Notes under the pieces: generated by a model
The model's input: the letters and a program-made list of their open reading frames with translations, nothing else
Told to the model about the DNA's origin: nothing
Databases searched by the model: none
Program-made: the position numbers and the translations under genes
Origin: Nitrospira sp. CG24C
GTDB lineage: Bacteria > Nitrospirota > Nitrospiria > Nitrospirales > Nitrospiraceae
Direction: 5' to 3'
Assembly: GCA_002869885.2 (NCBI GenBank)
Contig: NEWR02000018.1
Coordinates: forward strand, 62,063-126,062
Length of the DNA: 64,000 bases
Shown here: positions 1-64,000 of the stretch, piece by piece
How positions within the stretch are numbered: position 1 is the first letter of the stretch
Layout: every line of letters begins with the position of its first letter

Positions 1-110
1 TGATCTTCCACTGCGCGCGTCCAACGAGGGCCTTCGGAGGCCGCGCGTTGCGCGAGCACAGAAGATCATCAGGCTCCATCCCCTCCGCATTCTGCGAGCA
101 AAGGGGATGA
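1..110 (-). repeat. Palindromic module, A-type arms
   Basis: Read on the minus strand, this is an A-type arm (GGATGGAGCCTGATGATCTT), the left core GCTCGCGCAACGCGCG, a small GGCCTCCGAAGGCC hairpin, the right core CCTCGTTGGACGCGCGCA and the closing arm GAAGATCA. The window edge cuts off the rest of the closing arm. A smaller hairpin (about 82-110) with its own CTCGCAGAATGCG core abuts it. The module lies downstream of gltD. The same core recurs near 8.9, 12.6, 13.0, 13.8, 45.9, 59.8 and 61.9 kb. Confidence 0.8.
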
Positions 111-146
111 CTAAGCTGGTCGCAGGTTTGATCGAGAGGGAGTATT

Positions 147-1583
147 TTAGGAAGCTGACTTCTTTGCGGATTTCCCGGCTTGCAGATACTGATCAATCCC
201 CGCCGCCATCTTTCTTCCTTCGGCAATCGCCCAGACGATGAGCGAGGCGCCGCGTTTGGTGTCGCCACCGGCAAAGACGCCGTCGAGGTTGGTCATGAAA
301 TTTTCGTCGGCGCTCACTGCGCCCCGTGCGTCATACTTCACGCCGAGGCTGTCGAGGAGTCCATTCTTCACCGGGCCTGTAAAGCCCATTGCGAGAAGAA
401 TGAGATCAGCATCCATCTCGAAGTCGCTGTTTGGGATTGCCGTGAACTTCCCGTTCTCGAATTTCACCCGATTGCCATGAAGCTTCGTCACCTGGCCGTT
501 GTGGCCGGTGAACTTCGTCGTCGAAATACTCCACTGCCTATCGCAGCCTTCTTCATGCGCATGCGAAGTGCGAAGCTGCATGGGCCAGAGCGGCCAGGGG
601 GTTGAATCAGCACGAGTCGGTGGCGGCTCCGGGAGTAGTTCAAACTGATGCGCCTCGACGCAGCCCTGTCGGTGCACCGTGCCAAGACAATCGGACCCGG
701 TGTCGCCACCGCCGATGATGACGACACGCTTGCCCTTTGCCGTAATCGGCTCATCCGTGACGGGAATCCCTGACGTGCGTTTGTTCTGCTGTGTAAGAAA
801 TTCCATCGCGAGATGCACACCCTTTAGCTCACGGCCAGGAATCGGCAGCTCACGGGCCTGCTCCGCGCCCATCGAGAGGCCCACGGCATCGAACTGTTCT
901 CGCAGTTGCTCGCCCGAGATGTCTTTCCCAATCGTCACACCGGTCTTGAACTCGACACCCTCGGCTTTCATCTGTTCCAACCGACGGTCGATGACCCACT
1001 TTTCCATTTTGAAATCGGGGATACCGTAGCGCAGCAGGCCGCCGATGCGATCGGACTTTTCGAAAAGGGTGACGCTGTGACCGGCGCGCGTAAGCTGCTG
1101 CGCCGCTGCCATACCAGCCGGACCTGAACCGACAATGGCCACGGTCTTGCCCGTCTTCATCACCGGCATCATCGGCTCGACATAGCCTTCATTGAAGCCA
1201 CGGTCGATGATGTTCCACTCGACGATCCGAATGGAGACCGGATCTTCGTTGATGCCAAGCACACAGGCTCCCTCGCAGGGCGCTGGGCAAAGCCGTCCGG
1301 TAAACTCAGGAAAATTGTTCGTGGTATGGAGCGCCTTGAGCGCGTCTTTCCAACGGCCACGATAGACCAGATCGTTCCAGTCTGGAATCAAGTTGACAAC
1401 CGGACAGCCGGTGTTGCCCTGGCAGAACGGCACGCCGCAGTCCATACAGCGGGCGCCCTGCGTCTTGAGCTTGTCATCGGAGATGGGCTCATACATCTCC
1501 TTCCAGTCGAGCACACGCAGCTCAACCGGCTTCCGTTTGGGGCCCTCACGGGCGTACTTCATGAAACCTTTGGGATCACCCAT
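147..1583 (-). CDS. gltD: Glutamate synthase [NADPH], small subunit
   Basis: This is the electron-input subunit of GOGAT. It oxidises NAD(P)H on FAD and passes electrons through iron-sulfur clusters to GltB for reductive formation of glutamate from 2-oxoglutarate. The 478 residues match the family length. Visible features are the N-terminal cysteine motifs (CMDCGVPFC and, after about 60 residues, CPAPCEGAC), a dinucleotide-binding VAIVGSGPAGMAA near residue 150 and a second one (VVIIGGGDTGSD) near residue 290. The C-terminal GVFAGGDTKRGASLIVWAI is the usual FAD-contacting end. It follows gltB in the same direction after 91 bp and probably forms an operon with it. The intervening gap contains a 7-bp-period repeat. 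The identification is secure; NADPH rather than NADH specificity is inferred from the family. Confidence 0.97.
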   Translation of the reverse strand: MGDPKGFMKYAREGPKRKPVELRVLDWKEMYEPISDDKLKTQGARCMDCGVPFCQGNTGCPVVNLIPDWNDLVYRGRWKDALKALHTTNNFPEFTGRLCPAPCEGACVLGINEDPVSIRIVEWNIIDRGFNEGYVEPMMPVMKTGKTVAIVGSGPAGMAAAQQLTRAGHSVTLFEKSDRIGGLLRYGIPDFKMEKWVIDRRLEQMKAEGVEFKTGVTIGKDISGEQLREQFDAVGLSMGAEQARELPIPGRELKGVHLAMEFLTQQNKRTSGIPVTDEPITAKGKRVVIIGGGDTGSDCLGTVHRQGCVEAHQFELLPEPPPTRADSTPWPLWPMQLRTSHAHEEGCDRQWSISTTKFTGHNGQVTKLHGNRVKFENGKFTAIPNSDFEMDADLILLAMGFTGPVKNGLLDSLGVKYDARGAVSADENFMTNLDGVFAGGDTKRGASLIVWAIAEGRKMAAGIDQYLQAGKSAKKSAS

Positions 1584-1599
1584 TTCTTCGAGTCCAAAG

Positions 1600-1630
1600 T
1601 TCTGGGTTCTGGGTTCTGAGTTCTGAATTC
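1600..1630. repeat. 7-bp-period array (TTCTGGG-type)
   Basis: Four degenerate tandem copies of a 7-mer (TTCTGGG twice, then TTCTGAG and TTCTGAA) lie between gltB and gltD. It belongs to the class of heptamer-period intergenic arrays described in the findings. Confidence 0.8.
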
Positions 1631-1674
1631 ATACTGATCGACCCTGTTCCTTGCTCTACCCCTTTACCCCTTGC

Positions 1675-4600
1675 TTACCCCTTCCCCGCTGCCGCCTTCT
1701 TCTTCCGTTCTTCCAAAACCCGCTTGTAGTCCACCGGCATCACCTTCTCGAACTTCGGCAGCATCGACTCCCAGCTGTCGAGGATGCGCTTCGCGCTCCT
1801 GCTGCCTGTATACATAAAGTGAGAGGTGATCATCTGATGCAGCGTCTTCTTGTCTTCCGCCGTCTTCACCTTTTCCAACTCCACCATGCCGAAGTTGCAG
1901 CGCGATTGGAACTTGTCGGATTCGTTCAGCACGAACGCTACGCCGCCCGACATACCGGCTGCAAAGTTTCGTCCTGTCTGACCCAATACGACAACCACCC
2001 CGCCGGTCATGTACTCGCAGCCATGATCGCCAGTCCCTTCGACAACCGCTCTGACGCCGCTGTTCCGCACGGCAAACCGCTCGCCCGCCATGCCGTAGCA
2101 ATAGGCTTCCCCTTGCGTCCCGCCATAGAGCGAGGTATTGCCGATGAGAATCGTCTCTTCCGGCACATAGAGCGCCTGCTTTGGCGGAAATACAATAATC
2201 TTCCCGCCGGACAATCCCTTGCCCAGATAGTCGTTCGACTCGCCTTCGAGGATGAGCGTGATGCCACGGGACAGGAATGCGCCGAACGACTGTCCGGCGG
2301 AACCGGAGAACTTGATGGTGATGGTGTCCTCCGGCAACCCCTCAAGCCCGTACTGTTTCGCCACGCGGCTGGACAGCATCGTCCCAGTCGTACGGTTCAC
2401 ATTTCTAATCGGCAGATCGAGCGTCACTTTCTCTTTCTTCTCCAACGCCGGCTTGCACAGCTCAATCAGCTTGTTATCGAGCACGTCTGCGAGACCATGA
2501 TCCTGCTTCCGCACGCAATAGCGGGCGATCTCCGGCCCGACATCAGGCGCTTTCAACAGCGGCGTGAGGTCCAGCCCCTTGGCCTTCCAATGGTCAACAG
2601 CCTTGTGTATCTTCAATTTATCCACACGCCCGACCATCTCGTTGACGGTTCGGAAGCCCAGCTTGGCCATGATCTGGCGCAGTTCTTCCGCGACGAAGAA
2701 AAAGAAATTCACGATATGTTCCGGTTGCCCGACAAATTTCTTTCGCAAGGCCGGGTCCTGTGTCGCAATGCCGACGGGACAGGTATTAAGGTGGCACTTC
2801 CGCATCATGATGCAGCCTTCGACAATCAAGGGCGCGGTCGCAAACCCGAACTCCTCGGCGCCCAACAATGTCGCGATGGCCACATCGCGCCCGGTTTTCA
2901 TCTGCCCGTCGGTCTCGACCCGGATGCGGCCCCGCAGATCGTTCAGCACCAACGTTTGATGTGTCTCGGCCAGGCCCAATTCCCACGGAACCCCCGCGTA
3001 CTTGATGGACGAGAGTGGAGAGGCGCCGGTGCCGCCGGAGTCGCCGCTGATGAGCACCTTGTCCGCATAGGCCTTGGCCACCCCGGCAGCAATCGTGCCG
3101 ACGCCCACTTCCGACACGAGCTTGACCGACACCGCCGCGTCAGGGCTGGAATTTTTCAAATCGAAAATGAGCTGCGCCAGATCTTCGATGGAATAGATGT
3201 CGTGGTGCGGAGGCGGAGAAATGAGCTGCACGCCGGGCGTCGCATAGCGGAACTTCGCAATGTTCTCATCGACCTTGTGCCCCGGCAATTGCCCGCCTTC
3301 GCCTGGCTTTGCCCCCTGCGCCATCTTGATCTGCAGTTCTCTCGCATTCACCAAGTAGTGGCTCGTGACGCCGAACCGCGCCGACGCCACCTGCTTGATG
3401 TAGCTGTTCTTCGAGTCGCCGTTCGGCAGAGGAATGAATCGAGCCGGGTCTTCTCCGCCCTCGCCGGTGTTGCTCTTGGCGCCCAGGCGGTTCATCGCGA
3501 TGGCCAGCGTTTCATGCGCTTCCTTGCTGATCGAGCCGAACGACATCGCGCCCGTTGTGAACCGCTTGACGATCTCCTTGGCCGATTCCACCTCCTCGAC
3601 TGGAATCGCCTCAGGCAGAAACTTGAACTCAAGCAGCCCGCGGAGGTTTGCGCGCCGCTTGCTCTCGTCGTTCACCAGTTGGGAAAACTCGGCAAAGGTC
3701 TTGGGGTCGTTGGCCTTTGTCGCATGCTGCAGCTTGTAAATTGTGTCCGGATTCCAGTTATGATGCTCACCCTGGATACGGTAGTGGATCTCCCCGCCGA
3801 AATCGAGTTGCCGTATCGGAGCCGGTTCATAGGCCAGGCGATGGCGCCGAAGCGTCTCTTCCCCGACCTCCAGAATGCCGATCCCCTCCACACGCGACGG
3901 CGTCCCGGTAAAGTAGCGTCCGATCAGTTCACGATTCAATCCGATGGCTTCGAAGATCTGCGCGCCGCAGTAGGATTGCACGGTCGAGATGCCCATCTTC
4001 GAGAAGATCTTGAGCAGCCCCTTGTTGATCGCCTTGATGAACTTGCCTTCCGCGGTCTGGGCATCCAGACCCTCGGGAAAGTAACCTTCGCGGTCCAGGT
4101 CCACGATCGTCTCGAAGGCGAGGTACGGATTCACAGACCCGGCTCCATAGCCGATCAAACAGGCGAAGTGATGCACATCTCGTGGCTCACCGGTTTCCAC
4201 GATGAGGCCAACTTCGGTCCTCGTGCAGTCGCGCACAAGATGATGGTGGACGGACGCGATGCCAAGCAGGCTTGGAATCGGCGCCCATTCTTCGTTCACC
4301 CCACGATCGCTCAGAATCAAAAACTTGAAGCCATCTTTAATCGCCTGGGAAGCCTGCCGGCAGAGATCGTCCACTGCTTCTCCAAGCCCCTCCGGCCCCT
4401 CGGCTACACGGAAGAGCATCTTGAGCGTCTTGCTCTTAAAATGCGGATCGGCGATTTCGCGGATCTTCTGGAGCTCAGCATTGGTCAAAATCGGCTGTTT
4501 GACCCGGATGCGGCGGCAGGACTCCGGATTTTCGTCCATCAGGTTCGGCTTGGGCCCGATGCTGGTCGTCAGCGACATGACCAGTTCTTCGCGGATCGGA

Positions 4601-6195
4601 TCGATCGGCGGATTGGTCACCTGGGCGAACAGCTGCTTGAAATATTTGAAGAGCAGTTGCGGCCGATCGGACAACACCGCCAACGGCGTATCCGTGCCCA
4701 TCGAAGAGGTCGCTTCCTGCCCCTCGACCACCATGGGAGTGATGACCATCTTCAATTCTTCGATGGTATAGCTGAAGGCCTGCTGGCGCTGGCGAATTGT
4801 CAGGTGGTCCGGCTGCGGCACATTGCTGGGATCGGGCAATTCATCGAGCGAGATCCGAAATTCTGAGACCCAGGACCGGTACGGCTTGCGGCTGACGATC
4901 TCGGCCTTCACTTCCTCGTCATCGATGATGCGCCCTTGCACGGTATCGACCATGAACATCCGGCCCGGCATGAGGCGCCCCTTTTGCCTGATCTTCCGGA
5001 TATCCATCGGCAGGACACCGGCTTCTGACGCCAAAATGACCAGACCGTCCGTCGTCACTTGATAGCGGCAGGGACGCAATCCATTGCGGTCGAGCGTCGC
5101 GCCGATGAACTTGCCGTCGGTGAAACAGACTGCCGCCGGACCGTCCCAGGGTTCCTGCATCGCCGCGTGATACTCATAGAACCCCCGCCGATCCAGATCC
5201 ATTTGCGGATTTGCGACCCAGGGCTCGGGAATCAGCATCATCATCGCGTGCGGGAGGGAACGGCCCCCCATTGTGAGGAATTCCACGGCATTGTCCAGAC
5301 AGGCGGAGTCGCTCTGCTGCTCGGAAACGATCGGATAGAGCTTGGCCAAATCCTGGCCGAACAAGTCAGAGTTGAGCCGGCCTTGCCGGGCGCGCATCCA
5401 ATTCACGTTGCCCTTGAGCGTGTTGATCTCGCCGTTATGACAAATGTAGCGATAGGGGTGCGCCAAGGGCCAGGTGGGGAACGTGTTCGTGCTGAAGCGG
5501 GAATGCACGAGGGCCAGCGCGCTCATCAATCGCTCATCCTTCAAGTCCTGGTAGTAGGCAGACATCTGATGCGGAAGCAACAGGCCCTTGTACACGATCG
5601 TATTCGCCGACAGGCTTGAGATGTAAAAATAATCGCGTCCCTGAATCGCCGATTCGCGGATAGCCGTTTCCACCCGCTTGCGAATGACATAGAGCTTGCG
5701 TTCAAACTGCCCTTCATTGAAGATATCGCGGGCGATGAACACCTGCCGCATGAAGGGTTCGGTGCTGCGCGCCACGGGGCCGATCACATCGCTCTTGACC
5801 GGCACATCGCGCCAGCCAAGAAGACGAGCGCCCTCCTCGCCGATAATTCTTGAAAAGAGCGCTTCGCACTGCAGTCGCGCATCGGCCTGGGGAGGAAGAA
5901 ACGTCATCCCGACGCCATACTCCCCGACATTGGGCAGCGCAACCCCCACATCGCCAGCCGCACGTTTGAGGAATTCGTGCGGGACTTGCAGCAGAATCCC
6001 GGCGCCATCCCCTGTGCAAGGGTCACAGCCCTGCGCCCCTCGATGACTCAGATTTTCAAGAATCTGGAGGCCCTGCTGAACAATGGTATGGGATTTCTGG
6101 CCCTTGATATTGACGACAAAACCGATCCCGCAGGAGTCTTTTTCCTGTTCAGGGTCGTAAAGGCCTTGCTTCGGCGGAAGCCCGGGGATGCTCAT
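1675..6195 (-). CDS. gltB: Glutamate synthase, large subunit
   Basis: This is the large (alpha) subunit of GOGAT, 1506 residues, full length. The class II glutaminase domain is N-terminal. Its catalytic cysteine would be Cys22 (…EKDSCGIGF), exposed after removal of a 21-residue propeptide. The central and FMN-binding barrel regions follow, with [12 protein letters not shown] near residue 1050. The cysteine motif of the 3Fe-4S cluster is [12 protein letters not shown] near residue 1125. The C-terminal beta-helix is glycine-rich (…[10 protein letters not shown]…). Ammonia released from glutamine is channelled to the FMN site. The gene precedes gltD and is divergent from the polyprenyl synthase gene. 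The long open frames on the opposite strand (for example 1651-4866) are codon-bias shadows. Confidence 0.98.
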
Positions 6196-6402
6196 CGTTC
6201 GTATCTCGTTAAAAATGTAGGCGTGTATCTACTGGACTGAGGCTATACCAGGGAGGCAATCGGGATGGCTAACCCCGTCACTCACAAGGCAAATTCCGTT
6301 CATTTCCGTTCCGCTCACCTTAATAGAAGCACGATTCTTCTGTCAAGATTCCCCCTCGCACAGGGGGCCCATGCCGACATGCCCCCCAAAGGGGTAACTG
6401 GC

Positions 6403-6432
6403 TTGACTTTGTTTCCTTCTCTGCCCTACCAT
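6403..6432 (+). promoter_or_regulatory. Candidate sigma70 promoter of the polyprenyl synthase gene
   Basis: TTGACT at 6403-6408 and TACCAT at 6427-6432 are separated by 18 bp. Transcription would begin near 6439, which favours the ATG at 6476 over the one at 6440. The same TACCAT -10 box occurs in the candidate purA promoter. A short GC-rich hairpin (CCCCCTCGCACAGGGGG, around 6352) lies upstream in the 280-bp divergent gap to gltB. Confidence 0.45.
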
Positions 6433-6475
6433 CCGCCCCATGCCCCAAAGCCCAATTACCCCGACTATCAACTGC

Positions 6476-7444
6476 ATGGCGGACGTCTGGGAGGCCTACC
6501 GCGATGAGCTGGAGGGGATGGAGCGCCAGGCTCGGACGAATCTCGACTCCAGTGTGGCACTCGTCAATACCGTCGCCGCCCACATCCTGAACAGCGGCGG
6601 GAAAAGAATCCGACCATTTTTGCTGCTGCTCTCTGCCCGCCTCTGCGGTTATACCGGTCGCGACCATCACCAACTCGCCAGCCTGGTGGAGTTCATTCAT
6701 ACTGCGTCGCTGCTCCATGACGATGTGGTCGACGAGGCGGATATCCGTCGAGGACGGCGAACCGCTCGAAAAGTCTGGGGCAACCAAATCAGTATCCTCG
6801 TCGGCGACTACCTCTATTCCAAAGCCTTCTGCCAGGTCGTCGACTTCCATCACCATGGGATCAATGAAGTGCTCGGCGAGGCCTGCAAGAAGATGGCGGA
6901 AGGCGAAGTGCTTCAGCTCTATTACAATGGCAACCCCTCCATGTCGGAAGCGGAATACCTCAAGATTGTCGAATACAAAACAGCCGGCTTGATTGCCGCC
7001 GCTTGCCGCATGGGCGCCATGCTCGCGGATGCCTCAGAGGCCCAGCAGGATGCCCTCTTCCGGTTCGGCCTGCATCTTGGGATCGCCTTCCAAGTGGCCG
7101 ACGATACGCTCGACTATACCGCCAACGGCGAACACTTGGGCAAGTCGCTGGGGCAGGATCTCCGCCAAGGCAAAGCCACTCTGCCGCTCTTACATCTTCT
7201 GCATCATTGTTCTGAGCAGGACCGGCAGATGATCGTCGACCGTATGGAAAGCAGAACCCTGACAGAAGAAGACCTTGGGCGGTTCATCCATTTGATGGAT
7301 AAAATGGGCTCGATTACCTATGCCATGGACCGTGCGAAATCCTACATCGCCGCAGCCCAACGAGACCTCGACCAGTTCGAAGACAGTACGGCCAAACGCG
7401 CCCTCTCGGTGACCGCCGACTATATGGTCACACGCGATCGATAA
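6476..7444 (+). CDS. ispB: Polyprenyl (octaprenyl-type) diphosphate synthase
   Basis: This is a trans-prenyltransferase that elongates an allylic diphosphate with isopentenyl diphosphate units, normally to make the side chain of quinones. Both aspartate-rich motifs are present: LLHDDVVDEAD (about residues 80-89) and VADDTLDY (about residues 207-214). The GGKRIRP motif for substrate phosphate binding is near the N-terminus. From ATG 6476 the protein has 322 residues, the usual length. An in-frame ATG at 6440 would add 12 unconserved-looking residues and sits at the predicted transcription start. Chain length cannot be read reliably by eye, so the ispB symbol is a family-level call. No quinone ring-modification genes are adjacent. 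Confidence 0.92.
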   Translation: MADVWEAYRDELEGMERQARTNLDSSVALVNTVAAHILNSGGKRIRPFLLLLSARLCGYTGRDHHQLASLVEFIHTASLLHDDVVDEADIRRGRRTARKVWGNQISILVGDYLYSKAFCQVVDFHHHGINEVLGEACKKMAEGEVLQLYYNGNPSMSEAEYLKIVEYKTAGLIAAACRMGAMLADASEAQQDALFRFGLHLGIAFQVADDTLDYTANGEHLGKSLGQDLRQGKATLPLLHLLHHCSEQDRQMIVDRMESRTLTEEDLGRFIHLMDKMGSITYAMDRAKSYIAAAQRDLDQFEDSTAKRALSVTADYMVTRDR

Positions 7445-7566
7445 CCTTTCTTCTGCCGGTCCACGCCACCGGGGCGTCGGAGGGCACCGCGCAGCGGGAA
7501 AGGTTCCACCCCTCATGTCGTTGCGCCGCAACGGCCCCAACCACTTACGGAGTAAAGGACTTCGCT

Positions 7567-8886
7567 ATGTCGACAATCATTCCATTTCATGGCATGCGGT
7601 ACGATGCGACGGTTGTCGGAGACGTCAAACAGGTCGTGGCGCCGCCCTACGACATCATCGATGCAGCAGGACAAAAGGCTTTCCACGATCGCCATCCACA
7701 GAACATCATTCGACTCGAATTGGGGCTCGATCAACCAGGCGATGGTCCGACTCAGAATCGATATATCCGTGCCGCATCGACTCTTCGAGACTGGCTGAAG
7801 AGCGGAGCGCTAAAACGCGATGCGCAGCCCTCCCTCTACTACCATACGATCGAATACTTACCACCCTATGCTCCAGCCGGCTCACCGACAAAAACTCTCA
7901 AGGGTTTTCTCGCCACCGTCAAACTGGAAGCGCTCGACTCCGGACATATCTACCCGCATGAGAATACACGCTCAGCCGCCAAAACAGATCGGCTGAATCT
8001 CCTCGAAGCCTGCAAGACGAACTTCAGCCCCATTTGGTCCCTCTACTCCGACCCACAAGGAGCGGTGATGGGCCTGCTGGAAGGGGCCATTAAGGGGAAG
8101 CCGGCTTCGATCGACTTTCGCGATGATGTGGGGTGCCGTCAGCAACTCTGGGCGGTGACGGATCCGGCTGTGCTGAAGCAGGCAGTCGACACCTTACGCA
8201 GTAAACCGTTATTTATCGCTGATGGCCATCATCGCTACGAGACCGCGCTGAACTATCAAAAACTCCGTCGGCAGCAGGCAGGATCGCCGACCGGCCAGCA
8301 TGCGTACGACGCGGTACTGATGCTGCTGACTTCCCTCGAAGACCCTGGCTTGACCGTTCTTCCAACACATCGGGTCACGACCACAACCTTGCCTCCCTAT
8401 GACCATGTGCAATCATTGTTAGGCGCCACATTCGACCTGCAAGAGTTTCCGTTCACTGTTGCCACGCAGGCAGCCACTCGCGCAAAATTTATCGAGGCCT
8501 TGCGAACGAACGGCCGCACGGTTCCGATGTTCGGCCTGGCGTTGAAGGGCGATAGCCGCTACGTCACCCTAGCCTTGAAACCGGCCCACCGTCCTCCTGC
8601 TCAAGCCTCTCCTCGCGCCAAGCTCGATGTGTCGCTGCTCCAACAACTCATCGTCGCGGCACTTTGTCCGACGCCACAGGAACAGGAGGCCATCCTCTAT
8701 ACGAAGGATGACCATGAAGCCTTGGATTGGGTGGCAAAGGGAACGGGGACAGGTGCCTTGCTGCTCAACGCGACAAAAGTCAGCGAAGTGCAAGCCGTCG
8801 CAACGGCTGGAGAACGCATGCCCCACAAGTCGACGTACTTTTTCCCGAAACCGCTGACGGGTTTGGTGATGAATGTAATGGAGTAG
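7567..8886 (+). CDS. DUF1015 family protein
   Basis: The 439-residue protein is typical of DUF1015: an early VAPPYDIID motif near residue 27, an NIIRLELG segment, and the signature FIADGHHRYETALNYQ near residue 220. Some archaeal and staphylococcal relatives (SerK, SbnI) are free-serine kinases with a ParB-like fold, so a small-molecule kinase role is conceivable, but the substrate is not visible here. The start is well supported by AAGGA about 9 nt before ATG 7567. The gene ends two bases before a large palindromic module. It is transcribed with the polyprenyl synthase gene upstream, 122 bp away. Confidence 0.85.
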   Translation: MSTIIPFHGMRYDATVVGDVKQVVAPPYDIIDAAGQKAFHDRHPQNIIRLELGLDQPGDGPTQNRYIRAASTLRDWLKSGALKRDAQPSLYYHTIEYLPPYAPAGSPTKTLKGFLATVKLEALDSGHIYPHENTRSAAKTDRLNLLEACKTNFSPIWSLYSDPQGAVMGLLEGAIKGKPASIDFRDDVGCRQQLWAVTDPAVLKQAVDTLRSKPLFIADGHHRYETALNYQKLRRQQAGSPTGQHAYDAVLMLLTSLEDPGLTVLPTHRVTTTTLPPYDHVQSLLGATFDLQEFPFTVATQAATRAKFIEALRTNGRTVPMFGLALKGDSRYVTLALKPAHRPPAQASPRAKLDVSLLQQLIVAALCPTPQEQEAILYTKDDHEALDWVAKGTGTGALLLNATKVSEVQAVATAGERMPHKSTYFFPKPLTGLVMNVME

Positions 8887-8888
8887 CC

Positions 8889-9088
8889 GTGGGAGAGTGA
8901 GGACGATTCCCCTGCTCGCGGAGCCCCCACGATAAAAAGGCTTGGAAGGACACCCACGTTGGTCCTGTGCTCCCGGAACGCGCGCCCTGAGAAGGGCCTC
9001 GTTCGACGGCCGCACGTAGACCAACATGGGTGCCCTTCCAAGAGAGGGAAGGCAGTCGAGCTGGGAGGGATCATCCTCACCCTCCCAC
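8889..9088. repeat. 200-bp nested palindromic module (D-type inside another)
   Basis: The outer arms are 8889-8907 (GTGGGAGAGTGAGGACGAT) and 9070-9088, its near-perfect reverse complement. Within them a second pair, 8941-8964 and 9019-9042, matches at about 22 of 24 positions. The centre carries the shared core (GCTCCCGGAACGCGCG … CCTCGTTCGACGGCCGCA) around a GCCCTGAGAAGGGC hairpin. The module starts 2 bp after the DUF1015 stop and ends 15 bp before the response-regulator ATG, so it fills the whole intergenic gap. Confidence 0.85.
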
Positions 9089-9103
9089 GAAATGGAGGCG
9101 AAG

Positions 9104-10474
9104 ATGAAGGCGAAACTCCTCATCGTCGATGACGATCCCGATATTGCCACGATGCTGGAGGATCGACTGCAGGCCTCCGACTATGGAACCGTGCTCGCAC
9201 GCGATGGGGTCGAGGCACTCGAGATGGTCGAGCAGGAAGCGCCTCACCTCATGTTGCTCGATCTGGATATGCCGCGCCTGACCGGCCTTGAGGTCCTCAA
9301 GCGACTCCCGAAAGTCAGACTAGCCGAAGATCTCCCTGTCATCGTCATGACCGCCCATGCCTCGATCGATGCCGCGGTCGAGGCGATGAAAACCGGCGCC
9401 TACGATTTCCTGACTAAGCCGTTGGATAAAGATCACCTGCTCCTCGTGATCGGCAAGGCCTTGGAGCGCGATACCCTTAAACGGCAGGTCGCCTGCCTCA
9501 AGTCAGAAGTCGACAGCCGCTACGCCTCGATTGTGGGCATGAGCGAACAGATCCGTGGAGTGATGGAGTCGGCCCGGCGCGCCGCGAAGTCCGATGCCAG
9601 CGTCTTGCTGCTGGGGGAGAGCGGCACGGGCAAGGAACTCTTCGCCCGTTCCATCCACCAGTGGAGTCTGCGTCAGGCCATGCCGTTGGTGGTCATCAAC
9701 TGTGTCGCCCTCACGGAAACGCTGCTCGAAAACGAACTCTTCGGGCATGAACGTGGCGCCTTCACCGGCGCGGATCGCCTGCAAAAGGGCAAACTGGAGA
9801 TGGCGGATGGAGGCACGATCTTCCTGGACGAGATCGGCGACATGTCGCTCCCGCTGCAAGCCAAACTCCTGCGCGTGCTCCAGGATAGGGAATTCCATCG
9901 AGTCGGCGGCACACGCCTCGTGTCGATCAATGTTCGAATCATCGCCGCGACGAACAAGAATCTCCGACTGGCCGTGAAGACCGGTGAGTTTCGCGAGGAT
10001 CTTTTTTTCCGTTTGAACGTCATCAGCCTGACGCTCCCTCCGCTCCGCGAACGGTCCAATGACCTCCCTGCCCTGGCCATGTTTTTCTTGAACCGGCATG
10101 CCAGGGAAGCAAAACGTCCCGGTATCATGTTCAGCCCTGCGGCAATGGAGGCTATGGGCCGGTACCATTGGCCCGGCAACATTCGCGAGTTGGAAAACGT
10201 CGTCGCACGGGCCGTCGTCCTGAATCAGTCGGACACCATCAATCCGGATATGCTGTCGTTGGATAGCCTGGACCGCACGTCACCGGGCGAACGCCGCCCC
10301 CCTTCATCTCTCCCGTACCATGAGGCAATGGACCAACATAGCCGTTACATTATCGAGCAAGCCATTGAAGAAGCGGAGGGTAATCAGACAAAAGCGGCAG
10401 ACCGCCTCAAACTCCAACGTACATACCTAGCCCGCTTGATTAAACGACTGAAGGAAAAAGAGGGGCCGAATTAA
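9104..10474 (+). CDS. NtrC-family sigma54-dependent response regulator
   Basis: The three domains run in order. The receiver domain (residues 1-120) has VDDDP near the start, phospho-acceptor Asp53 (LLDLDMP) and the TKPLDKD lysine. The AAA+ sigma54-activation domain has Walker A GESGTGKELF, the RpoN-contacting GAFTGA loop and Walker B TIFLDEIGD. A Fis-type helix-turn-helix lies at the C-terminus (EGNQTKAADRLKLQRTYLAR). It would activate sigma54 promoters after phosphorylation. The start is set at ATG 9104, preceded by GGAGG six bases upstream; an upstream in-frame extension would read into the palindromic repeat. No sensor kinase is adjacent, so this is an orphan regulator and its stimulus is unknown. 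Confidence 0.93.
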   Translation: MKAKLLIVDDDPDIATMLEDRLQASDYGTVLARDGVEALEMVEQEAPHLMLLDLDMPRLTGLEVLKRLPKVRLAEDLPVIVMTAHASIDAAVEAMKTGAYDFLTKPLDKDHLLLVIGKALERDTLKRQVACLKSEVDSRYASIVGMSEQIRGVMESARRAAKSDASVLLLGESGTGKELFARSIHQWSLRQAMPLVVINCVALTETLLENELFGHERGAFTGADRLQKGKLEMADGGTIFLDEIGDMSLPLQAKLLRVLQDREFHRVGGTRLVSINVRIIAATNKNLRLAVKTGEFREDLFFRLNVISLTLPPLRERSNDLPALAMFFLNRHAREAKRPGIMFSPAAMEAMGRYHWPGNIRELENVVARAVVLNQSDTINPDMLSLDSLDRTSPGERRPPSSLPYHEAMDQHSRYIIEQAIEEAEGNQTKAADRLKLQRTYLARLIKRLKEKEGPN

Positions 10475-10503
10475 CGGTAGCGGGCGGAACAGGAGATGGT
10501 TGA

Positions 10504-10570
10504 TTTGGTCTATCTGGTCTGTCTGGTTCAACCAAACAAACGAGACAGACCAAACAAACCAAATGAACGA
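10504..10570. repeat. 9-bp-period palindrome between convergent genes
   Basis: The left half repeats GGTCTATCT and GGTCTGTCT. The right half is its imperfect reverse complement (GAGACAGACCAAACAAACC), so the transcript can fold from either strand. It lies between the converging response regulator and murU genes and could act as a bidirectional terminator, although no long U-tract follows. Relatives are at 41108-41196 and 59838-59939, with partial copies near 19200 and 60180. Confidence 0.7.
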
Positions 10571-10582
10571 GACCGCAGTCTG

Positions 10583-11323
10583 CTACGCAGGCAACTGTCT
10601 TGAGGCGAGCGTAATCAGCCCGGCTGATGCATCCTGTTCGGCTTGTGCATAGCGTTCCGGCGTCCCGATGTCTGACCAGTACCCTTCACAGTCATACCCG
10701 AGCACCGTTTCCCCCCGTTCAATCGCCGCCACATAGGGATCGATAATCGTCGAGGCCACGCCCTTCGGTACATCTCGCAGAAGCCGTGGACGGAACACAT
10801 GGATCCCGGCAAACATGCGTGGTTGAGTCGGCGCCTGATCCGTGAGTCCACGCCCGGTGATCCGCACGATGCGATTGTCCGAATCCATCTCCATCAGACC
10901 CCACCGTGCCGCCTCAGGGTCTTTGCGCAGAACCAGCGTCGCCACGGCGTCGCGCTGCCGATGAAAATCATACAACGCGCCAAGATCGAGATCCACGAGC
11001 GTATCGCCGTTGAGCACCAACACCGGCTCACCGGAAAAATACTGCTCTGCCTGCTTGAGTCCACCTCCCGTGCCCAAGATCGTCGGCTCGCGCGAATAGA
11101 TGATCCGCAACCCGTACCGCGAGCCGTTGCCGAGCGCTTGCTCGATCATCGGTCCAAGATGATGCAGATTGATCACCACGTCATGGAACCCGTGCCGCTT
11201 CAGCAACAAAAGATTCCACACGATGAGCGGCGTGCCGGCGATGGGAAGGAGCGGCTTCGGGATCGCGTTCGTGAGCGGTCTCAACCGAGTCCCCAAGCCC
11301 GCTGCGAGGATCATGGCCTTCAT
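10583..11323 (-). CDS. murU: N-acetylmuramate-1-phosphate uridylyltransferase-like NTP transferase
   Basis: This is a 246-residue sugar-nucleotide transferase with the signature LAAGLGTRLRPLT at residues 6-18, KPLLPI at about 24-29 and the metal-site VLNGDTLVDLDL. Downstream of an AmgK-like kinase it is most likely MurU, which makes UDP-MurNAc from MurNAc-1-phosphate and so bypasses de novo UDP-MurNAc synthesis. The call rests on the pairing, since the fold alone also fits mannose- or glucose-1-phosphate transferases. The gene follows amgK on the same strand after an 85-bp gap filled with 7-bp-period repeats. Confidence 0.82.
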   Translation of the reverse strand: MKAMILAAGLGTRLRPLTNAIPKPLLPIAGTPLIVWNLLLLKRHGFHDVVINLHHLGPMIEQALGNGSRYGLRIIYSREPTILGTGGGLKQAEQYFSGEPVLVLNGDTLVDLDLGALYDFHRQRDAVATLVLRKDPEAARWGLMEMDSDNRIVRITGRGLTDQAPTQPRMFAGIHVFRPRLLRDVPKGVASTIIDPYVAAIERGETVLGYDCEGYWSDIGTPERYAQAEQDASAGLITLASRQLPA

Positions 11324-11336
11324 GAAGCCTCGTGAG

Positions 11337-11405
11337 AAGTAAGGGGTAAGGGGTAAGGGGTTTCAATCCCCCATCGCCTGACGCCTAACGCCTCACCCCT
11401 CACGG
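11337..11405. repeat. Two 7-bp-period arrays between amgK and murU
   Basis: GGGTAAG-type units occupy 11337-11364, and CGCCTGA/CGCCTAA/CGCCTCA-type units occupy 11375-11405. Both keep a strict 7-bp spacing and lie in the amgK-murU gap. Confidence 0.8.
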
Positions 11406-11408
11406 CAT

Positions 11409-12512
11409 TCATTGCAGTTCCGGCACGTAGGGGGTGAGATGCTTCCGGAGCGTTGCCAACTCTGGGTACTTCTTGAGATTACCTTTGACGTAGTTCAGGA
11501 CACGCGGAATGTCGGCGAGGAAATTGGGATTGCCTTTGACGCGATCGATATAGACGAATCGCCCCGCCGCTTTCAGGTTACGCTGGATGCTCGTGAAATC
11601 GAACAGGCGGCGGAAGGCCTCCCGGTTGGTTCGCACCTCCTGATGCTTGGCCATCCGCTCGAGAAAACGGTCGATCAAGCGGTCGATCAGCGACTCATCG
11701 AGTTCGATATAGGCGTCGCGCAGCAGCGAGGCAAGATCGTACGTCGCCGGCCCCAACAGCGCATCCTGAAAATCGATCACACCCAGCCTCACGCCATCCA
11801 CCATCAGGTTGCGGGAATGATAATCCCGGTGGACGAACACGCGCGGTTGGCCGGCGAGCGACTCGGCGATCTTCTCGAATTCGGCGCGGATAGGCAGGTA
11901 ATCGTCGGCGCACATCGGTTTCCCCTGCCTCGCTACGATCCCATATTCCAGAAAATGGTCGAACTCCCACATGAGGAGCGGCACATCGAAGCTCCGATGG
12001 AACGCGAGACAGTTCTGGTCGGCGAGTGAGGTTGCCTCCGATTGCATCTGCGCGAGGGCATCGACGGCCTGCATATAGCGCGCTTCCACGTCCGCCGCAC
12101 TCGCCTTACGACAGGCTTCCGACAGGGTGAGATCCCCAAAGTCTTCAAGATAGAGCAGCCCTGCCGATTGATCATAGTGATAGAGGCGAGGAACAGAAAC
12201 TCCGGCTTTGGATAAATGGGAGAGAATATTCAGAAACGGCAATTCGGCGACGTGATGAGCCGCCCCGCTGACAGCTTCTTCCGATTGCTTGAAGGCCTCC
12301 GGCTCGGCCAACTGCATGAGAATCATCGAACGAGCAGCGCCCCCGGTCAACTCGATGCGAAAGTACCGGCGGTTGGAAGCATCGCCAGCCAAGGGCGTGA
12401 GTGATTTGAACTGTCCCTGAAGGGGAAGCAGCGCCTCGACTGTGGCTGCCACGAGGGCACGATCCGGCAAGGCCAGCGGCTGTTTCGGCGCAGCAGGATT
12501 CACAGTAGCCAT
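11409..12512 (-). CDS. amgK: AmgK-like N-acetylmuramate/N-acetylglucosamine anomeric kinase
   Basis: This is a 367-residue aminoglycoside-phosphotransferase-fold kinase. The AmgK hallmark GDASNRRYFRIEL lies near residue 45. The catalytic loop is HRDYHSRNLMV and the metal site is GVIDFQDALLGP. AmgK phosphorylates the anomeric carbon of recycled MurNAc or GlcNAc, and MurU (next gene) then uridylates it. In other Gram-negative bacteria this salvage route lowers dependence on MurA and so fosfomycin sensitivity; that consequence is known for the pathway and only inferred here. The ATG start is the first in frame. The 5' side abuts a dense palindromic-repeat region. Confidence 0.85.
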   Translation of the reverse strand: MATVNPAAPKQPLALPDRALVAATVEALLPLQGQFKSLTPLAGDASNRRYFRIELTGGAARSMILMQLAEPEAFKQSEEAVSGAAHHVAELPFLNILSHLSKAGVSVPRLYHYDQSAGLLYLEDFGDLTLSEACRKASAADVEARYMQAVDALAQMQSEATSLADQNCLAFHRSFDVPLLMWEFDHFLEYGIVARQGKPMCADDYLPIRAEFEKIAESLAGQPRVFVHRDYHSRNLMVDGVRLGVIDFQDALLGPATYDLASLLRDAYIELDESLIDRLIDRFLERMAKHQEVRTNREAFRRLFDFTSIQRNLKAAGRFVYIDRVKGNPNFLADIPRVLNYVKGNLKKYPELATLRKHLTPYVPELQ

Positions 12513-12566
12513 AGGCTGCGCATTATACTGATGCGAGGAAAACTTGTCACTCCGAAGGATGAGAAC

Positions 12567-12868
12567 GGAAGGGTCGTCAGGGCAACTCCCGTGCTCCCGG
12601 AACAGAAGAAGGGATGGAGCCTGATGATCTTCTGTGCTCGCGCAACGCGCGGCTTAAGAAAGCCCTCGTTGGACGCGCGCAGTGGAAGATCAATCAGGCT
12701 GATGATCTTCTGTGCTCGCGCAACGCGCGGCTTAAGAAAGCCCTCGTTGGACGCGCGCAGTGGAAGATCAATCAGCCTCCATCCCTGGAGAGACAACGAG
12801 CGAGCTTGGAGGGATCATCTGTAATCTCGCTCGATGGCCGCAGTGGGAGTCACCCTAACGGCCCTTCC
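12567..12868. repeat. B-type palindromic module with A-type modules inside its loop
   Basis: The outer arms 12567-12590 and 12845-12868 are reverse complements at about 20 of 24 positions. Next to them lie the split halves of a shared core (GTGCTCCCGGAAC on the left, CTCGCTCGATGGCCGCA on the right). Between the halves sits an A-type palindrome whose arms are GGGATGGAGCCTGATGATC and GATCAATCAGCCTCCATCCC, itself tandemly duplicated. No credible gene is present; open frames here are translations of the repeat. Confidence 0.8.
12621..12776. repeat. 78-bp tandem duplication of an A-type core hairpin
   Basis: Two copies, 12621-12698 and 12699-12776, are identical except for the last base. Each holds the A arm, both core halves and a GGCTTAAGAAAGCC inner hairpin. 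Near-identity implies a recent duplication. Confidence 0.9.
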
Positions 12869-12889
12869 AATGGGATAGAAAGGAAAAGA

Positions 12890-13048
12890 CAAAGCAACTA
12901 TGCGCACAGGAAAGGGCAGCCTCGGCCACTCCCCTAAAGAGAGGTCAAGACTCGGAAGGGCACCCACATTGGTCCTGTGCTCCCGGAACGCGCGCCCTCA
13001 GAAGGGCCTCGTTCGACGGCCGCACTTAGACCACGTGGGCGCCCGTCC
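12890..13048. repeat. Half C-type module followed by a complete D-type module
   Basis: 12890-12935 matches only the right half of the C-type module seen at 45891-45984 (AAGGGCAGCCTCGGCCACTC). 12954-13048 is a second D-type copy, with the same core as 8941-9042; its arms start GGAAGGGCACCCACATTGG and close with CCACGTGGGCGCCCGTCC. The remaining 139 bp to the DUF2283 gene hold nothing else I recognise. Confidence 0.75.
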
Positions 13049-13187
13049 TGACGAGACAAAACAAGAGAGCTTGGAAGGATCAATTAGAGATAGGTGCCAG
13101 TCGCTCGATACGCGCTGGTGAGGATCACCCCCATGGCGAGAGTGCGAGTAGGCGGAGGACCATGGCTTTCAGATGCCGCTGACGGAG

Positions 13188-13400
13188 TTACTCACCAGCG
13201 ACAAGTTCAGCGTCCAACGGATGGTCTTTGCGAAATCGACTGACACCCAGCACGCTGAACCCCAGCACATGCCCCTGTTCATCGACCCGCTCCATGAGCG
13301 CGTCATGTGCCGTGGCCCGCATGAAACCTGGCGCTTCACGAAACTGAACTTCAAGATAATCCGCCTCGGGATCAAACCAGACCTTTACTTTTTCGGCCAT
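13188..13400 (-). CDS. DUF2283 family small protein
   Basis: This 70-residue protein has the DUF2283 layout: VKVWFDPEADYLEVQF at the N-terminus, then a central segment and …GHVLGFSVLGVSRF. The function of the family is not established. Members are often encoded beside small putative toxins. Here it overlaps the end of the upstream nuclease-like gene by 16 bp, so the two are probably cotranslated. Both are flanked by palindromic modules. Confidence 0.75.
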   Translation of the reverse strand: MAEKVKVWFDPEADYLEVQFREAPGFMRATAHDALMERVDEQGHVLGFSVLGVSRFRKDHPLDAELVAGE

Positions 13401-13696
13401 AATGATTCTCCCGGCTTCAGTTGATCGGTTAAATAGGCCGTCACCACAAACGCGTCATCGGGAGGGTACTTTACCACGACACAGAGCCATTTCCCACCAA
13501 CACGCGTCCTTGCGTAATACTCGTAAAATAGCTGCACGGTCTCATCGGAACGAGAGACGCGCACCTCTGCGGGAGCCTGCAAGACCCGGCTGATCTCTTC
13601 TTCCATTCCAGCCAATTCGAGATGCTGAAGAATATGAGCGAGCCGTTCATCCGTTAACCGAACCGAACGCCCAAAACAATCCCGAATAGATTTCAT
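13385..13696 (-). CDS. Small RelE/barnase-like (PBECR-type) putative nuclease
   Basis: The 103-residue protein begins MKSIRDCFGRSVRLTDERL, followed by AHILQHLEL, and has a central SRSDETVQLFYEYYART and a C-terminal KWLCVVVKYPPDDAFVVTAY. This strand order with conserved basic and aromatic positions resembles small phage-associated nuclease-fold proteins usually found next to DUF2283 or HTH partners. I recognise the pattern from memory only, so the nuclease call is tentative. The overlap with the downstream DUF2283 gene and its isolation among repeats suggest a two-gene toxin-antitoxin-like unit. Confidence 0.6.
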   Translation of the reverse strand: MKSIRDCFGRSVRLTDERLAHILQHLELAGMEEEISRVLQAPAEVRVSRSDETVQLFYEYYARTRVGGKWLCVVVKYPPDDAFVVTAYLTDQLKPGESLWPKK

Positions 13697-13807
13697 GACA
13701 CTCCTTGGGCATTCAGGGAGAACTGGACTCGCAGAAGTCGCCGGTCAAGGAACAGTTCGCGCAGGATACATCGGGATGGGTCGTTTGGGAAGCGTCAGTT
13801 AGCGGGT

Positions 13808-14003
13808 GGGATGGTCGCCTGATTGTCCTCCTGCTCGTGGAACAGAAGAAGAAATGGAGCCTGATGATCTTCTATGCTCGCGCAACGCGCGGCCTCAGAA
13901 GGGGACGGCGAGGTAACTGGCATGGTCTCTGTGCTCGCAGAGCCCCCACGATAAAGCAGTGGTCGCTCGATGCGCGCAGCGGAGTCGCCCTGACGGCCCT
14001 TCC
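13808..14003. repeat. Second B-type module, degenerate, with partial A-type insert
   Basis: The right arm 13981-14003 and the following AATGGGATAGA match the B-type right end at 12845-12880. The left arm 13808-13831 is more diverged. After CTCGTGGAACAGAAGAAG comes an A arm and left core (GCTCGCGCAACGCGCGGCC), but the A right half is missing. A different hairpin containing GCTCGCAGAGCCCCCACGAT (shared with 8914-8931) takes its place. 14004-14191 holds nothing recognised. Confidence 0.65.
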
Positions 14004-14191
14004 AATGGGATAGAGAGTAGAAGGCTAAGAAACTATTCTCGCAGTGAAGAACAGTCTGCGAGGGCGCGAGGTACAAGGTCAAGCAATGACCCCAAAATTT
14101 CGCCCTGGCGCATGGAAAAATCCAAGATGGCAACACCGGCCAATCGGCCACTGGATTGGGCTATAGAGAATACCGTGGAGACCGTGGAAAA

Positions 14192-14773
14192 TTAAAAGAG
14201 TCTTTCAACGAGTGGTTTAACGGTGTTCCAGATACTAAGTAGCCCAGAGGATACGCGGATGATGCGCTCGAAACCTTCGAGGATCGACGTGCCGATTGCG
14301 GGCTGGCGTTTGTCCTTTGGCAAGGCAGCTTGATTTGCGATGTAAGACAAATGCTCGACAGCTGCTGTCCTCTGTTCGGGTGGGAGTTCGGATGACGCAA
14401 GGACCGCCTCGGTGAGTTTTTGGAGGGCACTAGCGAGATCGGGGGACCCAGCATTTTGAATGTTATCCAGCGCCACATTCAGGTTTTTGATCTGTCCCGT
14501 GTTGATGGTGCCGATCACGCTGTTATCAACTCTTATATTGTGGTTTGTCACTGGACCCGTATGTATTGTGGGTTGTGGAATTATGTAGACTGGCGGAGTA
14601 CCAGAGAGCCCAGCAATGTAATCCATTTGCTCAGTTAGATAGTTGAGTTCAGCGGCATTGTGTGCAAATTCTCCGGCTGCAATTTGTTGGACCTTCCAGT
14701 TGCAGTCTATGCAGAGGAGCACGCCGTTGGAGGCCTTGTAAAAGGCCGGTCTGCCACACTGACCACAGTTCAT
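14192..14773 (-). CDS. Zinc-ribbon protein of unknown function
   Basis: The 193-residue protein starts with a four-cysteine ribbon (Cys3, Cys6, Cys21, Cys24: NCGQCGRP … LLCIDC). A stretch rich in Asn, Thr and Ile follows (about residues 70-105, including VDNSVIGTINTGQIKNLNV) and looks like short beta-strands. The C-terminal helical half ends in an amphipathic or hydrophobic tail. It lies 170 bp downstream of the nuclease-helicase gene on the same strand and looks lower in GC than its neighbours, which suggests horizontal acquisition with it. No function can be assigned; a role accessory to the helicase is only inferred from position. Confidence 0.7.
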   Translation of the reverse strand: MNCGQCGRPAFYKASNGVLLCIDCNWKVQQIAAGEFAHNAAELNYLTEQMDYIAGLSGTPPVYIIPQPTIHTGPVTNHNIRVDNSVIGTINTGQIKNLNVALDNIQNAGSPDLASALQKLTEAVLASSELPPEQRTAAVEHLSYIANQAALPKDKRQPAIGTSILEGFERIIRVSSGLLSIWNTVKPLVERLF

Positions 14774-14943
14774 TGTGAACTCTCAGTTTTGGGACATGAT
14801 AGCAGTAATGAATATTGGACGCGAGGCGGGCTGGTTTGGTCGCATAGTCTGCGGCCCACAAGCCTTTCTCAAACTCAGGCACGTTGTTTTGCGCTCGCCT
14901 CGCTCAAGAGGATTAAGGCCTCCTCGGTGCTGAACCCACCCCT

Positions 14944-17394
14944 TCACGTCGAAGGCTCTTTACTGTGAGGGTCTGCCTTCCTCATTGCCTGCCGAGTCCA
15001 TTTGGGTCCAAGTCCCTCCAATCGGCGTTGATGATCCGGACTCAGCCGCCCTGCCTGTTGCTTTCTCCGCAGCCTGTCCACCCACTGTCCCAGCGCGGGG
15101 TTTTCAGACCAGCGTCGTGGGACATTGCAGTGACCATGATGGGCCTTGTACTGCACCAGCGCCGCAAACTGTGCATCCCAGGCCGCTTCACCTATATCCC
15201 ACACAAAGTTTAACTCTGCCAACCGCCGCTGGTGATCCGGACTCATTCGCCCTGCCTTGTACTTTCTCCGCTGCCTGGTCACCCACCCTCCCAGCGCTAG
15301 GTTTTCAGGCCAGTCTGTTGGGACATTGCAGTCACCGTACTGGGCCTTGTAAGCCACCAACTCCCCGAATCGTTCATCCCAATTACTACCGATATGGTCG
15401 ATGACCCGCGTCGTGATGGCGTGACGCAACACATCGAGTGACACGCTCGGCCCAATGACCTCAAGTCTGCCTCCAATATCCTGGTCGTTGAACCCCTTGG
15501 TGCGCCCGCGCTCCTCTTGCATGTGCCTGATAATCTCGGCCAGCACCTCATCGTGCTCTTGCAACGCTTGGAGGACTGCCCACACTTCGTCGAATGCGGC
15601 ACGAGCCACTGCCTCCTCGATCGTTTCTCCCTCGACTTGCTCAAGGAACAGTGGCACGAGCACATAGCCTGTCGTCTTTTGTGTGGCGGGATTCCTCCGC
15701 ATGGCGCGTCCCGTAGCTTGCACAATATCCACGAGGCTCCGTTTGGGCGTGAGGAACGCGACCATATCCACCGCAGGCACATCGACCCCTTCCGTCAGGC
15801 AACGGGCGTTGGAGACCAGCGTTCGCTCGCCGTCGGTAAACGCCTGCATAATGGGGTTTCGCTTTCCGCTCGCCATCGTCCCGTTCACATGGAACGACTG
15901 CAAGGTGGGTACGTGTGCTTCGATGCCTTCTGGCCCGTGTGCCGTAAATGAGGCGGCGGCGGCCACTGACCGATGGAATGTGATCGCCTTGGCGATGTGA
16001 TACCGCTCACACGCATCCTTGATCGCCAGTTGGTTGGCAACTTGCCTCGCCTTCACTTCATCGTGCTCGACCTTCACCGCGCCGCGCCGGAGCAGTTCAT
16101 CGTTGACCATGGCGTTCGTCACCACGGAAATCAGCACCTTGTACCCGCAGATCATCTTTTCGTGCACGGCCTGGGCAAACGACAACCGATACGCCACAGG
16201 GCCGTAGACATCTGGCACATCCATGGAATAGACGAGCGCAGCCTCGCCTTCCTTGTCCCGTTTGTGGATATCGTAGTGGCGGGGTGTGGCGGTCATACAG
16301 AGTCGCTTCGCGATTGGCAGGTTGGCGTCTTGCAGCGCGAAACTAAACGGCTTTCCTTCACGACCAGCAGTCTTGTGCGCCTCATCCAAGATGCCGAAGT
16401 CAAACCGCGTGTTCTCGGTCATTCCCTCAGCAACGACACGCGCCGACTGGTAGGTGGAAAAGATCACCTTCACCCCCTCGGTCTGCCGATCAAGAAACGT
16501 TCGGACTTCCTCGCGCTTGGTGGTGACGGGGAAATCGACATCGGCTTGGTGTAGAAGGAGCGTATCCTCTGCGCGGCTGGTGACGGTGGGATCGGAACAG
16601 ACACAGAGAAACGATGGATTTTCCCAGCGCGTCTCTTTCAACCATTCGTGAAGGGTTTGGCTCATCAGAGCGAGGGAGGGCACGAGGACCAGAACCTTCT
16701 GGCTGCCGAGCTGCTCCGCAGCCCACAGCGCCACCAACGTCTTGCCGGTACCGCAGGGCATCAGGAGCGTGGCCCGATCGTGCTCTGTGAGCGTCGTGAA
16801 AATGGCGTCGAGGGCCTCTTGTTGGCGAAGTAGCGGCGTTTTCCGTGTGTGCTCGACAATCGCTCCAGCCAGCCAGCTTCGAATTGCCTCAAAGTCCTCA
16901 GGCTTCAGCCGGTCGAGATCGATACCGCGTATGGCGTAGAACCCTCGCCGATCACTCAGGACTGAGGAGAGTTCATCGCAGTTCGTAATGACCACCCGCT
17001 CGGCGATCTGATCGGTGAGGCCCATGAAGGTGGAGAGTTCATCCCAGGTGAGGGACGGGCGGTCCGTTCGGAACTTGGCTTGATAGGCGTGGTAGTCGCC
17101 GAGGTGTGTTTCAAACACCCCATCGACACCTACCTCGCGCTGCGCGAGCGCGAATCGGTCTTTGATCGCTAACGGGATTGCCGAGAACGGCCAGACAGTT
17201 TTGGCCTGATGGAGAGGTTGGGTCGAGAAGTAGGCTTCGACAAACACTTCGAAGGCGTCGCCGCGCTCTTGTTTTGTGGGGAGGTCTGCGATGCGCTGTT
17301 CGAGGTCGGTGAATCGTGCGATGCCGTCGAACAGTTTGCGCTGGAGATACAGACCCGCTTTGGGATGTTTGGGGGGCTGTGAGGTGGTACTCAT
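14944..17394 (-). CDS. Mrr-like nuclease / superfamily 2 helicase fusion with helicase-associated repeats
   Basis: This is an 816-residue fusion. The N-terminal part (about residues 40-170) has a restriction-endonuclease-fold signature, VGVDGVF … YQAKFR, that is the Asp and Gln-x-Lys of Mrr-type nucleases. The SF2 motor follows: Walker A MPCGTGKT near residue 215, motif II LDEAHKTAGREG near 335 and an ATGRAMRR motif VI near 585. The C-terminus carries two helicase-associated repeats, each with LV(A/Q)YKAxxGxCNVP and a later LGxWVxRxRRK. Such proteins resemble the motor-nuclease subunits of restriction or phage-defence systems. No methyltransferase or specificity subunit is nearby. The likely partner is the zinc-ribbon gene downstream. 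A defence role is inferred. Confidence 0.85.
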   Translation of the reverse strand: MSTTSQPPKHPKAGLYLQRKLFDGIARFTDLEQRIADLPTKQERGDAFEVFVEAYFSTQPLHQAKTVWPFSAIPLAIKDRFALAQREVGVDGVFETHLGDYHAYQAKFRTDRPSLTWDELSTFMGLTDQIAERVVITNCDELSSVLSDRRGFYAIRGIDLDRLKPEDFEAIRSWLAGAIVEHTRKTPLLRQQEALDAIFTTLTEHDRATLLMPCGTGKTLVALWAAEQLGSQKVLVLVPSLALMSQTLHEWLKETRWENPSFLCVCSDPTVTSRAEDTLLLHQADVDFPVTTKREEVRTFLDRQTEGVKVIFSTYQSARVVAEGMTENTRFDFGILDEAHKTAGREGKPFSFALQDANLPIAKRLCMTATPRHYDIHKRDKEGEAALVYSMDVPDVYGPVAYRLSFAQAVHEKMICGYKVLISVVTNAMVNDELLRRGAVKVEHDEVKARQVANQLAIKDACERYHIAKAITFHRSVAAAASFTAHGPEGIEAHVPTLQSFHVNGTMASGKRNPIMQAFTDGERTLVSNARCLTEGVDVPAVDMVAFLTPKRSLVDIVQATGRAMRRNPATQKTTGYVLVPLFLEQVEGETIEEAVARAAFDEVWAVLQALQEHDEVLAEIIRHMQEERGRTKGFNDQDIGGRLEVIGPSVSLDVLRHAITTRVIDHIGSNWDERFGELVAYKAQYGDCNVPTDWPENLALGGWVTRQRRKYKAGRMSPDHQRRLAELNFVWDIGEAAWDAQFAALVQYKAHHGHCNVPRRWSENPALGQWVDRLRRKQQAGRLSPDHQRRLEGLGPKWTRQAMRKADPHSKEPST

Positions 17395-17479
17395 AGGCGG
17401 CTTAGGCGTTTTGAATATGAGGGAATCCCATCACCAAGCTGTTCCCTCCACAGCTGTTGTCCCACTGAAGGATACCTCT

Positions 17480-17700
17480 TTATCCATATGAAATCACCCC
17501 GCCTTCCTACAGGGAGGCCTTTGGGCTTCGCGTACATGACCGGAAAAGCGAGGTATCCGCCGAGGCTGAGATCCCTTCCCCCATTCAGGTGACCGAGTGT
17601 GATCCGCGACGTTCGCCGTAGCGGCGGGGGCCTCACCCGGCGTCCGGAGAAGGAAAGCTGGAACTGACCAAAGAATCACGGTTGGCACAACCGTGACGGA
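17480..17700 (-). ncRNA. Structured leader, possibly a degenerate cobalamin-type riboswitch
   Basis: The 417-bp gap between the helicase and transporter genes contains, in order on the minus strand: a perfect 8-bp hairpin (TCACGGTT … AACCGTGA, 17676-17696), CCGGGTGAG, CCCCGCCGCTACGGCGAACG, CACTCGG followed by GGGGGAAGG, and GAAGCCCAAAGGCCTCCC. The order and partial sequence resemble the conserved pieces of cobalamin riboswitches (CCGGTGA, CCCCGCNACTGT, CACTG…GGGAAGG, AAGCCNGAAGACCTGCC). However, about ten core bases seem missing and several invariant ones differ. It lies about 85-300 bp upstream of the helicase start. It may be decayed, another RNA, or chance. Confidence 0.3.
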
Positions 17701-17811
17701 GGGAATTCCAGAAAGCTTCCGCCCAGCGACGCCCGAGCGGATCGTTCTGGGAGGTCTGGGAGCGAGGCACGAAGGCATCTCAGAAAACGTGAGGGGGCAT
17801 CAGTACGCGCT

Positions 17812-19173
17812 TCAAGATGGCTGCGGCTCTGTGGGATCGGTGGATTCGGATCGGGCCTGCAGCGCGATCGGTTTGGTCTCGGGGGTGATACGCCCGACAT
17901 CGAGAAGGATAGCGACCAGCATGTCGCTCAGGACGTTCACGCCTGAGCGGGCTCGTGCAATGATCCAATCTACGGTCATTATGAGTGGAATGGCCGCACC
18001 GATGACGTGAGGCGGCAAGCCGGCAGCGGAGAGGACGAGCGGCAGCACGATCATCCCGGCCTCCGGAATGCCGGCGACACCGGCCCCCGCGATCATCGAT
18101 GCGGCGACGATCAGCACCTGGCTGCCCATCGGCAGGTCGAAGCCCAGCGCTTGGGCAAGGAAGAGCGCGGCCATTGCTTCATAGAGGGTGATGCCGTCAT
18201 TGTTGAGGTTGGTGCCGACACAGGCAGCGAGGCGTGCCGATTGAGGCGAGACCTGCATGCGATCAAGGCATCGGAGAGTAACCGGCACGGCAGCGAGGCT
18301 GCTATTGCACGACACGGCAGTCATGATCGCGTCGGCCCCCTGTCCGATGTAGACCTTCGGCGACTTCTTCCCTACCAACCAGGCGACGAGCGGGTAGTAG
18401 CCAAGCGAGTGGATGGCGAGTCCCGCGAGCATGGTGACGAGAAAGATCCAGAGGACGGCGAAGACGCCGATGCCCGCTTTGCCGACGACCTGGGCGACGA
18501 CGCCGAAGACGGCGAGCGGTACTGCGAGGATGATCCATCCAAGGATCTTCACAAGCCAAGAATAGATGTGCTCAATGACCCGCACGAGGGTATGAACGAC
18601 TCCCCGCCCCTGGTCTGCATTACTATGCAAGCGGCGAAGTGTGGCGCCAATGCAGAGGGCCAGGAGGACAACTCCGATGATGTTGCCGCTCGAAAACGGG
18701 GCCATGATGGTGCGGGGAATATAGGACGCAAGGTATTGGATCGGACTCTGCTCCCCGGTCTGCACAGCTGCGGTGGCGCCTGCCGATGGCTTTGAGCTCG
18801 GCACGACGTTCAGCAATTCGTCGACATGGCCTTGCCAGGCCAGACCCGGCTGCCAGGTGTTCATGATCACGAGACCGATCGTCATGGCCACAGAGACGTT
18901 GACGAAGCAGATGAGGAGCAGTTTGGTCCCCTGGCGCAGCGGGAGGCTGGTACGGATAAGCGCATCGAGGATCGCAAAGAAAATGAGCGGGATGGCGAGG
19001 GTCTTGAGCAGCGTAACGAGCAGCAGGCCGAGCCAGCCCAGATCCTCGTTGCGCAGACCGCCCCAATAGGGCGCCTGACCAAAGACCCCGCCAAGCAACG
19101 CGCCACAGGCCACGGCAATGAGCACTTGCGTGTAGAGCGGCAGAGGGATCAAGCGTGGTGCGTCTTGCATCAT
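17812..19173 (-). CDS. Dicarboxylate/amino acid:cation symporter (DAACS family)
   Basis: This 453-residue inner-membrane protein has many hydrophobic segments from the first residues onward (YTQVLIAVACGALLGGVFG). It has the family hallmarks of the re-entrant and TM7-8 region: SCNSSLAAVPVTLRC, the NxxxD-like TNLNNDGITLYEAM and GVAGIPEAGMIVLPLVLSAAGL. These transporters import dicarboxylates or glutamate/aspartate with Na+ or H+. The exact substrate cannot be read by eye. The gene is monocistronic in this window, with a leader-like region downstream and the VanZ-like gene upstream. Confidence 0.9.
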   Translation of the reverse strand: MMQDAPRLIPLPLYTQVLIAVACGALLGGVFGQAPYWGGLRNEDLGWLGLLLVTLLKTLAIPLIFFAILDALIRTSLPLRQGTKLLLICFVNVSVAMTIGLVIMNTWQPGLAWQGHVDELLNVVPSSKPSAGATAAVQTGEQSPIQYLASYIPRTIMAPFSSGNIIGVVLLALCIGATLRRLHSNADQGRGVVHTLVRVIEHIYSWLVKILGWIILAVPLAVFGVVAQVVGKAGIGVFAVLWIFLVTMLAGLAIHSLGYYPLVAWLVGKKSPKVYIGQGADAIMTAVSCNSSLAAVPVTLRCLDRMQVSPQSARLAACVGTNLNNDGITLYEAMAALFLAQALGFDLPMGSQVLIVAASMIAGAGVAGIPEAGMIVLPLVLSAAGLPPHVIGAAIPLIMTVDWIIARARSGVNVLSDMLVAILLDVGRITPETKPIALQARSESTDPTEPQPS

Positions 19174-19265
19174 GGTCGGTTGTGGCCCGCGGATGGTGTA
19201 TCTGGTCTATTTGGTTGGTTTCATTTATCTGGCAGGGATAGCCTTCTCACCCGTCCCGCGGTTTA

Positions 19266-19682
19266 TCATCCCGGCCTGATAGACCGCCAACTCAACGCTC
19301 CGATGACTGCGCCAGTCGTATCGGCCAGCCAATCCAGCCAGCTCGACTCGCGGAATGGGACGAAGAATTGATGTCCTTCATCCGTTATCCCATATAGCGA
19401 CGCCGTGACGATAGCGAAGAGAAGCGCCTGCGACGCGACTTGCCCGCTCACGCCCCAACGGAAGGCCCGGTAGCAGAGGCCTCCAAGCACGGCATACTCT
19501 ACTGCATGCAAGACTTTGTCGCTGATTTCTTCGAACAAGAGAGATGGCAGTTGCTCTTCCGGGTGCGACTGGGACGACAAGTAAAAAATCGTTCCGGCAT
19601 ACAGCGCTACCGGTAGCCAGTACCAGAACACTTGAACCATCACACCTTGCCGAGTTGCGTGACTCACCGTTCTCCTATCCAT
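19266..19682 (-). CDS. VanZ-like membrane protein
   Basis: This is a 138-residue (or 124-residue) membrane protein with about four hydrophobic segments and the VanZ-family motif ISDKVLHAVEYAVLGGLCYR. Towards the C-terminus a DEGHQFFVPFRESSWLDWLA segment is followed by DTTGAVIGAL. The family includes the teicoplanin-resistance accessory VanZ, but most chromosomal members have no known role. The first ATG (19682) has no clear ribosome site. The internal ATG at 19640 follows AAGGTG and may be the true start, dropping 14 residues. No van genes are nearby. Confidence 0.82.
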   Translation of the reverse strand: MDRRTVSHATRQGVMVQVFWYWLPVALYAGTIFYLSSQSHPEEQLPSLLFEEISDKVLHAVEYAVLGGLCYRAFRWGVSGQVASQALLFAIVTASLYGITDEGHQFFVPFRESSWLDWLADTTGAVIGALSWRSIRPG

Positions 19683-19754
19683 CGATTGATTGCATGCCCC
19701 CTAACCCTATGACATACTGACCCTAAGTCCTCAATAACATTCGACTATGCGACT

Positions 19755-21956
19755 ATGAAGACTGCCCGAATCTGTTTTCTCTGGCACATGCATCAACCCT
19801 ATTACACGGACCCGGTCTCGGGGTCTGCCAGTATGCCCTGGGTGCGCCTCCACGCCACCAAAGCCTACTACGATATGGCTTATGGGCTGGAGAAGTTTCC
19901 TGAGATCAAAGCCACGTTCAACTTTACCCCTTCGCTTCTGCGACAGCTGCAAGAAATCGGATCAGGGACGGTGCGCGACCTCTTTCTGGAATATGCGCAG
20001 CGTCCGGCGGCGGACCTCCATCCGGAAGAGAAAGCCTTTCTCGTCCGGCATTTTTTCTCCGCCAATTGGGCCACGATGGTACGCCCCTATCCTCGCTATC
20101 ATGAATTGCTCGTGAAGCGCGGGGCCGACACCTATGGCCGCGACTTGGAGCGCGTGGCGCGGCAATTTTCTACACAGGATCTGCTCGACTTGCAAACCTG
20201 GCACAATCTCGCCTGGTTCGGCTACGGCACGGTCAGCCGCTATCCGCGCCTAGCTGCGCTGCGCGCGAAGAACAAAGGCTTCACGGAAGAGGAGAAACAG
20301 GAGGTCTTGGCCCTCCAACTCGTGGCCGTGCGTGAGATAGTCCCTCTCTATCGGCGACTCATGGAGCGAGAACAGATTGAGCTCACGACGACTCCCTTCT
20401 TTCACCCGATCCTCCCCCTCGTCATCGATACAGACTTCACTCGGCGTGCCAGACCGGATCTCCCCCTCCCCTCGCGATTCCATGCGCCAGAAGATGCGGA
20501 GGCACAGCTGCAACGGGCCGTCGAGTTTCATGCCGCCACATTCGGACGGGCTCCCCTGGGCCTCTGGCCGTCGGAAGGCTCCGTCTGCCCGGAATTGATT
20601 CCAATGTTGCCAAAGGTTGGACTGCGCTGGCTGGCGACCGACGAAGGCATTCTTGCTCGCTCGCTCGACGCAGCCCAGCAACCCTGGCAGCGTGAGCGAG
20701 ACCTCTATCAGCCCTACCGGGTCGGGCAGGATGGCCAAGACATCACGATATTGTTTCGCGACCGGGAAATCTCCGACGCCTTCGGGTTCGTCTATCATAA
20801 GACGACTCCTGAAATGGCCGCCGAGGATGTCCTGCGCCGGCTGCGCCACATCATTTACGAAGCGCCGCAAGAGCAGGTCACCGTCGCGATTGTGCTCGAC
20901 GGGGAAAATCCATGGGAACACTACCACGAGGGAGGCGAACAGTTTCTTTCGCTCCTCTACAAGGCCTGCTCGACCGGCGCGCTCAGTTACGACGGGGTTC
21001 GCGCCACCACCGCGACAATTTCCCAAGCGCTCGAAGCCGCGCCGGCCGCTCGGAGGATCAGCCACCTCCATTCTGGCTCCTGGATCAACCAAGACTACAA
21101 GATCTGGATCGGCCACCAGGAAGATAATCTAGGATGGGATCTGGTGAGTCATACGCGATCCCGTCTCACCGAGATTTCTGCCACGCTTCCCTCGGATCGC
21201 GCGCAAGCCGCCTGGGACGAACTCTATGCCGCCGAAGGCAGCGATTGGTTCTGGTGGTATGGGGACGATTTCGATTGCGGCTACAATGACGAGTTCGATC
21301 GGCTCTTCCGTACCCACCTTCGGAACGTCTGGACGATCGCGGGGCTGACCCCACCGGACCAGTTCAATCAGCCGATCTGTCGTCCCCGAGGCGTGCCTGA
21401 GGCAGACATCGTCACAGCGCCGCTCGCCTTGCTGAACCCCTCCCTGGATGGGCTTGCGACCGATTTTTTCGAGTGGCGCGGAGCCGGCAGGATCGAGACT
21501 CAGCCGCCGCTCGGTGCGATGTGGAAAGCCGAAGGAGTGCTGACCGATATCCAGTTTGGCTGGAATCTTGACCGGTTATATCTCCGCCTTGATCCGGACG
21601 AACAGTCACAACCACGCCAGGCTGAGCTGACGGTCGAGCTGCAGCTGCAGACGCCCGAACATCTCTACCGCCTGTCATTTTCACTCGCGCCGGCTGAACA
21701 GCATCAGTTTCTGCTCTCGCAGAAACTCGTAAACGGATCCTGGCAGGAGATCGGCCCCTATCAATCGATCTGTCATCAGAAGATTATCGAACTGGCTGTG
21801 CCGTTTAAGGACTTACAGCTCACCGCCGACCAGGAAGTCCATATGACCATCTTAGTATTGGAACATCGCTTGGAAGTCGCACGCTACCCGCACCACAAGC
21901 CCGCAACCTTTCTTGTGCCAGGACCGGAATTTGAGGCGAACCTATGGCGCGTCTGA
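19755..21956 (+). CDS. Glycoside hydrolase family 57 (alpha-glucan-acting) enzyme
   Basis: This is a 733-residue cytoplasmic enzyme, with no signal peptide. The N-terminal FLWHMHQPYY is the GH57 start motif. LGLWPSEGSVCPE (about residue 275) contains the probable nucleophile Glu, and IVLDGENPWEHY (about residue 380) the probable acid/base Asp. The last about 160 residues form a separate beta-rich domain. GH57 enzymes act on alpha-1,4 or alpha-1,6 glucans (amylase, branching or amylopullulanase activities); which one applies here is not decidable by eye. The GalT/ADP-glucose-phosphorylase-like gene follows, so the pair probably works on glycogen or its sugar-nucleotide precursor. Confidence 0.9.
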   Translation: MKTARICFLWHMHQPYYTDPVSGSASMPWVRLHATKAYYDMAYGLEKFPEIKATFNFTPSLLRQLQEIGSGTVRDLFLEYAQRPAADLHPEEKAFLVRHFFSANWATMVRPYPRYHELLVKRGADTYGRDLERVARQFSTQDLLDLQTWHNLAWFGYGTVSRYPRLAALRAKNKGFTEEEKQEVLALQLVAVREIVPLYRRLMEREQIELTTTPFFHPILPLVIDTDFTRRARPDLPLPSRFHAPEDAEAQLQRAVEFHAATFGRAPLGLWPSEGSVCPELIPMLPKVGLRWLATDEGILARSLDAAQQPWQRERDLYQPYRVGQDGQDITILFRDREISDAFGFVYHKTTPEMAAEDVLRRLRHIIYEAPQEQVTVAIVLDGENPWEHYHEGGEQFLSLLYKACSTGALSYDGVRATTATISQALEAAPAARRISHLHSGSWINQDYKIWIGHQEDNLGWDLVSHTRSRLTEISATLPSDRAQAAWDELYAAEGSDWFWWYGDDFDCGYNDEFDRLFRTHLRNVWTIAGLTPPDQFNQPICRPRGVPEADIVTAPLALLNPSLDGLATDFFEWRGAGRIETQPPLGAMWKAEGVLTDIQFGWNLDRLYLRLDPDEQSQPRQAELTVELQLQTPEHLYRLSFSLAPAEQHQFLLSQKLVNGSWQEIGPYQSICHQKIIELAVPFKDLQLTADQEVHMTILVLEHRLEVARYPHHKPATFLVPGPEFEANLWRV

Positions 21957-21960
21957 TGCG

Positions 21961-22065
21961 CGTGAAACGTGAAACGCAAAAGAATTGGACTGCCTTTTTC
22001 CATCCAGCGCTTCATATCTTATGTTTCACGTTTCACGTTTCACTTCTCACGCTTTACGCTTTACG
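21961..22065. repeat. Opposed 7-bp-period arrays upstream of the GalT-like gene
   Basis: 21961-21981 is made of CGTGAAA-type heptamers. 22022-22065 is six CGTTTCA/CGCTTTA-type heptamers in the inverted sense, so the two arrays can pair. The array ends in the GGAGGGG ribosome-binding site of the next gene. Confidence 0.85.
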
Positions 22066-22074
22066 GAGGGGAAA

Positions 22075-23079
22075 ATGCCCGATTTAAGACGTGATCCGAT
22101 TGTCGGTCGGTGGGTGATTATTTCGACGGAGCGGAATGCCAGGCCTCACGACTTCGTTCCTGTGCAAGCCGCCCGGCCCTTGGCCGCAACCCTCTGCCCC
22201 TTTTGCCCAGGACAGGAACGGCTGACACCAAAAGAGATCATGGCCTACCGGCCGCAACCTGGCGCACCCAACAACCCGAACTGGACCGTGCGTGTCGTGC
22301 CGAACAAATTCCCCGCACTCCAGGTTGAAGGCAACCTCGACCGCCAAGGCCTTGGCCTCTACGATCGCATGAATGGGATCGGTGCCCATGAAGTCATCAT
22401 CGAGACTCCGAGCCACACGGATAGCCTGGCCGACATGCCGACAAAACGGATCGAGGACGTGCTGTGGGCCTATCGCGATCGCATGATCGATCTGAAAAAA
22501 GACGTGCGGTTCCGCTACATCCTGATTTTCAAGAACCATGGAGCATCAGCCGGCGCGACGTTGGAGCACAGCCACTCACAACTCATCGCCCTGCCGATCA
22601 TCCCCACCAGCGTCATGGAGGAGATCGATGGCTGTCGGGCTCATTATGTTCAGAAAGAGCGCTGCATCTACTGCGACATTATCCGGCAAGATCTCGCTGA
22701 CGGCGATCGCATCGTGGCGGAGAATCCCGAGTTCCTCTGCGTCACCCCCTTTGCCCCGCGCTTTCCCTTTGAAATGTGGATTCTCCCCAAACGACATGCC
22801 GGCTACTTCGAAGAGAGCCAGAAGACGCAATTCGAGTTCCTCGCGCCGATTCTTTCGGAGGCGCTCAGGCGGATGGACAAAGTTCTCGCAAAGCCGTCTT
22901 ATAACTTTATCCTCCATAGTTCCCCCCTCCATGAAAAGACCGGGGATTTCTATCATTGGCACATCGAAATCATTCCAAAACTGACCCACGTAGCGGGATT
23001 CGAATGGGGCACAGGGTTCTATATCAATCCCGTGGCACCGGAAGAGTCGGCGAAGTTTCTGAGGGAGGCATCGCTATAA
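22075..23079 (+). CDS. galT: GalT-like nucleotidyltransferase, probably ADP-glucose phosphorylase type
   Basis: This HIT-superfamily enzyme of 334 residues is set to start at ATG 22075 behind GGAGGGG; an in-frame upstream extension runs through the heptamer repeat and is rejected. Metal cysteines are visible at CPFCPGQ (about residue 40) and CIYCDI (about residue 200). The first active-site motif reads EHSHSQLIALP rather than the HPH of classical GalT. The same HSHSQ form occurs in the plant ADP-glucose phosphorylase relatives of GalT. The second histidine cluster is YHWHIEIIP. Next to a GH57 enzyme, use of ADP-glucose in glycogen metabolism is a reasonable inference. Classical UDP-galactose synthesis is the alternative. 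Confidence 0.85.
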   Translation: MPDLRRDPIVGRWVIISTERNARPHDFVPVQAARPLAATLCPFCPGQERLTPKEIMAYRPQPGAPNNPNWTVRVVPNKFPALQVEGNLDRQGLGLYDRMNGIGAHEVIIETPSHTDSLADMPTKRIEDVLWAYRDRMIDLKKDVRFRYILIFKNHGASAGATLEHSHSQLIALPIIPTSVMEEIDGCRAHYVQKERCIYCDIIRQDLADGDRIVAENPEFLCVTPFAPRFPFEMWILPKRHAGYFEESQKTQFEFLAPILSEALRRMDKVLAKPSYNFILHSSPLHEKTGDFYHWHIEIIPKLTHVAGFEWGTGFYINPVAPEESAKFLREASL

Positions 23080-24462
23080 GTGCCTGTCCGCTTTCGTATC
23101 GAGGATCCGGCGCTCGCTGGATCTCTGCGGCACATTGAACAGCTCATTCGCCGTGCCGGCGGTCGGATGTGGCTGGTCGGCGGCTGTATACGAGACCTCG
23201 TACTTGGCCGGCAACCGCACGATCTGGACATCGAAGTTTCCGGGCTGCCGCCTGGCCAACTCCATACGCTGCTCACCGAACATTTCTCCGTGCAATTCGT
23301 CGGCAAGGCCTTTGGCGTCTTCAAGCTGCAGGGCCTGCCCATCGATATTTCCATTCCCTCCCGCCTGCTCACCGGCAACGAGTCCATCACAGGCCCGCTG
23401 AGACAGTCCGACCCAGACATGGACATCGACGAGGCGCTGGCGCGGCGCGATTTCACCGTGAATGCGATGGCCTGGGATCCGGACACGCTGGAGTTCCACG
23501 ACCCCTTCAACGGCCGGGCCGATCTCGATGCACATGTGCTGCGCCACACCTCGGAACGTTTTACCGAAGATCCGCTCCGCGTCCTGCGCGGCATGCAACT
23601 GGCCGCGCGATTTGGATTGACGGCTGCGCCTGAGACTGTGACTCTCTGCAGCACCCTGACGCAAGACGGGCAACCGAGCGAACGGCTATGGGAGGAATGG
23701 AAGACGCTCCTACTTCAGGGAGTCAAGCCATCATTGGGTCTCCAGTTCTTAAGCGACTGCGGGTGGCTTCGTTTCTATCCGGAACTCGCTGCGCTGCAAG
23801 GCTGCGTGCAAGACCCAATCTGGCACCCGGAAGGCGATGTCTGGATCCACACGCTCCATTGTCTGGACTGGTTCGCCTTGGAATGCACCGGCAACCAACA
23901 GGATGACCTGATTACAGGCCTCGGCATCCTCTGTCATGATTTCGGCAAACCTGTCACGACCACCACGGACTATGGACGCATCACGTCGCGCGGCCACGAT
24001 CAGGAAGGAGAGGCCCCGACGAGACGCTTTCTCGAACGGTTGACGAACCAAGAAGATCTCATCAACGAGGTCATTCCCCTTGTGCTCTGCCACCTCCGCC
24101 CCCGGGCATTGCATGACGCAATGGCCTCAGACAGCGCGGTTCGACGGCTGGCTAAGCAAGTCAAACGGATCGACCGACTGGTGCGGGTTGCGCGGGCCGA
24201 TCATGCTGGCCGGCCGCCAAAACCTTTTGATGGATTTCCTGCAGGCGCCTGGCTGCTGGAGCGTGCACGTAAACTGGACGTTGAAGCCCAGGCCCCCGCC
24301 CCGCTCGTCATGGGTCGCCATCTGCTGGAACTGGGCATGCTGCCGGGACCGCGCCTGGGAGAGATTCTGGACGACTGCTACGAAGCACAGCTCGATGGAC
24401 TGTTCACGACCTTCGACGAGGGTTTGGTCTTCGCAAGAACCAAGCTCCCCTCTATGCATTAA
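23080..24462 (+). CDS. cca: CCA tRNA nucleotidyltransferase with HD domain
   Basis: This 460-residue enzyme adds or repairs the CCA end of tRNAs. The nucleotidyltransferase head has VGGCIRDLVLG followed by the catalytic DLDIEV, then RRDFTVNAMA and the EDPLRVLRGMQLAARF motif of the neck. An HD phosphohydrolase domain follows (LCHDFGKPVT near residue 290, GHDQEGE). The gene starts with GTG immediately after the stop codon of the GalT-like gene, so the two are translationally coupled. Two of the three tRNA genes of the window were checked for CCA on the minus strand and one on the plus; all encode CCA, so the enzyme would mainly repair. Confidence 0.93.
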   Translation: MPVRFRIEDPALAGSLRHIEQLIRRAGGRMWLVGGCIRDLVLGRQPHDLDIEVSGLPPGQLHTLLTEHFSVQFVGKAFGVFKLQGLPIDISIPSRLLTGNESITGPLRQSDPDMDIDEALARRDFTVNAMAWDPDTLEFHDPFNGRADLDAHVLRHTSERFTEDPLRVLRGMQLAARFGLTAAPETVTLCSTLTQDGQPSERLWEEWKTLLLQGVKPSLGLQFLSDCGWLRFYPELAALQGCVQDPIWHPEGDVWIHTLHCLDWFALECTGNQQDDLITGLGILCHDFGKPVTTTTDYGRITSRGHDQEGEAPTRRFLERLTNQEDLINEVIPLVLCHLRPRALHDAMASDSAVRRLAKQVKRIDRLVRVARADHAGRPPKPFDGFPAGAWLLERARKLDVEAQAPAPLVMGRHLLELGMLPGPRLGEILDDCYEAQLDGLFTTFDEGLVFARTKLPSMH

Positions 24463-24496
24463 CGAACGCGAACTCTTTTCTCTCATGTTCTCTTTC

Positions 24497-24527
24497 TTCA
24501 TTTCTCATTTCTTATTTTTACTTTCCC
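24497..24527. repeat. 7-bp-period array (TTCATTT-type)
   Basis: T-rich heptamers (TTCATTT, CTCATTT, CTTATTT, TTACTTT) lie between cca and the ThiS-like gene. Confidence 0.7.
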
Positions 24528-24573
24528 AGAACGCCCCTTGCTCCCCCATGTATCGGCGGCTTATGATCCTCCC

Positions 24574-24768
24574 ATGCAAGTCCAACTGAGCCATCCAGCC
24601 AGAACCGTCGAGGTCAAGGGCCCCAAAAAGGTGAAGGATCTCTTGCGCGAGCTGAATCTCCCCGTCGAGGCTCATCTGGTGATCAAAGGCGATGACCTCG
24701 TCACCGAAGATGAGATGCTCTACGACGGCGATCAGATCGAAGTCCGACCGGTGATCTCGGGCGGCTAA
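24574..24768 (+). CDS. ThiS/MoaD-like sulfur carrier protein
   Basis: This is a 64-residue beta-grasp protein starting MQVQLSHPARTVEV and ending in the Gly-Gly tail (RPVISGG) that is activated by adenylation and then thiocarboxylated in ThiS/MoaD-type carriers. The ATG at 24574 gives the normal compact length; an upstream ATG at 24538 would add 12 residues with no domain support. No thi, moa or E1-like gene is next to it, so whether it serves thiamine, molybdopterin or tRNA thiolation cannot be said. Confidence 0.82.
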   Translation: MQVQLSHPARTVEVKGPKKVKDLLRELNLPVEAHLVIKGDDLVTEDEMLYDGDQIEVRPVISGG

Positions 24769-24875
24769 GGTCCGGCCACTCCAATTCCCTTTTCTCTATC
24801 CACAGACCTAGCCCTGCATCGCAGCCGATGCCAGGCCACACTGTGCACTCTCAATCTCATCTGGGCGGTCTCCCC

Positions 24876-25748
24876 ATGAACCTGTTCATCACCATCTGGA
24901 TCTGGATTCGCCGTCTGATCGTTGCCTGCCTCACCTCCCTGCGTGGCAGCATAGGACGAAGACAGAACCAAAATTCATTTCTCCGCCTATGCCGTCGGCA
25001 ACCGGCTACGCCGCATCGTTGGTTTCACGCCCAGCCGAAACCGAAATGGGTACAACACGAGATTATTCGCTTGAAAGCGCTGATGCCGCAGGCGGGATGT
25101 CGGACAGTAGCCCATCATTTCAATCGCCGGTGGAAATCGAGAAAACAGATGACGGTGAGTAAGACCTATGTCGCAGACACGTGCCGCAAGCACCAGTATC
25201 GGATTCTCGAAGCTCGGCGAAAGTTGAAGCACAAGAATCCAAGACCGATCCCGCGCAATCGGGTGTGGGGCTGCGATCTGCTCATCAAGACGGATCAACA
25301 CGGCCAGCCGCATCTGGCTCTGGCCATTCTCGATCATGCAAGCCGGGCCTGTCTCCGGTTGCAGCGGCTGTCGGATAAATCGTCGTGGACGCTCCTGCAT
25401 GAACTTGTGCAGGCCGTGAAACGGTATGGTCGGCCACAGTTCATCCGCACAGACAATGAGGCCGTCTTGGTGTCTCGTGTGTTTCGATTTGGGCTCTGGC
25501 TCTTGGGCATCCGACAGCAGCGGATTGCACCCGGCTGTCCCTGGCAGAACGGGCGCGTGGAGCGGTTCATCGGAACGGTGAAGAGAGAACTGGCGAGGGA
25601 ATCTGTTGCGGGCGAGCGAGAGATGACCAGGACGTTGTGGGAGATTCGCACCTGGTACAACCATGACCGCCCACATGATCATCTCCAAGGGCGGACACCG
25701 GTGGAGGTGTGGGCCGGGATCGATGTGTTCGCGGCAAAGCCGGGCTAA
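24876..25748 (+). mobile_element. IS element transposase with integrase-core (DDE) domain
   Basis: The protein (about 290 residues from ATG 24876, or 306 from 24828) has an N-terminal helix-turn-helix-like part and an rve catalytic core. The core has acidic residues in RVWGCDLLIKTD (D), FIRTDNEAV (D) and QNGRVERFIGTVKREL (E). The C-terminal YNHDRPHDHLQGRTPVEVW is typical of IS481/IS3-like transposases. The frame is intact. I could not find convincing terminal inverted repeats or a target duplication by eye. The downstream flank (25757-25795) has an unusual 8-bp-period GGGAT/GGGGT repeat. Confidence 0.85.
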
Positions 25749-25756
25749 GGACAACG

Positions 25757-25795
25757 GGATAAGGGGATAGCGGGGTAACGGGTGAAGCGAAATAC
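25757..25795. repeat. 8-bp-period G-rich array after the transposase
   Basis: Degenerate units GGGATAAG, GGGATAGC, GGGGTAAC and GGGTGAAG follow the transposase stop codon. It resembles the heptamer arrays but with a period of 8. Confidence 0.6.
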
Positions 25796-25924
25796 AGTTG
25801 TCCGGCGAGGTGCGCCAGAAATTGTCCAGAGAAGACGGTGGCGGGATACAAAGAGGTCGAACAGCAGAAGAAACCGAGAAGGGATGATGAAATAGTTCCG
25901 GTCAATGAGAGGAAATCGGCTCGG

Positions 25925-27112
25925 TCAGCGTGAAACGTCGTGGCGAGTCGAGCCGAACGGCTCTACCGGACAGGCGGACGGGACAACAGGTCCTTCGAAG
26001 AAGGAGGGCTCAAGTTGCACGTTAAACGTATAGGTCTCGATAGCCATCTTCGTGTCCTTGGACTCCTCATAAAGAAAGCCAAGGTAATCTCTTATTTTGA
26101 GTTCAGTCGGACGCGCTTTGAGGATCTGGGTCAGTTGATCGATAGCCTTGGGATAATCCTTCTCTTCCCCATGCAGAAGCGCCAAACGAAGCTGCGCATC
26201 GAGATCCGCAGGATCTTCTGCCAGCAAATCGTTCAATTCTTTCCTGGCGCCCTGATAATCCTTTGCGCTCACATAGAGCCGAACCAGCTGGTGCCGGATA
26301 TCCCGGTTTCGAGGATTCACCGTCTGGAGATATTTCCGTAACACAGCGACCGCTCGATCCTGGGCCTGCCGCGACTCATAGATCGAGGCGAGTGCGTGAT
26401 AGGCCGGTTCAAACGAGGCATTGACTGCAATCGCCTGCTCCAAACTCGCCGCCGCCTCTTCCCCTTTCCCTGTATCGAGGAGCATCCGCCCCAAATGATA
26501 ATGGCCGACGGCAGATTGGGGGGCCCGTACCAAACCGGCTCGAATAGCCCGTTCCGCATCTGGTTGCCGCTTCAGACTCAGAAGCAACAGACCCTGAGTG
26601 AAATAGGGATCACCGGAAGTTGGATCGAGATCGATCGCGCGATCCAACAGTTTCACCGCACGCTCTCCTTGCCCCGCACTCGCTAAAATACCTGCCATCT
26701 TCGTGAGTAGCTGACTGTCTTGGCTCGATCCCTCTGCCACTTGGTCCGCATAACGTATGGCATTGGGCATATCGCCCAGCGAAAAATAGAGACCGGCCAG
26801 CCGGGCTTTCACAGACTGGGAGGCCGGATCAGCTTTCAGCGCAGCCTGATATTCCTGAATCGCACGATCCATATCCTGCGCAAGCTCGGCTTGGTACCCC
26901 AGCATGAAATGATAGGACGCGGCAGCATCGGGGGGATGAATCGATGGCGTAGCCTTCGCGGTACCGACAGCGGCGAGTATCCTGTCAGGCGTCTGATGCC
27001 CGGCAGAGCAGGCTACGAGTACCAAGGAAATCAGCGCACACATCACTCCACCACACGCTGTAAGACCTCGGCTGTTCGCCGTTCGGCTCGGCATGAAGCT
27101 TGTTGTGCGCAC
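25925..27112 (-). CDS. TPR-repeat lipoprotein
   Basis: This 395-residue protein has an N-terminal hydrophobic segment and a lipobox (ISLVLVACSAG), so it is probably anchored in a membrane and faces the periplasm. At least seven tetratricopeptide repeats follow (for example YHFMLGYQAELAQDMDRA, GDPYFTQGLLLLSLKRQP and YKLG-like helices), which points to a scaffold for protein contacts. An alternative ATG six residues in is also possible. It lies 135 bp downstream of dnaB on the same strand, separated by a perfect 12-bp inverted repeat. The exact role is unknown; relatives occur in envelope biogenesis and secretion systems. Confidence 0.85.
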   Translation of the reverse strand: MRTTSFMPSRTANSRGLTACGGVMCALISLVLVACSAGHQTPDRILAAVGTAKATPSIHPPDAAASYHFMLGYQAELAQDMDRAIQEYQAALKADPASQSVKARLAGLYFSLGDMPNAIRYADQVAEGSSQDSQLLTKMAGILASAGQGERAVKLLDRAIDLDPTSGDPYFTQGLLLLSLKRQPDAERAIRAGLVRAPQSAVGHYHLGRMLLDTGKGEEAAASLEQAIAVNASFEPAYHALASIYESRQAQDRAVAVLRKYLQTVNPRNRDIRHQLVRLYVSAKDYQGARKELNDLLAEDPADLDAQLRLALLHGEEKDYPKAIDQLTQILKARPTELKIRDYLGFLYEESKDTKMAIETYTFNVQLEPSFFEGPVVPSACPVEPFGSTRHDVSR

Positions 27113-27157
27113 TCGGACGATCCTCTCTGTGGATTTAGGGTAACTGCCCAGGGGTTC

Positions 27158-27198
27158 AGGCTGAAGGCTGAAGACCGAAGCCTAAAAGCCTTCAGCCT
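27158..27198. terminator. Perfect 12-bp inverted repeat downstream of dnaB
   Basis: AGGCTGAAGGCT (27158-27169) and AGCCTTCAGCCT (27187-27198) are exact reverse complements and also show 7-bp periodicity. The position between dnaB and the TPR lipoprotein gene suits a terminator or processing hairpin, but there is no U-tract. Confidence 0.5.
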
Positions 27199-27247
27199 AT
27201 CTACCTGGCGTAGCTCAGAAAGATTATACGAGTGGGGTGACACAGGG

Positions 27248-29866
27248 TCAAACGACTTCTCGATTGTCGAGGCTCTCAAACTTCGCGAAGCGGTCGTGGA
27301 AAAAGAGTTCCTTTCTCCCGATCGGGCCGTTGCGATGTTTACTCACGAGAATATCGGCGATGCCTTTTCGTTCGGAATTCTGGTCATACACGTCCTCACG
27401 GTAGATGAACATGACGACGTCTGCATCCTGCTCGATCGCGCCGGAATTATGACTGACAATTCCATCGGCGAGCCACGATGCCGGTCCTGGAACCGTCAGG
27501 TCGAATACCTCCTCCATCCCATCCGGCTCGATACTCACGATACGGTCCCAAAAGAGGTCGTTCGTGGCCTGCGCGGCAAGGGCGCCGTCATCTAAAATTG
27601 CAGCATATTCAGCCAGCATGCTGCGTGAGGGGGCAAAGCTGAAATGCGATGTGCCACCGTAGGATGTCCCCCTCATGATCGCCATCTGACGCTGCGAAAT
27701 ACCATGCGCACGCATCGACTGCTTTACCTGCAAGAATACTTCGATGGGAGCTGTATCGACATTGGTATTATGGACTTTCCCCTTGAGCGCGGCAGCCAAC
27801 TTGCCGGCGCCCGCCTTCTTTGGCCCGAATGCACCGACACGATCGAGGAACCGCTGCTGATCCATGCCGCCGGAGACACGCACCACATGCATGGGGCGAT
27901 ACGTCCCTTGCTGCACCTGCTGGAGCCGAGCCACAATGCCGAGCCTGAGCAACAGCGCGGCCACGTCTAGGGCCAGACCTTGGCTGTTCGTGCTGTAAAC
28001 CACTGCATGGTCCCCTCGCCCATTCGCTCTCGGCGTGATCGTGCCGTCCGTAGCCCACAGGTGCTGAAGCAACAGACCGATTTGCACGTTGCCCAGTCGG
28101 AATGCAGATTCAGGAATCCGTTTCTCATACGACCGCTGTCCGAAAATGCCGATCTCGCGGAACCATTGGTTGACGCCCGCAGGGTGCCAGCGATTGCCGT
28201 TGCCGCTGATGAGCAGTTGATGCCAGGTGCGCTGGCCTGCGTAGCGCGTCACCCTGGACCCGAACTCTTTTTGCGCAGCCTCGGCTACGATCGCGCTGTT
28301 CTCCTCTGAACTCGTCGTATACCGCATGGGTTGATGACTGAGATAACTGCCGTCACCGATGAGCTGCCCCAACAAAGCCACGCGAAGATCAGGCCATGTT
28401 TCCGGAGCCGACGGTTCTGGAAGCTCACGGGCTATCGCAAGCCGGTCGCCAACACCCAGTTCGCTGACACGTTTCCATCCATTGGCTCCGAGAAGACGAT
28501 GATTCCCTGTGGCGCGTATCACCCTGCCGCTGGCTAGACGAACCCGGGAAACAGGCCGATTTCCAACCAGCCAGACTTTGTCGCTCTGGGCAGTACTGAC
28601 ACGCCCTTCTTCGGACAGGGCAAGCACCTCGGGAGTGGCGCCAACAAGATTCCGCACCGGCACCCGCCGCCCGTCGCTCAGGATGACTAGGGTTTCTCCT
28701 GTCACGCACTCTCTCAAATCGGCCAACATGGGAATCGGCGGCTTGCGAGCCTCCACTGCGCGGCTGAGCTGGGACAGCGCGACAACCGGTACGTTGAGTT
28801 CCTTGGCCAAGGCCTTCAACGAACGGGAGATATCTGAAATTTCCTGCTGACGGGATTCTGAATCGCTCCGCCCCTGCATCAGCTGGAGGTAGTCGACAAT
28901 CAATAGGTTAAGCCCTTTCTCCGCTTTCAACCTGCGAGCCTTACCCCGCATCTGCTGCACCGTGATACCGCCTGTATCGTCGATATAGATCGGTGCTTGT
29001 TCCAGCCGGCCCGCTGCTTCCGCAAGACGCCACCAATCCTCTTTCTGAAGCTTGCCGGTTCGGAGACCATGTGAATCGACTCGCGCTTCAGAACTCAGCA
29101 TACGCAGGACGATCTGCGGTTTTGACATTTCCAGACTGAAAATTCCAACCACGGTGCCAGCGTGGATGGCGGCATGGGCTGCCATGCCCAACGCCAGGCT
29201 GGTCTTTCCCATGCTGGGCCGTCCTGCGATCACCACGAGGTCAGAGGGCTGGAGCCCCGCCGTAATGTCGTCGAGGTCGTAAAAGCCGGTGGGAACACCT
29301 GTAATATGTTCTTTTCGCTTTGACAGTTTGTCGACGAGATCGAGACTTTCCTTAATGATGGAATTAATGGGGGTGAACGACCGATCCAGCTTCCCCTGGA
29401 CGATGCCGAAGACCGACCGCTCAGCGAAGTCGAGCAGGTCGTCGATAGAAGAGCTGCCTTCGTACCCGCGCGTGAGAACTTCTGTAGAGGTATGGATCAG
29501 CTCCCGCAGCAGCGCCTTGTCGCGCACGATCTTGCAGTGGTAACGAACATTGGCGGAACTGGCCACGCTCTGCACAAGTTCCGCTAAATAGGCGGCACCG
29601 CCGATGGCCTCAATTTCTCCCTGCGCCTTCAACCGTTCCGTCAACGTAATCTGATCGATTACTTCTCCAATGTCCGACAATTCGAGCATCGCCCGATAGA
29701 TCTTCCGATGCGACGTGCGGTAGAAGCTCTCTTCGACCAGCAATTCCATCGCCTTGGCCATTGCGCTGTTGTCGAGAAGCACGGCGCCGAGAACCGATTG
29801 TTCGGCCTCTAGATTCTGAGGAGGCAGTTTGGGCTGGGACAGATCGGCAGCTGACATGGATTTCAT
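27248..29866 (-). CDS. dnaB: Replicative DNA helicase DnaB, interrupted by an intein
   Basis: The 872-residue precursor contains the hexameric replication-fork helicase in two exteins (residues 1-386 and 808-872, 451 residues after splicing, the normal DnaB length). The N-terminal domain begins LPPQNLEAEQSVLGAVLLD. Walker A is AGRPSMGKT near residue 215 and Walker B LLIVDYLQLM near 325. The intein interrupts MLADLRE/SGAIEQDAD, the conserved site between motif H3 and H4 where other DnaB inteins sit. The gene overlaps the hisZ stop by 4 bp (ATGA), so it is translationally coupled to an amino-acid-biosynthesis operon, an unusual arrangement for dnaB. Confidence 0.97.
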   Translation of the reverse strand: MKSMSAADLSQPKLPPQNLEAEQSVLGAVLLDNSAMAKAMELLVEESFYRTSHRKIYRAMLELSDIGEVIDQITLTERLKAQGEIEAIGGAAYLAELVQSVASSANVRYHCKIVRDKALLRELIHTSTEVLTRGYEGSSSIDDLLDFAERSVFGIVQGKLDRSFTPINSIIKESLDLVDKLSKRKEHITGVPTGFYDLDDITAGLQPSDLVVIAGRPSMGKTSLALGMAAHAAIHAGTVVGIFSLEMSKPQIVLRMLSSEARVDSHGLRTGKLQKEDWWRLAEAAGRLEQAPIYIDDTGGITVQQMRGKARRLKAEKGLNLLIVDYLQLMQGRSDSESRQQEISDISRSLKALAKELNVPVVALSQLSRAVEARKPPIPMLADLRECVTGETLVILSDGRRVPVRNLVGATPEVLALSEEGRVSTAQSDKVWLVGNRPVSRVRLASGRVIRATGNHRLLGANGWKRVSELGVGDRLAIARELPEPSAPETWPDLRVALLGQLIGDGSYLSHQPMRYTTSSEENSAIVAEAAQKEFGSRVTRYAGQRTWHQLLISGNGNRWHPAGVNQWFREIGIFGQRSYEKRIPESAFRLGNVQIGLLLQHLWATDGTITPRANGRGDHAVVYSTNSQGLALDVAALLLRLGIVARLQQVQQGTYRPMHVVRVSGGMDQQRFLDRVGAFGPKKAGAGKLAAALKGKVHNTNVDTAPIEVFLQVKQSMRAHGISQRQMAIMRGTSYGGTSHFSFAPSRSMLAEYAAILDDGALAAQATNDLFWDRIVSIEPDGMEEVFDLTVPGPASWLADGIVSHNSGAIEQDADVVMFIYREDVYDQNSERKGIADILVSKHRNGPIGRKELFFHDRFAKFESLDNREVV
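27446..28708 (-). other. DnaB intein with LAGLIDADG-type homing endonuclease
   Basis: It corresponds to precursor residues 387-807, 421 residues. Block A starts at Cys387 (CVTGETLVILSDGRRVPV); block B has RATGNHRLLG with the TxxH histidine. The penultimate His and terminal Asn (IVSHN) precede extein Ser808, so all splicing residues are intact. Two dodecapeptide-like motifs, LLGQLIGDGSYL and LLQHLWATDGTI, mark a double-motif LAGLIDADG endonuclease. The acidic residues are retained, so it may be active. Confidence 0.95.
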
Positions 29867-31269
29867 AATCGTTCCTTGACCTGCCGCCGAGACCGGCGAG
29901 CTGCAGCCATTAGGTCGACAAGTCTCATCTTTTTCGAAAGGCGATTCAGATTACCGGTTAGGCTGCCCTGCCTATGAGCAGCGAGGGGCTCGATCACCAG
30001 CACATCATCATGGTCCACCCCTGGGGCGCCGACTACGACCACGGATACCGCCCGCTGGGCCAACCCCGCTGTCATTGCGGCAGACACGAGCGATGCATCG
30101 CTCCCCTTCATTGTCTGCTGCACCACTCGGGAGTGAGTCTGGCGCAACTGGGCCGCAACCGCAGTCAATCGACGCATAGCCCGGCGTGGCGCAACCACAA
30201 GATAGTCGACTCGCGCCGAGATCGATTCTTCCTCAGGGAACTCTACGGTGCGAAAGAGCCGATCGACGTCCAACCCAAAACCGGTTGAAGGCAAGGGCCG
30301 GCCAAATCTGCCGATCAAGTGATCGTATCGCCCGCCGCCGCCTAACTCAGCCCCCATCCCTTCGGCAAACACGTCGAACACGACACCATCATAATAGTCG
30401 AACCCGCGGAATTCCCCGAGATCCAGAAGCAGCGACTCCCGGTGGCCTGCCGCACAAAGCAGCTGATATACCTGGGCAAGCCGTTCGAGCGGAGCAGCCA
30501 ATGCCGAATCTCCGCCCGCGAGAACCCTGCCACGTGCCAGCACTTCCTCTTGACCGTACAACTCAGGCGCTTCCCGAATGGCACGCGCCGCAACCTTGGA
30601 GATACGCTCGCCGGCTAGGAGCTCTTCAAGTCTCGGCAGATCCTTGCGCGCGACCGCCTGCTCAGCCAACTTTTGCCCCTGCGGAGACAGTCCGGATCGC
30701 ATCAGAAGTCCCTTAATAAAACCCACATGTCCAAGCGACACTTTAAACGACTGAAGACCGATCGTGCTGAGACACTCGATCATCAAAGCGATGACTTCAC
30801 TGTCGCTCGCCACATCGTCCAGTCCAATGAGCTCGGCTCCGACCTGAAAAATTTCTCGGCCTCGCCCGGCATGCTCCTGCTCATAGCGAAATACTGACGT
30901 TCGATAGGAAAGACGCAACGGCAACGCCGTACCCGTGAGCCCCATGGCAACCGTCCTGGCGATCTGCGCCGTGGCATCCGGACGGAGGATCAGAGTCCGC
31001 CCCGTTGTCCGATCGACGAATTGATAGCAGTGCTCGATCAGTTCAGGCTCAAGCCCTGGGGCTAAAACATCGAGGTACTCGAATGTGGGAAGAATAATTT
31101 CATCGTAACCCCACCGGTTGACTTGACCGAGCAACTGATCTTCAAGGCGGCGGACCTGCTTCGCCGCATGAGGAAGAATCGTTGCCATGCCCACGGGGAC
31201 AAGCGAACGTTCACGGGACGAGGGAACCTGTCCCGAAGAAGAGCGGGGCTTCGGAGGAGCGGATACCAT
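29863..31269 (-). CDS. hisZ: ATP phosphoribosyltransferase regulatory subunit
   Basis: This is a class II aminoacyl-tRNA-synthetase-fold protein, 468 residues. The N-terminal ILPHAAKQVRRLEDQ, the motif LRPDATAQIARTVAM and RYEQEHAGRGREIFQVG follow HisZ rather than true HisRS spacing. EFRGFDYYDGVVF and GGGGRYDHLIGRFG complete the catalytic-like core. HisZ is the regulatory partner of short HisG in histidine biosynthesis. A C-terminal extension of about 110 residues (VDYLVVAPRRAMRRL …) resembles the anticodon-binding domain of HisRS, which most HisZ proteins lack, so a divergent HisRS is the alternative. It lies 27 bp after serA and overlaps dnaB by 4 bp. Confidence 0.8.
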   Translation of the reverse strand: MVSAPPKPRSSSGQVPSSRERSLVPVGMATILPHAAKQVRRLEDQLLGQVNRWGYDEIILPTFEYLDVLAPGLEPELIEHCYQFVDRTTGRTLILRPDATAQIARTVAMGLTGTALPLRLSYRTSVFRYEQEHAGRGREIFQVGAELIGLDDVASDSEVIALMIECLSTIGLQSFKVSLGHVGFIKGLLMRSGLSPQGQKLAEQAVARKDLPRLEELLAGERISKVAARAIREAPELYGQEEVLARGRVLAGGDSALAAPLERLAQVYQLLCAAGHRESLLLDLGEFRGFDYYDGVVFDVFAEGMGAELGGGGRYDHLIGRFGRPLPSTGFGLDVDRLFRTVEFPEEESISARVDYLVVAPRRAMRRLTAVAAQLRQTHSRVVQQTMKGSDASLVSAAMTAGLAQRAVSVVVVGAPGVDHDDVLVIEPLAAHRQGSLTGNLNRLSKKMRLVDLMAAARRSRRQVKERL

Positions 31270-31296
31270 GGCTGACCTGATTGATGGCGCGCGGGA

Positions 31297-32886
31297 TTAG
31301 GATAGAGCCGCGACTTTGACTGAGAGAATATCTTTGCTGGATTGGATCGTCTCAAGCACCTTGTCAGGAAATACCGCATCTGAGCCAATAATGAGCATCG
31401 CGTTCCCGCCTCGCTTCTGGAGTGCGCATTGCATCCGGACGATGTTGATTTGGTTGTCGCCGAGCACCTTCCCCACCATCCCGATCACCCCTGGGCGATC
31501 GACATTGAGGATCAGGAGCATGTGTCCCTCCGGCACCACCTCCACATTGAACTGGTCAATCTCCACAACGCGCGGATCTTTCTTGTGAAAGAGCGTGCCG
31601 GCTACCTGATACGACTTCTTACCGGCCTCCACTCGCACACGAATCAAGCTGGTGAAATCGCCCGCATCGGAGCTCTTCACTTCCTTCACTTCAATCCCGC
31701 GTTCCTTCGCGACAACGGGCGCATTCACATAATTCACAGGCGCTTCCATCATCGGGGTCAATAATCCCTTCAACACGGCGATCGTGAGAGGCGCGATCGA
31801 CAGACTTGCCACCTCCCCACTGTATTCGACGGTTACGCGCTCAAGCCCACCTTCGCACAGCTGCGTTTGCAACTTCCCAAGCTGCTCGGCTAATGACAGG
31901 TAGGGCTGGAGTCTCGGGAGTAATTCCGGAGAGACAGATGGAATATTGACCGCCCCACGGGCAATACCTTTGGTGAAATAGTCGACGATCTGCTCCGCGA
32001 TGCCGACTGCCACATTCTCTTGCGCCTCAGTCGTCTGGGCTCCAATATGCGGCGTACAGATAAAATTATCCAGCGTCAACAACGGATGATCCGCCTTCAC
32101 CGGCTCTTCTTCAAACACGTCGAACGCGGCGGCGGCCACGCGCTTGACCTTCAACGCGTCGAACAGATCACCTTCATGAATAATCCCGCCACGGGCGCAA
32201 TTGACAATCATCACCCCCGGCTTCATCGTCGAAATCGATTGCGCATTGATGAGGCCCTTGGTCTCAGGCGTCAACGGTGTGTGGACAGAGATAATATCGG
32301 CACGCTTGAAGAGTTCATCCAGTGGCATCATGGTGACGCCCATTTTCTGCGCACGCTCTTCGGCCAAATAGGGATCGTAAGCGACCACACTCATGCCGAT
32401 TCCCTGCGCCAGCTTCGTGAGATGGCTGCCGATTTGCCCCACTCCGACGATGCCGAGCACCTTATTGTAGAGTTCGACACCCATGAATTTGTCTTTTTCC
32501 CATTTGCCGGCCTTCACAGACGCAGTGGCTTGAGGAATCCTCCGGCTCATAGCGCAAATCATCGACATGGTGTGCTCGGCAGTGGTGACGGTGTTGCCGC
32601 CCGGCGTATTCATGACCACAATGCCGCGACGGGTGGCCGCAGGAGTATCGACATTGTCCAAACCTGACCCGGCCCGCCCGACCACTTTCAATTTCTCAGC
32701 TGCTGCAATCAGCTCCTCGGTCACCTTAGTACCGGACCGCACGATCAACCCATCGGCGTCCTTGATCTCCTTGAATAACTCTTCCTTCGGCATCTTGGAT
32801 TTCACGACCACGGTGAATCCTGCCTTTTCCAGCAGCTCCACACCCTGCTTCGACAAGCTATCGCTGATGAGAATTTTCATGCCCAT
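31297..32886 (-). CDS. serA: D-3-phosphoglycerate dehydrogenase
   Basis: This is the first enzyme of serine biosynthesis, oxidising 3-phosphoglycerate with NAD+. The 529 residues match the long form: substrate- and NAD-binding domains (GIVGVGQIGSHLTKLAQG near residue 145, MIVNCARGGIIHE near 230, PHIGAQTTEAQENVA near 285), an intervening ASB domain and a C-terminal ACT domain (MLLILNVDRPGVIGMVG), which binds serine for feedback control in other bacteria. An internal ATG at 32880 is an equally good start. It follows the class V aminotransferase after 38 bp and the pair probably makes phosphoserine. Confidence 0.96.
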   Translation of the reverse strand: MGMKILISDSLSKQGVELLEKAGFTVVVKSKMPKEELFKEIKDADGLIVRSGTKVTEELIAAAEKLKVVGRAGSGLDNVDTPAATRRGIVVMNTPGGNTVTTAEHTMSMICAMSRRIPQATASVKAGKWEKDKFMGVELYNKVLGIVGVGQIGSHLTKLAQGIGMSVVAYDPYLAEERAQKMGVTMMPLDELFKRADIISVHTPLTPETKGLINAQSISTMKPGVMIVNCARGGIIHEGDLFDALKVKRVAAAAFDVFEEEPVKADHPLLTLDNFICTPHIGAQTTEAQENVAVGIAEQIVDYFTKGIARGAVNIPSVSPELLPRLQPYLSLAEQLGKLQTQLCEGGLERVTVEYSGEVASLSIAPLTIAVLKGLLTPMMEAPVNYVNAPVVAKERGIEVKEVKSSDAGDFTSLIRVRVEAGKKSYQVAGTLFHKKDPRVVEIDQFNVEVVPEGHMLLILNVDRPGVIGMVGKVLGDNQINIVRMQCALQKRGGNAMLIIGSDAVFPDKVLETIQSSKDILSVKVAALS

Positions 32887-32924
32887 TGTGTCTGCCCTAT
32901 CGTCAGAGTCTTGAGATAGAACCC

Positions 32925-34064
32925 CTACGCCATTAAAATTTCTTGCGCCTTTGCGACTCCGCTACCAAGCTTCACAGGATGCCCCAGCCCTTTGAGCACC
33001 ATTTCAACCGCTGCCACGGCCATGATGATATCGAAACGATCCATATAGCCCATGTGGGATAGCCGGAAGAGCTTCCCCTTCATATGGTCTTGTCCGCCGG
33101 CCGCTGTCATGCCGTATTGGACTCGCAGATTCTTATAAATAGCCTGCCCGTCCACACCTTCCGGCGCTAACACCGCAGTAAGAGCATCGCTGGGTGACTC
33201 TTTGGGAAACAGCGCGAGCCCGGCGCCCTGCATTCCTTCACGCATGGCCTTTGCCAGCAGGGCTTGACGTCCGAACAGCCCCTCAAGCCCCTCCGCCTTC
33301 ATCATCTTCAGCACTTCCTGCAAGCCGATAATGAGAGACACGGCCGGCGTATAGGCTGTCTGATCCTTCAGCTGATTCTCTTGCTCTTTCTTGAAATTGA
33401 AATAGAACGCCGTGTTCTTCGCCTTCTCTGCCAACCGCCAGGCTTTGTCACTCACGCTGACAAATGCCAGGCCAGGCGGAAGCATCAGCGCTTTTTGCGA
33501 CCCCGTAACCACAACATCGATCCCCCACTCATCGGTCTTGATATCGAATACGCCGAGAGCAGTAATGGCATCCACCACAAGAATGGTCTCGCTATAGGGC
33601 TTCACAATCTCCGCAAGCGCCTTGATGTCATGAGCCACACCGGTGGAAGTTTCACTCGCTTGCACATACACCGCTTTGATTCCCGGATCCTTTTTCAGGG
33701 CATCCGCCACCGCTTGAGGATTGACGGCTCGCCCCCATTCCACCTTAATTTCGGTCACCTCGGCTCCGAACGTCTTGCAGAGCTTGGTCCATCGTTCCCC
33801 GAACTTCCCCCCATTAATGGTGAGCGCTTTGTCGCCGGGAGATAGAAAGTTAGACACCGACCCTTCCATGCCTCCGGTTCCGGAAGCCGCCAGCATGAGC
33901 ACGTTATTTTTTGTTTGGAATAGCCACTTGAGTCCATTGCGGACCTCCGCAAACACCTTATCGAACTCGGGGGCACGATGATGGAACATGGGCCGCGCCA
34001 TAGCCAACAGCACCTCGGGGGGCACAGGCGTCGGGCCGGGAGCCAGCAAGTACTGCTTCAACAT
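32925..34064 (-). CDS. Class V aminotransferase (serine/alanine-glyoxylate or phosphoserine type)
   Basis: This is a 379-residue PLP enzyme that starts LLAPGPTPVPPEVL, the usual motif of small-subunit soluble-hydrogenase/alanine-glyoxylate aminotransferases. LAASGTGGMEGSV binds the cofactor phosphate, VVDAITALG carries the Asp, and the Schiff-base lysine lies in GSQKALMLPPGLAF. Being first in an apparent operon with serA, it may supply the phosphoserine aminotransferase step that classical SerC performs elsewhere. Serine-pyruvate or serine-glyoxylate transamination is also possible. The ATG start at 34064 is preceded by AGGAGG-like sequence (minus strand of ATCCTCCTAC). Confidence 0.9.
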   Translation of the reverse strand: MLKQYLLAPGPTPVPPEVLLAMARPMFHHRAPEFDKVFAEVRNGLKWLFQTKNNVLMLAASGTGGMEGSVSNFLSPGDKALTINGGKFGERWTKLCKTFGAEVTEIKVEWGRAVNPQAVADALKKDPGIKAVYVQASETSTGVAHDIKALAEIVKPYSETILVVDAITALGVFDIKTDEWGIDVVVTGSQKALMLPPGLAFVSVSDKAWRLAEKAKNTAFYFNFKKEQENQLKDQTAYTPAVSLIIGLQEVLKMMKAEGLEGLFGRQALLAKAMREGMQGAGLALFPKESPSDALTAVLAPEGVDGQAIYKNLRVQYGMTAAGGQDHMKGKLFRLSHMGYMDRFDIIMAVAAVEMVLKGLGHPVKLGSGVAKAQEILMA

Positions 34065-34331
34065 CGACTGATCCTCCTACCGGATAACACGTGAAAAATC
34101 TTACGCGGGGCCGGGGGACGATACCATTGCCTCCCAAAAGCTGTCAAGGCAAGAGCCTTGTAGATATGCGTGTTTTCATACTGTTTAAGCCCTTCGATAC
34201 CAGCAGCGCTTCCACTTACTATTGTGTGCAAACGATGGGACGTCCGCCTCTGTACTACCAATGCGGGGCATCATCCCATTTGCAATTCCTTGACACCAGC
34301 GCAGTCCGACGATAGTCTAGCCTCACAGAAT

Positions 34332-35741
34332 ATGATAAAGCTCCCCCACAACACTGAATGCTGCGGTGCCTTGATGAGATTACTCAGGGCAGGACCGGCT
34401 GTCCTCCTAATGGCTCTCTTCCTCAGCCTGTGGTTCAGCTTCTCCGTTCCCGCTATGGCAGTGCAGGCTACAGCCCCCACAAAATCCACTACAGTAGCCC
34501 CCTCTACAATTGCGGACGATAGCGCAGCGGCGGAAGACGACCCGGACGCAAATCTGGTCCCACTCGACACCGAAGGCCCGCCACCGGAAGCCGCGAGCCC
34601 TTCAAAAACAACGACTAGCACAGTTCCGAGGACTGAAGATCTCATACAGTTGAACCCGACGGGAAGCTCACCAGCGACCGTTCGTTTTTCAGATGCTTTA
34701 AATCCCCCGGCTGAACTCACCCAGATACAAGATTCTTCCCGAAATGCCGCAGATCAGATGGAGTATACGAGCTATGATGTTCCAATCGTCCTGGACTCCT
34801 CGGTCCAGGCCCATATTCGTTACTTCAATACAGCTATCCATGGTCGCTTCGGCGAATGGCTCTTCCGACTCAGCCGCTATCGGCCCCTTGTTGAGACGAT
34901 CTTCACGGAATTTCACCTCCCCAGCGATCTGGTCTACCTCTCCCTGGTGGAAAGCGGATTCAACCCCTACGCCTACTCGCGAGCCAAAGCCACGGGCCCT
35001 TGGCAATTCATGAAGGGGACGGCCAAGGTCTATGGGCTTCGCGTCGACAATTACGTTGATGAACGTCGGGATCCTATCAAATCTACGGTTGCTGCGGCAC
35101 GTTACCTCCGCGATCTCTACGACCTCTTCGGCGCCTGGCCGCTTGCGATGGCAGCCTATAATGCTGGAGAAGGCAAGGTGATGCGAGCCCTCCACAAGGC
35201 CCGCGCCGAAAGCTTTTCCGAAATTTCAAAGACCCGATTGATTCGACGGGAGACGAAAGAGTACGTACCACGATTCATGGCCGCCACCATTATCGCGAGA
35301 AACCCCGATCGATACGGCTTCACTCAGGAATCTGCCAAACCGCATCAATTTGATGAAGCGATCATCACACGACCCGTCCATTTTCGCGCGATCGCTAATG
35401 TCACCGGCATTCCCTATGAAGAGCTCCGGCTCTTAAATCCCGAGCTGCGGCGCGACGCAACACCACCCGGTGATGAGACCTACCACTTAAAGGTTCCGGT
35501 GGGAATGAAAGAGAAAGTGGAACAGTTACTTGACCGCATCCCGACCTACAAGTTCCCACAGCTTCCGGCAAAGGCTCAGTTTGTTACCGCCGGGCCCTCT
35601 CGCTGGTATAAAGTCCAGGTGGGAGACACACTGGGAAAAGTATCGAAACGGTTTCGCATCCCGCTGAAGACGCTCAAGACAAAGAATAGCCTCTCCGACC
35701 CGACGATTCGACCGGGCGACTTTCTTGTTATCAGCCGGTAA
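34332..35741 (+). CDS. mltD: MltD-like membrane-bound lytic murein transglycosylase with LysM
   Basis: The protein has 469 residues from ATG 34332. The frame opens farther upstream, but only this start places the hydrophobic export segment (LLMALFLSLWFSFSVPAMA) at the N-terminus. A low-complexity Thr/Ser/Pro linker follows. The SLT domain has the catalytic Glu in YLSLVESGFNPYAYS, then GPWQFMKGTAKVYGL and MAAYNAGEGKVMRAL. A C-terminal LysM domain (WYKVQVGDTLGKVSKRFRI) binds peptidoglycan, and an earlier LysM-like segment is near IANVTGIPYEELRLLNPEL. It cleaves glycan strands with 1,6-anhydroMurNAc formation, which could feed the AmgK/MurU route. Confidence 0.92.
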   Translation: MIKLPHNTECCGALMRLLRAGPAVLLMALFLSLWFSFSVPAMAVQATAPTKSTTVAPSTIADDSAAAEDDPDANLVPLDTEGPPPEAASPSKTTTSTVPRTEDLIQLNPTGSSPATVRFSDALNPPAELTQIQDSSRNAADQMEYTSYDVPIVLDSSVQAHIRYFNTAIHGRFGEWLFRLSRYRPLVETIFTEFHLPSDLVYLSLVESGFNPYAYSRAKATGPWQFMKGTAKVYGLRVDNYVDERRDPIKSTVAAARYLRDLYDLFGAWPLAMAAYNAGEGKVMRALHKARAESFSEISKTRLIRRETKEYVPRFMAATIIARNPDRYGFTQESAKPHQFDEAIITRPVHFRAIANVTGIPYEELRLLNPELRRDATPPGDETYHLKVPVGMKEKVEQLLDRIPTYKFPQLPAKAQFVTAGPSRWYKVQVGDTLGKVSKRFRIPLKTLKTKNSLSDPTIRPGDFLVISR

Positions 35742-35820
35742 GCTCGATTCCCCCTCTCCGCTAACCCGCAAAATGGACCAAGCGAAAGCCGGGGTACCGA
35801 CAGGGCAGAGGCCTGGCTGT

Positions 35821-36633
35821 CTAGGGAGCTTTCTTGCTTGTTGAAGGAGGAGGAGATGGAGGACTCTTCTTCGATGGGACAATGGCCGGAGCCGTTGCTG
35901 TCGAGGCAGGCTGTGATTCCAGCGATTTCTTGGTATCCAATATCTTGGTTCGGATCGTCGCCTCGCTGGTGAAAGGAGAGTTCGGATAGGTCTTTATCAA
36001 TTCCCGATAGCGCGCCGATGCTCCATCAGGCCGCGCTAGGGACTCTTCAAGCCGTGCCAACTCAAATAGCGCCTGATCCCGGTTCAACGTACCGGGAGTC
36101 TCCAAAATGCCGATGAGGGCCTTCACTGCTTGATCTCTGTCTCCCTTGTGCAAATACACATAGGCCAAACGTTGTTGCACCAACCCCGCCATTGAAGCAT
36201 TCGAGCTATATAATGTAAGAAATCGCTGATAGGCATCAATTGCCGCGCCCAGTTCATTGGCCTGGACCAACGTATTTCCCAAATGATACAAGGCGAGTGG
36301 TGCCGTAGAGGTGCGTGGGTATTGATCGACAATTTGTCGGTACCTCGTGATCGCTTCCTTGAGCGCATGATCAGCCTTTTGAGGATCATTGGCGGAAGGG
36401 GCTGTCAAGAAGCGCATCGCTTCACGTTCAAGGTCTTGGGCTTGCTGCGCAGCCTGGCGATCAACATAAAAAACTCCTCCGACCACGGCAGCCGCAAGCA
36501 CCAACACTCCCAGACCGACCAGCACAGGGCGGCGATAGTCCTGTGACCTATGGAGCGTATGGTCAAGCCAGCTCAACATGTGGGCTTCATCGACCGGAAG
36601 AGTTTTGGCCGGAACCTTGATACGGTAGCTCAT
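35821..36633 (-). CDS. TPR protein with one transmembrane segment (YfgM-like)
   Basis: From ATG 36633 this is a 270-residue protein. A short cytoplasmic part (SYRIKVPAKTLPVDEAHML) precedes a single transmembrane helix (PVLVGLGVLVLAAAVVGGVFY). The periplasmic part is a run of tetratricopeptide repeats (YHLGNTLVQANELGAAIDAY, LAYVYLHKGDRDQAVKAL, LFELARLEESL) and ends in a Pro/Ser/Lys tail. The layout resembles YfgM/BamD-like ancillary proteins. A longer frame from a TTG at 36672 is less likely because it would begin at the predicted transcription start. The gene is divergent from bioF. Confidence 0.82.
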   Translation of the reverse strand: MSYRIKVPAKTLPVDEAHMLSWLDHTLHRSQDYRRPVLVGLGVLVLAAAVVGGVFYVDRQAAQQAQDLEREAMRFLTAPSANDPQKADHALKEAITRYRQIVDQYPRTSTAPLALYHLGNTLVQANELGAAIDAYQRFLTLYSSNASMAGLVQQRLAYVYLHKGDRDQAVKALIGILETPGTLNRDQALFELARLEESLARPDGASARYRELIKTYPNSPFTSEATIRTKILDTKKSLESQPASTATAPAIVPSKKSPPSPPPSTSKKAP

Positions 36634-36685
36634 GGATGGATTCGTCGGAGAGGGCGAGACCTGTTTCCTCAAATTGTGTGCGCGC

Positions 36686-36715
36686 CTTATACTAAGGATA
36701 TCACGATTTTGTCAA
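36686..36715 (-). promoter_or_regulatory. Candidate sigma70 promoter of the TPR membrane protein
   Basis: On the minus strand TTGACA (36710-36715) and TATAAG (36686-36691) are separated by 18 bp, which predicts transcription from about 36679 towards the gene at 36633. Confidence 0.55.
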
Positions 36716-36784
36716 TGAGGCAGCTCTGCCTGTCGGTTCTCGGAGAACACATGCCCTTCCGTCTTGCAAGACAGGCCACTTCGC

Positions 36785-37945
36785 ATGTTTGAAAAGCGAC
36801 TCAATGAATCGGCTGCGCGGCATCTGACCAGACGCATTAATCCGCTCCATTCCGGTGTCGGTCCGATGGTTGAGATGGCAGGACGCCAAATTCTCTTACT
36901 CGCTTCAAACGACTATTTGGGCCTGGCCATGCACCCAGAGGTGATTCAGGCTTCCGTCGAAGCGACACAACGGTTTGGCGCCGGGGCCGGAGCCGCTCGT
37001 TTGATTTCAGGCTCGTTGCCGCCGCATCAAGACCTAGAGTCTGCTCTGGCACAGTTCAAAGGAACCGAGGCCGCGCTGACTTTTAGTTCCGGCTACCTTG
37101 CCAATATTGGAACCATCCCTGCACTGATCGAACAAGGCGGATTGATCCTGGCCGATCGCTTGTGCCATGCCAGCCTAATCGACGGTTGTCGCCTCAGCGC
37201 AGCCGACTTTCGAGTTTATCGCCACAACGACACCGGCCACCTCCAGTCCCTTCTGGCCAAGAGGCGCCGGGCGCGACGCACCCTGATTGTGACCGACGGC
37301 CTATTCAGTATGGACGGAGACCTCGCACCGTTGCCCGAACTCAGTCGATTAGCCCAGGCCTATGAGGCCGACCTCTATATCGATGACGCCCACGGCACGG
37401 GCGTGATGGGACCGCATGGGCGAGGAACGGCCGAACACTTCGGCCTCGATACACAGATCCCGTTTCAGATGGGAACATTAGGCAAAGCCTTCGGCAGCAG
37501 TGGCGCCTACCTCGCTGGATCATCGGCATTGATCCGTTATCTCATAAACACCAGCCGCTCCTTTATCTTTACCACGGCACCCCCACCGAGTTCGGTTGCT
37601 GCCGCCATGACGGCGTTACGAGTCATACAACGAGAGCCGGAGCGACGCGCGCGCCTGTGGGCTAACCGTGAACGGTTATTTTCAGGATTGACCCAATTGG
37701 GATTCAGCCTGTCCCCTAGCGTCAGTCCAATCATGCCGATCCTCGTCGGCAATGCCGAAACCGCGCTCGTGTTTGCCAAACACCTGTTCGCAGAAGGCGT
37801 GTATGCGCCGGCGATTCGCCCGCCTACCGTTCCGGACTCCACCAGCCGCATCCGCGTCACGGTGTCGTCCGAGCACACCACCAGCCACATCGATTACGCC
37901 CTTACCGCATTTCAACGCGCAGGACAATCGACAGGACTGATCTGA
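36785..37945 (+). CDS. bioF: 8-amino-7-oxononanoate synthase
   Basis: This is a PLP-dependent alpha-oxoamine synthase, 386 residues. SNDYLGLAMHPEV is the N-terminal family motif, FSSGYLANIG and HASLIDGCRLS contact the cofactor, YIDDAHGTGVMGPHGRG carries Asp and His, and the Schiff-base lysine is in MGTLGKAFGSSGAYLAG. It condenses pimeloyl-thioester with alanine in biotin synthesis. Relatives making 2-amino-3-ketobutyrate are excluded only by overall resemblance. ATG 36785 is preferred over an upstream TTG (36764). No other bio gene is nearby, so the pathway is scattered. Confidence 0.92.
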   Translation: MFEKRLNESAARHLTRRINPLHSGVGPMVEMAGRQILLLASNDYLGLAMHPEVIQASVEATQRFGAGAGAARLISGSLPPHQDLESALAQFKGTEAALTFSSGYLANIGTIPALIEQGGLILADRLCHASLIDGCRLSAADFRVYRHNDTGHLQSLLAKRRRARRTLIVTDGLFSMDGDLAPLPELSRLAQAYEADLYIDDAHGTGVMGPHGRGTAEHFGLDTQIPFQMGTLGKAFGSSGAYLAGSSALIRYLINTSRSFIFTTAPPPSSVAAAMTALRVIQREPERRARLWANRERLFSGLTQLGFSLSPSVSPIMPILVGNAETALVFAKHLFAEGVYAPAIRPPTVPDSTSRIRVTVSSEHTTSHIDYALTAFQRAGQSTGLI

Positions 37946-37997
37946 TCGAATCTCTCTCCCTACCTACTGAGCCATCGAAGAATGCTCGCAGCCGCTT

Positions 37998-38176
37998 AGC
38001 CCGCATTATTCATGAAGGTTCGTCGCGAAAGCATGCAGACGCGAAGCGAGACGGGCACTCGGAGACGTGAAGCCTGAGGCGTACTCGTGCAGTACGTCGA
38101 AGGGCTGAACGGCGAGACTGCCCGTCGCAGCCGCGTATCCGCGCTTGCAGCAGATGCTTCATGAATCATGCGGGTT
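37998..38176. repeat. 179-bp imperfect palindromic element (MITE-like)
   Basis: The terminal arms, 37998-38017 (AGCCCGCATTATTCATGAAG) and 38157-38176 (its reverse complement with two mismatches), enclose internal pairs: GACGGGCA with TGCCCGTC, and GTACTcgtgcAGTAC at the centre. No open frame of note is inside. It separates bioF from pilT. It could be a non-autonomous mobile element or a folded RNA; no second copy is in this window. Confidence 0.75.
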
Positions 38177-38286
38177 AGGGCTATTCCCTTGCTTTCCCAT
38201 CACCCTGTGGCATGATTCACTCAAGTCGCCCGGATGTCCGACAGGCCATCATCTTACTATTCTTATCTTATCGAGGAGTCCTCTTC

Positions 38287-39345
38287 ATGGATATTTCGAA
38301 GCTCCTGACCTTCACGGCAAAGGAGGGCGCATCGGATTGTCACATCAGCGCCGGCGAGCCACCGATGATCCGCATGAACGGGGACCTCAAGAGACTCGAT
38401 CATCCCCCACTGACCACGGAAGAAACGCACTCGCTGATCTATGACATGATGAGCGATACCCAACGGAAGAATTTCGAAGAAAAACGCGAGTGTGACTTTT
38501 CTTTTGAACTCGGCGACATCGCCAGATTCCGCGTCAATGTCTTCGTCCAAGCCCGTGGGCTTGGCGCCGTTTTTCGCAACATTCCCACCACGATCATTCC
38601 GATGGAAAAACTCGGCATGCCACCGATCGTGCGGCAGCTCTGCGATCGGGAAAAGGGACTAATCCTTGTGACCGGCCCAACCGGGTCCGGTAAATCGACA
38701 ACGCTGGCCTCCATGGTCGATTATTTGAACAACACGTTCGAAGGCCACATCCTCACCATCGAAGATCCGGTCGAGTTTGTCCACAAGTCGAAAAAATGTC
38801 TGGTTAACCAGCGGGAGCTGGGCGTCCATACCCTGTCATTCGCGAATGCGCTGAGAGCCGCTCTTCGCGAAGATCCAGACATCATCCTCGTGGGAGAAAT
38901 GCGCGACCTGGAAACCATCCAGCTCGCGTTGACTGCTGCAGAAACAGGCCACTTGGTCTTCGGCACACTCCACACTTCCAGCGCGCCGAAGACCATCGAC
39001 CGCATCATCGACGCCTTTCCTCCAAACCAACAGTCCCAAATTCGGACACAGATCGCAGAAGCTTTGGAAGCGGTCATCACTCAGACCCTGCTGAAGAAAA
39101 AAGTAGGCGGTCGTGTCGCCGCGCTCGAAATCATGGTCGCCACGACCGCGGTCCGTAACCTCATCCGAGAGGGCAAATTGCACCAGATTCCCGGGATCAT
39201 GCAGGCCAGTCAGAAAGACGGCATGCAAACGATGGACATGGCGCTGTACGAGCTAGCGACCCGTGGCGTCGTCACGAAAAGCGAAGCTCAATCGCGTAGC
39301 ATGAACCCAAATCTGTTCGGAGCCGCTTCGAGCGGCGCAGCGTAA
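38287..39345 (+). CDS. pilT: Type IV pilus retraction ATPase PilT
   Basis: This hexameric ATPase of 352 residues powers pilus retraction and twitching. The start ATG 38287 follows GAGGAG; the frame is open farther upstream but gives no domain. Motifs are Walker A VTGPTGSGKSTT, the Asp box and Walker B DPDIILVGEMRD, the His box HLVFGTLHT, and the PilT-specific C-terminal VRNLIREGK (canonical AIRNLIRE). The N-terminal PAS-like region begins MDISKLLTFTAKEGASDCHI. It is followed after 28 bp by the pilU-like gene. No pilin or assembly gene is in the window. Confidence 0.93.
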   Translation: MDISKLLTFTAKEGASDCHISAGEPPMIRMNGDLKRLDHPPLTTEETHSLIYDMMSDTQRKNFEEKRECDFSFELGDIARFRVNVFVQARGLGAVFRNIPTTIIPMEKLGMPPIVRQLCDREKGLILVTGPTGSGKSTTLASMVDYLNNTFEGHILTIEDPVEFVHKSKKCLVNQRELGVHTLSFANALRAALREDPDIILVGEMRDLETIQLALTAAETGHLVFGTLHTSSAPKTIDRIIDAFPPNQQSQIRTQIAEALEAVITQTLLKKKVGGRVAALEIMVATTAVRNLIREGKLHQIPGIMQASQKDGMQTMDMALYELATRGVVTKSEAQSRSMNPNLFGAASSGAA

Positions 39346-39373
39346 GATACCTGGCAGGGAAACGGGGGTCGCG

Positions 39374-40549
39374 ATGGATGTCCGCAGTCTCTTGAAAGTC
39401 ATGGTGGATCAAGAAGCCTCAGATCTCTACTTGACCGTCGACTCGGCTCCCGCCTATCGTGTCCACGGCTCGACACAGCAAACCTCCGCACCGCCGTTTA
39501 CCAACGAACAACTCGAAGCCCTCGCGCTCGCGCTGATGCGCGGTCAGCAACGTGGGGAATTCGAGGAAAAAATGGAAATGAACCTGGCCCTCTACTACAA
39601 GGAGCTCGGCCGTTTCCGTGTCAATATTTTTCGGCAGCGCGGGAATGTTGGTATAGTCTTCCGGCATATCAAAGCCGAAATCCAGACTGCCGACCAGCTG
39701 GGCTTGCCTCCGATTGTGAAAGACATCGCCATGACGAAGCGCGGGTTGGTGCTGGTCGTCGGAGCCACCGGTTCCGGAAAGTCCACCACCCTCGCCGCCA
39801 TGATCGATCACCGCAACTCCATCCATCCCGGCCATATTGTGACCGTGGAAGATCCGATCGAATTCGTCCACAGTCATAAGCGCTCGCTCGTCACGCAGCG
39901 AGAAGTCGGCTTCGACACACTCTCATTTCAAAACGCGCTCAAGAATGCCCTGCGGCAGGCGCCGGATGTGATTCTGATCGGCGAAGTCCGGGACACGGAA
40001 ACGATGGAAGCCGCGATCACCTTCGCGGAAACCGGGCACCTCTGCATCGCCACCCTCCACTCGAACAACGCGAACCAGGCCATCGAGCGCATCATGAATT
40101 TTTTCCCGGTAGAGCGGCATGCACAGATCTATCTCCAATTGTCGCTCAATCTTCGCGCCATCATCTCGCAGCGACTCGTGCCATCCGTGGATGGAAAGCG
40201 GGCCCCGGCACTCGAGATCATGCTCGACACGCCCCGCGTGAAAGATCTCATCAAGAAGGCCGAGGTCGATTTACTCAAAGAAGCGATGGAACAAGGGGTG
40301 GATGAAGGCTGTCAGACGTTCGACCACGTCCTATTCCAACTGTATAAGGCAGAGAGGATTTCGCTCGAACAGGCCTTGATCAATGCCGACAGTGCCAACA
40401 ATCTCCGGCTCAAGATCAAGATCGAAGGTCTGAGAGGGGACGATGCGATCAACGCGCTCCTCGACAAGAAATCAGGTGACCCCACGACCGGTGCCTTCAA
40501 GATCCAGGGGGGAGCTTCAGGAAATGTGACCCCCCTACGCAAACGCTAG
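39374..40549 (+). CDS. pilU: PilU-like type IV pilus ATPase
   Basis: This 391-residue PilT paralogue has Walker A VVGATGSGKSTT, Walker B APDVILIGEVRD and a His box HLCIATLHS. The C-terminal helix reads VKDLIKKAEVDLLKEAMEQG, as in PilU, instead of the AIRNLIRE of PilT. A Lys/Gly-rich tail of about 40 residues is also PilU-like. PilU usually assists PilT in high-force retraction and depends on it. Pairing with pilT 28 bp upstream supports the call. Confidence 0.88.
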   Translation: MDVRSLLKVMVDQEASDLYLTVDSAPAYRVHGSTQQTSAPPFTNEQLEALALALMRGQQRGEFEEKMEMNLALYYKELGRFRVNIFRQRGNVGIVFRHIKAEIQTADQLGLPPIVKDIAMTKRGLVLVVGATGSGKSTTLAAMIDHRNSIHPGHIVTVEDPIEFVHSHKRSLVTQREVGFDTLSFQNALKNALRQAPDVILIGEVRDTETMEAAITFAETGHLCIATLHSNNANQAIERIMNFFPVERHAQIYLQLSLNLRAIISQRLVPSVDGKRAPALEIMLDTPRVKDLIKKAEVDLLKEAMEQGVDEGCQTFDHVLFQLYKAERISLEQALINADSANNLRLKIKIEGLRGDDAINALLDKKSGDPTTGAFKIQGGASGNVTPLRKR

Positions 40550-40599
40550 CCCCTTCACCACCAACGCGTTTCGTCACCGATCCAGAAAAAATACCACGC

Positions 40600-41079
40600 T
40601 TACTGAGCTGTAGTATCCCCTTGCCGCTCAAGATACGATGCAATCTTCTCCAGGGCGAGAGCGCTGAGTTTCGCGCCGTACCAAATCGGCATCGTGCTGG
40701 ACGGATATCCCGGCACGACAAACAACCCCGGTTCGAGGACCGACTCGATCACATACTCACGCACCGTCTTCGCATGGCCCCGGTAAGCCGGATCGGCCAA
40801 TCGCGTAAGCCCCGTAGCTCCTAATAGGAGAGGCGGCCCAACGCGACCATCGGCCCCGGAAATACCCGGAACGGTGTGGCACACCGAGCAGCCGGCTTTC
40901 GTGAAAATCTCTGCGATCGGTTCGTCCCCCGTGACCAGTGGAACTCTGTCAGGGGTAAGCACTGGCACCGATGAGGCAGGCACCGGCGTCGCTGAGGGGG
41001 GATCGAGGGAACGGAGGGCCAATACCGTCCCCAGTAACAGCGCAACGATAATGAGGGGTGTGATAGATCGTTCAAACAT
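40600..41079 (-). CDS. Membrane-anchored class I cytochrome c
   Basis: The product is a 159-residue small c-type cytochrome. An N-terminal hydrophobic segment (ITPLIIVALLLGTVLAL) exports or anchors it. The single haem site is CSVCH (about residue 70), and the likely axial Met lies in STMPIWYGAKLS about 75 residues later. The region between, with GPPLLLGATGLTRL, fits a monohaem electron carrier. The ATG at 41079 is preferred to one four codons upstream. No oxidase or reductase gene is adjacent, so the redox partner is unknown. Confidence 0.85.
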   Translation of the reverse strand: MFERSITPLIIVALLLGTVLALRSLDPPSATPVPASSVPVLTPDRVPLVTGDEPIAEIFTKAGCSVCHTVPGISGADGRVGPPLLLGATGLTRLADPAYRGHAKTVREYVIESVLEPGLFVVPGYPSSTMPIWYGAKLSALALEKIASYLERQGDTTAQ

Positions 41080-41107
41080 GAAAACGATCAAGGAAAAGCA
41101 CTGCAGC

Positions 41108-41196
41108 CTGTCTTGCTCATTTGGTCTGTCTGTCCATCTAGTCTGTCTAGTTCATCTGGTTAATTTCTTTCAACCAAACAGACGAGACAGACCGAA
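41108..41196. repeat. 9-bp-period palindrome near tRNA-Glu
   Basis: Five units of the GGTCTGTCT/GTCTGTCTA kind precede a reverse-complement arm (GACGAGACAGACCGAAC). It lies between the cytochrome c start and the tRNA gene, downstream of the tRNA in the sense of transcription. The rest of the 41080-41300 gap holds nothing else recognised. Confidence 0.7.
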
Positions 41197-41300
41197 CTTG
41201 TCTCAGCCACCGGTCAGTGTATCCATCCCACACGACAGACTCAACGGAATGAAACGACTGAAACGGCGAGTCGGCCACCGAGAGGAATTGAGATAGGATG

Positions 41301-41378
41301 TGGTGTCCCCAACGGGATTTGAACCCGTGTTACTGCCTTGAAAGGGCAATGTCCTAGGCCAGGCTAGACGATGGGGAC
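41301..41378 (-). tRNA. tRNA-Glu (UUC)
   Basis: The cloverleaf reads GTCCCCATCGTCTAG at the 5' end with a pairing TGGGGAC 3' acceptor strand. The anticodon loop is CTTTCAA (anticodon TTC), the T-arm GGGTTCAAATCCC, and the CCA end is encoded. Confidence 0.96.
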
Positions 41379-41551
41379 AAAACAGAGATGCAAAAATGAG
41401 TGGGACTCTTACCATACTTCAGACTCATGTGTCACTAGAGGAGGCGGCAGGCTTCACAACGCCCGGTCGCGTTTTCGCTCCGAATTCGGTAGGATAAACC
41501 GTACCGAGCGCATTGGAGCCTCATCAGTTAGGAACTCAAGGAGCACGACGT

Positions 41552-42037
41552 ATGTCAAGACCCCGATTCGCATTGTACAGATCCCTTCTGCTCGTTGCCT
41601 GCAGCCTGATAGGAACCGGTTGTGCCCACGATACCTATCAAGAACGGGCGAACCTGATTAAGAATCATGCCGACGCATTTTATGACAGTCTGAAAACCAA
41701 CCGAGTGGAATCTGCGATCAGGGACAATGAGCAGATTGAAGCGATGGCGAGCCAGATGGGAGACACCGTCAGGAAACGGGCCGGCCAACAAGGCACCACG
41801 TCGGTCGAACGGGAGTTTGCCTTGATGAACACCGCCAACGAAGCCGCAGCCACAAACTGGCTTGCACTGGGCCAATACTTCACCATCAAGCGCCAATACC
41901 TCCAAGCCCGTGCCACCTATCGACGCGTGATCGACACCTATACAAATCCCACAGACAAGCCATATCGAGAACAGGCCCTGCGCGCCTTGAAGGATTTAGA
42001 TATGCTGAATCCTCACACGACAACGACGAATCCGTGA
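41552..42037 (+). CDS. Small lipoprotein of unknown function
   Basis: The 161-residue protein has a signal peptide with lipobox (LLLVACSLIGTGCAHD), so the mature Cys would be acylated. The remainder is helical, with a TPR-like pair at the C-terminus (WLALGQYFTIKRQYLQARATYRR). ATG 41552 follows AAGGAGC at the right distance. The gene ends in a 4-bp overlap with the next lipoprotein gene, so the two are cotranslated and probably act together in the envelope. I do not recognise a named family. Confidence 0.8.
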   Translation: MSRPRFALYRSLLLVACSLIGTGCAHDTYQERANLIKNHADAFYDSLKTNRVESAIRDNEQIEAMASQMGDTVRKRAGQQGTTSVEREFALMNTANEAAATNWLALGQYFTIKRQYLQARATYRRVIDTYTNPTDKPYREQALRALKDLDMLNPHTTTTNP

Positions 42038-42582
42038 ACGGCGGCCGCCTCCTACGCCAATTCTCTCGAATACTTCTCGGCGGGTTCCTGCTGCTCAGCT
42101 GGGGTTGCGTCCACCGAATTCACGTCGCCCCTGCGCCCCCAGCTGTTTCGCCGACCGCCATCGCGCGCTCACTTCAAGTCATTGTGCCCTTTCTCGCAGT
42201 GGAAGGAGCCGATCACATGCCGGGCATCCCTTTGCTCGACTGGCCGGCACAGGATCTTCGAACCGCCGCGATTGACTACATCCAATCGCGGCGGTCATTT
42301 GCCTCGGTAAGCGATAAACCAGCCGATCTCACCCTGACCGTCAAAGCCTGGCTGGCAATGCGATCTCACGATAAATACCACTACCGTGTACGTCTTGAAT
42401 CAGTCTTGGGCTCTTCGGAGAAGCCGGCGATCAAATCGTATCTGGTGGAAAAAGAAACGGCAGGGTCGAGCGTTCGATGGGTCACGGCTTCGGATCAAAC
42501 CCCTATTGCAGAAGCAGTCCAAGCCGCACTGGATGATCTACTCGCGCAGATCGAAGCCGATCATCTCTTGTATCGGAAATAA
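42034..42582 (+). CDS. Lipoprotein of unknown function
   Basis: This 182-residue product starts at a GTG that overlaps the preceding stop codon (GTGA). A signal sequence with lipobox (LGGFLLLSWGCVHR) is followed by a domain with alternating strands (TLTVKAWLAMRSHDKYHYRV) and a C-terminal helix (VQAALDDLLAQIEAD). The pattern is reminiscent of outer-membrane-associated assembly lipoproteins, but no family is assigned. It forms a two-gene unit with the upstream lipoprotein. Confidence 0.8.
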   Translation: MNGGRLLRQFSRILLGGFLLLSWGCVHRIHVAPAPPAVSPTAIARSLQVIVPFLAVEGADHMPGIPLLDWPAQDLRTAAIDYIQSRRSFASVSDKPADLTLTVKAWLAMRSHDKYHYRVRLESVLGSSEKPAIKSYLVEKETAGSSVRWVTASDQTPIAEAVQAALDDLLAQIEADHLLYRK

Positions 42583-42610
42583 CCCGTTGAGGATGAAAGG
42601 ACTAAGAGAC

Positions 42611-42835
42611 TCAAGACCGTCGGTCAAGGAGGCGCACGGCGAGAGATCCGGTTGCCACGCCGGCCACAAACATCGCACCGACTATCCAACCAAAAGAGAG
42701 GCCCAACTTCCTCGGTTCACGACGTCGAAGTTCTCGGCTCAGATTCGGCATATGGGATTCCGGCCCGAGCCATTCATCCTCAGACGGACGGTTTGAATCT
42801 TTCTTGAAAAGAATAGCTGTCATCTTTTCACTCAT
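42611..42835 (-). CDS. Small single-pass membrane protein
   Basis: This 74-residue protein has a charged N-terminal half (about residues 1-45) and one transmembrane helix near the C-terminus (FGWIVGAMFVAGVATGSLAV). The AGGCAGGGGAATC sequence before ATG provides a ribosome site. No family is recognised. It is convergent with the lipoprotein pair. Confidence 0.55.
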   Translation of the reverse strand: MSEKMTAILFKKDSNRPSEDEWLGPESHMPNLSRELRRREPRKLGLSFGWIVGAMFVAGVATGSLAVRLLDRRS

Positions 42836-42901
42836 GATTCCCCTGCCTCCCTACAAGCCCGCCCATACTAATCCCACCTCTGCGCTCTGAAACTATGCAT
42901 C

Positions 42902-43594
42902 CTAAGCAGTACGAGAACCAGTAAAGTTGGCCCAGGCCTCATTGATCTGTACGGCCGAAGCCGGCTCAAATACATGGCAATCAAGACGTAGCGAACGATC
43001 GCCGAGTGGAATGTTCAGAGAGTCACAGTGATGTGGCCGTTCGGCATTGGCATGTTGATTGGGGCGAAAGCTATTACAAGACACGCACATTCTCGCGACA
43101 GAGATCTCACCCTGCTCTTGGAGACTACGAATGACCTTTACCAGGGACGTGAGGAGGATGACTTGCTCTGGCTCAGAGAGTGCCTCTGTTGCAGTCGCCA
43201 ATCGATCGGGCATCCTGGAAGAGGGCGTACAAGACCGATTTCCTTTGGCCGTCAATTGCGCCATCACAACTCGGCCATCGCTCATGTCGCGACGCCGTCG
43301 AACCAACTGCTTCCGTTCGAGTGTGGCGATGACTTCCGATGCAGTCGGAAGCCTGATGGCCAACTCATTCGCCACCGTTGAGACCTGCGCACGCTGCCCA
43401 GGCTTGGACCGAAGAAGCGTGAGAACCTGCCTCTGTAATGGGCCAAGGCCTGCTCGACCTTCTCGCCGCCATGTCCGACTTTTCATCGCCAGCCCGATTT
43501 TTTCCAGACCGGCTGCCAACTGAGTGGTCAACGCAGCTGCATCCTGTAATACCGATGACTTCTTCCCGCTCTTGAGCACACGCAATCTAGCCAT
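42902..43594 (-). CDS. MarR-family regulator with C-terminal cysteine/histidine cluster
   Basis: From ATG 43594 (AGGAG seven bases upstream) the protein has 230 residues; the frame continues upstream through its own operator and is not used. The winged helix-turn-helix lies at about residues 70-150 (ELAIRLPTASEVIATLERK and the wing RRRRDMSDGRVVMAQLT). After a helical dimerisation segment a metal-ligand-like tail follows: CVSCNSF, HHCDSLNIPLGD and LDCHVFEP. Regulators of this shape may sense metal, redox state or iron-sulfur status; that is inference. The inverted repeat in its promoter points to autoregulation. The redoxin pseudogene upstream is a possible former target. Confidence 0.85.
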   Translation of the reverse strand: MARLRVLKSGKKSSVLQDAAALTTQLAAGLEKIGLAMKSRTWRREGRAGLGPLQRQVLTLLRSKPGQRAQVSTVANELAIRLPTASEVIATLERKQLVRRRRDMSDGRVVMAQLTAKGNRSCTPSSRMPDRLATATEALSEPEQVILLTSLVKVIRSLQEQGEISVARMCVSCNSFRPNQHANAERPHHCDSLNIPLGDRSLRLDCHVFEPASAVQINEAWANFTGSRTA

Positions 43595-43605
43595 AGGAGC
43601 TCCTG

Positions 43606-43626
43606 TTAAAATACCAGTATTTAACA
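43606..43626. promoter_or_regulatory. Candidate MarR operator (inverted repeat)
   Basis: GTTAAAATAC and GTATTTAAC flank a CA dinucleotide, a near-perfect AT-rich palindrome in otherwise GC-rich DNA. It ends 12 bp upstream of the MarR-family start codon, which is where an autorepressor would bind. Confidence 0.65.
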
Positions 43627-43871
43627 AGTGTAGTGCGCGCGCTGTCCCCACGTCAAGATTCCGGATGGCACATTGACCGTACCCCATGAACGGAACAGAG
43701 AAGGAAGCGATTGGAAGATGCCGACTGGCCTTCAAGTTGGAACCAGAGATCGAACGGCACTGCCAGTGTTATGGATATACGGGAGATACTGCAACAACGA
43801 TTCACAACCGATAACATCTGACATGACAACAGGCAACCTGCCAAATCGCCATTCAGCGTCGAAAACCACAG

Positions 43872-44110
43872 TTATGCAGGGTAGAACGTCTCAGTCAGCA
43901 GCGATTGGATCAACCCTTCCGTTTCCTGATATCGGCCCTCACCGATTCGGACATGGCGAATCACGCCCAGTTTATCGATGAGATACATCGCAGGCCATTA
44001 GCGATTCCATGTCGAGAAGTCGTTGTCGATGGGGATAGGAAATCGGATGTCATGTTCCTGGATATACTGCTTGACCTTCGCATAACAAACCCCTTATCCG
44101 AATACTTCTT
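43872..44110 (-). pseudogene. Redoxin/thioredoxin-domain remnant
   Basis: On the minus strand a frame reads YAKVKQYIQEHDIRF, then PIPIDNDFSTWNR, a TAA stop, then WPAMYLIDKLGVIRH and GEGRYQETEGLIQSLL. This matches the C-terminal half of DipZ/redoxin-type thioredoxin proteins, where the block normally reads NRYWPAHYLID. A Tyr codon seems to have become TAA, and a few residues before it are lost. Just upstream another frame reads KKYSDKGFV, matching the preceding block, so there is also a frame shift with deletion. The active-site Cys region is absent. 43627-43871 holds nothing recognised. Confidence 0.75.
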
Positions 44111-44119
44111 CTGACGCAT

Positions 44120-44914
44120 TCATGCCGGATCCCGCATTGGCCACGACCCGCGCCTGCCACCGCCTCGCTGACTTTCCACCCGGATGGTCGAACGTTTCGA
44201 ACGGCCCCCATCGAATGGTAACAGGGCCAATCTGACGCTCGCCGCCAGCGGCTTGAACAATTCTGCCGTCTCACGGGAGATCTTCTGCTTTGAAAACAGG
44301 ATGACCGTGAAGAGATCTTTAGACGGAAGCACTCCACCGAACCCCAGGACCGATTCGATACCGAAAGAAACGACAAACTCCTCTTGGGCCGGCACAAAGG
44401 GACTGCCCTTGGCCTCTGCTACATGAAAGATATTGAGTGGTTGCTCGGTCCATTCAACAAGCAGGTCAGATTCAGGTTGTGTTTTTGATTCGACTTTTAC
44501 CCCGAGCTGTTGCAGTAATTGCGACACCATCGGGAACTGGGCGATAGACTGGTTGCCGGATAATGGAATTGATCGGTAACGCCGGGAGCGACCTCGCTCG
44601 TTCCACTCAGGCCGCTCTCCAGCCGTCCCAAACAGCGTAAGGCATTTCATATCCAAAGAACCGGGCCCACAAGCCAAGGCTCGCCTGGCACAGTCTTGGG
44701 ACTGAGGGTCAAGTTCCCGATAGGCGCGAGTGAGAAAACAGCGGACCAGAGCACAATCCTGCCGACCAGTCTGATCATTCCCAAGCTGCCGATAGAGATA
44801 GGAGGCAATCCGCTGGGCAACATCCTGCACGGACGAGGCCCCTGCTCCTAGCTTGCGAAGCTCCGAGGCACATGCGGTCATGTCCGAGATCGAGAAAGAA
44901 GCGAGGCTGTACAT
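44120..44914 (-). CDS. Stand-alone sensor domain normally found at the N-terminus of histidine kinases
   Basis: The protein has about 264 residues (MYSLASFSISDM …). It carries the conserved blocks DCALVRCFLTRAYREL, MKCLTLFGTAGERPEWNERG, IPLSGNQSIAQFPMVSQLL, NIFHVAEAKGSPFVPAQEEF and ESVLGFGGVLPSKDLFTVILF. In Nitrospirota and Cyanobacteria this domain usually precedes PAS and histidine-kinase modules. Here the protein ends about 20 residues after the domain (LLPFDGGRSKRS …) with a basic, low-complexity tail. It is therefore either a kinase truncated by rearrangement or a genuine single-domain sensor. The redoxin remnant directly downstream favours truncation. Confidence 0.7.
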   Translation of the reverse strand: MYSLASFSISDMTACASELRKLGAGASSVQDVAQRIASYLYRQLGNDQTGRQDCALVRCFLTRAYRELDPQSQDCARRALACGPGSLDMKCLTLFGTAGERPEWNERGRSRRYRSIPLSGNQSIAQFPMVSQLLQQLGVKVESKTQPESDLLVEWTEQPLNIFHVAEAKGSPFVPAQEEFVVSFGIESVLGFGGVLPSKDLFTVILFSKQKISRETAELFKPLAASVRLALLPFDGGRSKRSTIRVESQRGGGRRGSWPMRDPA

Positions 44915-44920
44915 CATCAA

Positions 44921-45398
44921 GCCTCTCGATACGTGAGTATGAAGAAAAGGGAGAACAGTCTAATGAGCAGCCAAGAAAACTGTCAAGGTGTCGATGGATG
45001 ATCTTGACCAACGTCTTCGATGCCCCGACAGCCGCGCAAGAACATCACGCCCATCAATTGATAATCGGTACATATCAAGCCACACGTCGGAGTCTTACAA
45101 GCAGGAGGCAAGAGACACGCTTCCCATAGTGAAGGATTCTGCCTGCGTAGGGGTCTGCCGACATAATTTACAACCCTTAATGCGAGATGCATTGGTCCTC
45201 TTAGGCCTATCTTTTGAAAACATAGACAAAGTTCAACTGGCACTCCGTTTGCTCTCCGTTCCTCATATGTCGAAGGATGTGAACCCACACCTTCTTCGAT
45301 CGGATCTCGGAAAATGATTTGAATCCAGAGAAGAAGATCTCTCGTAGGGCGTGCTAGGGTGCAGTGTTCATTTAACTGTTTCAAACAAGGAGGCCGTT
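44921..45398. other. 478-bp region without recognisable genes
   Basis: Open frames occur on both strands (for example 44988-45317 plus and 44983-45384 minus), but none shows a domain, a good ribosome site or sensible composition. It may be debris from the same rearrangement that produced the neighbouring remnants. Confidence 0.4.
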
Positions 45399-45752
45399 AT
45401 GCATGTGATGGGACGTATCGGGTTCATGGGATTAGGGATCGCGTTAGTGAGCTGTCTCGGCGGAGCACCAGTCTTCGCAGCGGATAAACCAATAGAGGAT
45501 GGGTCGAAGATTATAATTACGTCTCCCAAGGCCGGGGACAAGGTCAGCGACAGCTTTGAACTGAAATATGAATTGACCAAAGGCTCCCAAGCTGCGCATG
45601 CCCACGTGTTCGTGGACAACGAGTATCAGAAGGGGTTTCAAGGAACCTTTAAGGGCCTGAGCAGAGGGACACACCAGATCACTGTGACCGGTGCCACGAA
45701 GGATCACGCTCTCGTCGCCGCGAGCCAGACCATCACTGTCGAAGTGCAGTAG
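45399..45752 (+). CDS. Periplasmic DUF4399-like Ig-fold protein
   Basis: The 117-residue protein starts at ATG 45399 behind a strong AAGGAGG. The signal peptide ends GGAPVFAAD. The mature part, about 93 residues, is beta-rich: IIITSPKAGDKVSDSFELKY, AAHAHVFVDNEYQ and GTHQITVTGATKDHAL. This resembles DUF4399 and related small immunoglobulin-like periplasmic domains, some of which occur near metal or stress genes. A strong hairpin follows the stop codon. Function is unknown. Confidence 0.8.
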   Translation: MHVMGRIGFMGLGIALVSCLGGAPVFAADKPIEDGSKIIITSPKAGDKVSDSFELKYELTKGSQAAHAHVFVDNEYQKGFQGTFKGLSRGTHQITVTGATKDHALVAASQTITVEVQ

Positions 45753-45777
45753 CGCTATATCCTGCCGTCTTCAGGCC

Positions 45778-45807
45778 GCCGGGGCCTCTTGCAAAAGAGG
45801 CCCCGGC
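45778..45807 (+). terminator. Strong GC hairpin after the DUF4399-like gene
   Basis: GCCGGGGCCTCTT and AAGAGGCCCCGGC form a perfect 13-bp stem with a GCAA tetraloop, 25 bp after the stop codon. No U-run follows, so it may act with Rho or as a 3'-end stabiliser. Confidence 0.65.
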
Positions 45808-45890
45808 GCGCCGGATTTCACACACCGTTTCCATCCGAGCCAGACCAACCTTCTTGCTCGCCGAGGCCTCACGATCAGAAAGATGGGAAT

Positions 45891-46046
45891 GGGAGTGGCC
45901 AGGTGCCCTTCTTGCTCGCAGAACGCGCACGGTGAAACTGTGCTCGTTCGATGCGCGCAGTCAAGGGCAACCTTGGCCACTCCCCTATAGAGAGGTATAG
46001 GGAATCGGAAGGCCCTCGCCCGGGCTAATGGCACGTCTCGGCGCGC
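45891..46046. repeat. C-type palindromic module plus a shared flank
   Basis: The arms are 45891-45910 (GGGAGTGGCCAGGTGCCCTT) and 45963-45984, its reverse complement with few mismatches. Between them is the shared core GCTCGCAGAACGCGC … GCTCGTTCGATGCGCGCA. The flank 46011-46046 (GGCCCTCGCCCGGGCTAATG, then GCACGTCTCGGCGCGC) reappears in inverse orientation at 61797-61833, also beside a C-type module, so module and flank were copied together. Confidence 0.8.
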
Positions 46047-46134
46047 AATTAGGGATCGACTGGACTACCTTTCAAAAAGTACAATGTCTCCAATTCTTAG
46101 TCCTGAACTTCCGCAGCGGTGGAGAAGGTGTTCT

Positions 46135-46581
46135 ATGAACTACTCAGTCCGCTTAGTTATTGTGCCTGTGGCGCTTTTTATTCTTAGCAGTATGCTCTCT
46201 GGTTGTGCCACTGCTGAGCATGGTCGCCGGATTACTCCTGATCAGATCACTTGGATTCAAAAGGGTATCACCACCAGGGCGGAGATTCTTCAGAAGCTTG
46301 GAGGACCGATGTCAGAAGTCCCAGATTGGGGCGGGATAACTTATCAGAGCACCAGTGTCACCACGACGATCAAGGAGGGCGACACTCAAAAAACCGTCAC
46401 CACTACAACGGCCCAGCCCACAAAACAAAGAACAAAAGCTCTCTATCTCTATACGAGGGCTGAAGCAGCAGCATTTGCTGGTGTCAAGACAACCCAGGAA
46501 AAGTTTTGGGTCATATATGATGAGCACGGTGTCGTCCAAGACTTTTCTTTCGAAGGAGCCCCTAGTATGACCGTTCGCTAA
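46135..46581 (+). CDS. SmpA/BamE-like lipoprotein
   Basis: The 148-residue protein starts at ATG 46135 (GGAGAAGG upstream). The lipobox is LSSMLSGCATA. The mature part begins RRITPDQITWIQKGITTRAE and continues ILQKLGGPMSEV, the helical start and following strand typical of the SmpA/BamE/OmlA fold. It then has a Thr-rich segment (STSVTTTIKEGDTQKTVTTT) and ends with a KFWVIYDEHGVVQDFSF strand. BamE proteins assist outer-membrane protein assembly, but many lipoproteins of this fold have other roles. Base composition is lower in GC than the core genes. Confidence 0.7.
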   Translation: MNYSVRLVIVPVALFILSSMLSGCATAEHGRRITPDQITWIQKGITTRAEILQKLGGPMSEVPDWGGITYQSTSVTTTIKEGDTQKTVTTTTAQPTKQRTKALYLYTRAEAAAFAGVKTTQEKFWVIYDEHGVVQDFSFEGAPSMTVR

Positions 46582-46678
46582 AGAAACTCCCCTCACAGCC
46601 AGCGACCGTCTATGAGATCGTCTCTCTTAATGGCTCGGCTTAAACTCCTCGGTGCCAAGAACTCAGCAACTGGTAAAC

Positions 46679-47290
46679 ATGAGCGATCAACTCTCACCAT
46701 TAATGCCCAGCGTATCAGACCAAGTATCTGTTGGAGATGTAGTGGAACGATTAACCTTATGGAAGTTCGCTTCATTTTCCAAAGATTGGTTCGGGGATGC
46801 TCTGAGGGAAGCTGGGGACATGAACAGCATGGACGCGAGGCGAAGGGAAATAGTCTTCGCCGTCTGCATCGCCGAAAATTATTTGGTTGAATGGGTTCGT
46901 GACGATGTTCTTCATCGAGAATTTCGTTTGGTTGATCATTATTTCCCCGCCGAAGGAAGGAAGATTGGAGTGACTGACAGGTGGAGGCAAGTAGTTGAAC
47001 ATCTATATGAAGATGGCACTATCAGCGGGAAGCCAGATTGGGGTCAAAAGTTCTGGTCGGACTTCACAAATCTAGCAGAGTGGCGAAATGGACTCATCCA
47101 CGGTCGAGTCAGCCGTCCGGATACCGATGGACTGGCGTCTAAGGAGAGACCGCTGCCTTCCATCGAGCAATTGCAAGGTTTGGAAGCAGGATGGGCGATC
47201 AATGTGGTTACTCGCCTCATATGTGAACTGCATAAGTCGGTTGGGACACCTACGCCAAATTGGCTTGCACTGCCGAGCAAACTTGCGTGA
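46679..47290 (+). CDS. Uncharacterised helical protein with a HEPN-like Rx4H motif
   Basis: The 203-residue product starts at ATG 46679 (a GTG at 46652 would add nine residues). It is largely alpha-helical and contains FTNLAEWRNGLIHGRVS, in which Arg-Asn-Gly-Leu-Ile-His fits the Rx4-6H signature of HEPN ribonucleases. Many HEPN proteins belong to toxin-antitoxin or defence systems, but I cannot confirm the fold. It lies in an accessory stretch with small zinc-ribbon genes. No antitoxin-like neighbour is obvious. Confidence 0.65.
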   Translation: MSDQLSPLMPSVSDQVSVGDVVERLTLWKFASFSKDWFGDALREAGDMNSMDARRREIVFAVCIAENYLVEWVRDDVLHREFRLVDHYFPAEGRKIGVTDRWRQVVEHLYEDGTISGKPDWGQKFWSDFTNLAEWRNGLIHGRVSRPDTDGLASKERPLPSIEQLQGLEAGWAINVVTRLICELHKSVGTPTPNWLALPSKLA

Positions 47291-47344
47291 GGCGTTAGCA
47301 AAGCCCTCGCGGTCAACTGCCTGATGTGGAAAAGATGTTTTGAG

Positions 47345-47600
47345 ACGCCGTTTCACGGCGCGAGGCGTTCCGCCTGTTGAAATCCCAGCCGTTCACTGAT
47401 TGCTCTCCGTTGACACCCTTTATAAACGTAGTCTGTTTCCAAGATCGCGGGGTGTCGCTTTTGAACGGGAAGGAACAAAGGAGTCGGGAGTCTTTTGTGA
47501 TCGCCCAGCGGCGAGAGAATTCCGTTCGGCTTCGTTTCTCTGCGCATGGCAATGTTGACTCTTCCTCTTACCCGTTCCAAACTGTCGATATAAATTGGAG
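47345..47600. repeat. Two copies of a TTGACA-containing intergenic module
   Basis: GCCGTTTCACGGCGCGAGGC, followed downstream by TTGACACCC and AACGTAGTCTG (47345-47450), and GTTCGGCTTCGTTTCTCTGC followed by GTTGACTCTTCCTCTT (about 47520-47600), resemble the modules at 48070-48160 and 49900-49970. The second may drive the zinc-ribbon gene at 47609. No gene is seen in 47291-47608. Confidence 0.5.
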
Positions 47601-47608
47601 TTAGCTTA

Positions 47609-48025
47609 ATGAAAGGCTCTCAGGATTCTTGGAGCTGCGTCGAGTGTGAGACATCGTTCTTGTATGGAGGTGACCCGGTTGAGGCCCAGTGCCCTAGCTG
47701 CGATAGTTCCAACCTCACCCGGTTCATAAGAGTCCAAGATCGTATTTCGTTGGCTGTTGATGAATACTTGATACTGCAGTGCAAGGACCCATCGCTTCCC
47801 TCAAAGAGGAAAGTTAGAAGGGAGGTTCGCATCGGTCGCCGTCCTGAGGGCTCTGGATCAGGTCGGCTCGTTGACGAGTTGCGGGTTATGGATGTCGATC
47901 TGGATCACTATGCGGAGCGAATAATCGACGTTGAATCGGGCTATGCGATTCGTGAAGTTAAAGAGTCCTTGTCACGTCACAGGGGCGGCTCTGAGAAGCA
48001 GAGGAAAGCAAGAATAGAATCGTGA
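47609..48025 (+). CDS. Zinc-ribbon protein of unknown function
   Basis: The 138-residue protein opens with a four-cysteine ribbon (SCVECETSF … CPSCDS, about residues 9-31). The next 100 residues are charged (KRKVRREVRIGRRPEGSGSG) and end in a basic helix. GGAG lies about eight bases before ATG 47609. No family is recognised. Like the proteins at 14192 and 48811 it is one of several isolated ribbon proteins in accessory DNA. Confidence 0.65.
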   Translation: MKGSQDSWSCVECETSFLYGGDPVEAQCPSCDSSNLTRFIRVQDRISLAVDEYLILQCKDPSLPSKRKVRREVRIGRRPEGSGSGRLVDELRVMDVDLDHYAERIIDVESGYAIREVKESLSRHRGGSEKQRKARIES

Positions 48026-48105
48026 ATGATTAGTATCTGAAGGACCAAAAGGACCAAATTGTGTCCGCCCCCGTTTCGCGGCCTGCGGCGTTCCCCATCT
48101 GCATG

Positions 48106-48134
48106 TTGACACCTTCCTCTCTGAAACGTAGCCT
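48106..48134 (+). promoter_or_regulatory. Promoter-like TTGACA/TAGCCT pair before the VOC gene
   Basis: TTGACA (48106-48111) and TAGCCT (48129-48134) are 17 bp apart, 36 bp upstream of the VOC gene start. The same pair with the same spacing occurs at 49922-49950 in a duplicated segment. Confidence 0.45.
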
Positions 48135-48169
48135 GTCTCACATTTCCAGAACGGAGCACTTGCGCGACT

Positions 48170-48592
48170 ATGAAGCCACGGATCACGGTCATTACGTTGG
48201 GTGTCGATGATTTGGAGCGGGCGCTGAGGTTTTATCGGGATGGACTCGGCCTGCCGACTCGGGGAATCGTTGGCACGGAGTTCGAGCATGGTGCCGTCGC
48301 CTTCTTTGATCTTCAACATGGCTTGAAGCTGGCTATCTGGCCCCGCACATCTCTTGCCCCTGAGGCCAAAGTTCCGCTTGGCCCTCGAAGCGCGACTGAG
48401 TGTACGCTCGGCCACAATGCCGCAAGTAAGGCCGAAGTGGATGCGGTCATGGTGCAGGTCAAAAAAGCGGGCGCGACGATCACCGACCCGCCGCACGATG
48501 CATTCTGGGGTGGTTACACCGGCTCGTTCCAAGACCCCGATGGGCATGTCTGGGAAGTGGCCTGGAATCCGGATTGGGAACTTCCCGACTAG
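48170..48592 (+). CDS. VOC (glyoxalase/bleomycin-resistance) family protein
   Basis: The 140-residue protein has the paired beta-alpha-beta-beta-beta layout of the vicinal-oxygen-chelate fold. It begins ITVITLGVDDLERALRFYRD, has AVAFFDLQHGLKLAIWPR in the middle and ends with GYTGSFQDPDGHVWEVAW. A metal ligand Glu in the last motif is present. Members are lyases, dioxygenases or resistance proteins; the substrate is not known here. A copy of its promoter and first 19 codons lies at 49915-50060. Confidence 0.88.
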   Translation: MKPRITVITLGVDDLERALRFYRDGLGLPTRGIVGTEFEHGAVAFFDLQHGLKLAIWPRTSLAPEAKVPLGPRSATECTLGHNAASKAEVDAVMVQVKKAGATITDPPHDAFWGGYTGSFQDPDGHVWEVAWNPDWELPD

Positions 48593-48810
48593 TCGCAAGC
48601 CCGTTTTGCAGCGCGCCCCCCCCGTCCTCGTTCTCGCCAAGACTGAGGTGCGTACAAAATTGAAAAAAGATACAACGAAGTGTACAGAGTTGTACGTATA
48701 AGTAGTTCCCACAGTGCTAAGCTGTTGATAATGCAATGATGTCGTGCTGGATCGCAAATTGCTATTCCCTCTCGTGCCAGTTCACTTACATAACGAGGGA
48801 GGGAATTATT

Positions 48811-48990
48811 ATGGATTGTCCGAAGTGCAAAGGATTGATGATGATGGAACGGTTCTCTGACTTCTTTCTGGTCTTTTATGCCTGGAAATGTATCAACTGC
48901 GGAGCAGTTATCGATAAGACAATCGCCAATAATCGGAGAAACAGCCTCGCCGCCAAAGCCACGAAAGAAGCCGAACCAGCCATCGTGTAA
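48811..48990 (+). CDS. Small zinc-ribbon protein
   Basis: This is a 59-residue protein starting at ATG 48811 behind GAGGGAGGG. Two CxxC pairs (DCPKCKG and KCINCGAV) about 30 residues apart should bind one zinc. A short charged tail follows. An upstream extension is rejected because the ribosome site is so clear. Similar small ribbon proteins are common in Nitrospira-like and deltaproteobacterial genomes and are uncharacterised. Confidence 0.8.
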   Translation: MDCPKCKGLMMMERFSDFFLVFYAWKCINCGAVIDKTIANNRRNSLAAKATKEAEPAIV

Positions 48991-49121
48991 CAGAGGGGCC
49001 TACAGATATGGGAACTCCGGTATCGCCCGCGGAGTGTGACATCGAGCGGACCGGAGTTGTTTGATGCATTCCTGGCAAGCTACTGTCTTGCGATCCAACT
49101 TCACACCAGTCTGTTCTTCAT

Positions 49122-49163
49122 CCCTCACACCTCACCCTTCACTCCTTATACCTTGCGTCCTCC
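49122..49163. repeat. 7-bp-period array (CCCTCAC-type)
   Basis: Six heptamer units (CCCTCAC, ACCTCAC, CCTTCAC and three more diverged) lie upstream of the membrane protein gene at 49242. Confidence 0.75.
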
Positions 49164-49241
49164 TGCAGTCTGCTAGACTTAGCCATGACATAGTTGCTAC
49201 TAGCGGATGCGAATTATCCCAACGAACGGCGAGGTGCCTGC

Positions 49242-49874
49242 ATGATCGATTGGCTGATGGCCACATCCATAGGATTCGGTCTACTCGGGCTGTTATTTAT
49301 GCTGGCCGGCGTGGCATCAGCACGACGGCGGCGGTTCATTCGCTTGTCGTTGCATACCACCTTAGCCTTGGCCTGCCTGGCATCAGGCGCCTTGTTTCTG
49401 ACACTTCAGCTCTCGTTGCAAAGCTACCGCGCTTTGACGCGCGAGGATCTTGCTGCAACCATTCATGCGGAGCCGGTGGGGCCGTCACAGTTTCGCGTCA
49501 CGATTCACCTGCCGGACGGGCGAACGGACAGCTACTGGATGGCGGGCGATGAGGTCTACGTCGATGCGCACATTCTGAAATGGAAACCTTGGGCGAATCT
49601 GTTCGGCTTGCATACGGCGTATGAATTGGATCGTATTGCCGGACGCTACCACCTGATCGAGGATGAACGCAGGAGGCCACGCACGGTCTACCAGCTGGCG
49701 ACCGATCCATTGCTGGACCTGTTCGCGCTTCGGCGTCGGTATGCCTGGCTGGAGTCGGTAGTCGATGCGGAATACGGGTCGGCAGCTTTCTTTCCCACAC
49801 GCGATCGCGTCGCGATCGAACTCCGCGTCTCCACCACCGGATTGCTATTTCGCCCGCTGATGAAGGCGTTCTGA
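49242..49874 (+). CDS. Membrane protein of unknown function
   Basis: The 210-residue product starts at ATG 49242 (GAGGTG upstream). Two transmembrane helices lie near the N-terminus (SIGFGLLGLLFMLAGVASA and LALACLASGALFLTLQL). A soluble domain of about 140 residues follows, with RVTIHLPDGRTDSYWMAGDE and an acidic/aromatic C-terminal part. Proteins of this layout are sometimes annotated as multidrug-efflux related without evidence. I make no functional claim. Confidence 0.75.
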   Translation: MIDWLMATSIGFGLLGLLFMLAGVASARRRRFIRLSLHTTLALACLASGALFLTLQLSLQSYRALTREDLAATIHAEPVGPSQFRVTIHLPDGRTDSYWMAGDEVYVDAHILKWKPWANLFGLHTAYELDRIAGRYHLIEDERRRPRTVYQLATDPLLDLFALRRRYAWLESVVDAEYGSAAFFPTRDRVAIELRVSTTGLLFRPLMKAF

Positions 49875-49914
49875 TTGTGCGGGGATGTCTCGCATCGGAC
49901 GCGGCAGTCCATCT

Positions 49915-50060
49915 CTGAATCTTGACACCTTCCCCTCCGAAACGTAGCCTGTCAAAACCATCTGCCTCCCGTATACCAGAGTGGCGCTATTGCCCAAGGA
50001 TGAAGCCACAGATCACAATTATTACGCTCAGGGTTGACGATTTGGAACAAGCGCTGGCAT
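49915..50060 (+). pseudogene. Duplicated promoter and 5' end of the VOC gene
   Basis: TTGACA (49922) and TAGCCT (49945), 17 bp apart, and a following ATGAAGCCACAGATCAC (50000 onward, translating MKPQITIITLRVDDLEQALA) match the region 48100-48230 ahead of and inside the VOC gene. After about 19 codons the similarity stops, and the dioxygenase gene begins 23 bp later. The fragment is a gene remnant now placed as the upstream region of that gene. Confidence 0.75.
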
Positions 50061-50082
50061 GCTCAGAAGATGGAGAATACCA

Positions 50083-50817
50083 ATGACGTTTGAAAACAGG
50101 CCTGTGGAGCGGCTCCTATCCCGCCGTGACGTTTTGCGATATCTGGGTGCTACTGGCGCTGCCTGGCTAATGGCCGGCAGTCTGGATCCCAGACGGGTTG
50201 CTGCAAGTACGCTTGGCCTCTCATGTGTCGTCCGACCGGAGCAAATGGAAGGTCCATATTTCGTAGACGAACGCTTGAATCGTTCCGACATTCGCTCAGA
50301 CCCGACCGACGGGCGAGTCAAGCCCGGTACGCCGCTGGCTCTGACGCTACTGATTTCGCGCCTCAACGCGGGAGACTGTCAGCCGCTGGCAGGCGCACAG
50401 GTCGACATCTGGCATTGCGATGCACAGGGCCTCTACTCGGATGTACAGGATCCTGGGTTCAATACCATCGGCCAGAAATTCTTACGCGGCTATCAGAACA
50501 CCAACGAGCGCGGCGAGGTTCGGTTCGTTACTGTATACCCTGGCTGGTACCCGGGCCGGACCGTGCATATCCATGTCAAGATTCGCACCACGCCTGTAGC
50601 TAAGCGGAACTTTGAGTTCGCGTCGCAATTGTACTTCGACGATGGGCTGACAGATCGCGTTCACACTGCCCACCCGTATGCCGCGAACGGACCGCGCACT
50701 GCACGAAACCAGCACGATTGGATCTTCCGCCGTGGTGGCGATCGCCTCATGCTGGTTCCGACGACTGTGGCTGACGGCTACGCGGCATCGTTCGCCATCG
50801 GCCTGCAGCTCCCGTGA
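50083..50817 (+). CDS. Tat-exported intradiol-ring-cleavage-type dioxygenase
   Basis: The 244-residue protein starts at ATG 50083 with GGAG upstream. A twin-arginine signal (LSRRDVLRYLGATGAAWLMA) implies folded export to the periplasm. The catalytic domain shows PEQMEGPYFVDERLNR, VDIWHCDAQGLYSDV and the iron-site segment VYPGWYPGRTVHIHVKI, with the Tyr and His ligands in place. Family members open catechol-type rings between the hydroxyls using Fe(III). A periplasmic location is unusual compared with the cytoplasmic catechol pathway, and the physiological substrate is unknown. Its upstream region is the duplicated VOC promoter fragment. Confidence 0.87.
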   Translation: MTFENRPVERLLSRRDVLRYLGATGAAWLMAGSLDPRRVAASTLGLSCVVRPEQMEGPYFVDERLNRSDIRSDPTDGRVKPGTPLALTLLISRLNAGDCQPLAGAQVDIWHCDAQGLYSDVQDPGFNTIGQKFLRGYQNTNERGEVRFVTVYPGWYPGRTVHIHVKIRTTPVAKRNFEFASQLYFDDGLTDRVHTAHPYAANGPRTARNQHDWIFRRGGDRLMLVPTTVADGYAASFAIGLQLP

Positions 50818-50957
50818 AAAGCCATCATGTTGTTGATTGAAATGTACTACGATGCCTGCAAAACTCGACTCCTCCTTGGAAGGGAAGGCTGAGGTGCAAG
50901 GAAACAGTCACCCCTCCTGATGGCACGATGTGCTTGTTTTCCGCATCGTCGTTTTCC

Positions 50958-50985
50958 TTGTAATATCCTCACAAATACGTATACT
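50958..50985 (+). promoter_or_regulatory. Candidate promoter of the third pilT
   Basis: TTGTAA (50958-50963) and TATACT (50980-50985) are 16 bp apart in an AT-rich stretch, 51 bp before the ATG. Confidence 0.5.
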
Positions 50986-51036
50986 CCAACATACAGATAG
51001 TGTCTGAATCCTCAATATAGACAAGAGAGACAGCGT

Positions 51037-52116
51037 ATGGCCAAGATCGACGAGTTCTTTCGAATGATGGCGGAACAGGGCGCGTCCGACCTGCACATGA
51101 TATCAGGTCAGCAGCCCGTCCTGCGGGTCGATGGCGAGTTGGAGCGGATTGCCGGGCAGGCTGTTCTCACCCAGGATACTCTCCACCCATTGCTGGACGA
51201 AATCATGCCAGGGTCGAAGAAAGACCAATTTGAGTCCACAGGCGATGTCGATTTTGGCTATGAAATTCCAGGGCTGGCCAGGTTTCGTTGTAACTGTTTC
51301 AACCACAAATACGGTCTCGGTGCGGTGTTCCGAAAGATTCCCAGTAAGATTCTGACGGCTGAGGAGCTAGGACTGCCGCCGATCCTGACGCGGGCAGCCA
51401 TGTTGAAAAAGGGGCTGGTCCTGGTCACGGGTCCGACCGGGAGCGGCAAGTCCACAACTTTGGCGGCCATGGTCGACCATGCCAATAAGCATCGAAAAGA
51501 TCACATTCTGACGGTCGAAGATCCGATCGAGTTCGTGCACCAGAGTCAAGGTTGCATCGTGAACCATCGAGAAGTGGGACTGCATACGATGACCTTCGCA
51601 TCGGCGTTACGCGGGGCGTTGCGTGAAGATCCTGACATTATCCTCGTCGGAGAAATGCGGGACCTCGAAACGATCTCCCTGGCAATCGAGGCCGCGGCGA
51701 CAGGACACCTGGTGTTCGGAACGCTGCACACCGAGAATGCGGCCAAGACGGTCGATCGGATCGTGGAAGTCTTCCCCCATGGGGAACAACCCCAAATCCG
51801 AAACACGCTCTCAACGGCGCTACGGGTCGTGGTTGCACAGAACCTGTTTAAGCGGATCGACCGGAAAGGACGTTGCGCGGCGCTGGAGATCTTGATCTGC
51901 ACGTCCGCTGTCGGCAATCTCATTCGCGATGCCAAGACGGTCCAGATTCCATCAGCCATGCAGACGGGAAAAGCCGTCGGGATGCAGACGTTGGACGATG
52001 CGATTCAGGAACTCTTAAGCTGGAAGTGGATCTCGCCTGAAGAAGCCTACGAGAAATCCATCGACAAGACTCGGTTCGCCAAGCTGCTCAAGACACCTCC
52101 TGACGCGCTCCAATGA
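51037..52116 (+). CDS. PilT-like type IV pilus ATPase (third paralogue)
   Basis: This 359-residue ATPase has Walker A VTGPTGSGKSTT, Walker B DPDIILVGEMRD and the His box HLVFGTLHT. The PilT C-terminal motif reads AVGNLIRDAK, so the arginine of AIRNLIRE is replaced by Gly. It is closer to the PilT at 38287 than to the PilU-like protein. It stands alone with its own promoter-like sequence. It may be a specialised or regulatory retraction motor. No pilus structural genes are near. Confidence 0.9.
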   Translation: MAKIDEFFRMMAEQGASDLHMISGQQPVLRVDGELERIAGQAVLTQDTLHPLLDEIMPGSKKDQFESTGDVDFGYEIPGLARFRCNCFNHKYGLGAVFRKIPSKILTAEELGLPPILTRAAMLKKGLVLVTGPTGSGKSTTLAAMVDHANKHRKDHILTVEDPIEFVHQSQGCIVNHREVGLHTMTFASALRGALREDPDIILVGEMRDLETISLAIEAAATGHLVFGTLHTENAAKTVDRIVEVFPHGEQPQIRNTLSTALRVVVAQNLFKRIDRKGRCAALEILICTSAVGNLIRDAKTVQIPSAMQTGKAVGMQTLDDAIQELLSWKWISPEEAYEKSIDKTRFAKLLKTPPDALQ

Positions 52117-52266
52117 GCGACCTGCGCAGTGGGATGCCCGCGCATTGTCGGAACTTACCCCATGAGGGGCTCCCCTTCTTCTCCCCCACCTAACCTCAGA
52201 AGTTCCGTGTCATAGCAACGGAAGTAGACTCTTATACACATTGCCAGAAGTGGAGGAGTGTGGCGG

Positions 52267-52545
52267 CTATACGCCCTTAGCGCGGAAGGCTTCTGTCAAG
52301 CGAGCTTTGGTCGCAGGAGAGGGTGACGATATCTCGTGTGTATGATCCTGTTCGGGTGAACGGCGCAGGACTTGGCGTAGGGTACGCAATTGGTCTCGGT
52401 ACCGAGCGCAGGCTTCGCAGATCCAATAATGGAGTTGGAGATTGAACCTCGTCGACCAAGGCAAGGGTCGATCCAATGCTTGCGACGCCAAATGGGCGAC
52501 GTCTTTGCAGTGTGGCGTGATATGAGCCAGTAGTGTGATGATCAT
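52267..52545 (-). CDS. Orphan zf-HC2 anti-sigma-factor-like zinc-finger protein
   Basis: The 92-residue protein has the H-x3-C … C-x2-C pattern of ZAS/zf-HC2 domains (HITPHCKDVAHLASQAL, then LQLHYWICEACARYRDQL). These domains usually bind an ECF sigma factor. No sigma gene lies in the window, and no transmembrane segment is visible, so it would be a soluble type. Its ATG overlaps the stop of the debranching-enzyme gene by 4 bp (ATGA), which ties its translation to glycogen metabolism. Confidence 0.8.
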   Translation of the reverse strand: MIITLLAHITPHCKDVAHLASQALDRPLPWSTRFNLQLHYWICEACARYRDQLRTLRQVLRRSPEQDHTHEISSPSPATKARLTEAFRAKGV

Positions 52546-54626
52546 GTTGCGTCTTTCCCTCGCCTTCGCTGCATCGTCTTGCCCTTCTTCTGCTGAGTCG
52601 ATTGAGGAGCCGCTTTCTTACGCTGCCGTATAACCACTCGTTTTACTGTGACTTTCTGCCTATCGGAACCGACGCCCAGATCTTCGATCAAGACCCGCAG
52701 AGGTTCAGCCACTGACCAAGCCTGGGCGTAACAGCCACGCGGCCGGTGAGGTGCTTCAGCATCGAAAACTTCTGAGACCTGGCCGACACAAGCTTCTTTC
52801 AAATGCGTGCCGATCCCATCCAGGAATGAACGCGCCTGCTTGAGTGCGGCGGCTTTCTTTCCATAAACCTTGATCCAGGCTGTCACAAACGTACCTAACA
52901 AGAATGGCCAGACCGTGCCTTGATGGTAGGCGCCGTCGCGTTCCACCACGCCGCCTTCGTACCGGCCGCGATAGCGAGGATCTTGGTCCGACAACGTGCG
53001 AAGTCCGACCGGCGTCAGGAGCTGCTCTTCGACGAGTCGAAGAATCTGCTGCGCCCGGTCGCGCTGGACCAGCTCGTCAACCAGCGAGATGGCATAGAGC
53101 TGATTGGGACGGAGCGACACATCATTCCCGTCTGGTCCATCGATCACATCGTAGAGATAGCCGCCTTGTTCGTACCAGAATCGTTTGCGGAATGATGCGA
53201 CCGCGTTCTTGCGATTATTCCGGCACCGATCGGCATAAGCCCTTTCGCCAAATTCTCGCGCGAGAGTTTCGCCAACTTCCAACGCACGAACCCACAGAGC
53301 CTGGATCTCTACCGGCTTTCCATGACGCGGTGTGACGACCCAATCGCCGACCTTCGCATCCATCCAGGTCAATTGCACCCCGGGAACTCCGCCCTTAATC
53401 AAACCATCCTCGTCCATCCGGATCCCATACCTGGTGCCCCTGCGATAACCGTCGAGAATCTGTTTCACGGCAGGCCAAGCGGTCTCGCGCACCCGAGCCT
53501 CATCTTGTGACGCCGCAAGGTAGCAATCAATCGCGTGGACAAACCAAAGCGAGGCGTCGATCGTGTTGTACTCTGGCTGCTCGCCTGTATCGGGAAAGCG
53601 GTTTGGCACCATGCCTTCAGACACATGCGCTGAGAAGGAGGCGATGATCTGCCAGGCCACGTCCAATCGACCGGTGACTAGACAGAGACCTGGCAGCGAG
53701 ATAAATGTGTCGCGGCCCCAATCGGTAAACCAGGGATATCCGGCGATCACCGTGTGCTGCGTTCCTCGCTCGGAGAGGTACACTTCCGTTGCACGCCAAA
53801 GTACGCCAGCCAAAGAATCAGCGGCTGGGGCAGCCTGCAGAGCTGTATCTCGGCGGGACTTCTCGTGCTTTACGAGGGCCACAACGTCGAGCCGGTCGAT
53901 GGTCTCGCTGGTGAAAGTCAAAGTCCTGGTGGATCCGGATTCAAGGTCGAACGTGAACTCTCCGGGCGACCACCAGTCTTCTTCGGCATCGAGCCCGCGT
54001 TCCTGTTCAATAGGGAATTGTATGTGCCGATACCAATTCGGTTCATGACGATAGCCTCCTGAATGGAAGGCCCGCACTGGAGGCAGATCGGCATAGCAAT
54101 GCCACAGGACCATTCCACTTCCGACCTGGGCCTCCGTCGAGAGATTTCCATTCTCGTGGTGCGTCCCATGATAGTCCCGCCCGGTGAGCTTTGGCCTCAC
54201 TCGCAGCACGGCTCTCGATGGTTTTTTACCGACCAGCTTCCATCGCACCATCACAATATCGCGGCCGTAGATCGACAGGATCTCCCGCTGGACCGTTAAT
54301 CCGTTGCAGTCGAAGGTCCAGGTCGGCCAGGGGTCAGTTGAAAATTCGAAACAGCGCTCATACCCGGACGGATGGACAGCGGCTGGATATAGATTCGTTG
54401 AGAGTGGAATCGCCTGGCCGTCGATGTCGAGCCATTCTTCGAGGTGGTTGACCAGAACAAATCGTTCACTCGGCGGTTTGCGGGCTGTCAATAGAAGTGC
54501 ATGGTAGCGGCGGGTATTCGCGCCCGCGACTGTGCCGGAGGCAAATCCCCCTTTCCCATTCGTCTCAAGCCATTCGAGACTCAAAGCCCGGTCCAGATTC
54601 CGGCAATCTTCAGCCCCGATCTTCAC
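52542..54626 (-). CDS. Glycogen debranching enzyme (amylo-alpha-1,6-glucosidase type)
   Basis: The 694-residue enzyme has an N-terminal domain starting LSLEWLETNGKGGFASGTV, with NTRRYHALLLTA, the standard entry motif of bacterial/archaeal GDE. The (alpha/alpha)6 catalytic domain contains YPWFTDWGRDTFISLPGLCL and YNTIDASLWFVHAI, which carry the catalytic acids. It hydrolyses alpha-1,6 branch points after phosphorylase action. The start is GTG 54626. The ribosome site (GGGGTGAGG on the minus strand) is supplied by a heptamer-repeat array. The larger glucosidase gene is 25 bp upstream, so both are cotranscribed. Confidence 0.92.
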   Translation of the reverse strand: MKIGAEDCRNLDRALSLEWLETNGKGGFASGTVAGANTRRYHALLLTARKPPSERFVLVNHLEEWLDIDGQAIPLSTNLYPAAVHPSGYERCFEFSTDPWPTWTFDCNGLTVQREILSIYGRDIVMVRWKLVGKKPSRAVLRVRPKLTGRDYHGTHHENGNLSTEAQVGSGMVLWHCYADLPPVRAFHSGGYRHEPNWYRHIQFPIEQERGLDAEEDWWSPGEFTFDLESGSTRTLTFTSETIDRLDVVALVKHEKSRRDTALQAAPAADSLAGVLWRATEVYLSERGTQHTVIAGYPWFTDWGRDTFISLPGLCLVTGRLDVAWQIIASFSAHVSEGMVPNRFPDTGEQPEYNTIDASLWFVHAIDCYLAASQDEARVRETAWPAVKQILDGYRRGTRYGIRMDEDGLIKGGVPGVQLTWMDAKVGDWVVTPRHGKPVEIQALWVRALEVGETLAREFGERAYADRCRNNRKNAVASFRKRFWYEQGGYLYDVIDGPDGNDVSLRPNQLYAISLVDELVQRDRAQQILRLVEEQLLTPVGLRTLSDQDPRYRGRYEGGVVERDGAYHQGTVWPFLLGTFVTAWIKVYGKKAAALKQARSFLDGIGTHLKEACVGQVSEVFDAEAPHRPRGCYAQAWSVAEPLRVLIEDLGVGSDRQKVTVKRVVIRQRKKAAPQSTQQKKGKTMQRRRGKDAT

Positions 54627-54656
54627 GCCTCACCCCTTACCCCTGACGTCTTCACT
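54621..54656. repeat. 7-bp-period array over the GDE start codon
   Basis: Units CTTCACG, CCTCACC, CCTTACC, CCTGACG and TCTTCAC run through the gap between the two carbohydrate genes. They include the GTG start codon and Shine-Dalgarno of the debranching enzyme. Confidence 0.8.
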
Positions 54657-57333
54657 CCCCAGACTGTTGGATCAGCTTCGCCACCAATCCGGTCCAGCCC
54701 GTCTGGTGGCTTGCGCCGATGCCTGCGCCGTTATCCCCGTGGAAGTACTCGTAGAATAATATATTGTTGCGCCAATGCGGATCGTCCTGAAATCTGTTCG
54801 TCCCGCCGAACACCGGACGTTTCCCTTCGGCATTCTGGAGGAAGATGTGCGTCAAACGGCGTGAGATCTCGGCCGCCACTTGCCAGAGCGTGGATTGATG
54901 GCCCGATCCAGTCGGGCACTCCACCCGATATTGGTCGCCGAGAAAGTAGTGAAACTTTTGCAGCGACTCGATCAGGAGATAGTTGACCGGGAACCAAATC
55001 GGTCCGCGCCAATTCGAATTGCCCCCGAACAAACCCGTGCCGGATTCCGCCGGTTCATAGTCCACGCGATGCTCACGGCCCATGACCGAGACTACATAGG
55101 GATGATCCTTGTGGTAGCGGGAGAGGGCGCGAATGCCGTAGGGCGACAGAAATTCTTCTTCGTCCAGCATATACCGCATCACAGATTTCAGCCGATCGCG
55201 ACTCACCAGTGACAGAAAGCGCCGCACACCTCCGTCAGAGGACTGCGTTTCCAGATGCTGCGAAAAATCAGGCCGGTTTTCGATGAACCACTGCATCCGG
55301 TGCTTGAAGCGAGGAAGGCTGTCGATGAGTTCCGAGTCGAGCGTCTCCACTGCGAACAGAGGAATCAGGCCGACCATCGAACGGACTCTCATGTGTGTAG
55401 TTTCACCGTTCGGCAGGTGCAGCACATCGTAAAAAAAGCCGTCCTTGCGGTCCCACAACTCGATCTTTTCGCCGCCGATGTTGTTCATGGCGCGGCAGAT
55501 GTAGACGAAGTGTTCGAAGAACTTGCTGGCCACATCTTCATAGGCCCGATTGTCTCGGGCCAGCTCCAGCGAAATCGTCAGCATGTTGAGGCAGTACATA
55601 CCCATCCAACTGGTGGCGTCCGACTGTTCGATGTGGCCGCCAGTCGGCAACGGCGCGCTACGGTCGAATACCCCGATGTTGTCGAGGCCGAGAAAGCCGC
55701 CTTGAAAAATGTTTTTCCCCTCCGCATCCTTGCGATTGACCCACCAGGTAAAATTCAAGAGGAGTTTATGGAAGACACGTTCTAAGAACACCCGATCGCC
55801 GACGCCTTTTCGCTTCTTATCGATCTTGTAGATGCGCCAGGCGGCCCAGGCATGAACCGGCGGATTCACGTCGCCGAAGGCCCATTCGTAGGCCGGAATC
55901 TGTCCATTCGGATGCATGTACCATTCACGCAACATCAGGACGAGCTGTTCCTTGGCAAACGTGGGGTCGACGAGCGCAAGCGGGATGCAGTGAAACGCGA
56001 GATCCCAGGCGGCGTACCAGGGGTACTCCCATTTATCCGGCATCGAAATGACATCGGCGTTATAGAGATGGGTCCAATCGGCATTGCGGCCATGCAGCCG
56101 CTCACGTGGTGGTTCCGGCATACTCGGATCGCCTTTGAGCCAACGATTCACTTCGTAGTGATAGAACTGTTTACTCCAAAGCATTCCCGCAAAGGCTTGC
56201 CGTTGCACACGGCGAGCATCTTCCGACAGATTGCTCGGTGCAAGGCTGTCATAGAACTCGTTCGCTTCCTTGAAACGTGTCGTAAAAACATTGTCGAAGT
56301 CCTGTGTTTTGAAACCCGGGCTCAGCTCGTCGTTGGTGAATCGTAGCTTGATCGTCTTCGTCGCGCCTGGTGCAAGCGTCAAGACGTACTGGGCTGCGGC
56401 TTTGGTGCCCAAGTGATCCGGATTGACCGCGTCCTTCTCGCCTTGCACGACATAATCGTGAAAGCTGTCCTTCACATACCGGGCGCCTTCTTCGTCACCA
56501 TAGAGGCGGCGGGTGTTAGTTTCATTTTCCGTGAAAAGCAGGGTGGGCTCGCCTTCGCAGAGTAGCCGGCGGAGACCGTAGTAGTCATGCTGCGTCTCGA
56601 TGACGCTCATCTGGTCCGTCGGCTCTCCTTGCTTGAGACGGGGGCGCCGGATGTCCGATCCCCAGGACCAGGTGTTGCGATACCAGATCGTCGGCAGCAG
56701 CGTAAGTTCGGCCTGCTCGGGACCACGATTTACCACCTGGATACGGATGCAGAGATCTTCCGGCGAAGCCTTGGCATACTCGATAAAGACATCGAAGTAG
56801 CGGTTTTCGTCGAACACACCGCTGTCGGTCAATTCAAACTCCGAATCTTGACGCCCTCGACGGCGATTCTCCCCGACCAACTGGGTATAGGGAAATTCAG
56901 CCTGCGGATACTTGTACAGATACTTCATGTAGGAATGGGTCGGGGTCGAATCGAGGTAGAAGTAAGACTCCTTCACATCCTCGCCATGATTGCCTTCATT
57001 GCCGGTAAGCCCGAAGATCCGTTCTTTTAAAATGGGGTCGCGCCCGTTCCACAAAGCCACGGCGAAGCAGATCAATTGATGACGATCGCAGATACCACCA
57101 AGACCGTCCTCGTTCCAGCGATAGGCACGGGATCTCGCATGATCATGGGGAAACGCTTCCCAGGCCGTGCCGTGAGGACTGTAGTCCTCGCGCACAGTTC
57201 CCCAAGCCCGCTCGCTCAAATAGGGCCCCCACCGTTTCCAATGGCACTGACGCTTCGCGTCCTCATCAAGACGCTGCTGTTCTGCCAGGATCGGTGACTG
57301 GGAATCGGAAGCGGTTTGACGATGAGAGGCCAT
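54652..57333 (-). CDS. Large GH63/MGH1-type glucosidase
   Basis: From ATG 57333 (GGAG about ten bases upstream) the protein has 893 residues; the open frame extends 51 codons farther, but the added part is not conserved-looking. It opens with an [19 protein letters not shown]-like segment, then [20 protein letters not shown] and [19 protein letters not shown]. The C-terminal (alpha/alpha)6 domain includes [26 protein letters not shown] and a closing [18 protein letters not shown]. This matches glucosidases of the GH63/mannosylglycerate-hydrolase-like superfamily. The exact linkage is unknown. It leads the operon with the debranching enzyme. Confidence 0.87.
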
Positions 57334-57398
57334 AGGACTCCTTCGGTAGAAACCATTCACAACTAGAGTCAGCTGGCTGTGGAAAGTCTTACAGCAGG

Positions 57399-57590
57399 CT
57401 AGTATCGAGCCCCTGATGTAGTCAAGCGAAGACGATAGACCGATGAGCCACCCGCGATGAACAGGGTCTGCCCGTCCTCTCCCCATGCGACGTTGGAGGT
57501 TGGTTGCCCGGTCTCGATTGTGCCCAGGCGTGTGCCGTCTGAAGCGATCACGCTCAGCCCGCCAGGCCGCGCGCCGAAGATGTTGCCCTT
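57399..57590 (-). pseudogene. C-terminal fragment of an SMP-30/gluconolactonase-like protein
   Basis: On the minus strand the frame reads [19 protein letters not shown], then [20 protein letters not shown] and [17 protein letters not shown] before a stop. This is the last blade of the gluconolactonase/SMP-30 beta-propeller. Sequence before it (57591-57704) shows no relation, so the first about 80 % of the gene is missing. It sits 66 bp upstream of the glucosidase start. Confidence 0.75.
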
Positions 57591-57756
57591 ATCGGAAAAA
57601 TGTGACTGCCCTACAGGCCTTGGGGAGAAATGAAAAGAAAAGAAGCGAATTGAAAAGCGGAGAACCGACCGGGTCCCAAATCCTGGACTCTCGTTACCTG
57701 ACAATTGGCAGGGTCGCTGAGTCGAATAGGGAAGACTTCTAAGAAGGCCCGGTGAA

Positions 57757-57796
57757 CTGGCGGAGCGGAGCCACGCTGGGCTCCGCTAACCGCCAG
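57757..57796. terminator. Long GC hairpin downstream of the DUF6799 gene
   Basis: CTGGCGG and CCGCCAG enclose a second pair, AGCGGAGCC and GGCTCCGCT, giving a 16-bp stem interrupted by two unpaired bases. It lies 38 bp after the stop of the minus-strand gene at 57834 and probably ends its transcript. Confidence 0.6.
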
Positions 57797-57833
57797 GACG
57801 TCAGGAGTCGTTAGACTACGCGACGCTGAGAAA

Positions 57834-58127
57834 CTACTTCTTCGCAGCTTCCGACATCTTCCCGTTCAGCATGACCATTTGGCCTTCCTGTAGCTGCATC
57901 TCTTTCCCGTCCTTCGTCATCATCTTGCCGTTCATCATGACCCTTGCGCCGTTCATCATGGTCATCTCACGGTCCATCCGGCCGATTTCCTTCCCGTCCT
58001 GCAGGCGCCACATCTTGCCATCCTTCAGCATGACGCCATCCTTTTCCTCGGCCATCGCTGGGACGGCAAGGAACGACAAGGACAAGGCGAGCCCGACAAC
58101 TGCGAGGGTAATGTTTCTATAATTCAT
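57834..58127 (-). CDS. Methionine-rich periplasmic protein (DUF6799-like)
   Basis: From ATG 58127 the product has 97 residues. A signal peptide ends in AVPAMAEEKDG. The mature 70 residues repeat a short pattern of Met, Gly and Lys (DGVMLKDGKMWRL, NGARVMMNGKMMTKDG and EGQMVMLNGKM), with about 14 methionines. Such proteins are placed in DUF6799, without known function. The Met density would suit soft-metal (copper or silver) binding, which is only a suggestion. A terminator-like hairpin follows. Confidence 0.8.
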   Translation of the reverse strand: MNYRNITLAVVGLALSLSFLAVPAMAEEKDGVMLKDGKMWRLQDGKEIGRMDREMTMMNGARVMMNGKMMTKDGKEMQLQEGQMVMLNGKMSEAAKK

Positions 58128-58676
58128 GGCTAAACTAAACCTCCATAAGTTAATGAATGATATAAATGAATTCTCCCTGACAACGTGAAACCTGGAGCGG
58201 CAAGGAGGACCGCATCCCGGTTTGGGCGGACTTGTGGCCGGCCTCGTTGCCACTGTCCAACTGAATCGAGGTTGTACCTTTTTCGTTTTAGCCGGACACT
58301 TGCCGGTGCTTGTGGTTGGTGTAGTGAGATAGGAGCTGCTGAATCAGACTGAACTAGCCGTTGTAGCGGCAGGCACACATTCACAGTTAGGATTCGACAA
58401 ACAAGACTGCGCATCACAAATAGCCGCCCGCCTTAAATCCGCAACGGGCAAGCTCATCACGCAATGCGCGTGGAGTTTCCGGAGCGTTTCTTTAACCGTT
58501 TTGCTCCCAACACAACAGATAAACAGGATCAGATATCGCGTGAACCTTGTAATACGCGGTCAACCAAGGCCATTAATAGTTCAGAGCATTGTATTATTCA
58601 CTAGTCCTGGACCCCTGTCAAGTCCACAGGCGGAGGTGCTATACTAGGCCCGTAGAAAACCCAGGGAGCGGATACG
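58128..58676. other. 549-bp intergenic region
   Basis: No frame with a domain or ribosome site is seen; the 58130-58417 minus frame looks spurious. The right end has a weak promoter for the next gene (TATACT at 58640-58645). Confidence 0.4.
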
Positions 58677-58856
58677 ATGCTTGCACAGAACATGGCCAAG
58701 ACCGAAATGACCAGATTTTGGCAGTTCATGTTTGATTACTGCCATGAGGAGTATTCATGTGTGCTCGGGTGGGGCATGGCAGGAGTCATAGCATTCCTGG
58801 GAGTAGTCATGTGTTTTGGCTATATAATCACGCGCCTCATCAATAAGAGACAGTAA
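58677..58856 (+). CDS. 59-residue single-pass membrane protein
   Basis: The frame begins MLAQNMAKTEMTRFWQFMFD. One transmembrane helix (GVIAFLGVVMCFGYIITRLI) is preceded by a two-cysteine segment (YCHEEYSC) and followed by a basic end (NKRQ). GGGAG lies about ten bases before the ATG, and a TATACT box 32 bp upstream. The combination of ribosome site, promoter-like box and membrane topology makes it credible. No family is recognised. Confidence 0.6.
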   Translation: MLAQNMAKTEMTRFWQFMFDYCHEEYSCVLGWGMAGVIAFLGVVMCFGYIITRLINKRQ

Positions 58857-58909
58857 CCGAGACAGGCGGACAAAAGCCGTTTTATTTATTCTCGACCTCC
58901 CTCATCAAT

Positions 58910-59266
58910 TCATTTACCCACACCACTGGCCTGGAGCCGAATCTTCTCCTCCACGCTCGCCATTAACTTGGCAAACTGCTCAGGTTGAGGCGCTGTTCTC
59001 GGATCGAAACATCCGGCATCCCGCAACATGTGCAAATATTCGAACTCAATGAGCCACTTGCTCTTGTTGGTTCTTTCTTCCGCAAGCGCATAGTAAATCT
59101 CATGAAGCGGCGTCTCAGGCGCTGAGCCCTGCATGGCGTTTACATCATTGAGTATGGTTGAAACCGTCTTTTTACGAACGAGCTGCATGCCCATCGGTGA
59201 GTTCATAAAATAGACCACGGCTGTACCGGCAGCGATGACCGCGAGAACGATCAAGAGGACTTCCAT
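58910..59266 (-). CDS. Uncharacterised protein with an N-terminal membrane anchor
   Basis: From ATG 59266 the protein has 118 residues. An N-terminal helix (VLLIVLAVIAAGTAVVYFM) is followed by a helical soluble part with conserved-looking blocks (LHEIYYALAEERTNKSKWLI and EFEYLHMLRDAGCFDP). No known domain is recognised. It lies near the XRE regulator on the same strand but the 100-bp gap gives no strong operon signal. Confidence 0.65.
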   Translation of the reverse strand: MEVLLIVLAVIAAGTAVVYFMNSPMGMQLVRKKTVSTILNDVNAMQGSAPETPLHEIYYALAEERTNKSKWLIEFEYLHMLRDAGCFDPRTAPQPEQFAKLMASVEEKIRLQASGVGK

Positions 59267-59366
59267 TGGAATCAGCCTACGCCCGGCAAGGCGAGCAGTA
59301 CAAGTTGCTCCAGACACGACAAGAAGTATCGAATGTTTCCAGGTGAGATCTCACTCGTGGAGGGGA

Positions 59367-59735
59367 CTATTTCGTCTCGCGAACAGGGAGGAGACGTCGC
59401 GCGGGGCCTCCCGGCTTGTTCTGAAAACGGACGATGAACATCTCGCTCACAATGCGGGCGTGATCCTCAGCCTCCTCTCGCGTCGCAAAGCGATTCTCCC
59501 CCACCTGCCACCACTGGCTCGCACTGACACTCTCTCCTAACAATTCCGTCACCGAGATCTTCAGCGCCTTCGCCAATCGCACCAGCGTGCTCAATGAAGG
59601 GTCGTGCTGTCCCAGTTCCAGCCTCGTCAGAAACGTGCGCGACAGACCGGCAGTCACGGCCAGCTGCTCTTGCGTCAAACCGCGACGGATTCGCAGTCGC
59701 TGAAGCTGTTTGCCGAAACGCTGAATCGCACGCAT
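59367..59735 (-). CDS. XRE-family helix-turn-helix regulator
   Basis: The 122-residue protein (ATG 59735; another ATG is two codons upstream) carries an N-terminal Cro/CI-type HTH: LRIRRGLTQEQLAVTAGLSR and TFLTRLELGQHDPSLSTLVR. A short C-terminal domain follows, with WWQVGENRFATREEAEDHAR. Small regulators like this often control stress or toxin-antitoxin genes. No partner is visible. A composite palindromic repeat begins 60 bp upstream. Confidence 0.85.
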   Translation of the reverse strand: MRAIQRFGKQLQRLRIRRGLTQEQLAVTAGLSRTFLTRLELGQHDPSLSTLVRLAKALKISVTELLGESVSASQWWQVGENRFATREEAEDHARIVSEMFIVRFQNKPGGPARRLLPVRETK

Positions 59736-59796
59736 GAGCACCCTGGTACAAAAACTTGAGACAACGAGGCAAGTCTACACCGTCAGCAGATAAAAG

Positions 59797-59965
59797 TGGA
59801 TGGGCCTGATAATCTTCTGTGCTCGCGCAACGCGCCCGGGTTCGTCTGTCTGGTTGGCTGGTCTTTCTGGTCTGTCTGGTTCTTCTGGATGAATTTCAGG
59901 TCCGACCAACCAGATAGACGAGATAGACCAGATGGACCAGCCTTCGTTGGACGGCCGCAGTGGGA
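59797..59965. repeat. A-type core interrupted by the 9-bp-period palindrome
   Basis: The left A arm and left core (GCCTGATAATCTTCTGTGCT, then CGCGCAACGCGCC) end at 59837. A complete 9-bp-period palindrome follows (59838-59939; TCTGGTCTGTCTGGTTC on the left, ACCAGATAGACGAGATAGAC on the right). The right core CCTTCGTTGGACGGCCGCAG resumes at 59941. The closing A arm is absent. Confidence 0.8.
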
Positions 59966-60029
59966 ACAACAGGGGCGCCATTCCATGAGAGAAATAGCGA
60001 GCTAGCTTGGAATGATCATTGATTCTATG

Positions 60030-60105
60030 TGGTGAGCCGGCCGGGGCTCGAACCCGGGACCCTCGCCTTAAAAGGGCGATGCTCTACCAACTGAGCTACC
60101 GGCTC
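60030..60105 (-). tRNA. tRNA-Lys (UUU)
   Basis: The acceptor GAGCCGG pairs with CCGGCTC. The anticodon loop is CTTTTAA (anticodon TTT), the T-arm is CGGGTTCGAGCCCCG, and the CCA end is encoded. Confidence 0.96.
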
Positions 60106-60223
60106 GCACTGCGAAGCGTGCGATTCTACCACTGACGCTCGACCTGTGACTAGACCGAAGCATACGAAGAACGTTATTTGGTTCATTTGGTTGAAGAAGC
60201 CCAGCCTGCCCGCCAGCTCTGGA

Positions 60224-60255
60224 CGTTTTACGTTTCACGTCTCACGTTTAACGAC

Positions 60256-60258
<3 letters not shown>
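60224..60258. repeat. 7-bp-period array at the purA 3' end
   Basis: Five CGTTTTA/CGTTTCA-type heptamers run into the purA stop codon. Confidence 0.8.
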
Positions 60259-61615
<1,357 letters not shown>

Positions 61616-61624
61616 CGGAGCGGT

Positions 61625-61653
61625 ATGGTAGGGACGCCTCTAGCGATTGTCAA
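61625..61653 (-). promoter_or_regulatory. Candidate purA promoter
   Basis: Minus-strand TTGACA (61648-61653) and TACCAT (61625-61630) are exactly 17 bp apart. Transcription would start about three bases before the terminator-like hairpin. Confidence 0.6.
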
Positions 61654-61739
61654 GAAGATGGAGGGGAGCAGCCAGACCATCCTTCACTGCGAGCACGGGA
61701 CGAAATACATACTCCGTCCAAGCTTGCTCGTCGCTTTTA

Positions 61740-62015
61740 GGGATGGGGGCTGACTGATCTTCTACTGCGCGCGGCTTTCTCACCCGCCCACCCACTGGCA
61801 CGCCGAGACGTGCCATTAGCCCTGGCGAGGGCCCCAATGCGCGAAACCTTCGTTCAAGGGGGCGGCCAAGGCTGCCCTTTACTGCGCGCATCGAACGAGC
61901 ACCGTTTCACCGTGCGCGTTCTGCGAGCAAGAAGGGCACCTGGCCGTTCCCTCCCCATCCTTCTGCGACCGCGCGTTGCGCGAGCACAGAAGATCATCAG
62001 GCTCCATCCCCTCCC
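61740..62015. repeat. A-type module opened by a C-type module
   Basis: An A arm and core half start at 61740 (GGATGGGGGCTGACTGATCT). The other half ends at 62015 (GCGCGTTGCGCGAGCACAGA, then the closing arm). Between them are the flank shared with 46011-46046 (61797-61833, inverted) and a complete C-type module (arms 61861-61880 and 61932-61951; core GCGCGCATCGAACGAGC). Confidence 0.75.
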
Positions 62016-62099
62016 AGTTTCTTGACTGCCGCGAGAGGGCCATGTTAGCATGATCGCTGTTTCACACGGATTTTCGCGTATTTCCAAGACAACCGACAT

Positions 62100-62175
62100 G
62101 GGGCTGTAGCGCAGTTGGGAGCGCGCGTGAATGGCATTCACGAGGTCGCCGGTTCAATCCCGGCCAGCTCCACCA
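62100..62175 (+). tRNA. tRNA-Ala (GGC)
   Basis: The acceptor GGGGCTG pairs with CAGCTCC and contains the G3-U70 pair that defines alanine identity. The anticodon loop is ATGGCAT (anticodon GGC), the T-arm CCGGTTCAATCCCGG, and the CCA end is encoded. Confidence 0.95.
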
Positions 62176-62278
62176 ACTTCAACAGTAGGCAGGAGGCGAG
62201 CGGCAAGGGGCTACAGGTAAGAGTAATTTTCGGATTTGGCTCCGGGTCTCACGCCGAACTGGTCTCTTCAATTCCTCC

Positions 62279-62313
62279 CCTCTAACCTCGTGCCGCTAGC
62301 CCCTAGCCTATCC
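62279..62313. repeat. 7-bp-period array before the ABC-F gene
   Basis: Units CCTCTAA, CCTCGTG, CCGCTAG, CCCCTAG and CCTATCC end nine bases before the ATG at 62322. Confidence 0.7.
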
Positions 62314-62321
62314 GGGAATAC

Positions 62322-64000
<1,679 letters not shown>

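Follow-up and report, generated by a model that had tools for sequence, protein, structure and literature searches.

A multi-copy non-coding repeat with IS1380-type ends and a conserved, folding interior upstream of pilT in Nitrospira

The DNA analysed here, referred to as the window, is a 64,000-nt stretch of Nitrospira sp. CG24C (assembly GCA_002869885.2, contig NEWR02000018.1, positions 62,063-126,062 of the forward strand), in which an imperfect palindrome lies between two ORFs that we take, from their translations, to be bioF and pilT. The bioF-like ORF stops at 37945, 54 bp ahead of the element, and the pilT-like ORF starts at 38287, about 110 bp after the element ends; the ORF translations agree with the placement given in a first-pass annotation of this sequence. 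The 20-bp arms of the palindrome (37998-38017 and 38157-38176) differ by 2 mismatches, with a chance expectation of 0 in the window, and the element strand folds with a minimum free energy of -91.6 kcal/mol compared with -65.3 +/- 4.6 kcal/mol for shuffled sequences (z -5.8), a value that 0 of 200 shuffles equalled. The palindrome reported in the first-pass annotation is therefore real, and the shuffle folds together with the zero expectation of the arms rule out a chance palindrome. Its extent, given there as 37998-38176, had to be trimmed: read base by base, the outermost AG and TT are part of a TTAG direct repeat that brackets an element proper of 175 bp (CCCGC...GCGGG), the 18-bp ends of which differ by 1 mismatch and which has no coding capacity (Table 1). 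The element is present in a single copy within the window and is the sole window match at E < 1 of model R2, which describes the interior only; its core has no second match there.

Table 1 Coordinates of the element, its internal features and its borders in the window
Feature	Position	Strand	Basis
Left TTAG target duplication, 4 bp	37996-37999	.	Sequence; YTAR flank statistics
Whole mobile element (MITE)	38000-38174	+ (core-sense strand = +)	Model R1 match G000:C10:100062-100236 +
Left terminal inverted repeat CCCGCATTATTCATGAAG	38000-38017	+	End also on IS1380-family elements
Subterminal internal loop, left strand, conserved, CGTNRCGARR type	38018-38032	+	
Central core hairpin AGGCGTAC...GTACGTCGA	38077-38100	+	Sole window match, 0 expected
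Subterminal internal loop, right strand, conserved, YYGYAGYNG type	38143-38156	+	
Right terminal inverted repeat	38157-38174	-	
Right TTAG target duplication	38175-38178	.	Sequence
pilT-upstream conserved block GGCTATT.CCTTGCTTTCCCATCACCCTGTGGCATGAT, outside the element; in congeners with and without the element	38179-38230	+	

Other inverted repeats occur elsewhere in the window. Those at 10499-10568 and 59842-59921 consist of TGGTCTGTCTGGTT-like units, which are also found inside some elements of the present family (L115, L131) as nested insertions. Another, at 21962-22043, is of the GTGAAACGTGAAACG type, and similar GTTTCACG runs are present within an element in L149.

Searching the genome for the arms, as the first-pass annotation had proposed, revealed a multi-copy sequence, with 44 BLAST matches of the element in its own genome and 97 sites for the 18-base end at up to 3 mismatches against 2 for a reversed control. 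Model R1, which was trained on 22 elements with IS1380-type ends only, gave 37 matches in the same genome, where the copy number is about 40; relatives hold many more. By length, four classes of copies can be told apart: 175-176, 188-190, 209 and about 260 bp. The exact 18-base pattern was found in at least 116 stretches of a species-genome collection and, among the matches listed, record titles name Nitrospirota, Gammaproteobacteria, Deltaproteobacteria, Planctomycetota, Acidobacteria, Krumholzibacteriia, Saprospiraceae, Myxococcota, Armatimonadetes and others. Model R1 matched 51 of 61 relatives and 13 of 14 further genomes reached through the loci. Matches per genome numbered 55 in a Lysobacteraceae bin, 39 in Krumholzibacteriia, 84 in an unclassified bin, 46 in Acidobacteria, 41 in Myxococcota and 46 in Saprospiraceae; these figures exceed the number of elements, since some elements score on both strands. 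As the copies are related, none of the counts given here are independent. In the other genomes matched by R1 most elements measure 174-179 bp, a length of 158 bp being found in a Planctomycetota bin. The source genomes are mostly metagenome bins in which single contigs may be misbinned, but misbinning hardly accounts for genomes that hold tens of copies. Plasmid and phage collections gave element matches at chance level, except for one end on an Acidiphilium plasmid, a match that led to the IS1380 family. Among viral contigs one carried two exact ends and none carried the core patterns; this contig (L147:805-1040, from the IMG/VR viral collection) has CTAG at each flank and could be a vector between hosts.

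Analysis of the flanks revealed an insertion signature. The target duplication that the first-pass annotation had suggested looking for is TTAG/TTAG at the window copy, and the 4-bp flanks are identical in 42 of 100 end pairs (CTAG 26, TTAA 7, TTAG 4, CTAA 4 and CCAG 1). Among pairs with YTAR at both flanks (n = 58), 42 were identical, compared with 22.6 +/- 2.9 after shuffling of the right flanks, and 0 of 10,000 shuffles gave a count as high. TTAG and CTAA are the informative flanks, because the palindromic CTAG and TTAA could merely extend the inverted repeat; for these non-palindromic tetramers we counted 8 direct repeats versus 1 inverted.

Empty sites, also named in the first-pass annotation, were found in the strict sense for one copy and not for the one in the window. 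The site of copy L003, which lies in the same genome between CTAG and CTAG, was covered in 25 of the 29 loci analysed, and 19 of these 25 congener loci are empty with one CTAG. The rest comprise four loci with a 41-bp relic of two joined ends, one with CTTT and one longer by 8 nt. The relics, in which the interior is deleted, belong to four congeners (L213, L214, L215 and L217). In G013 both flanks of the L003 site were matched 226 bp apart, as with an insertion. The pilT protein was matched in 58 of 61 relatives, and 30 loci were compared at the pilT site, our own included, with G028, G033, G035 and G045 not judgeable. The element is missing from this site in 20 same-genus and 2 same-family loci, whereas G026 has a complete element, G007 a right end with Ns inside and G027 one end plus GTTAG. 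None of the 22 unoccupied sites carries a bare TTAG, and the same-genus ones read TTCC, TTGC or TTAC. A single-copy sequence with no empty sites and no stable fold, the outcome on which the first-pass annotation would have abandoned its proposal, is thus not what was found.

The ends of the element are IS1380-type, like those of insertion sequences of this family in congeners and in further phyla where the element occurs. In 9 of 12 loci inspected, such ends adjoin transposases matching PF13701 (IS1380), where the chance of a 16-mer match at up to 3 mismatches is 0.026 per locus. Beside PF13701 transposases we found CTAG followed by CCCGCATTATTCATGA in G014, CTAA followed by CCCGCATTATTCATGA in G069, TTAA followed by CCCGCATTATTCATGA in G064, CTAG followed by CCCGGATTATTCACGA in G065 and G068, ends of the CCCGCATTATTCATGA type with diverged flanks in G024 and G007, and further cases. 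The IS1380 element of G014, a congener, has a full length of about 1707 bp and YTAR at both flanks (CTAG, CTAA). PF13701 was detected in 12 of 61 relatives (6 above the cut-off), and a second set of 20 genomes yielded it in 10 (7 above the cut-off); genome by genome its presence does not coincide with that of the element, as is expected if transposases come and go. The genome of the window, which is 94% complete, gave no match to PF13701, PF13546 or PF01609. An IS701/IS5-type source, considered on account of the YTAR target, was rejected because PF13546 and PF01609 have no match in the genome. A transposase lying within the elements, or directly inward of their ends, was sought among ORFs up to 2.6 kb from the end sites at 146 loci; by size and position, the two criteria applied, these ORFs formed no large cluster at a constant location. 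Taken together, the number of copies, the YTAR tetramers duplicated in direct orientation, the empty sites and the IS1380-type ends bear out the earlier suggestion of a MITE-like element, which is best read as an IS1380-mobilised MITE. An IS1380-family transposase would move it in trans into YTAR sites, duplicating the tetramer, and because the genome of the window has no detectable IS1380 transposase, the copies there may be immobile.

The interior of the element is also found between other kinds of end. Model R2, whose training includes one sequence with GAGCCTGTCCGACATTG ends, matches elements with two further kinds of end. Elements ending in GAGCCTGTCCGACATTG have mostly CTAG-like flanks (15 paired cases); the link to them is not circular, because R1, which was trained on IS1380-type ends only, finds the GAGCCTGTCCGACATTG-ended element used in R2 at E 1.4e-11 and two others at 1.1e-5 and 6.5e-5. 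The third kind is about 121 bp long, begins with GGCTGCTC/GGATGCTC and has a CAAAAAG stretch (alignment A4). For this kind the link is less strong, with E about 1e-7 to 1e-4, and comes mostly from the core CGGAGGCGTAC...GTACGTTGAGG together with tandem G-A loops. An insertion sequence owning the GAGCCTGTCCGACATTG ends or those of the about-121-bp kind was looked for and none was found.

Members of the GAGCCTGTCCGACATTG-ended family, which is MITE-like, about 181 bp long and has the interior hairpin in common, were seen at L273, L274, L275, L276, L277, L278 and L280 and at L044, L134 and L256; L273-L278 and L280 are from the genome of the window, in loci of 343-344 bp. At L149:1048-1240 an element of this family adjoins the G014 IS1380 element with one CTAG between them. 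The about-121-bp hairpin family is represented by L287-L292 (genome of the window), L298-L304 (G012) and L310 (G031). Its centre CGGAGGCGTACC...GGTACGTTGAGGA is strongly conserved, and the variation in its terminal arms is compensatory.

Comparison of the interiors revealed that pairing rather than arm sequence is kept. The core AGGCRTAC...GTAYGTYGA is present in 69 of 101 paired elements, in 61 of which its match begins 77-79 bp in from the left end; the subterminal internal loop (CGTNRCGARR left, YYGYAGYNG right) is a second conserved place. Median identity over the left-arm stretch 31-72 is 0.31 in 91 pairs of cross-phylum elements. Constant among elements of Nitrospirota, Gammaproteobacteria, Myxococcota, Acidobacteriota, Krumholzibacteriia, Bacteroidota and other groups are the length of 174-179 bp, the core, the internal loops and the pairing. 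In alignment A1, 45 of 74 pairs have changes on both sides, with 185 double-change cells compared with 70.0 +/- 6.3 in shuffled alignments and at most 85 with partners slid. In alignment A3, which holds the interiors of 22 sequences with the end repeats removed, this is true of 42 of 44 pairs, with 234 double-change cells (86.3 +/- 7.4 shuffled, at most 97 slid) and a covariation score of 0.591 (0.212 +/- 0.014 shuffled, at most 0.165 slid); the tested structures come from folds of the same sequences, which biases their share of paired cells over that of the slid versions. RNAalifold gave double changes in 30 of 33 pairs. Covariation exceeds chance, as for functional structured RNA. Rfam searches gave no match up to E 1 for the window element, none up to E 0.1 for 15 loci, and for 16 further loci three matches, all below the gathering score, with a best E of 0.0064. 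The interior is an old module of which pairing, loops, core and length have been kept across phyla.

Folding also distinguishes the two strands. In 67 of 69 elements the better fold is that of the core-sense strand and not of its complement (mean -14.2 kcal/mol), and the 15 cross-phylum representatives, drawn from 10 genomes, all show this too. Removal of the core leaves the preference in place for 15 of 15 representatives (mean -16.8) and 61 of 69 elements, compared with 84 of 200 random quasi-palindromes. This asymmetry speaks for selection on one folded strand. G-U outnumbers A-C 45:19 in A3, 57:37 in A1, 55:32 in the Nitrospira 176 class, 38:37 in the 188 class and 230:193 in a cruder pairwise count, an excess too modest and uneven for us to accept it as proof of RNA. 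Among 52 intergenic copies there was no orientation bias to neighbouring genes (19 co-directional, 20 opposed and 13 between divergent or convergent genes), and 8 of 60 copies overlap an ORF call, both counts being based on crude gene calls. Since no orientation is preferred, host read-through does not explain an RNA role, and a scan found no sigma-70-like promoter inside the element. As to the long hairpin RNA suggested earlier, the covariation and the preference of folding for one strand speak for a single strand with a function; RNA and single-stranded DNA fit the folding data alike.

We consider it probable that the element is an IS1380-mobilised, multi-copy non-coding MITE and that its conserved interior works as a folded single strand, with RNA the likeliest form. 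The core-sense strand would act folded and single-stranded, and would help the element to persist or spread, possibly with a candidate protein bound at its conserved internal loops. That it acts as single-stranded DNA, for example as a hairpin extruded at replication and recognised by a transposase or another DNA-binding protein, seems to us rather doubtful: strand-specific folding fits this as well as it fits RNA, and the missing promoter match and the indifference to host transcription agree with it, but a double-strand DDE transposase is what the direct YTAR duplications and the IS1380-type ends indicate. Such transposases mainly need the ends of an element. Conserved G-U pairs, such as column pair 67-86 of A3 (G-U in 17 of 22), are moreover usual in RNA. 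Distinctly unlikely is an ordinary IS1380-derived MITE with a functionless interior, in which copying between the arms (quasipalindrome correction) mimics compensatory change. Arms can indeed be lost or collapsed, as in the four joined-end relics and the single end at the G027 pilT site, and the left side of the G027 relic bears the variant of the right end, which copying from arm to arm would produce. Arm copying should, however, erase mismatched loops, whereas the same asymmetric loops and core recur across the aligned phyla, the core keeps its distance from the left end, and one strand folds better in every cross-phylum representative.

An effect on pilT, through a promoter supplied or blocked by the element as the first-pass annotation had proposed, is highly improbable. 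It is the position between the bioF stop and the pilT start that would suggest it, but the element has no promoter or terminator match in a scan and is absent from the 20 congeners and 2 family members noted above, and in same-genus loci the conserved upstream block lies 104-115 bp from the pilT start, about equally with or without an insertion.

The usual view of MITEs is one of decayed insertion sequences whose interiors are dispensable. Here this is reversed: conservation lies in the interior, and it is the ends that can be exchanged. We tentatively suggest, as a possibility we would put somewhat below an even chance, that such elements represent an undescribed class of mobile structured RNA or folded strand, in which one covarying hairpin is found in several phyla with at least three kinds of end, probably served by different transposases, the arms turning over almost completely while loops, core and geometry do not change. 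Should the folded strand be functional, the elements, of which many uncultured lineages hold tens of copies, would be cargo or parasites endowed with their own molecular activity. The analysis also yields a strong covariance model with which a repeat frequent in Nitrospira and other genomes can be annotated.

In the open-access literature searched, including by end and core sequence words, and judged by titles, abstracts and selected passages, we found no published description of the element, and no paper there contains the 15-base end sequence. Its closest relation by the ends is the IS1380 family (PF13701; for example ISAcr4 and the copies of Acidiphilium pACMV1), which has CCNGNATTATNCAYGA-type terminal repeats and YTAR-like flanks; unlike the element, its members have a transposase and two ends that differ from each other, and no match extends past the terminal repeat when judged by eye. 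IS1380 is described as the prokaryotic outgroup of piggyBac, which makes 4-bp TTAA target duplications (PMC10813416); the likeness, by description only, lies in the 4-bp duplication, the target here being YTAR, mostly CTAG. Correia/nemis, QMITE2 and other bacterial MITEs resemble the element as non-coding, intergenic sequences of 100-250 bp with terminal repeats; their transcripts are predicted to form long hairpins, and some are processed by RNase III or are a source of small RNAs (PMC10969869). They are known from single genera or species, and the passages on them mention no cross-phylum covarying interior (PMC10969869). The Chunjie MITE of Geobacter uraniireducens, compared by description only, is likewise multi-copy, variable and mostly intergenic, at 178-235 bp (PMC10969869). 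MITEPye1 of Paracoccus yeei differs in that its ends are attributed to the IS1182 family and in its 1-3 copies, but is, like the element proposed here, described as a MITE with a stem-loop at the RNA level (PMC11578231).

Follow-up and report, generated by a model that had tools for sequence, protein, structure and literature searches.

In the 64,000-nucleotide stretch of Nitrospira sp. CG24C DNA analysed here (the window), a palindrome with a 9-bp period, termed B, lies inside a copy of a second palindromic repeat, termed A, in the interval between an XRE gene and tRNA-Lys. The locus raises the question of how one repeat family came to occupy the loop of another. The first-pass annotation had offered two answers, insertion targeted to the loop of a folded single strand during replication, or growth of the loop by duplication. 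The analysis drew on genome stretches around matches.

Architecture of the composite in the window

The nesting itself is borne out, with the two halves of the A core separated by 109 bp that hold B (Table 1). B is built on the 9-bp-period unit GTCTGTCTG, and its inverted arms (59842-59857 and 59906-59921) are 94% complementary. The left-half motif of A occurs six times in the window, compared with 0.00 expected from shuffles. In the CG24C genome there are 99 matches to the left half of the core, with up to three mismatches, and 94 to the right half. The halves lie 15-16 nt apart in 52 copies, the intervening sequence usually being CGGCCTCAGAAGGCCC (a short hairpin; the apical hairpin is of 16 nt), whereas in seven complete copies B spaces them by 109, 118 or 127 bp. 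Together with the enrichment of the motif, these spacings place B exactly at the apical-loop position, far beyond chance. The insertion point first proposed is therefore right as to its apical position and wrong as to an insertion inside the hairpin, since the short hairpin has been replaced by B.

Table 1. Features of the A-B composite, in window coordinates.
Feature	Position	Strand	Basis
Left outer arm of A, type I, TGGATGGGCCTGATAATCTTCTG	59797..59819	+	Common to syntenic orthologue L039; type I arms recur across the CG24C genome
Left half of conserved A core, TGCTCGCGCAACGCG	59820..59834	+	Genome-wide matches; invariant columns in 40-element alignment
Left junction CCCGGGT, composite form CNCGGGY	59835..59841	+	Nested-B alignment
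B palindrome, 9-bp period, replacing the short apical hairpin	59842..59941	.	Inverted repeat; 61 usable composites; fold
Right core half, TCGTTGGACGGCCGCAG, with switch from A type to D type inside it (GACG/GCCGCAG)	59944..59960	+	Pattern matches; comparison with L039
Right outer arm, D type, TGGGAACAACAGGGGCGCCATTCCATG, not pairing with the left arm	59961..59987	+	Arm energy -18.0 kcal/mol; homologous right part in L039
Whole element, covariance model R1, with B as an insertion	59794..59992	+	33.9 bits, E 3.9e-7

The window copy is a chimera with non-pairing arms. Beyond the core its right side, GCAGTGGGAACAACAGGGGCGCCATTCC, belongs to another subfamily and is unpaired with the left arm, giving an arm energy of -18.0 compared with a median of -37.4 in short-hairpin copies. 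Its fold (z of -4.0 as RNA and -2.9 as DNA) is weaker than that of an intact composite, L094, which as RNA forms one long hairpin with a z of -6.5. The order of the flanks is matched in an independent genome, RSF3, at the syntenic orthologue L039.

Other repeats are also present in the window. Free-standing B-like palindromes with the 9-bp unit lie outside any A at 10499-10568 and 41120-41195, and a tandem pair of 78-bp A elements, 99% identical, occupies 12618-12773. Beside tRNA-Lys, at 60220-60255, is a acgttttacgtttcacgtctcacgttt stretch similar to GTGAAACGTGAAAG-like repeat units; a repeat family with GTGAAACGTGAAAG-like units also fills the atpD-atpC spacer in species that have no A there (L230-L235).

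The orthologous XRE/tRNA-Lys locus

A close relative of the XRE gene is found in 14 other genomes, although within the fetched stretches tRNA-Lys and purA adjoin it only in RSF3 (L039/L138). At L039 the left half of A is present and B is absent, with a loop region resembling a degenerate short hairpin. L039 and the window copy have the same D-type half as their right part, so that in RSF3 too the two flanking halves do not make up one continuous module. An intact short-hairpin A holds the same position on the XRE side in a more distant relative (L049/L147), without an adjoining tRNA-Lys. The empty A-type module that had been anticipated in relatives thus exists as an A without B, but no contiguous A with this right half was found.

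A is a structured family with copy-specific arms

Model R1 matched all 37 genomes of the family and three genomes of a second family (1-3 matches each), with no match in the remaining 21 genomes searched; in CG24C there are at least 64 matches. The 63 A elements of CG24C that were compared form 14 clusters by their arms, of which eleven are single copies, and the pairing of their arms averages -35.4 in cis compared with -21.1 in trans. In an alignment of 40 elements 89.2% of cells are paired and 18 of 25 pairs have changes on both sides. Two-sided changes number 221, compared with 83 in shuffles and 28-91 in slid controls, of which the slid controls carry more weight because related sequences inflate shuffle-based counts. 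A is a structured nucleic acid with strong covariation and, as the wider finding, its core carries copy-specific arms that still pair in cis.

The orthologous sucC-sucD and atpD-atpC spacers contain A in most species, with arms that differ between clades and still pair; a bare, core-less hairpin with those arms was sought at both spacers and was not found. At the atpD-atpC spacer of one genome (L227, G019) the core of A runs in the opposite orientation to that in other species, yet the arms on either side, GTCGGCGGG..GCTC and GAGCACCCGCCGAC, still pair and resemble the arms of related species. At L064 in CG24C an A lies between GCAGGATGCTGAAAA and TTTTGAGCATCCTGC, and hence inside the loop of another palindromic repeat.

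By a crude open-reading-frame rule, 20 elements have a sense-direction stop codon no more than 40 bp from the left arm, compared with four in which one lies antisense beside the right arm. From its position, strand bias and structure A would, if it has a function, most likely serve as a hairpin in the mRNA immediately 3′ of genes.

A common junction and a single B lineage in the composites

The 169-bp query found about ten composite places in the CG24C genome, some of them incomplete, and matched 34 of the 61 genomes searched, all of one family. From the fetched loci 61 usable composites were obtained, representing 22 Nitrospiraceae genomes. Their left junction reads CNCGGGYT-CGTCTGTCTGG and their right junction, with some variation, CCAGCAT or CCAGCCT ahead of TCGTTGG. 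The distance among nested B copies averages 0.189, whereas to three free-standing copies it is 0.317 or more; the composites thus have one junction and one B lineage, distinct from these three copies, and free-standing B is abundant. Given the shared junctions and the closer mutual relationship of nested B, a single founding fusion is the simplest reading.

Loop length is 1 mod 9 in 50 of the 61 composites (91, 100, 109, 118, 127, 154 and 172). A reversed-pattern control for the 9-bp unit was uninformative, the pattern being mirror-symmetric. Three composites (L291 and L298 in G011 and G003, and L029 in G012) have two B-like segments in tandem within the loop. At L070, L109, L092 and L112 of CG24C a third class of loop (about CTCGCTCGGGCTAATGGCACGTCTCGGCGTGCC...) stands in place of the short hairpin and of part of the right half; an orthologue-like locus of L070 in G017 (L016), with a matching left flank, has B instead.

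The arms of composites are less well matched than those of short-hairpin copies. At the core base pair of columns 36-64, 62 of 63 short-hairpin copies are concordant compared with 45 of 61 composites (Fisher p 4e-5), and the median energy of the arm duplex is -37.4 kcal/mol in the former and -28.1 kcal/mol in the latter, with random pairs of composite arms at -22.9. Lower concordance and weaker energies both indicate that B goes with mismatched arms. Assembly error may add to this mixing, since most of the genomes are MAGs.

The loop of A is exchangeable in place

The same A carries, depending on the species, either the short hairpin or B as its loop at each of two orthologous sites, in agreement with the proposal that the apical loop is the site of changing content. 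The first, downstream of one gene, is matched in 21 genomes. With the same arms (about GGTGAGGGCGGCCGAGCCAATCCTC and GAGGATCGGCTCGGCCGCCCTCAC) it carries the short hairpin in CG24C, G030, G008, G023 and G003 and B in G020, G024 and G013, through either gain or loss of B; in G031 and G015 another A lies within the loop region. Downstream of zwf, G001 has the short hairpin whereas G003 and G011 have B, gained or lost, the core and inner arms being otherwise near-identical.

In the nested-B tree, which has few columns and many open forks, the B copies from the first site do not cluster together. The copy from G013 groups with L069 of CG24C, that from G024 with another G024 locus, and that from G020 with L093 of CG24C and with G028. 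Either B arrived at this site more than once or an older B was overwritten from elsewhere, and both amount to copying of loops. In G024 a derived core variant, TTCGTGGA, occurs only in A elements of the two loci grouped by the tree, which have unlike arms; this is the trace expected if a loop were copied along with the edge of the core. Four further candidate orthologous pairs (L182/L064, L171/L103, L176/L136 and L191/L081) were set aside as evidence of loop exchange, as their arms differ as well as their loops.

Origin of the composite

The feature in the window is one A-B composite. B is probably a cassette for the loop, one that ectopic recombination or template switching would have spread from one A element to another. 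A single early fusion would have placed B in the loop of an A element. Copies of the cassette may then have entered, or overwritten, the loops of further A elements, through ectopic recombination or through template switching during replication, with the core halves that flank the loop guiding the copying. B's own homology, of more than 100 bp, would let composites recombine and so mix their arms. The right side of the window composite was presumably joined later to the neighbouring D-type half. The syntenic orthologue without B counts in favour of such a cassette. Against recombination, the guiding core halves are only about 15-17 bp each, which is short for the classical homologous process.

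Were B a mobile element that jumped repeatedly and independently into exposed hairpin loops of A, for instance in single-stranded DNA at the replication fork, it might well be found in the apical loops of A elements diverse in their arms and core types, have different nearest relatives at a single site and be abundant outside A, all of which is seen. Such a history is nonetheless unlikely, because the junction common to the composites is absent from both free-standing B and short-hairpin A, the nested copies are distinct from the free-standing ones compared, and the short hairpin is missing, so that plain insertion is not enough. Insertion of B at this particular locus, as first suggested, is not supported; the composite is an old, genus-wide cassette with shared junctions, in which the hairpin was replaced and not interrupted.

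That the whole composite is mobile in the manner of a MITE, its loop never being exchanged, seems distinctly unlikely. Type I arms together with B are common to L069, L087, L094 and L132 of CG24C, and copying of whole units therefore does occur, but as the sole process it is contradicted by the two orthologous sites, where elements with the same arms occur both with B and lacking it, unless the sites are misassembled; near-identical B inside elements with unlike arms also speaks against it. It is highly improbable that the short hairpin grew into B as its loop sequence was duplicated. The steps of 9 bp between composite loops show that duplication acts, but within B, and to that extent only does the growth proposed in the first-pass annotation stand. 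The short hairpin, GGCCTCAGAAGGCC, has no resemblance to the 9-bp unit, and its outgrowth into B is contradicted by the presence of B outside A and by the missing intermediates, there being no loops between the hairpins of 15-18 nt and about 83 nt among the composites.

If copying of a loop cassette is the right reading, hairpin repeats evolve as modules, with arms, core and loop changing separately and loops being copied between distant loci. It also carries a caution, that finding one repeat nested in another does not in itself mean that an insertion took place at that locus. With many orthologous comparisons in one genus, the A family offers a test bed for the origin of hairpins and of compensatory changes by template switching or selection.

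Comparison with known repeat systems

At the gathering score Rfam returned only tRNAs in the window, and at a relaxed E-value it gave no plausible hit over A at four A loci; no description of this repeat in Nitrospira was found in the open-access literature. An integron attC site (GTTRRRY) was rejected because RRR is not conserved after GTT, the column that follows alternating between G and C (21 and 19 of 40; columns 36-64). With regard to a MITE, which would have terminal inverted repeats and a target-site duplication, the arms of A are inverted repeats that differ between copies, and no clean filled/empty pair with a duplication was found at the atpD-atpC spacer or in the comparison with L039. 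A might be a new kind of non-autonomous element, in which a fixed core gains arms specific to its host through inverted duplication (template switching) and swaps apical loops with other palindromes, leaving palindromes nested one in another throughout the genome; we regard this as doubtful.

REP, BIME and REPIN sequences are short multi-copy intergenic palindromes, often arrayed and sometimes in operons or just 3′ of genes, and REP hairpins can stabilise mRNA (PMC12306157). A is likewise a short intergenic palindrome of high copy number, but differs in its conserved core, in arms that vary by copy and in the exchange of its loop. No RAYT (TnpA-REP) gene was seen beside A. The CG24C genome, 94% complete so that another could be missing, has a single Y1_Tnp match, with no A core in the surrounding 3.3-kb locus; the gene (L038, C20:7882-8205) has an open frame of 373 aa and adjoins RHS/YD-repeat-like sequence.

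ERIC-type enterobacterial repeats are long single stem-loops of about 100-130 bp, with RNA-level effects reported for the Yersinia ERIC (PMC2267715). A is also a long single stem-loop, but its arms are copy-specific, its lineage is Nitrospiraceae and its sequence is, to the extent of the comparison (nothing matched in Rfam or in the literature), unrelated. The arm homogenisation, multi-base compensatory changes and spacer inversion of template-switch hairpins (PMC8794818, PMC8604942) are all seen in A. Template switching is, however, a mutation process and not a repeat family, and alone it does not bring B from another locus. The BOX elements of Streptococcus pneumoniae have two constant ends around a variable middle, which is a tandem array. 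Set against BOX by description, A has the same arrangement of constant ends and variable middle, but what fills its middle is a short hairpin in some copies and an unrelated palindrome in others.
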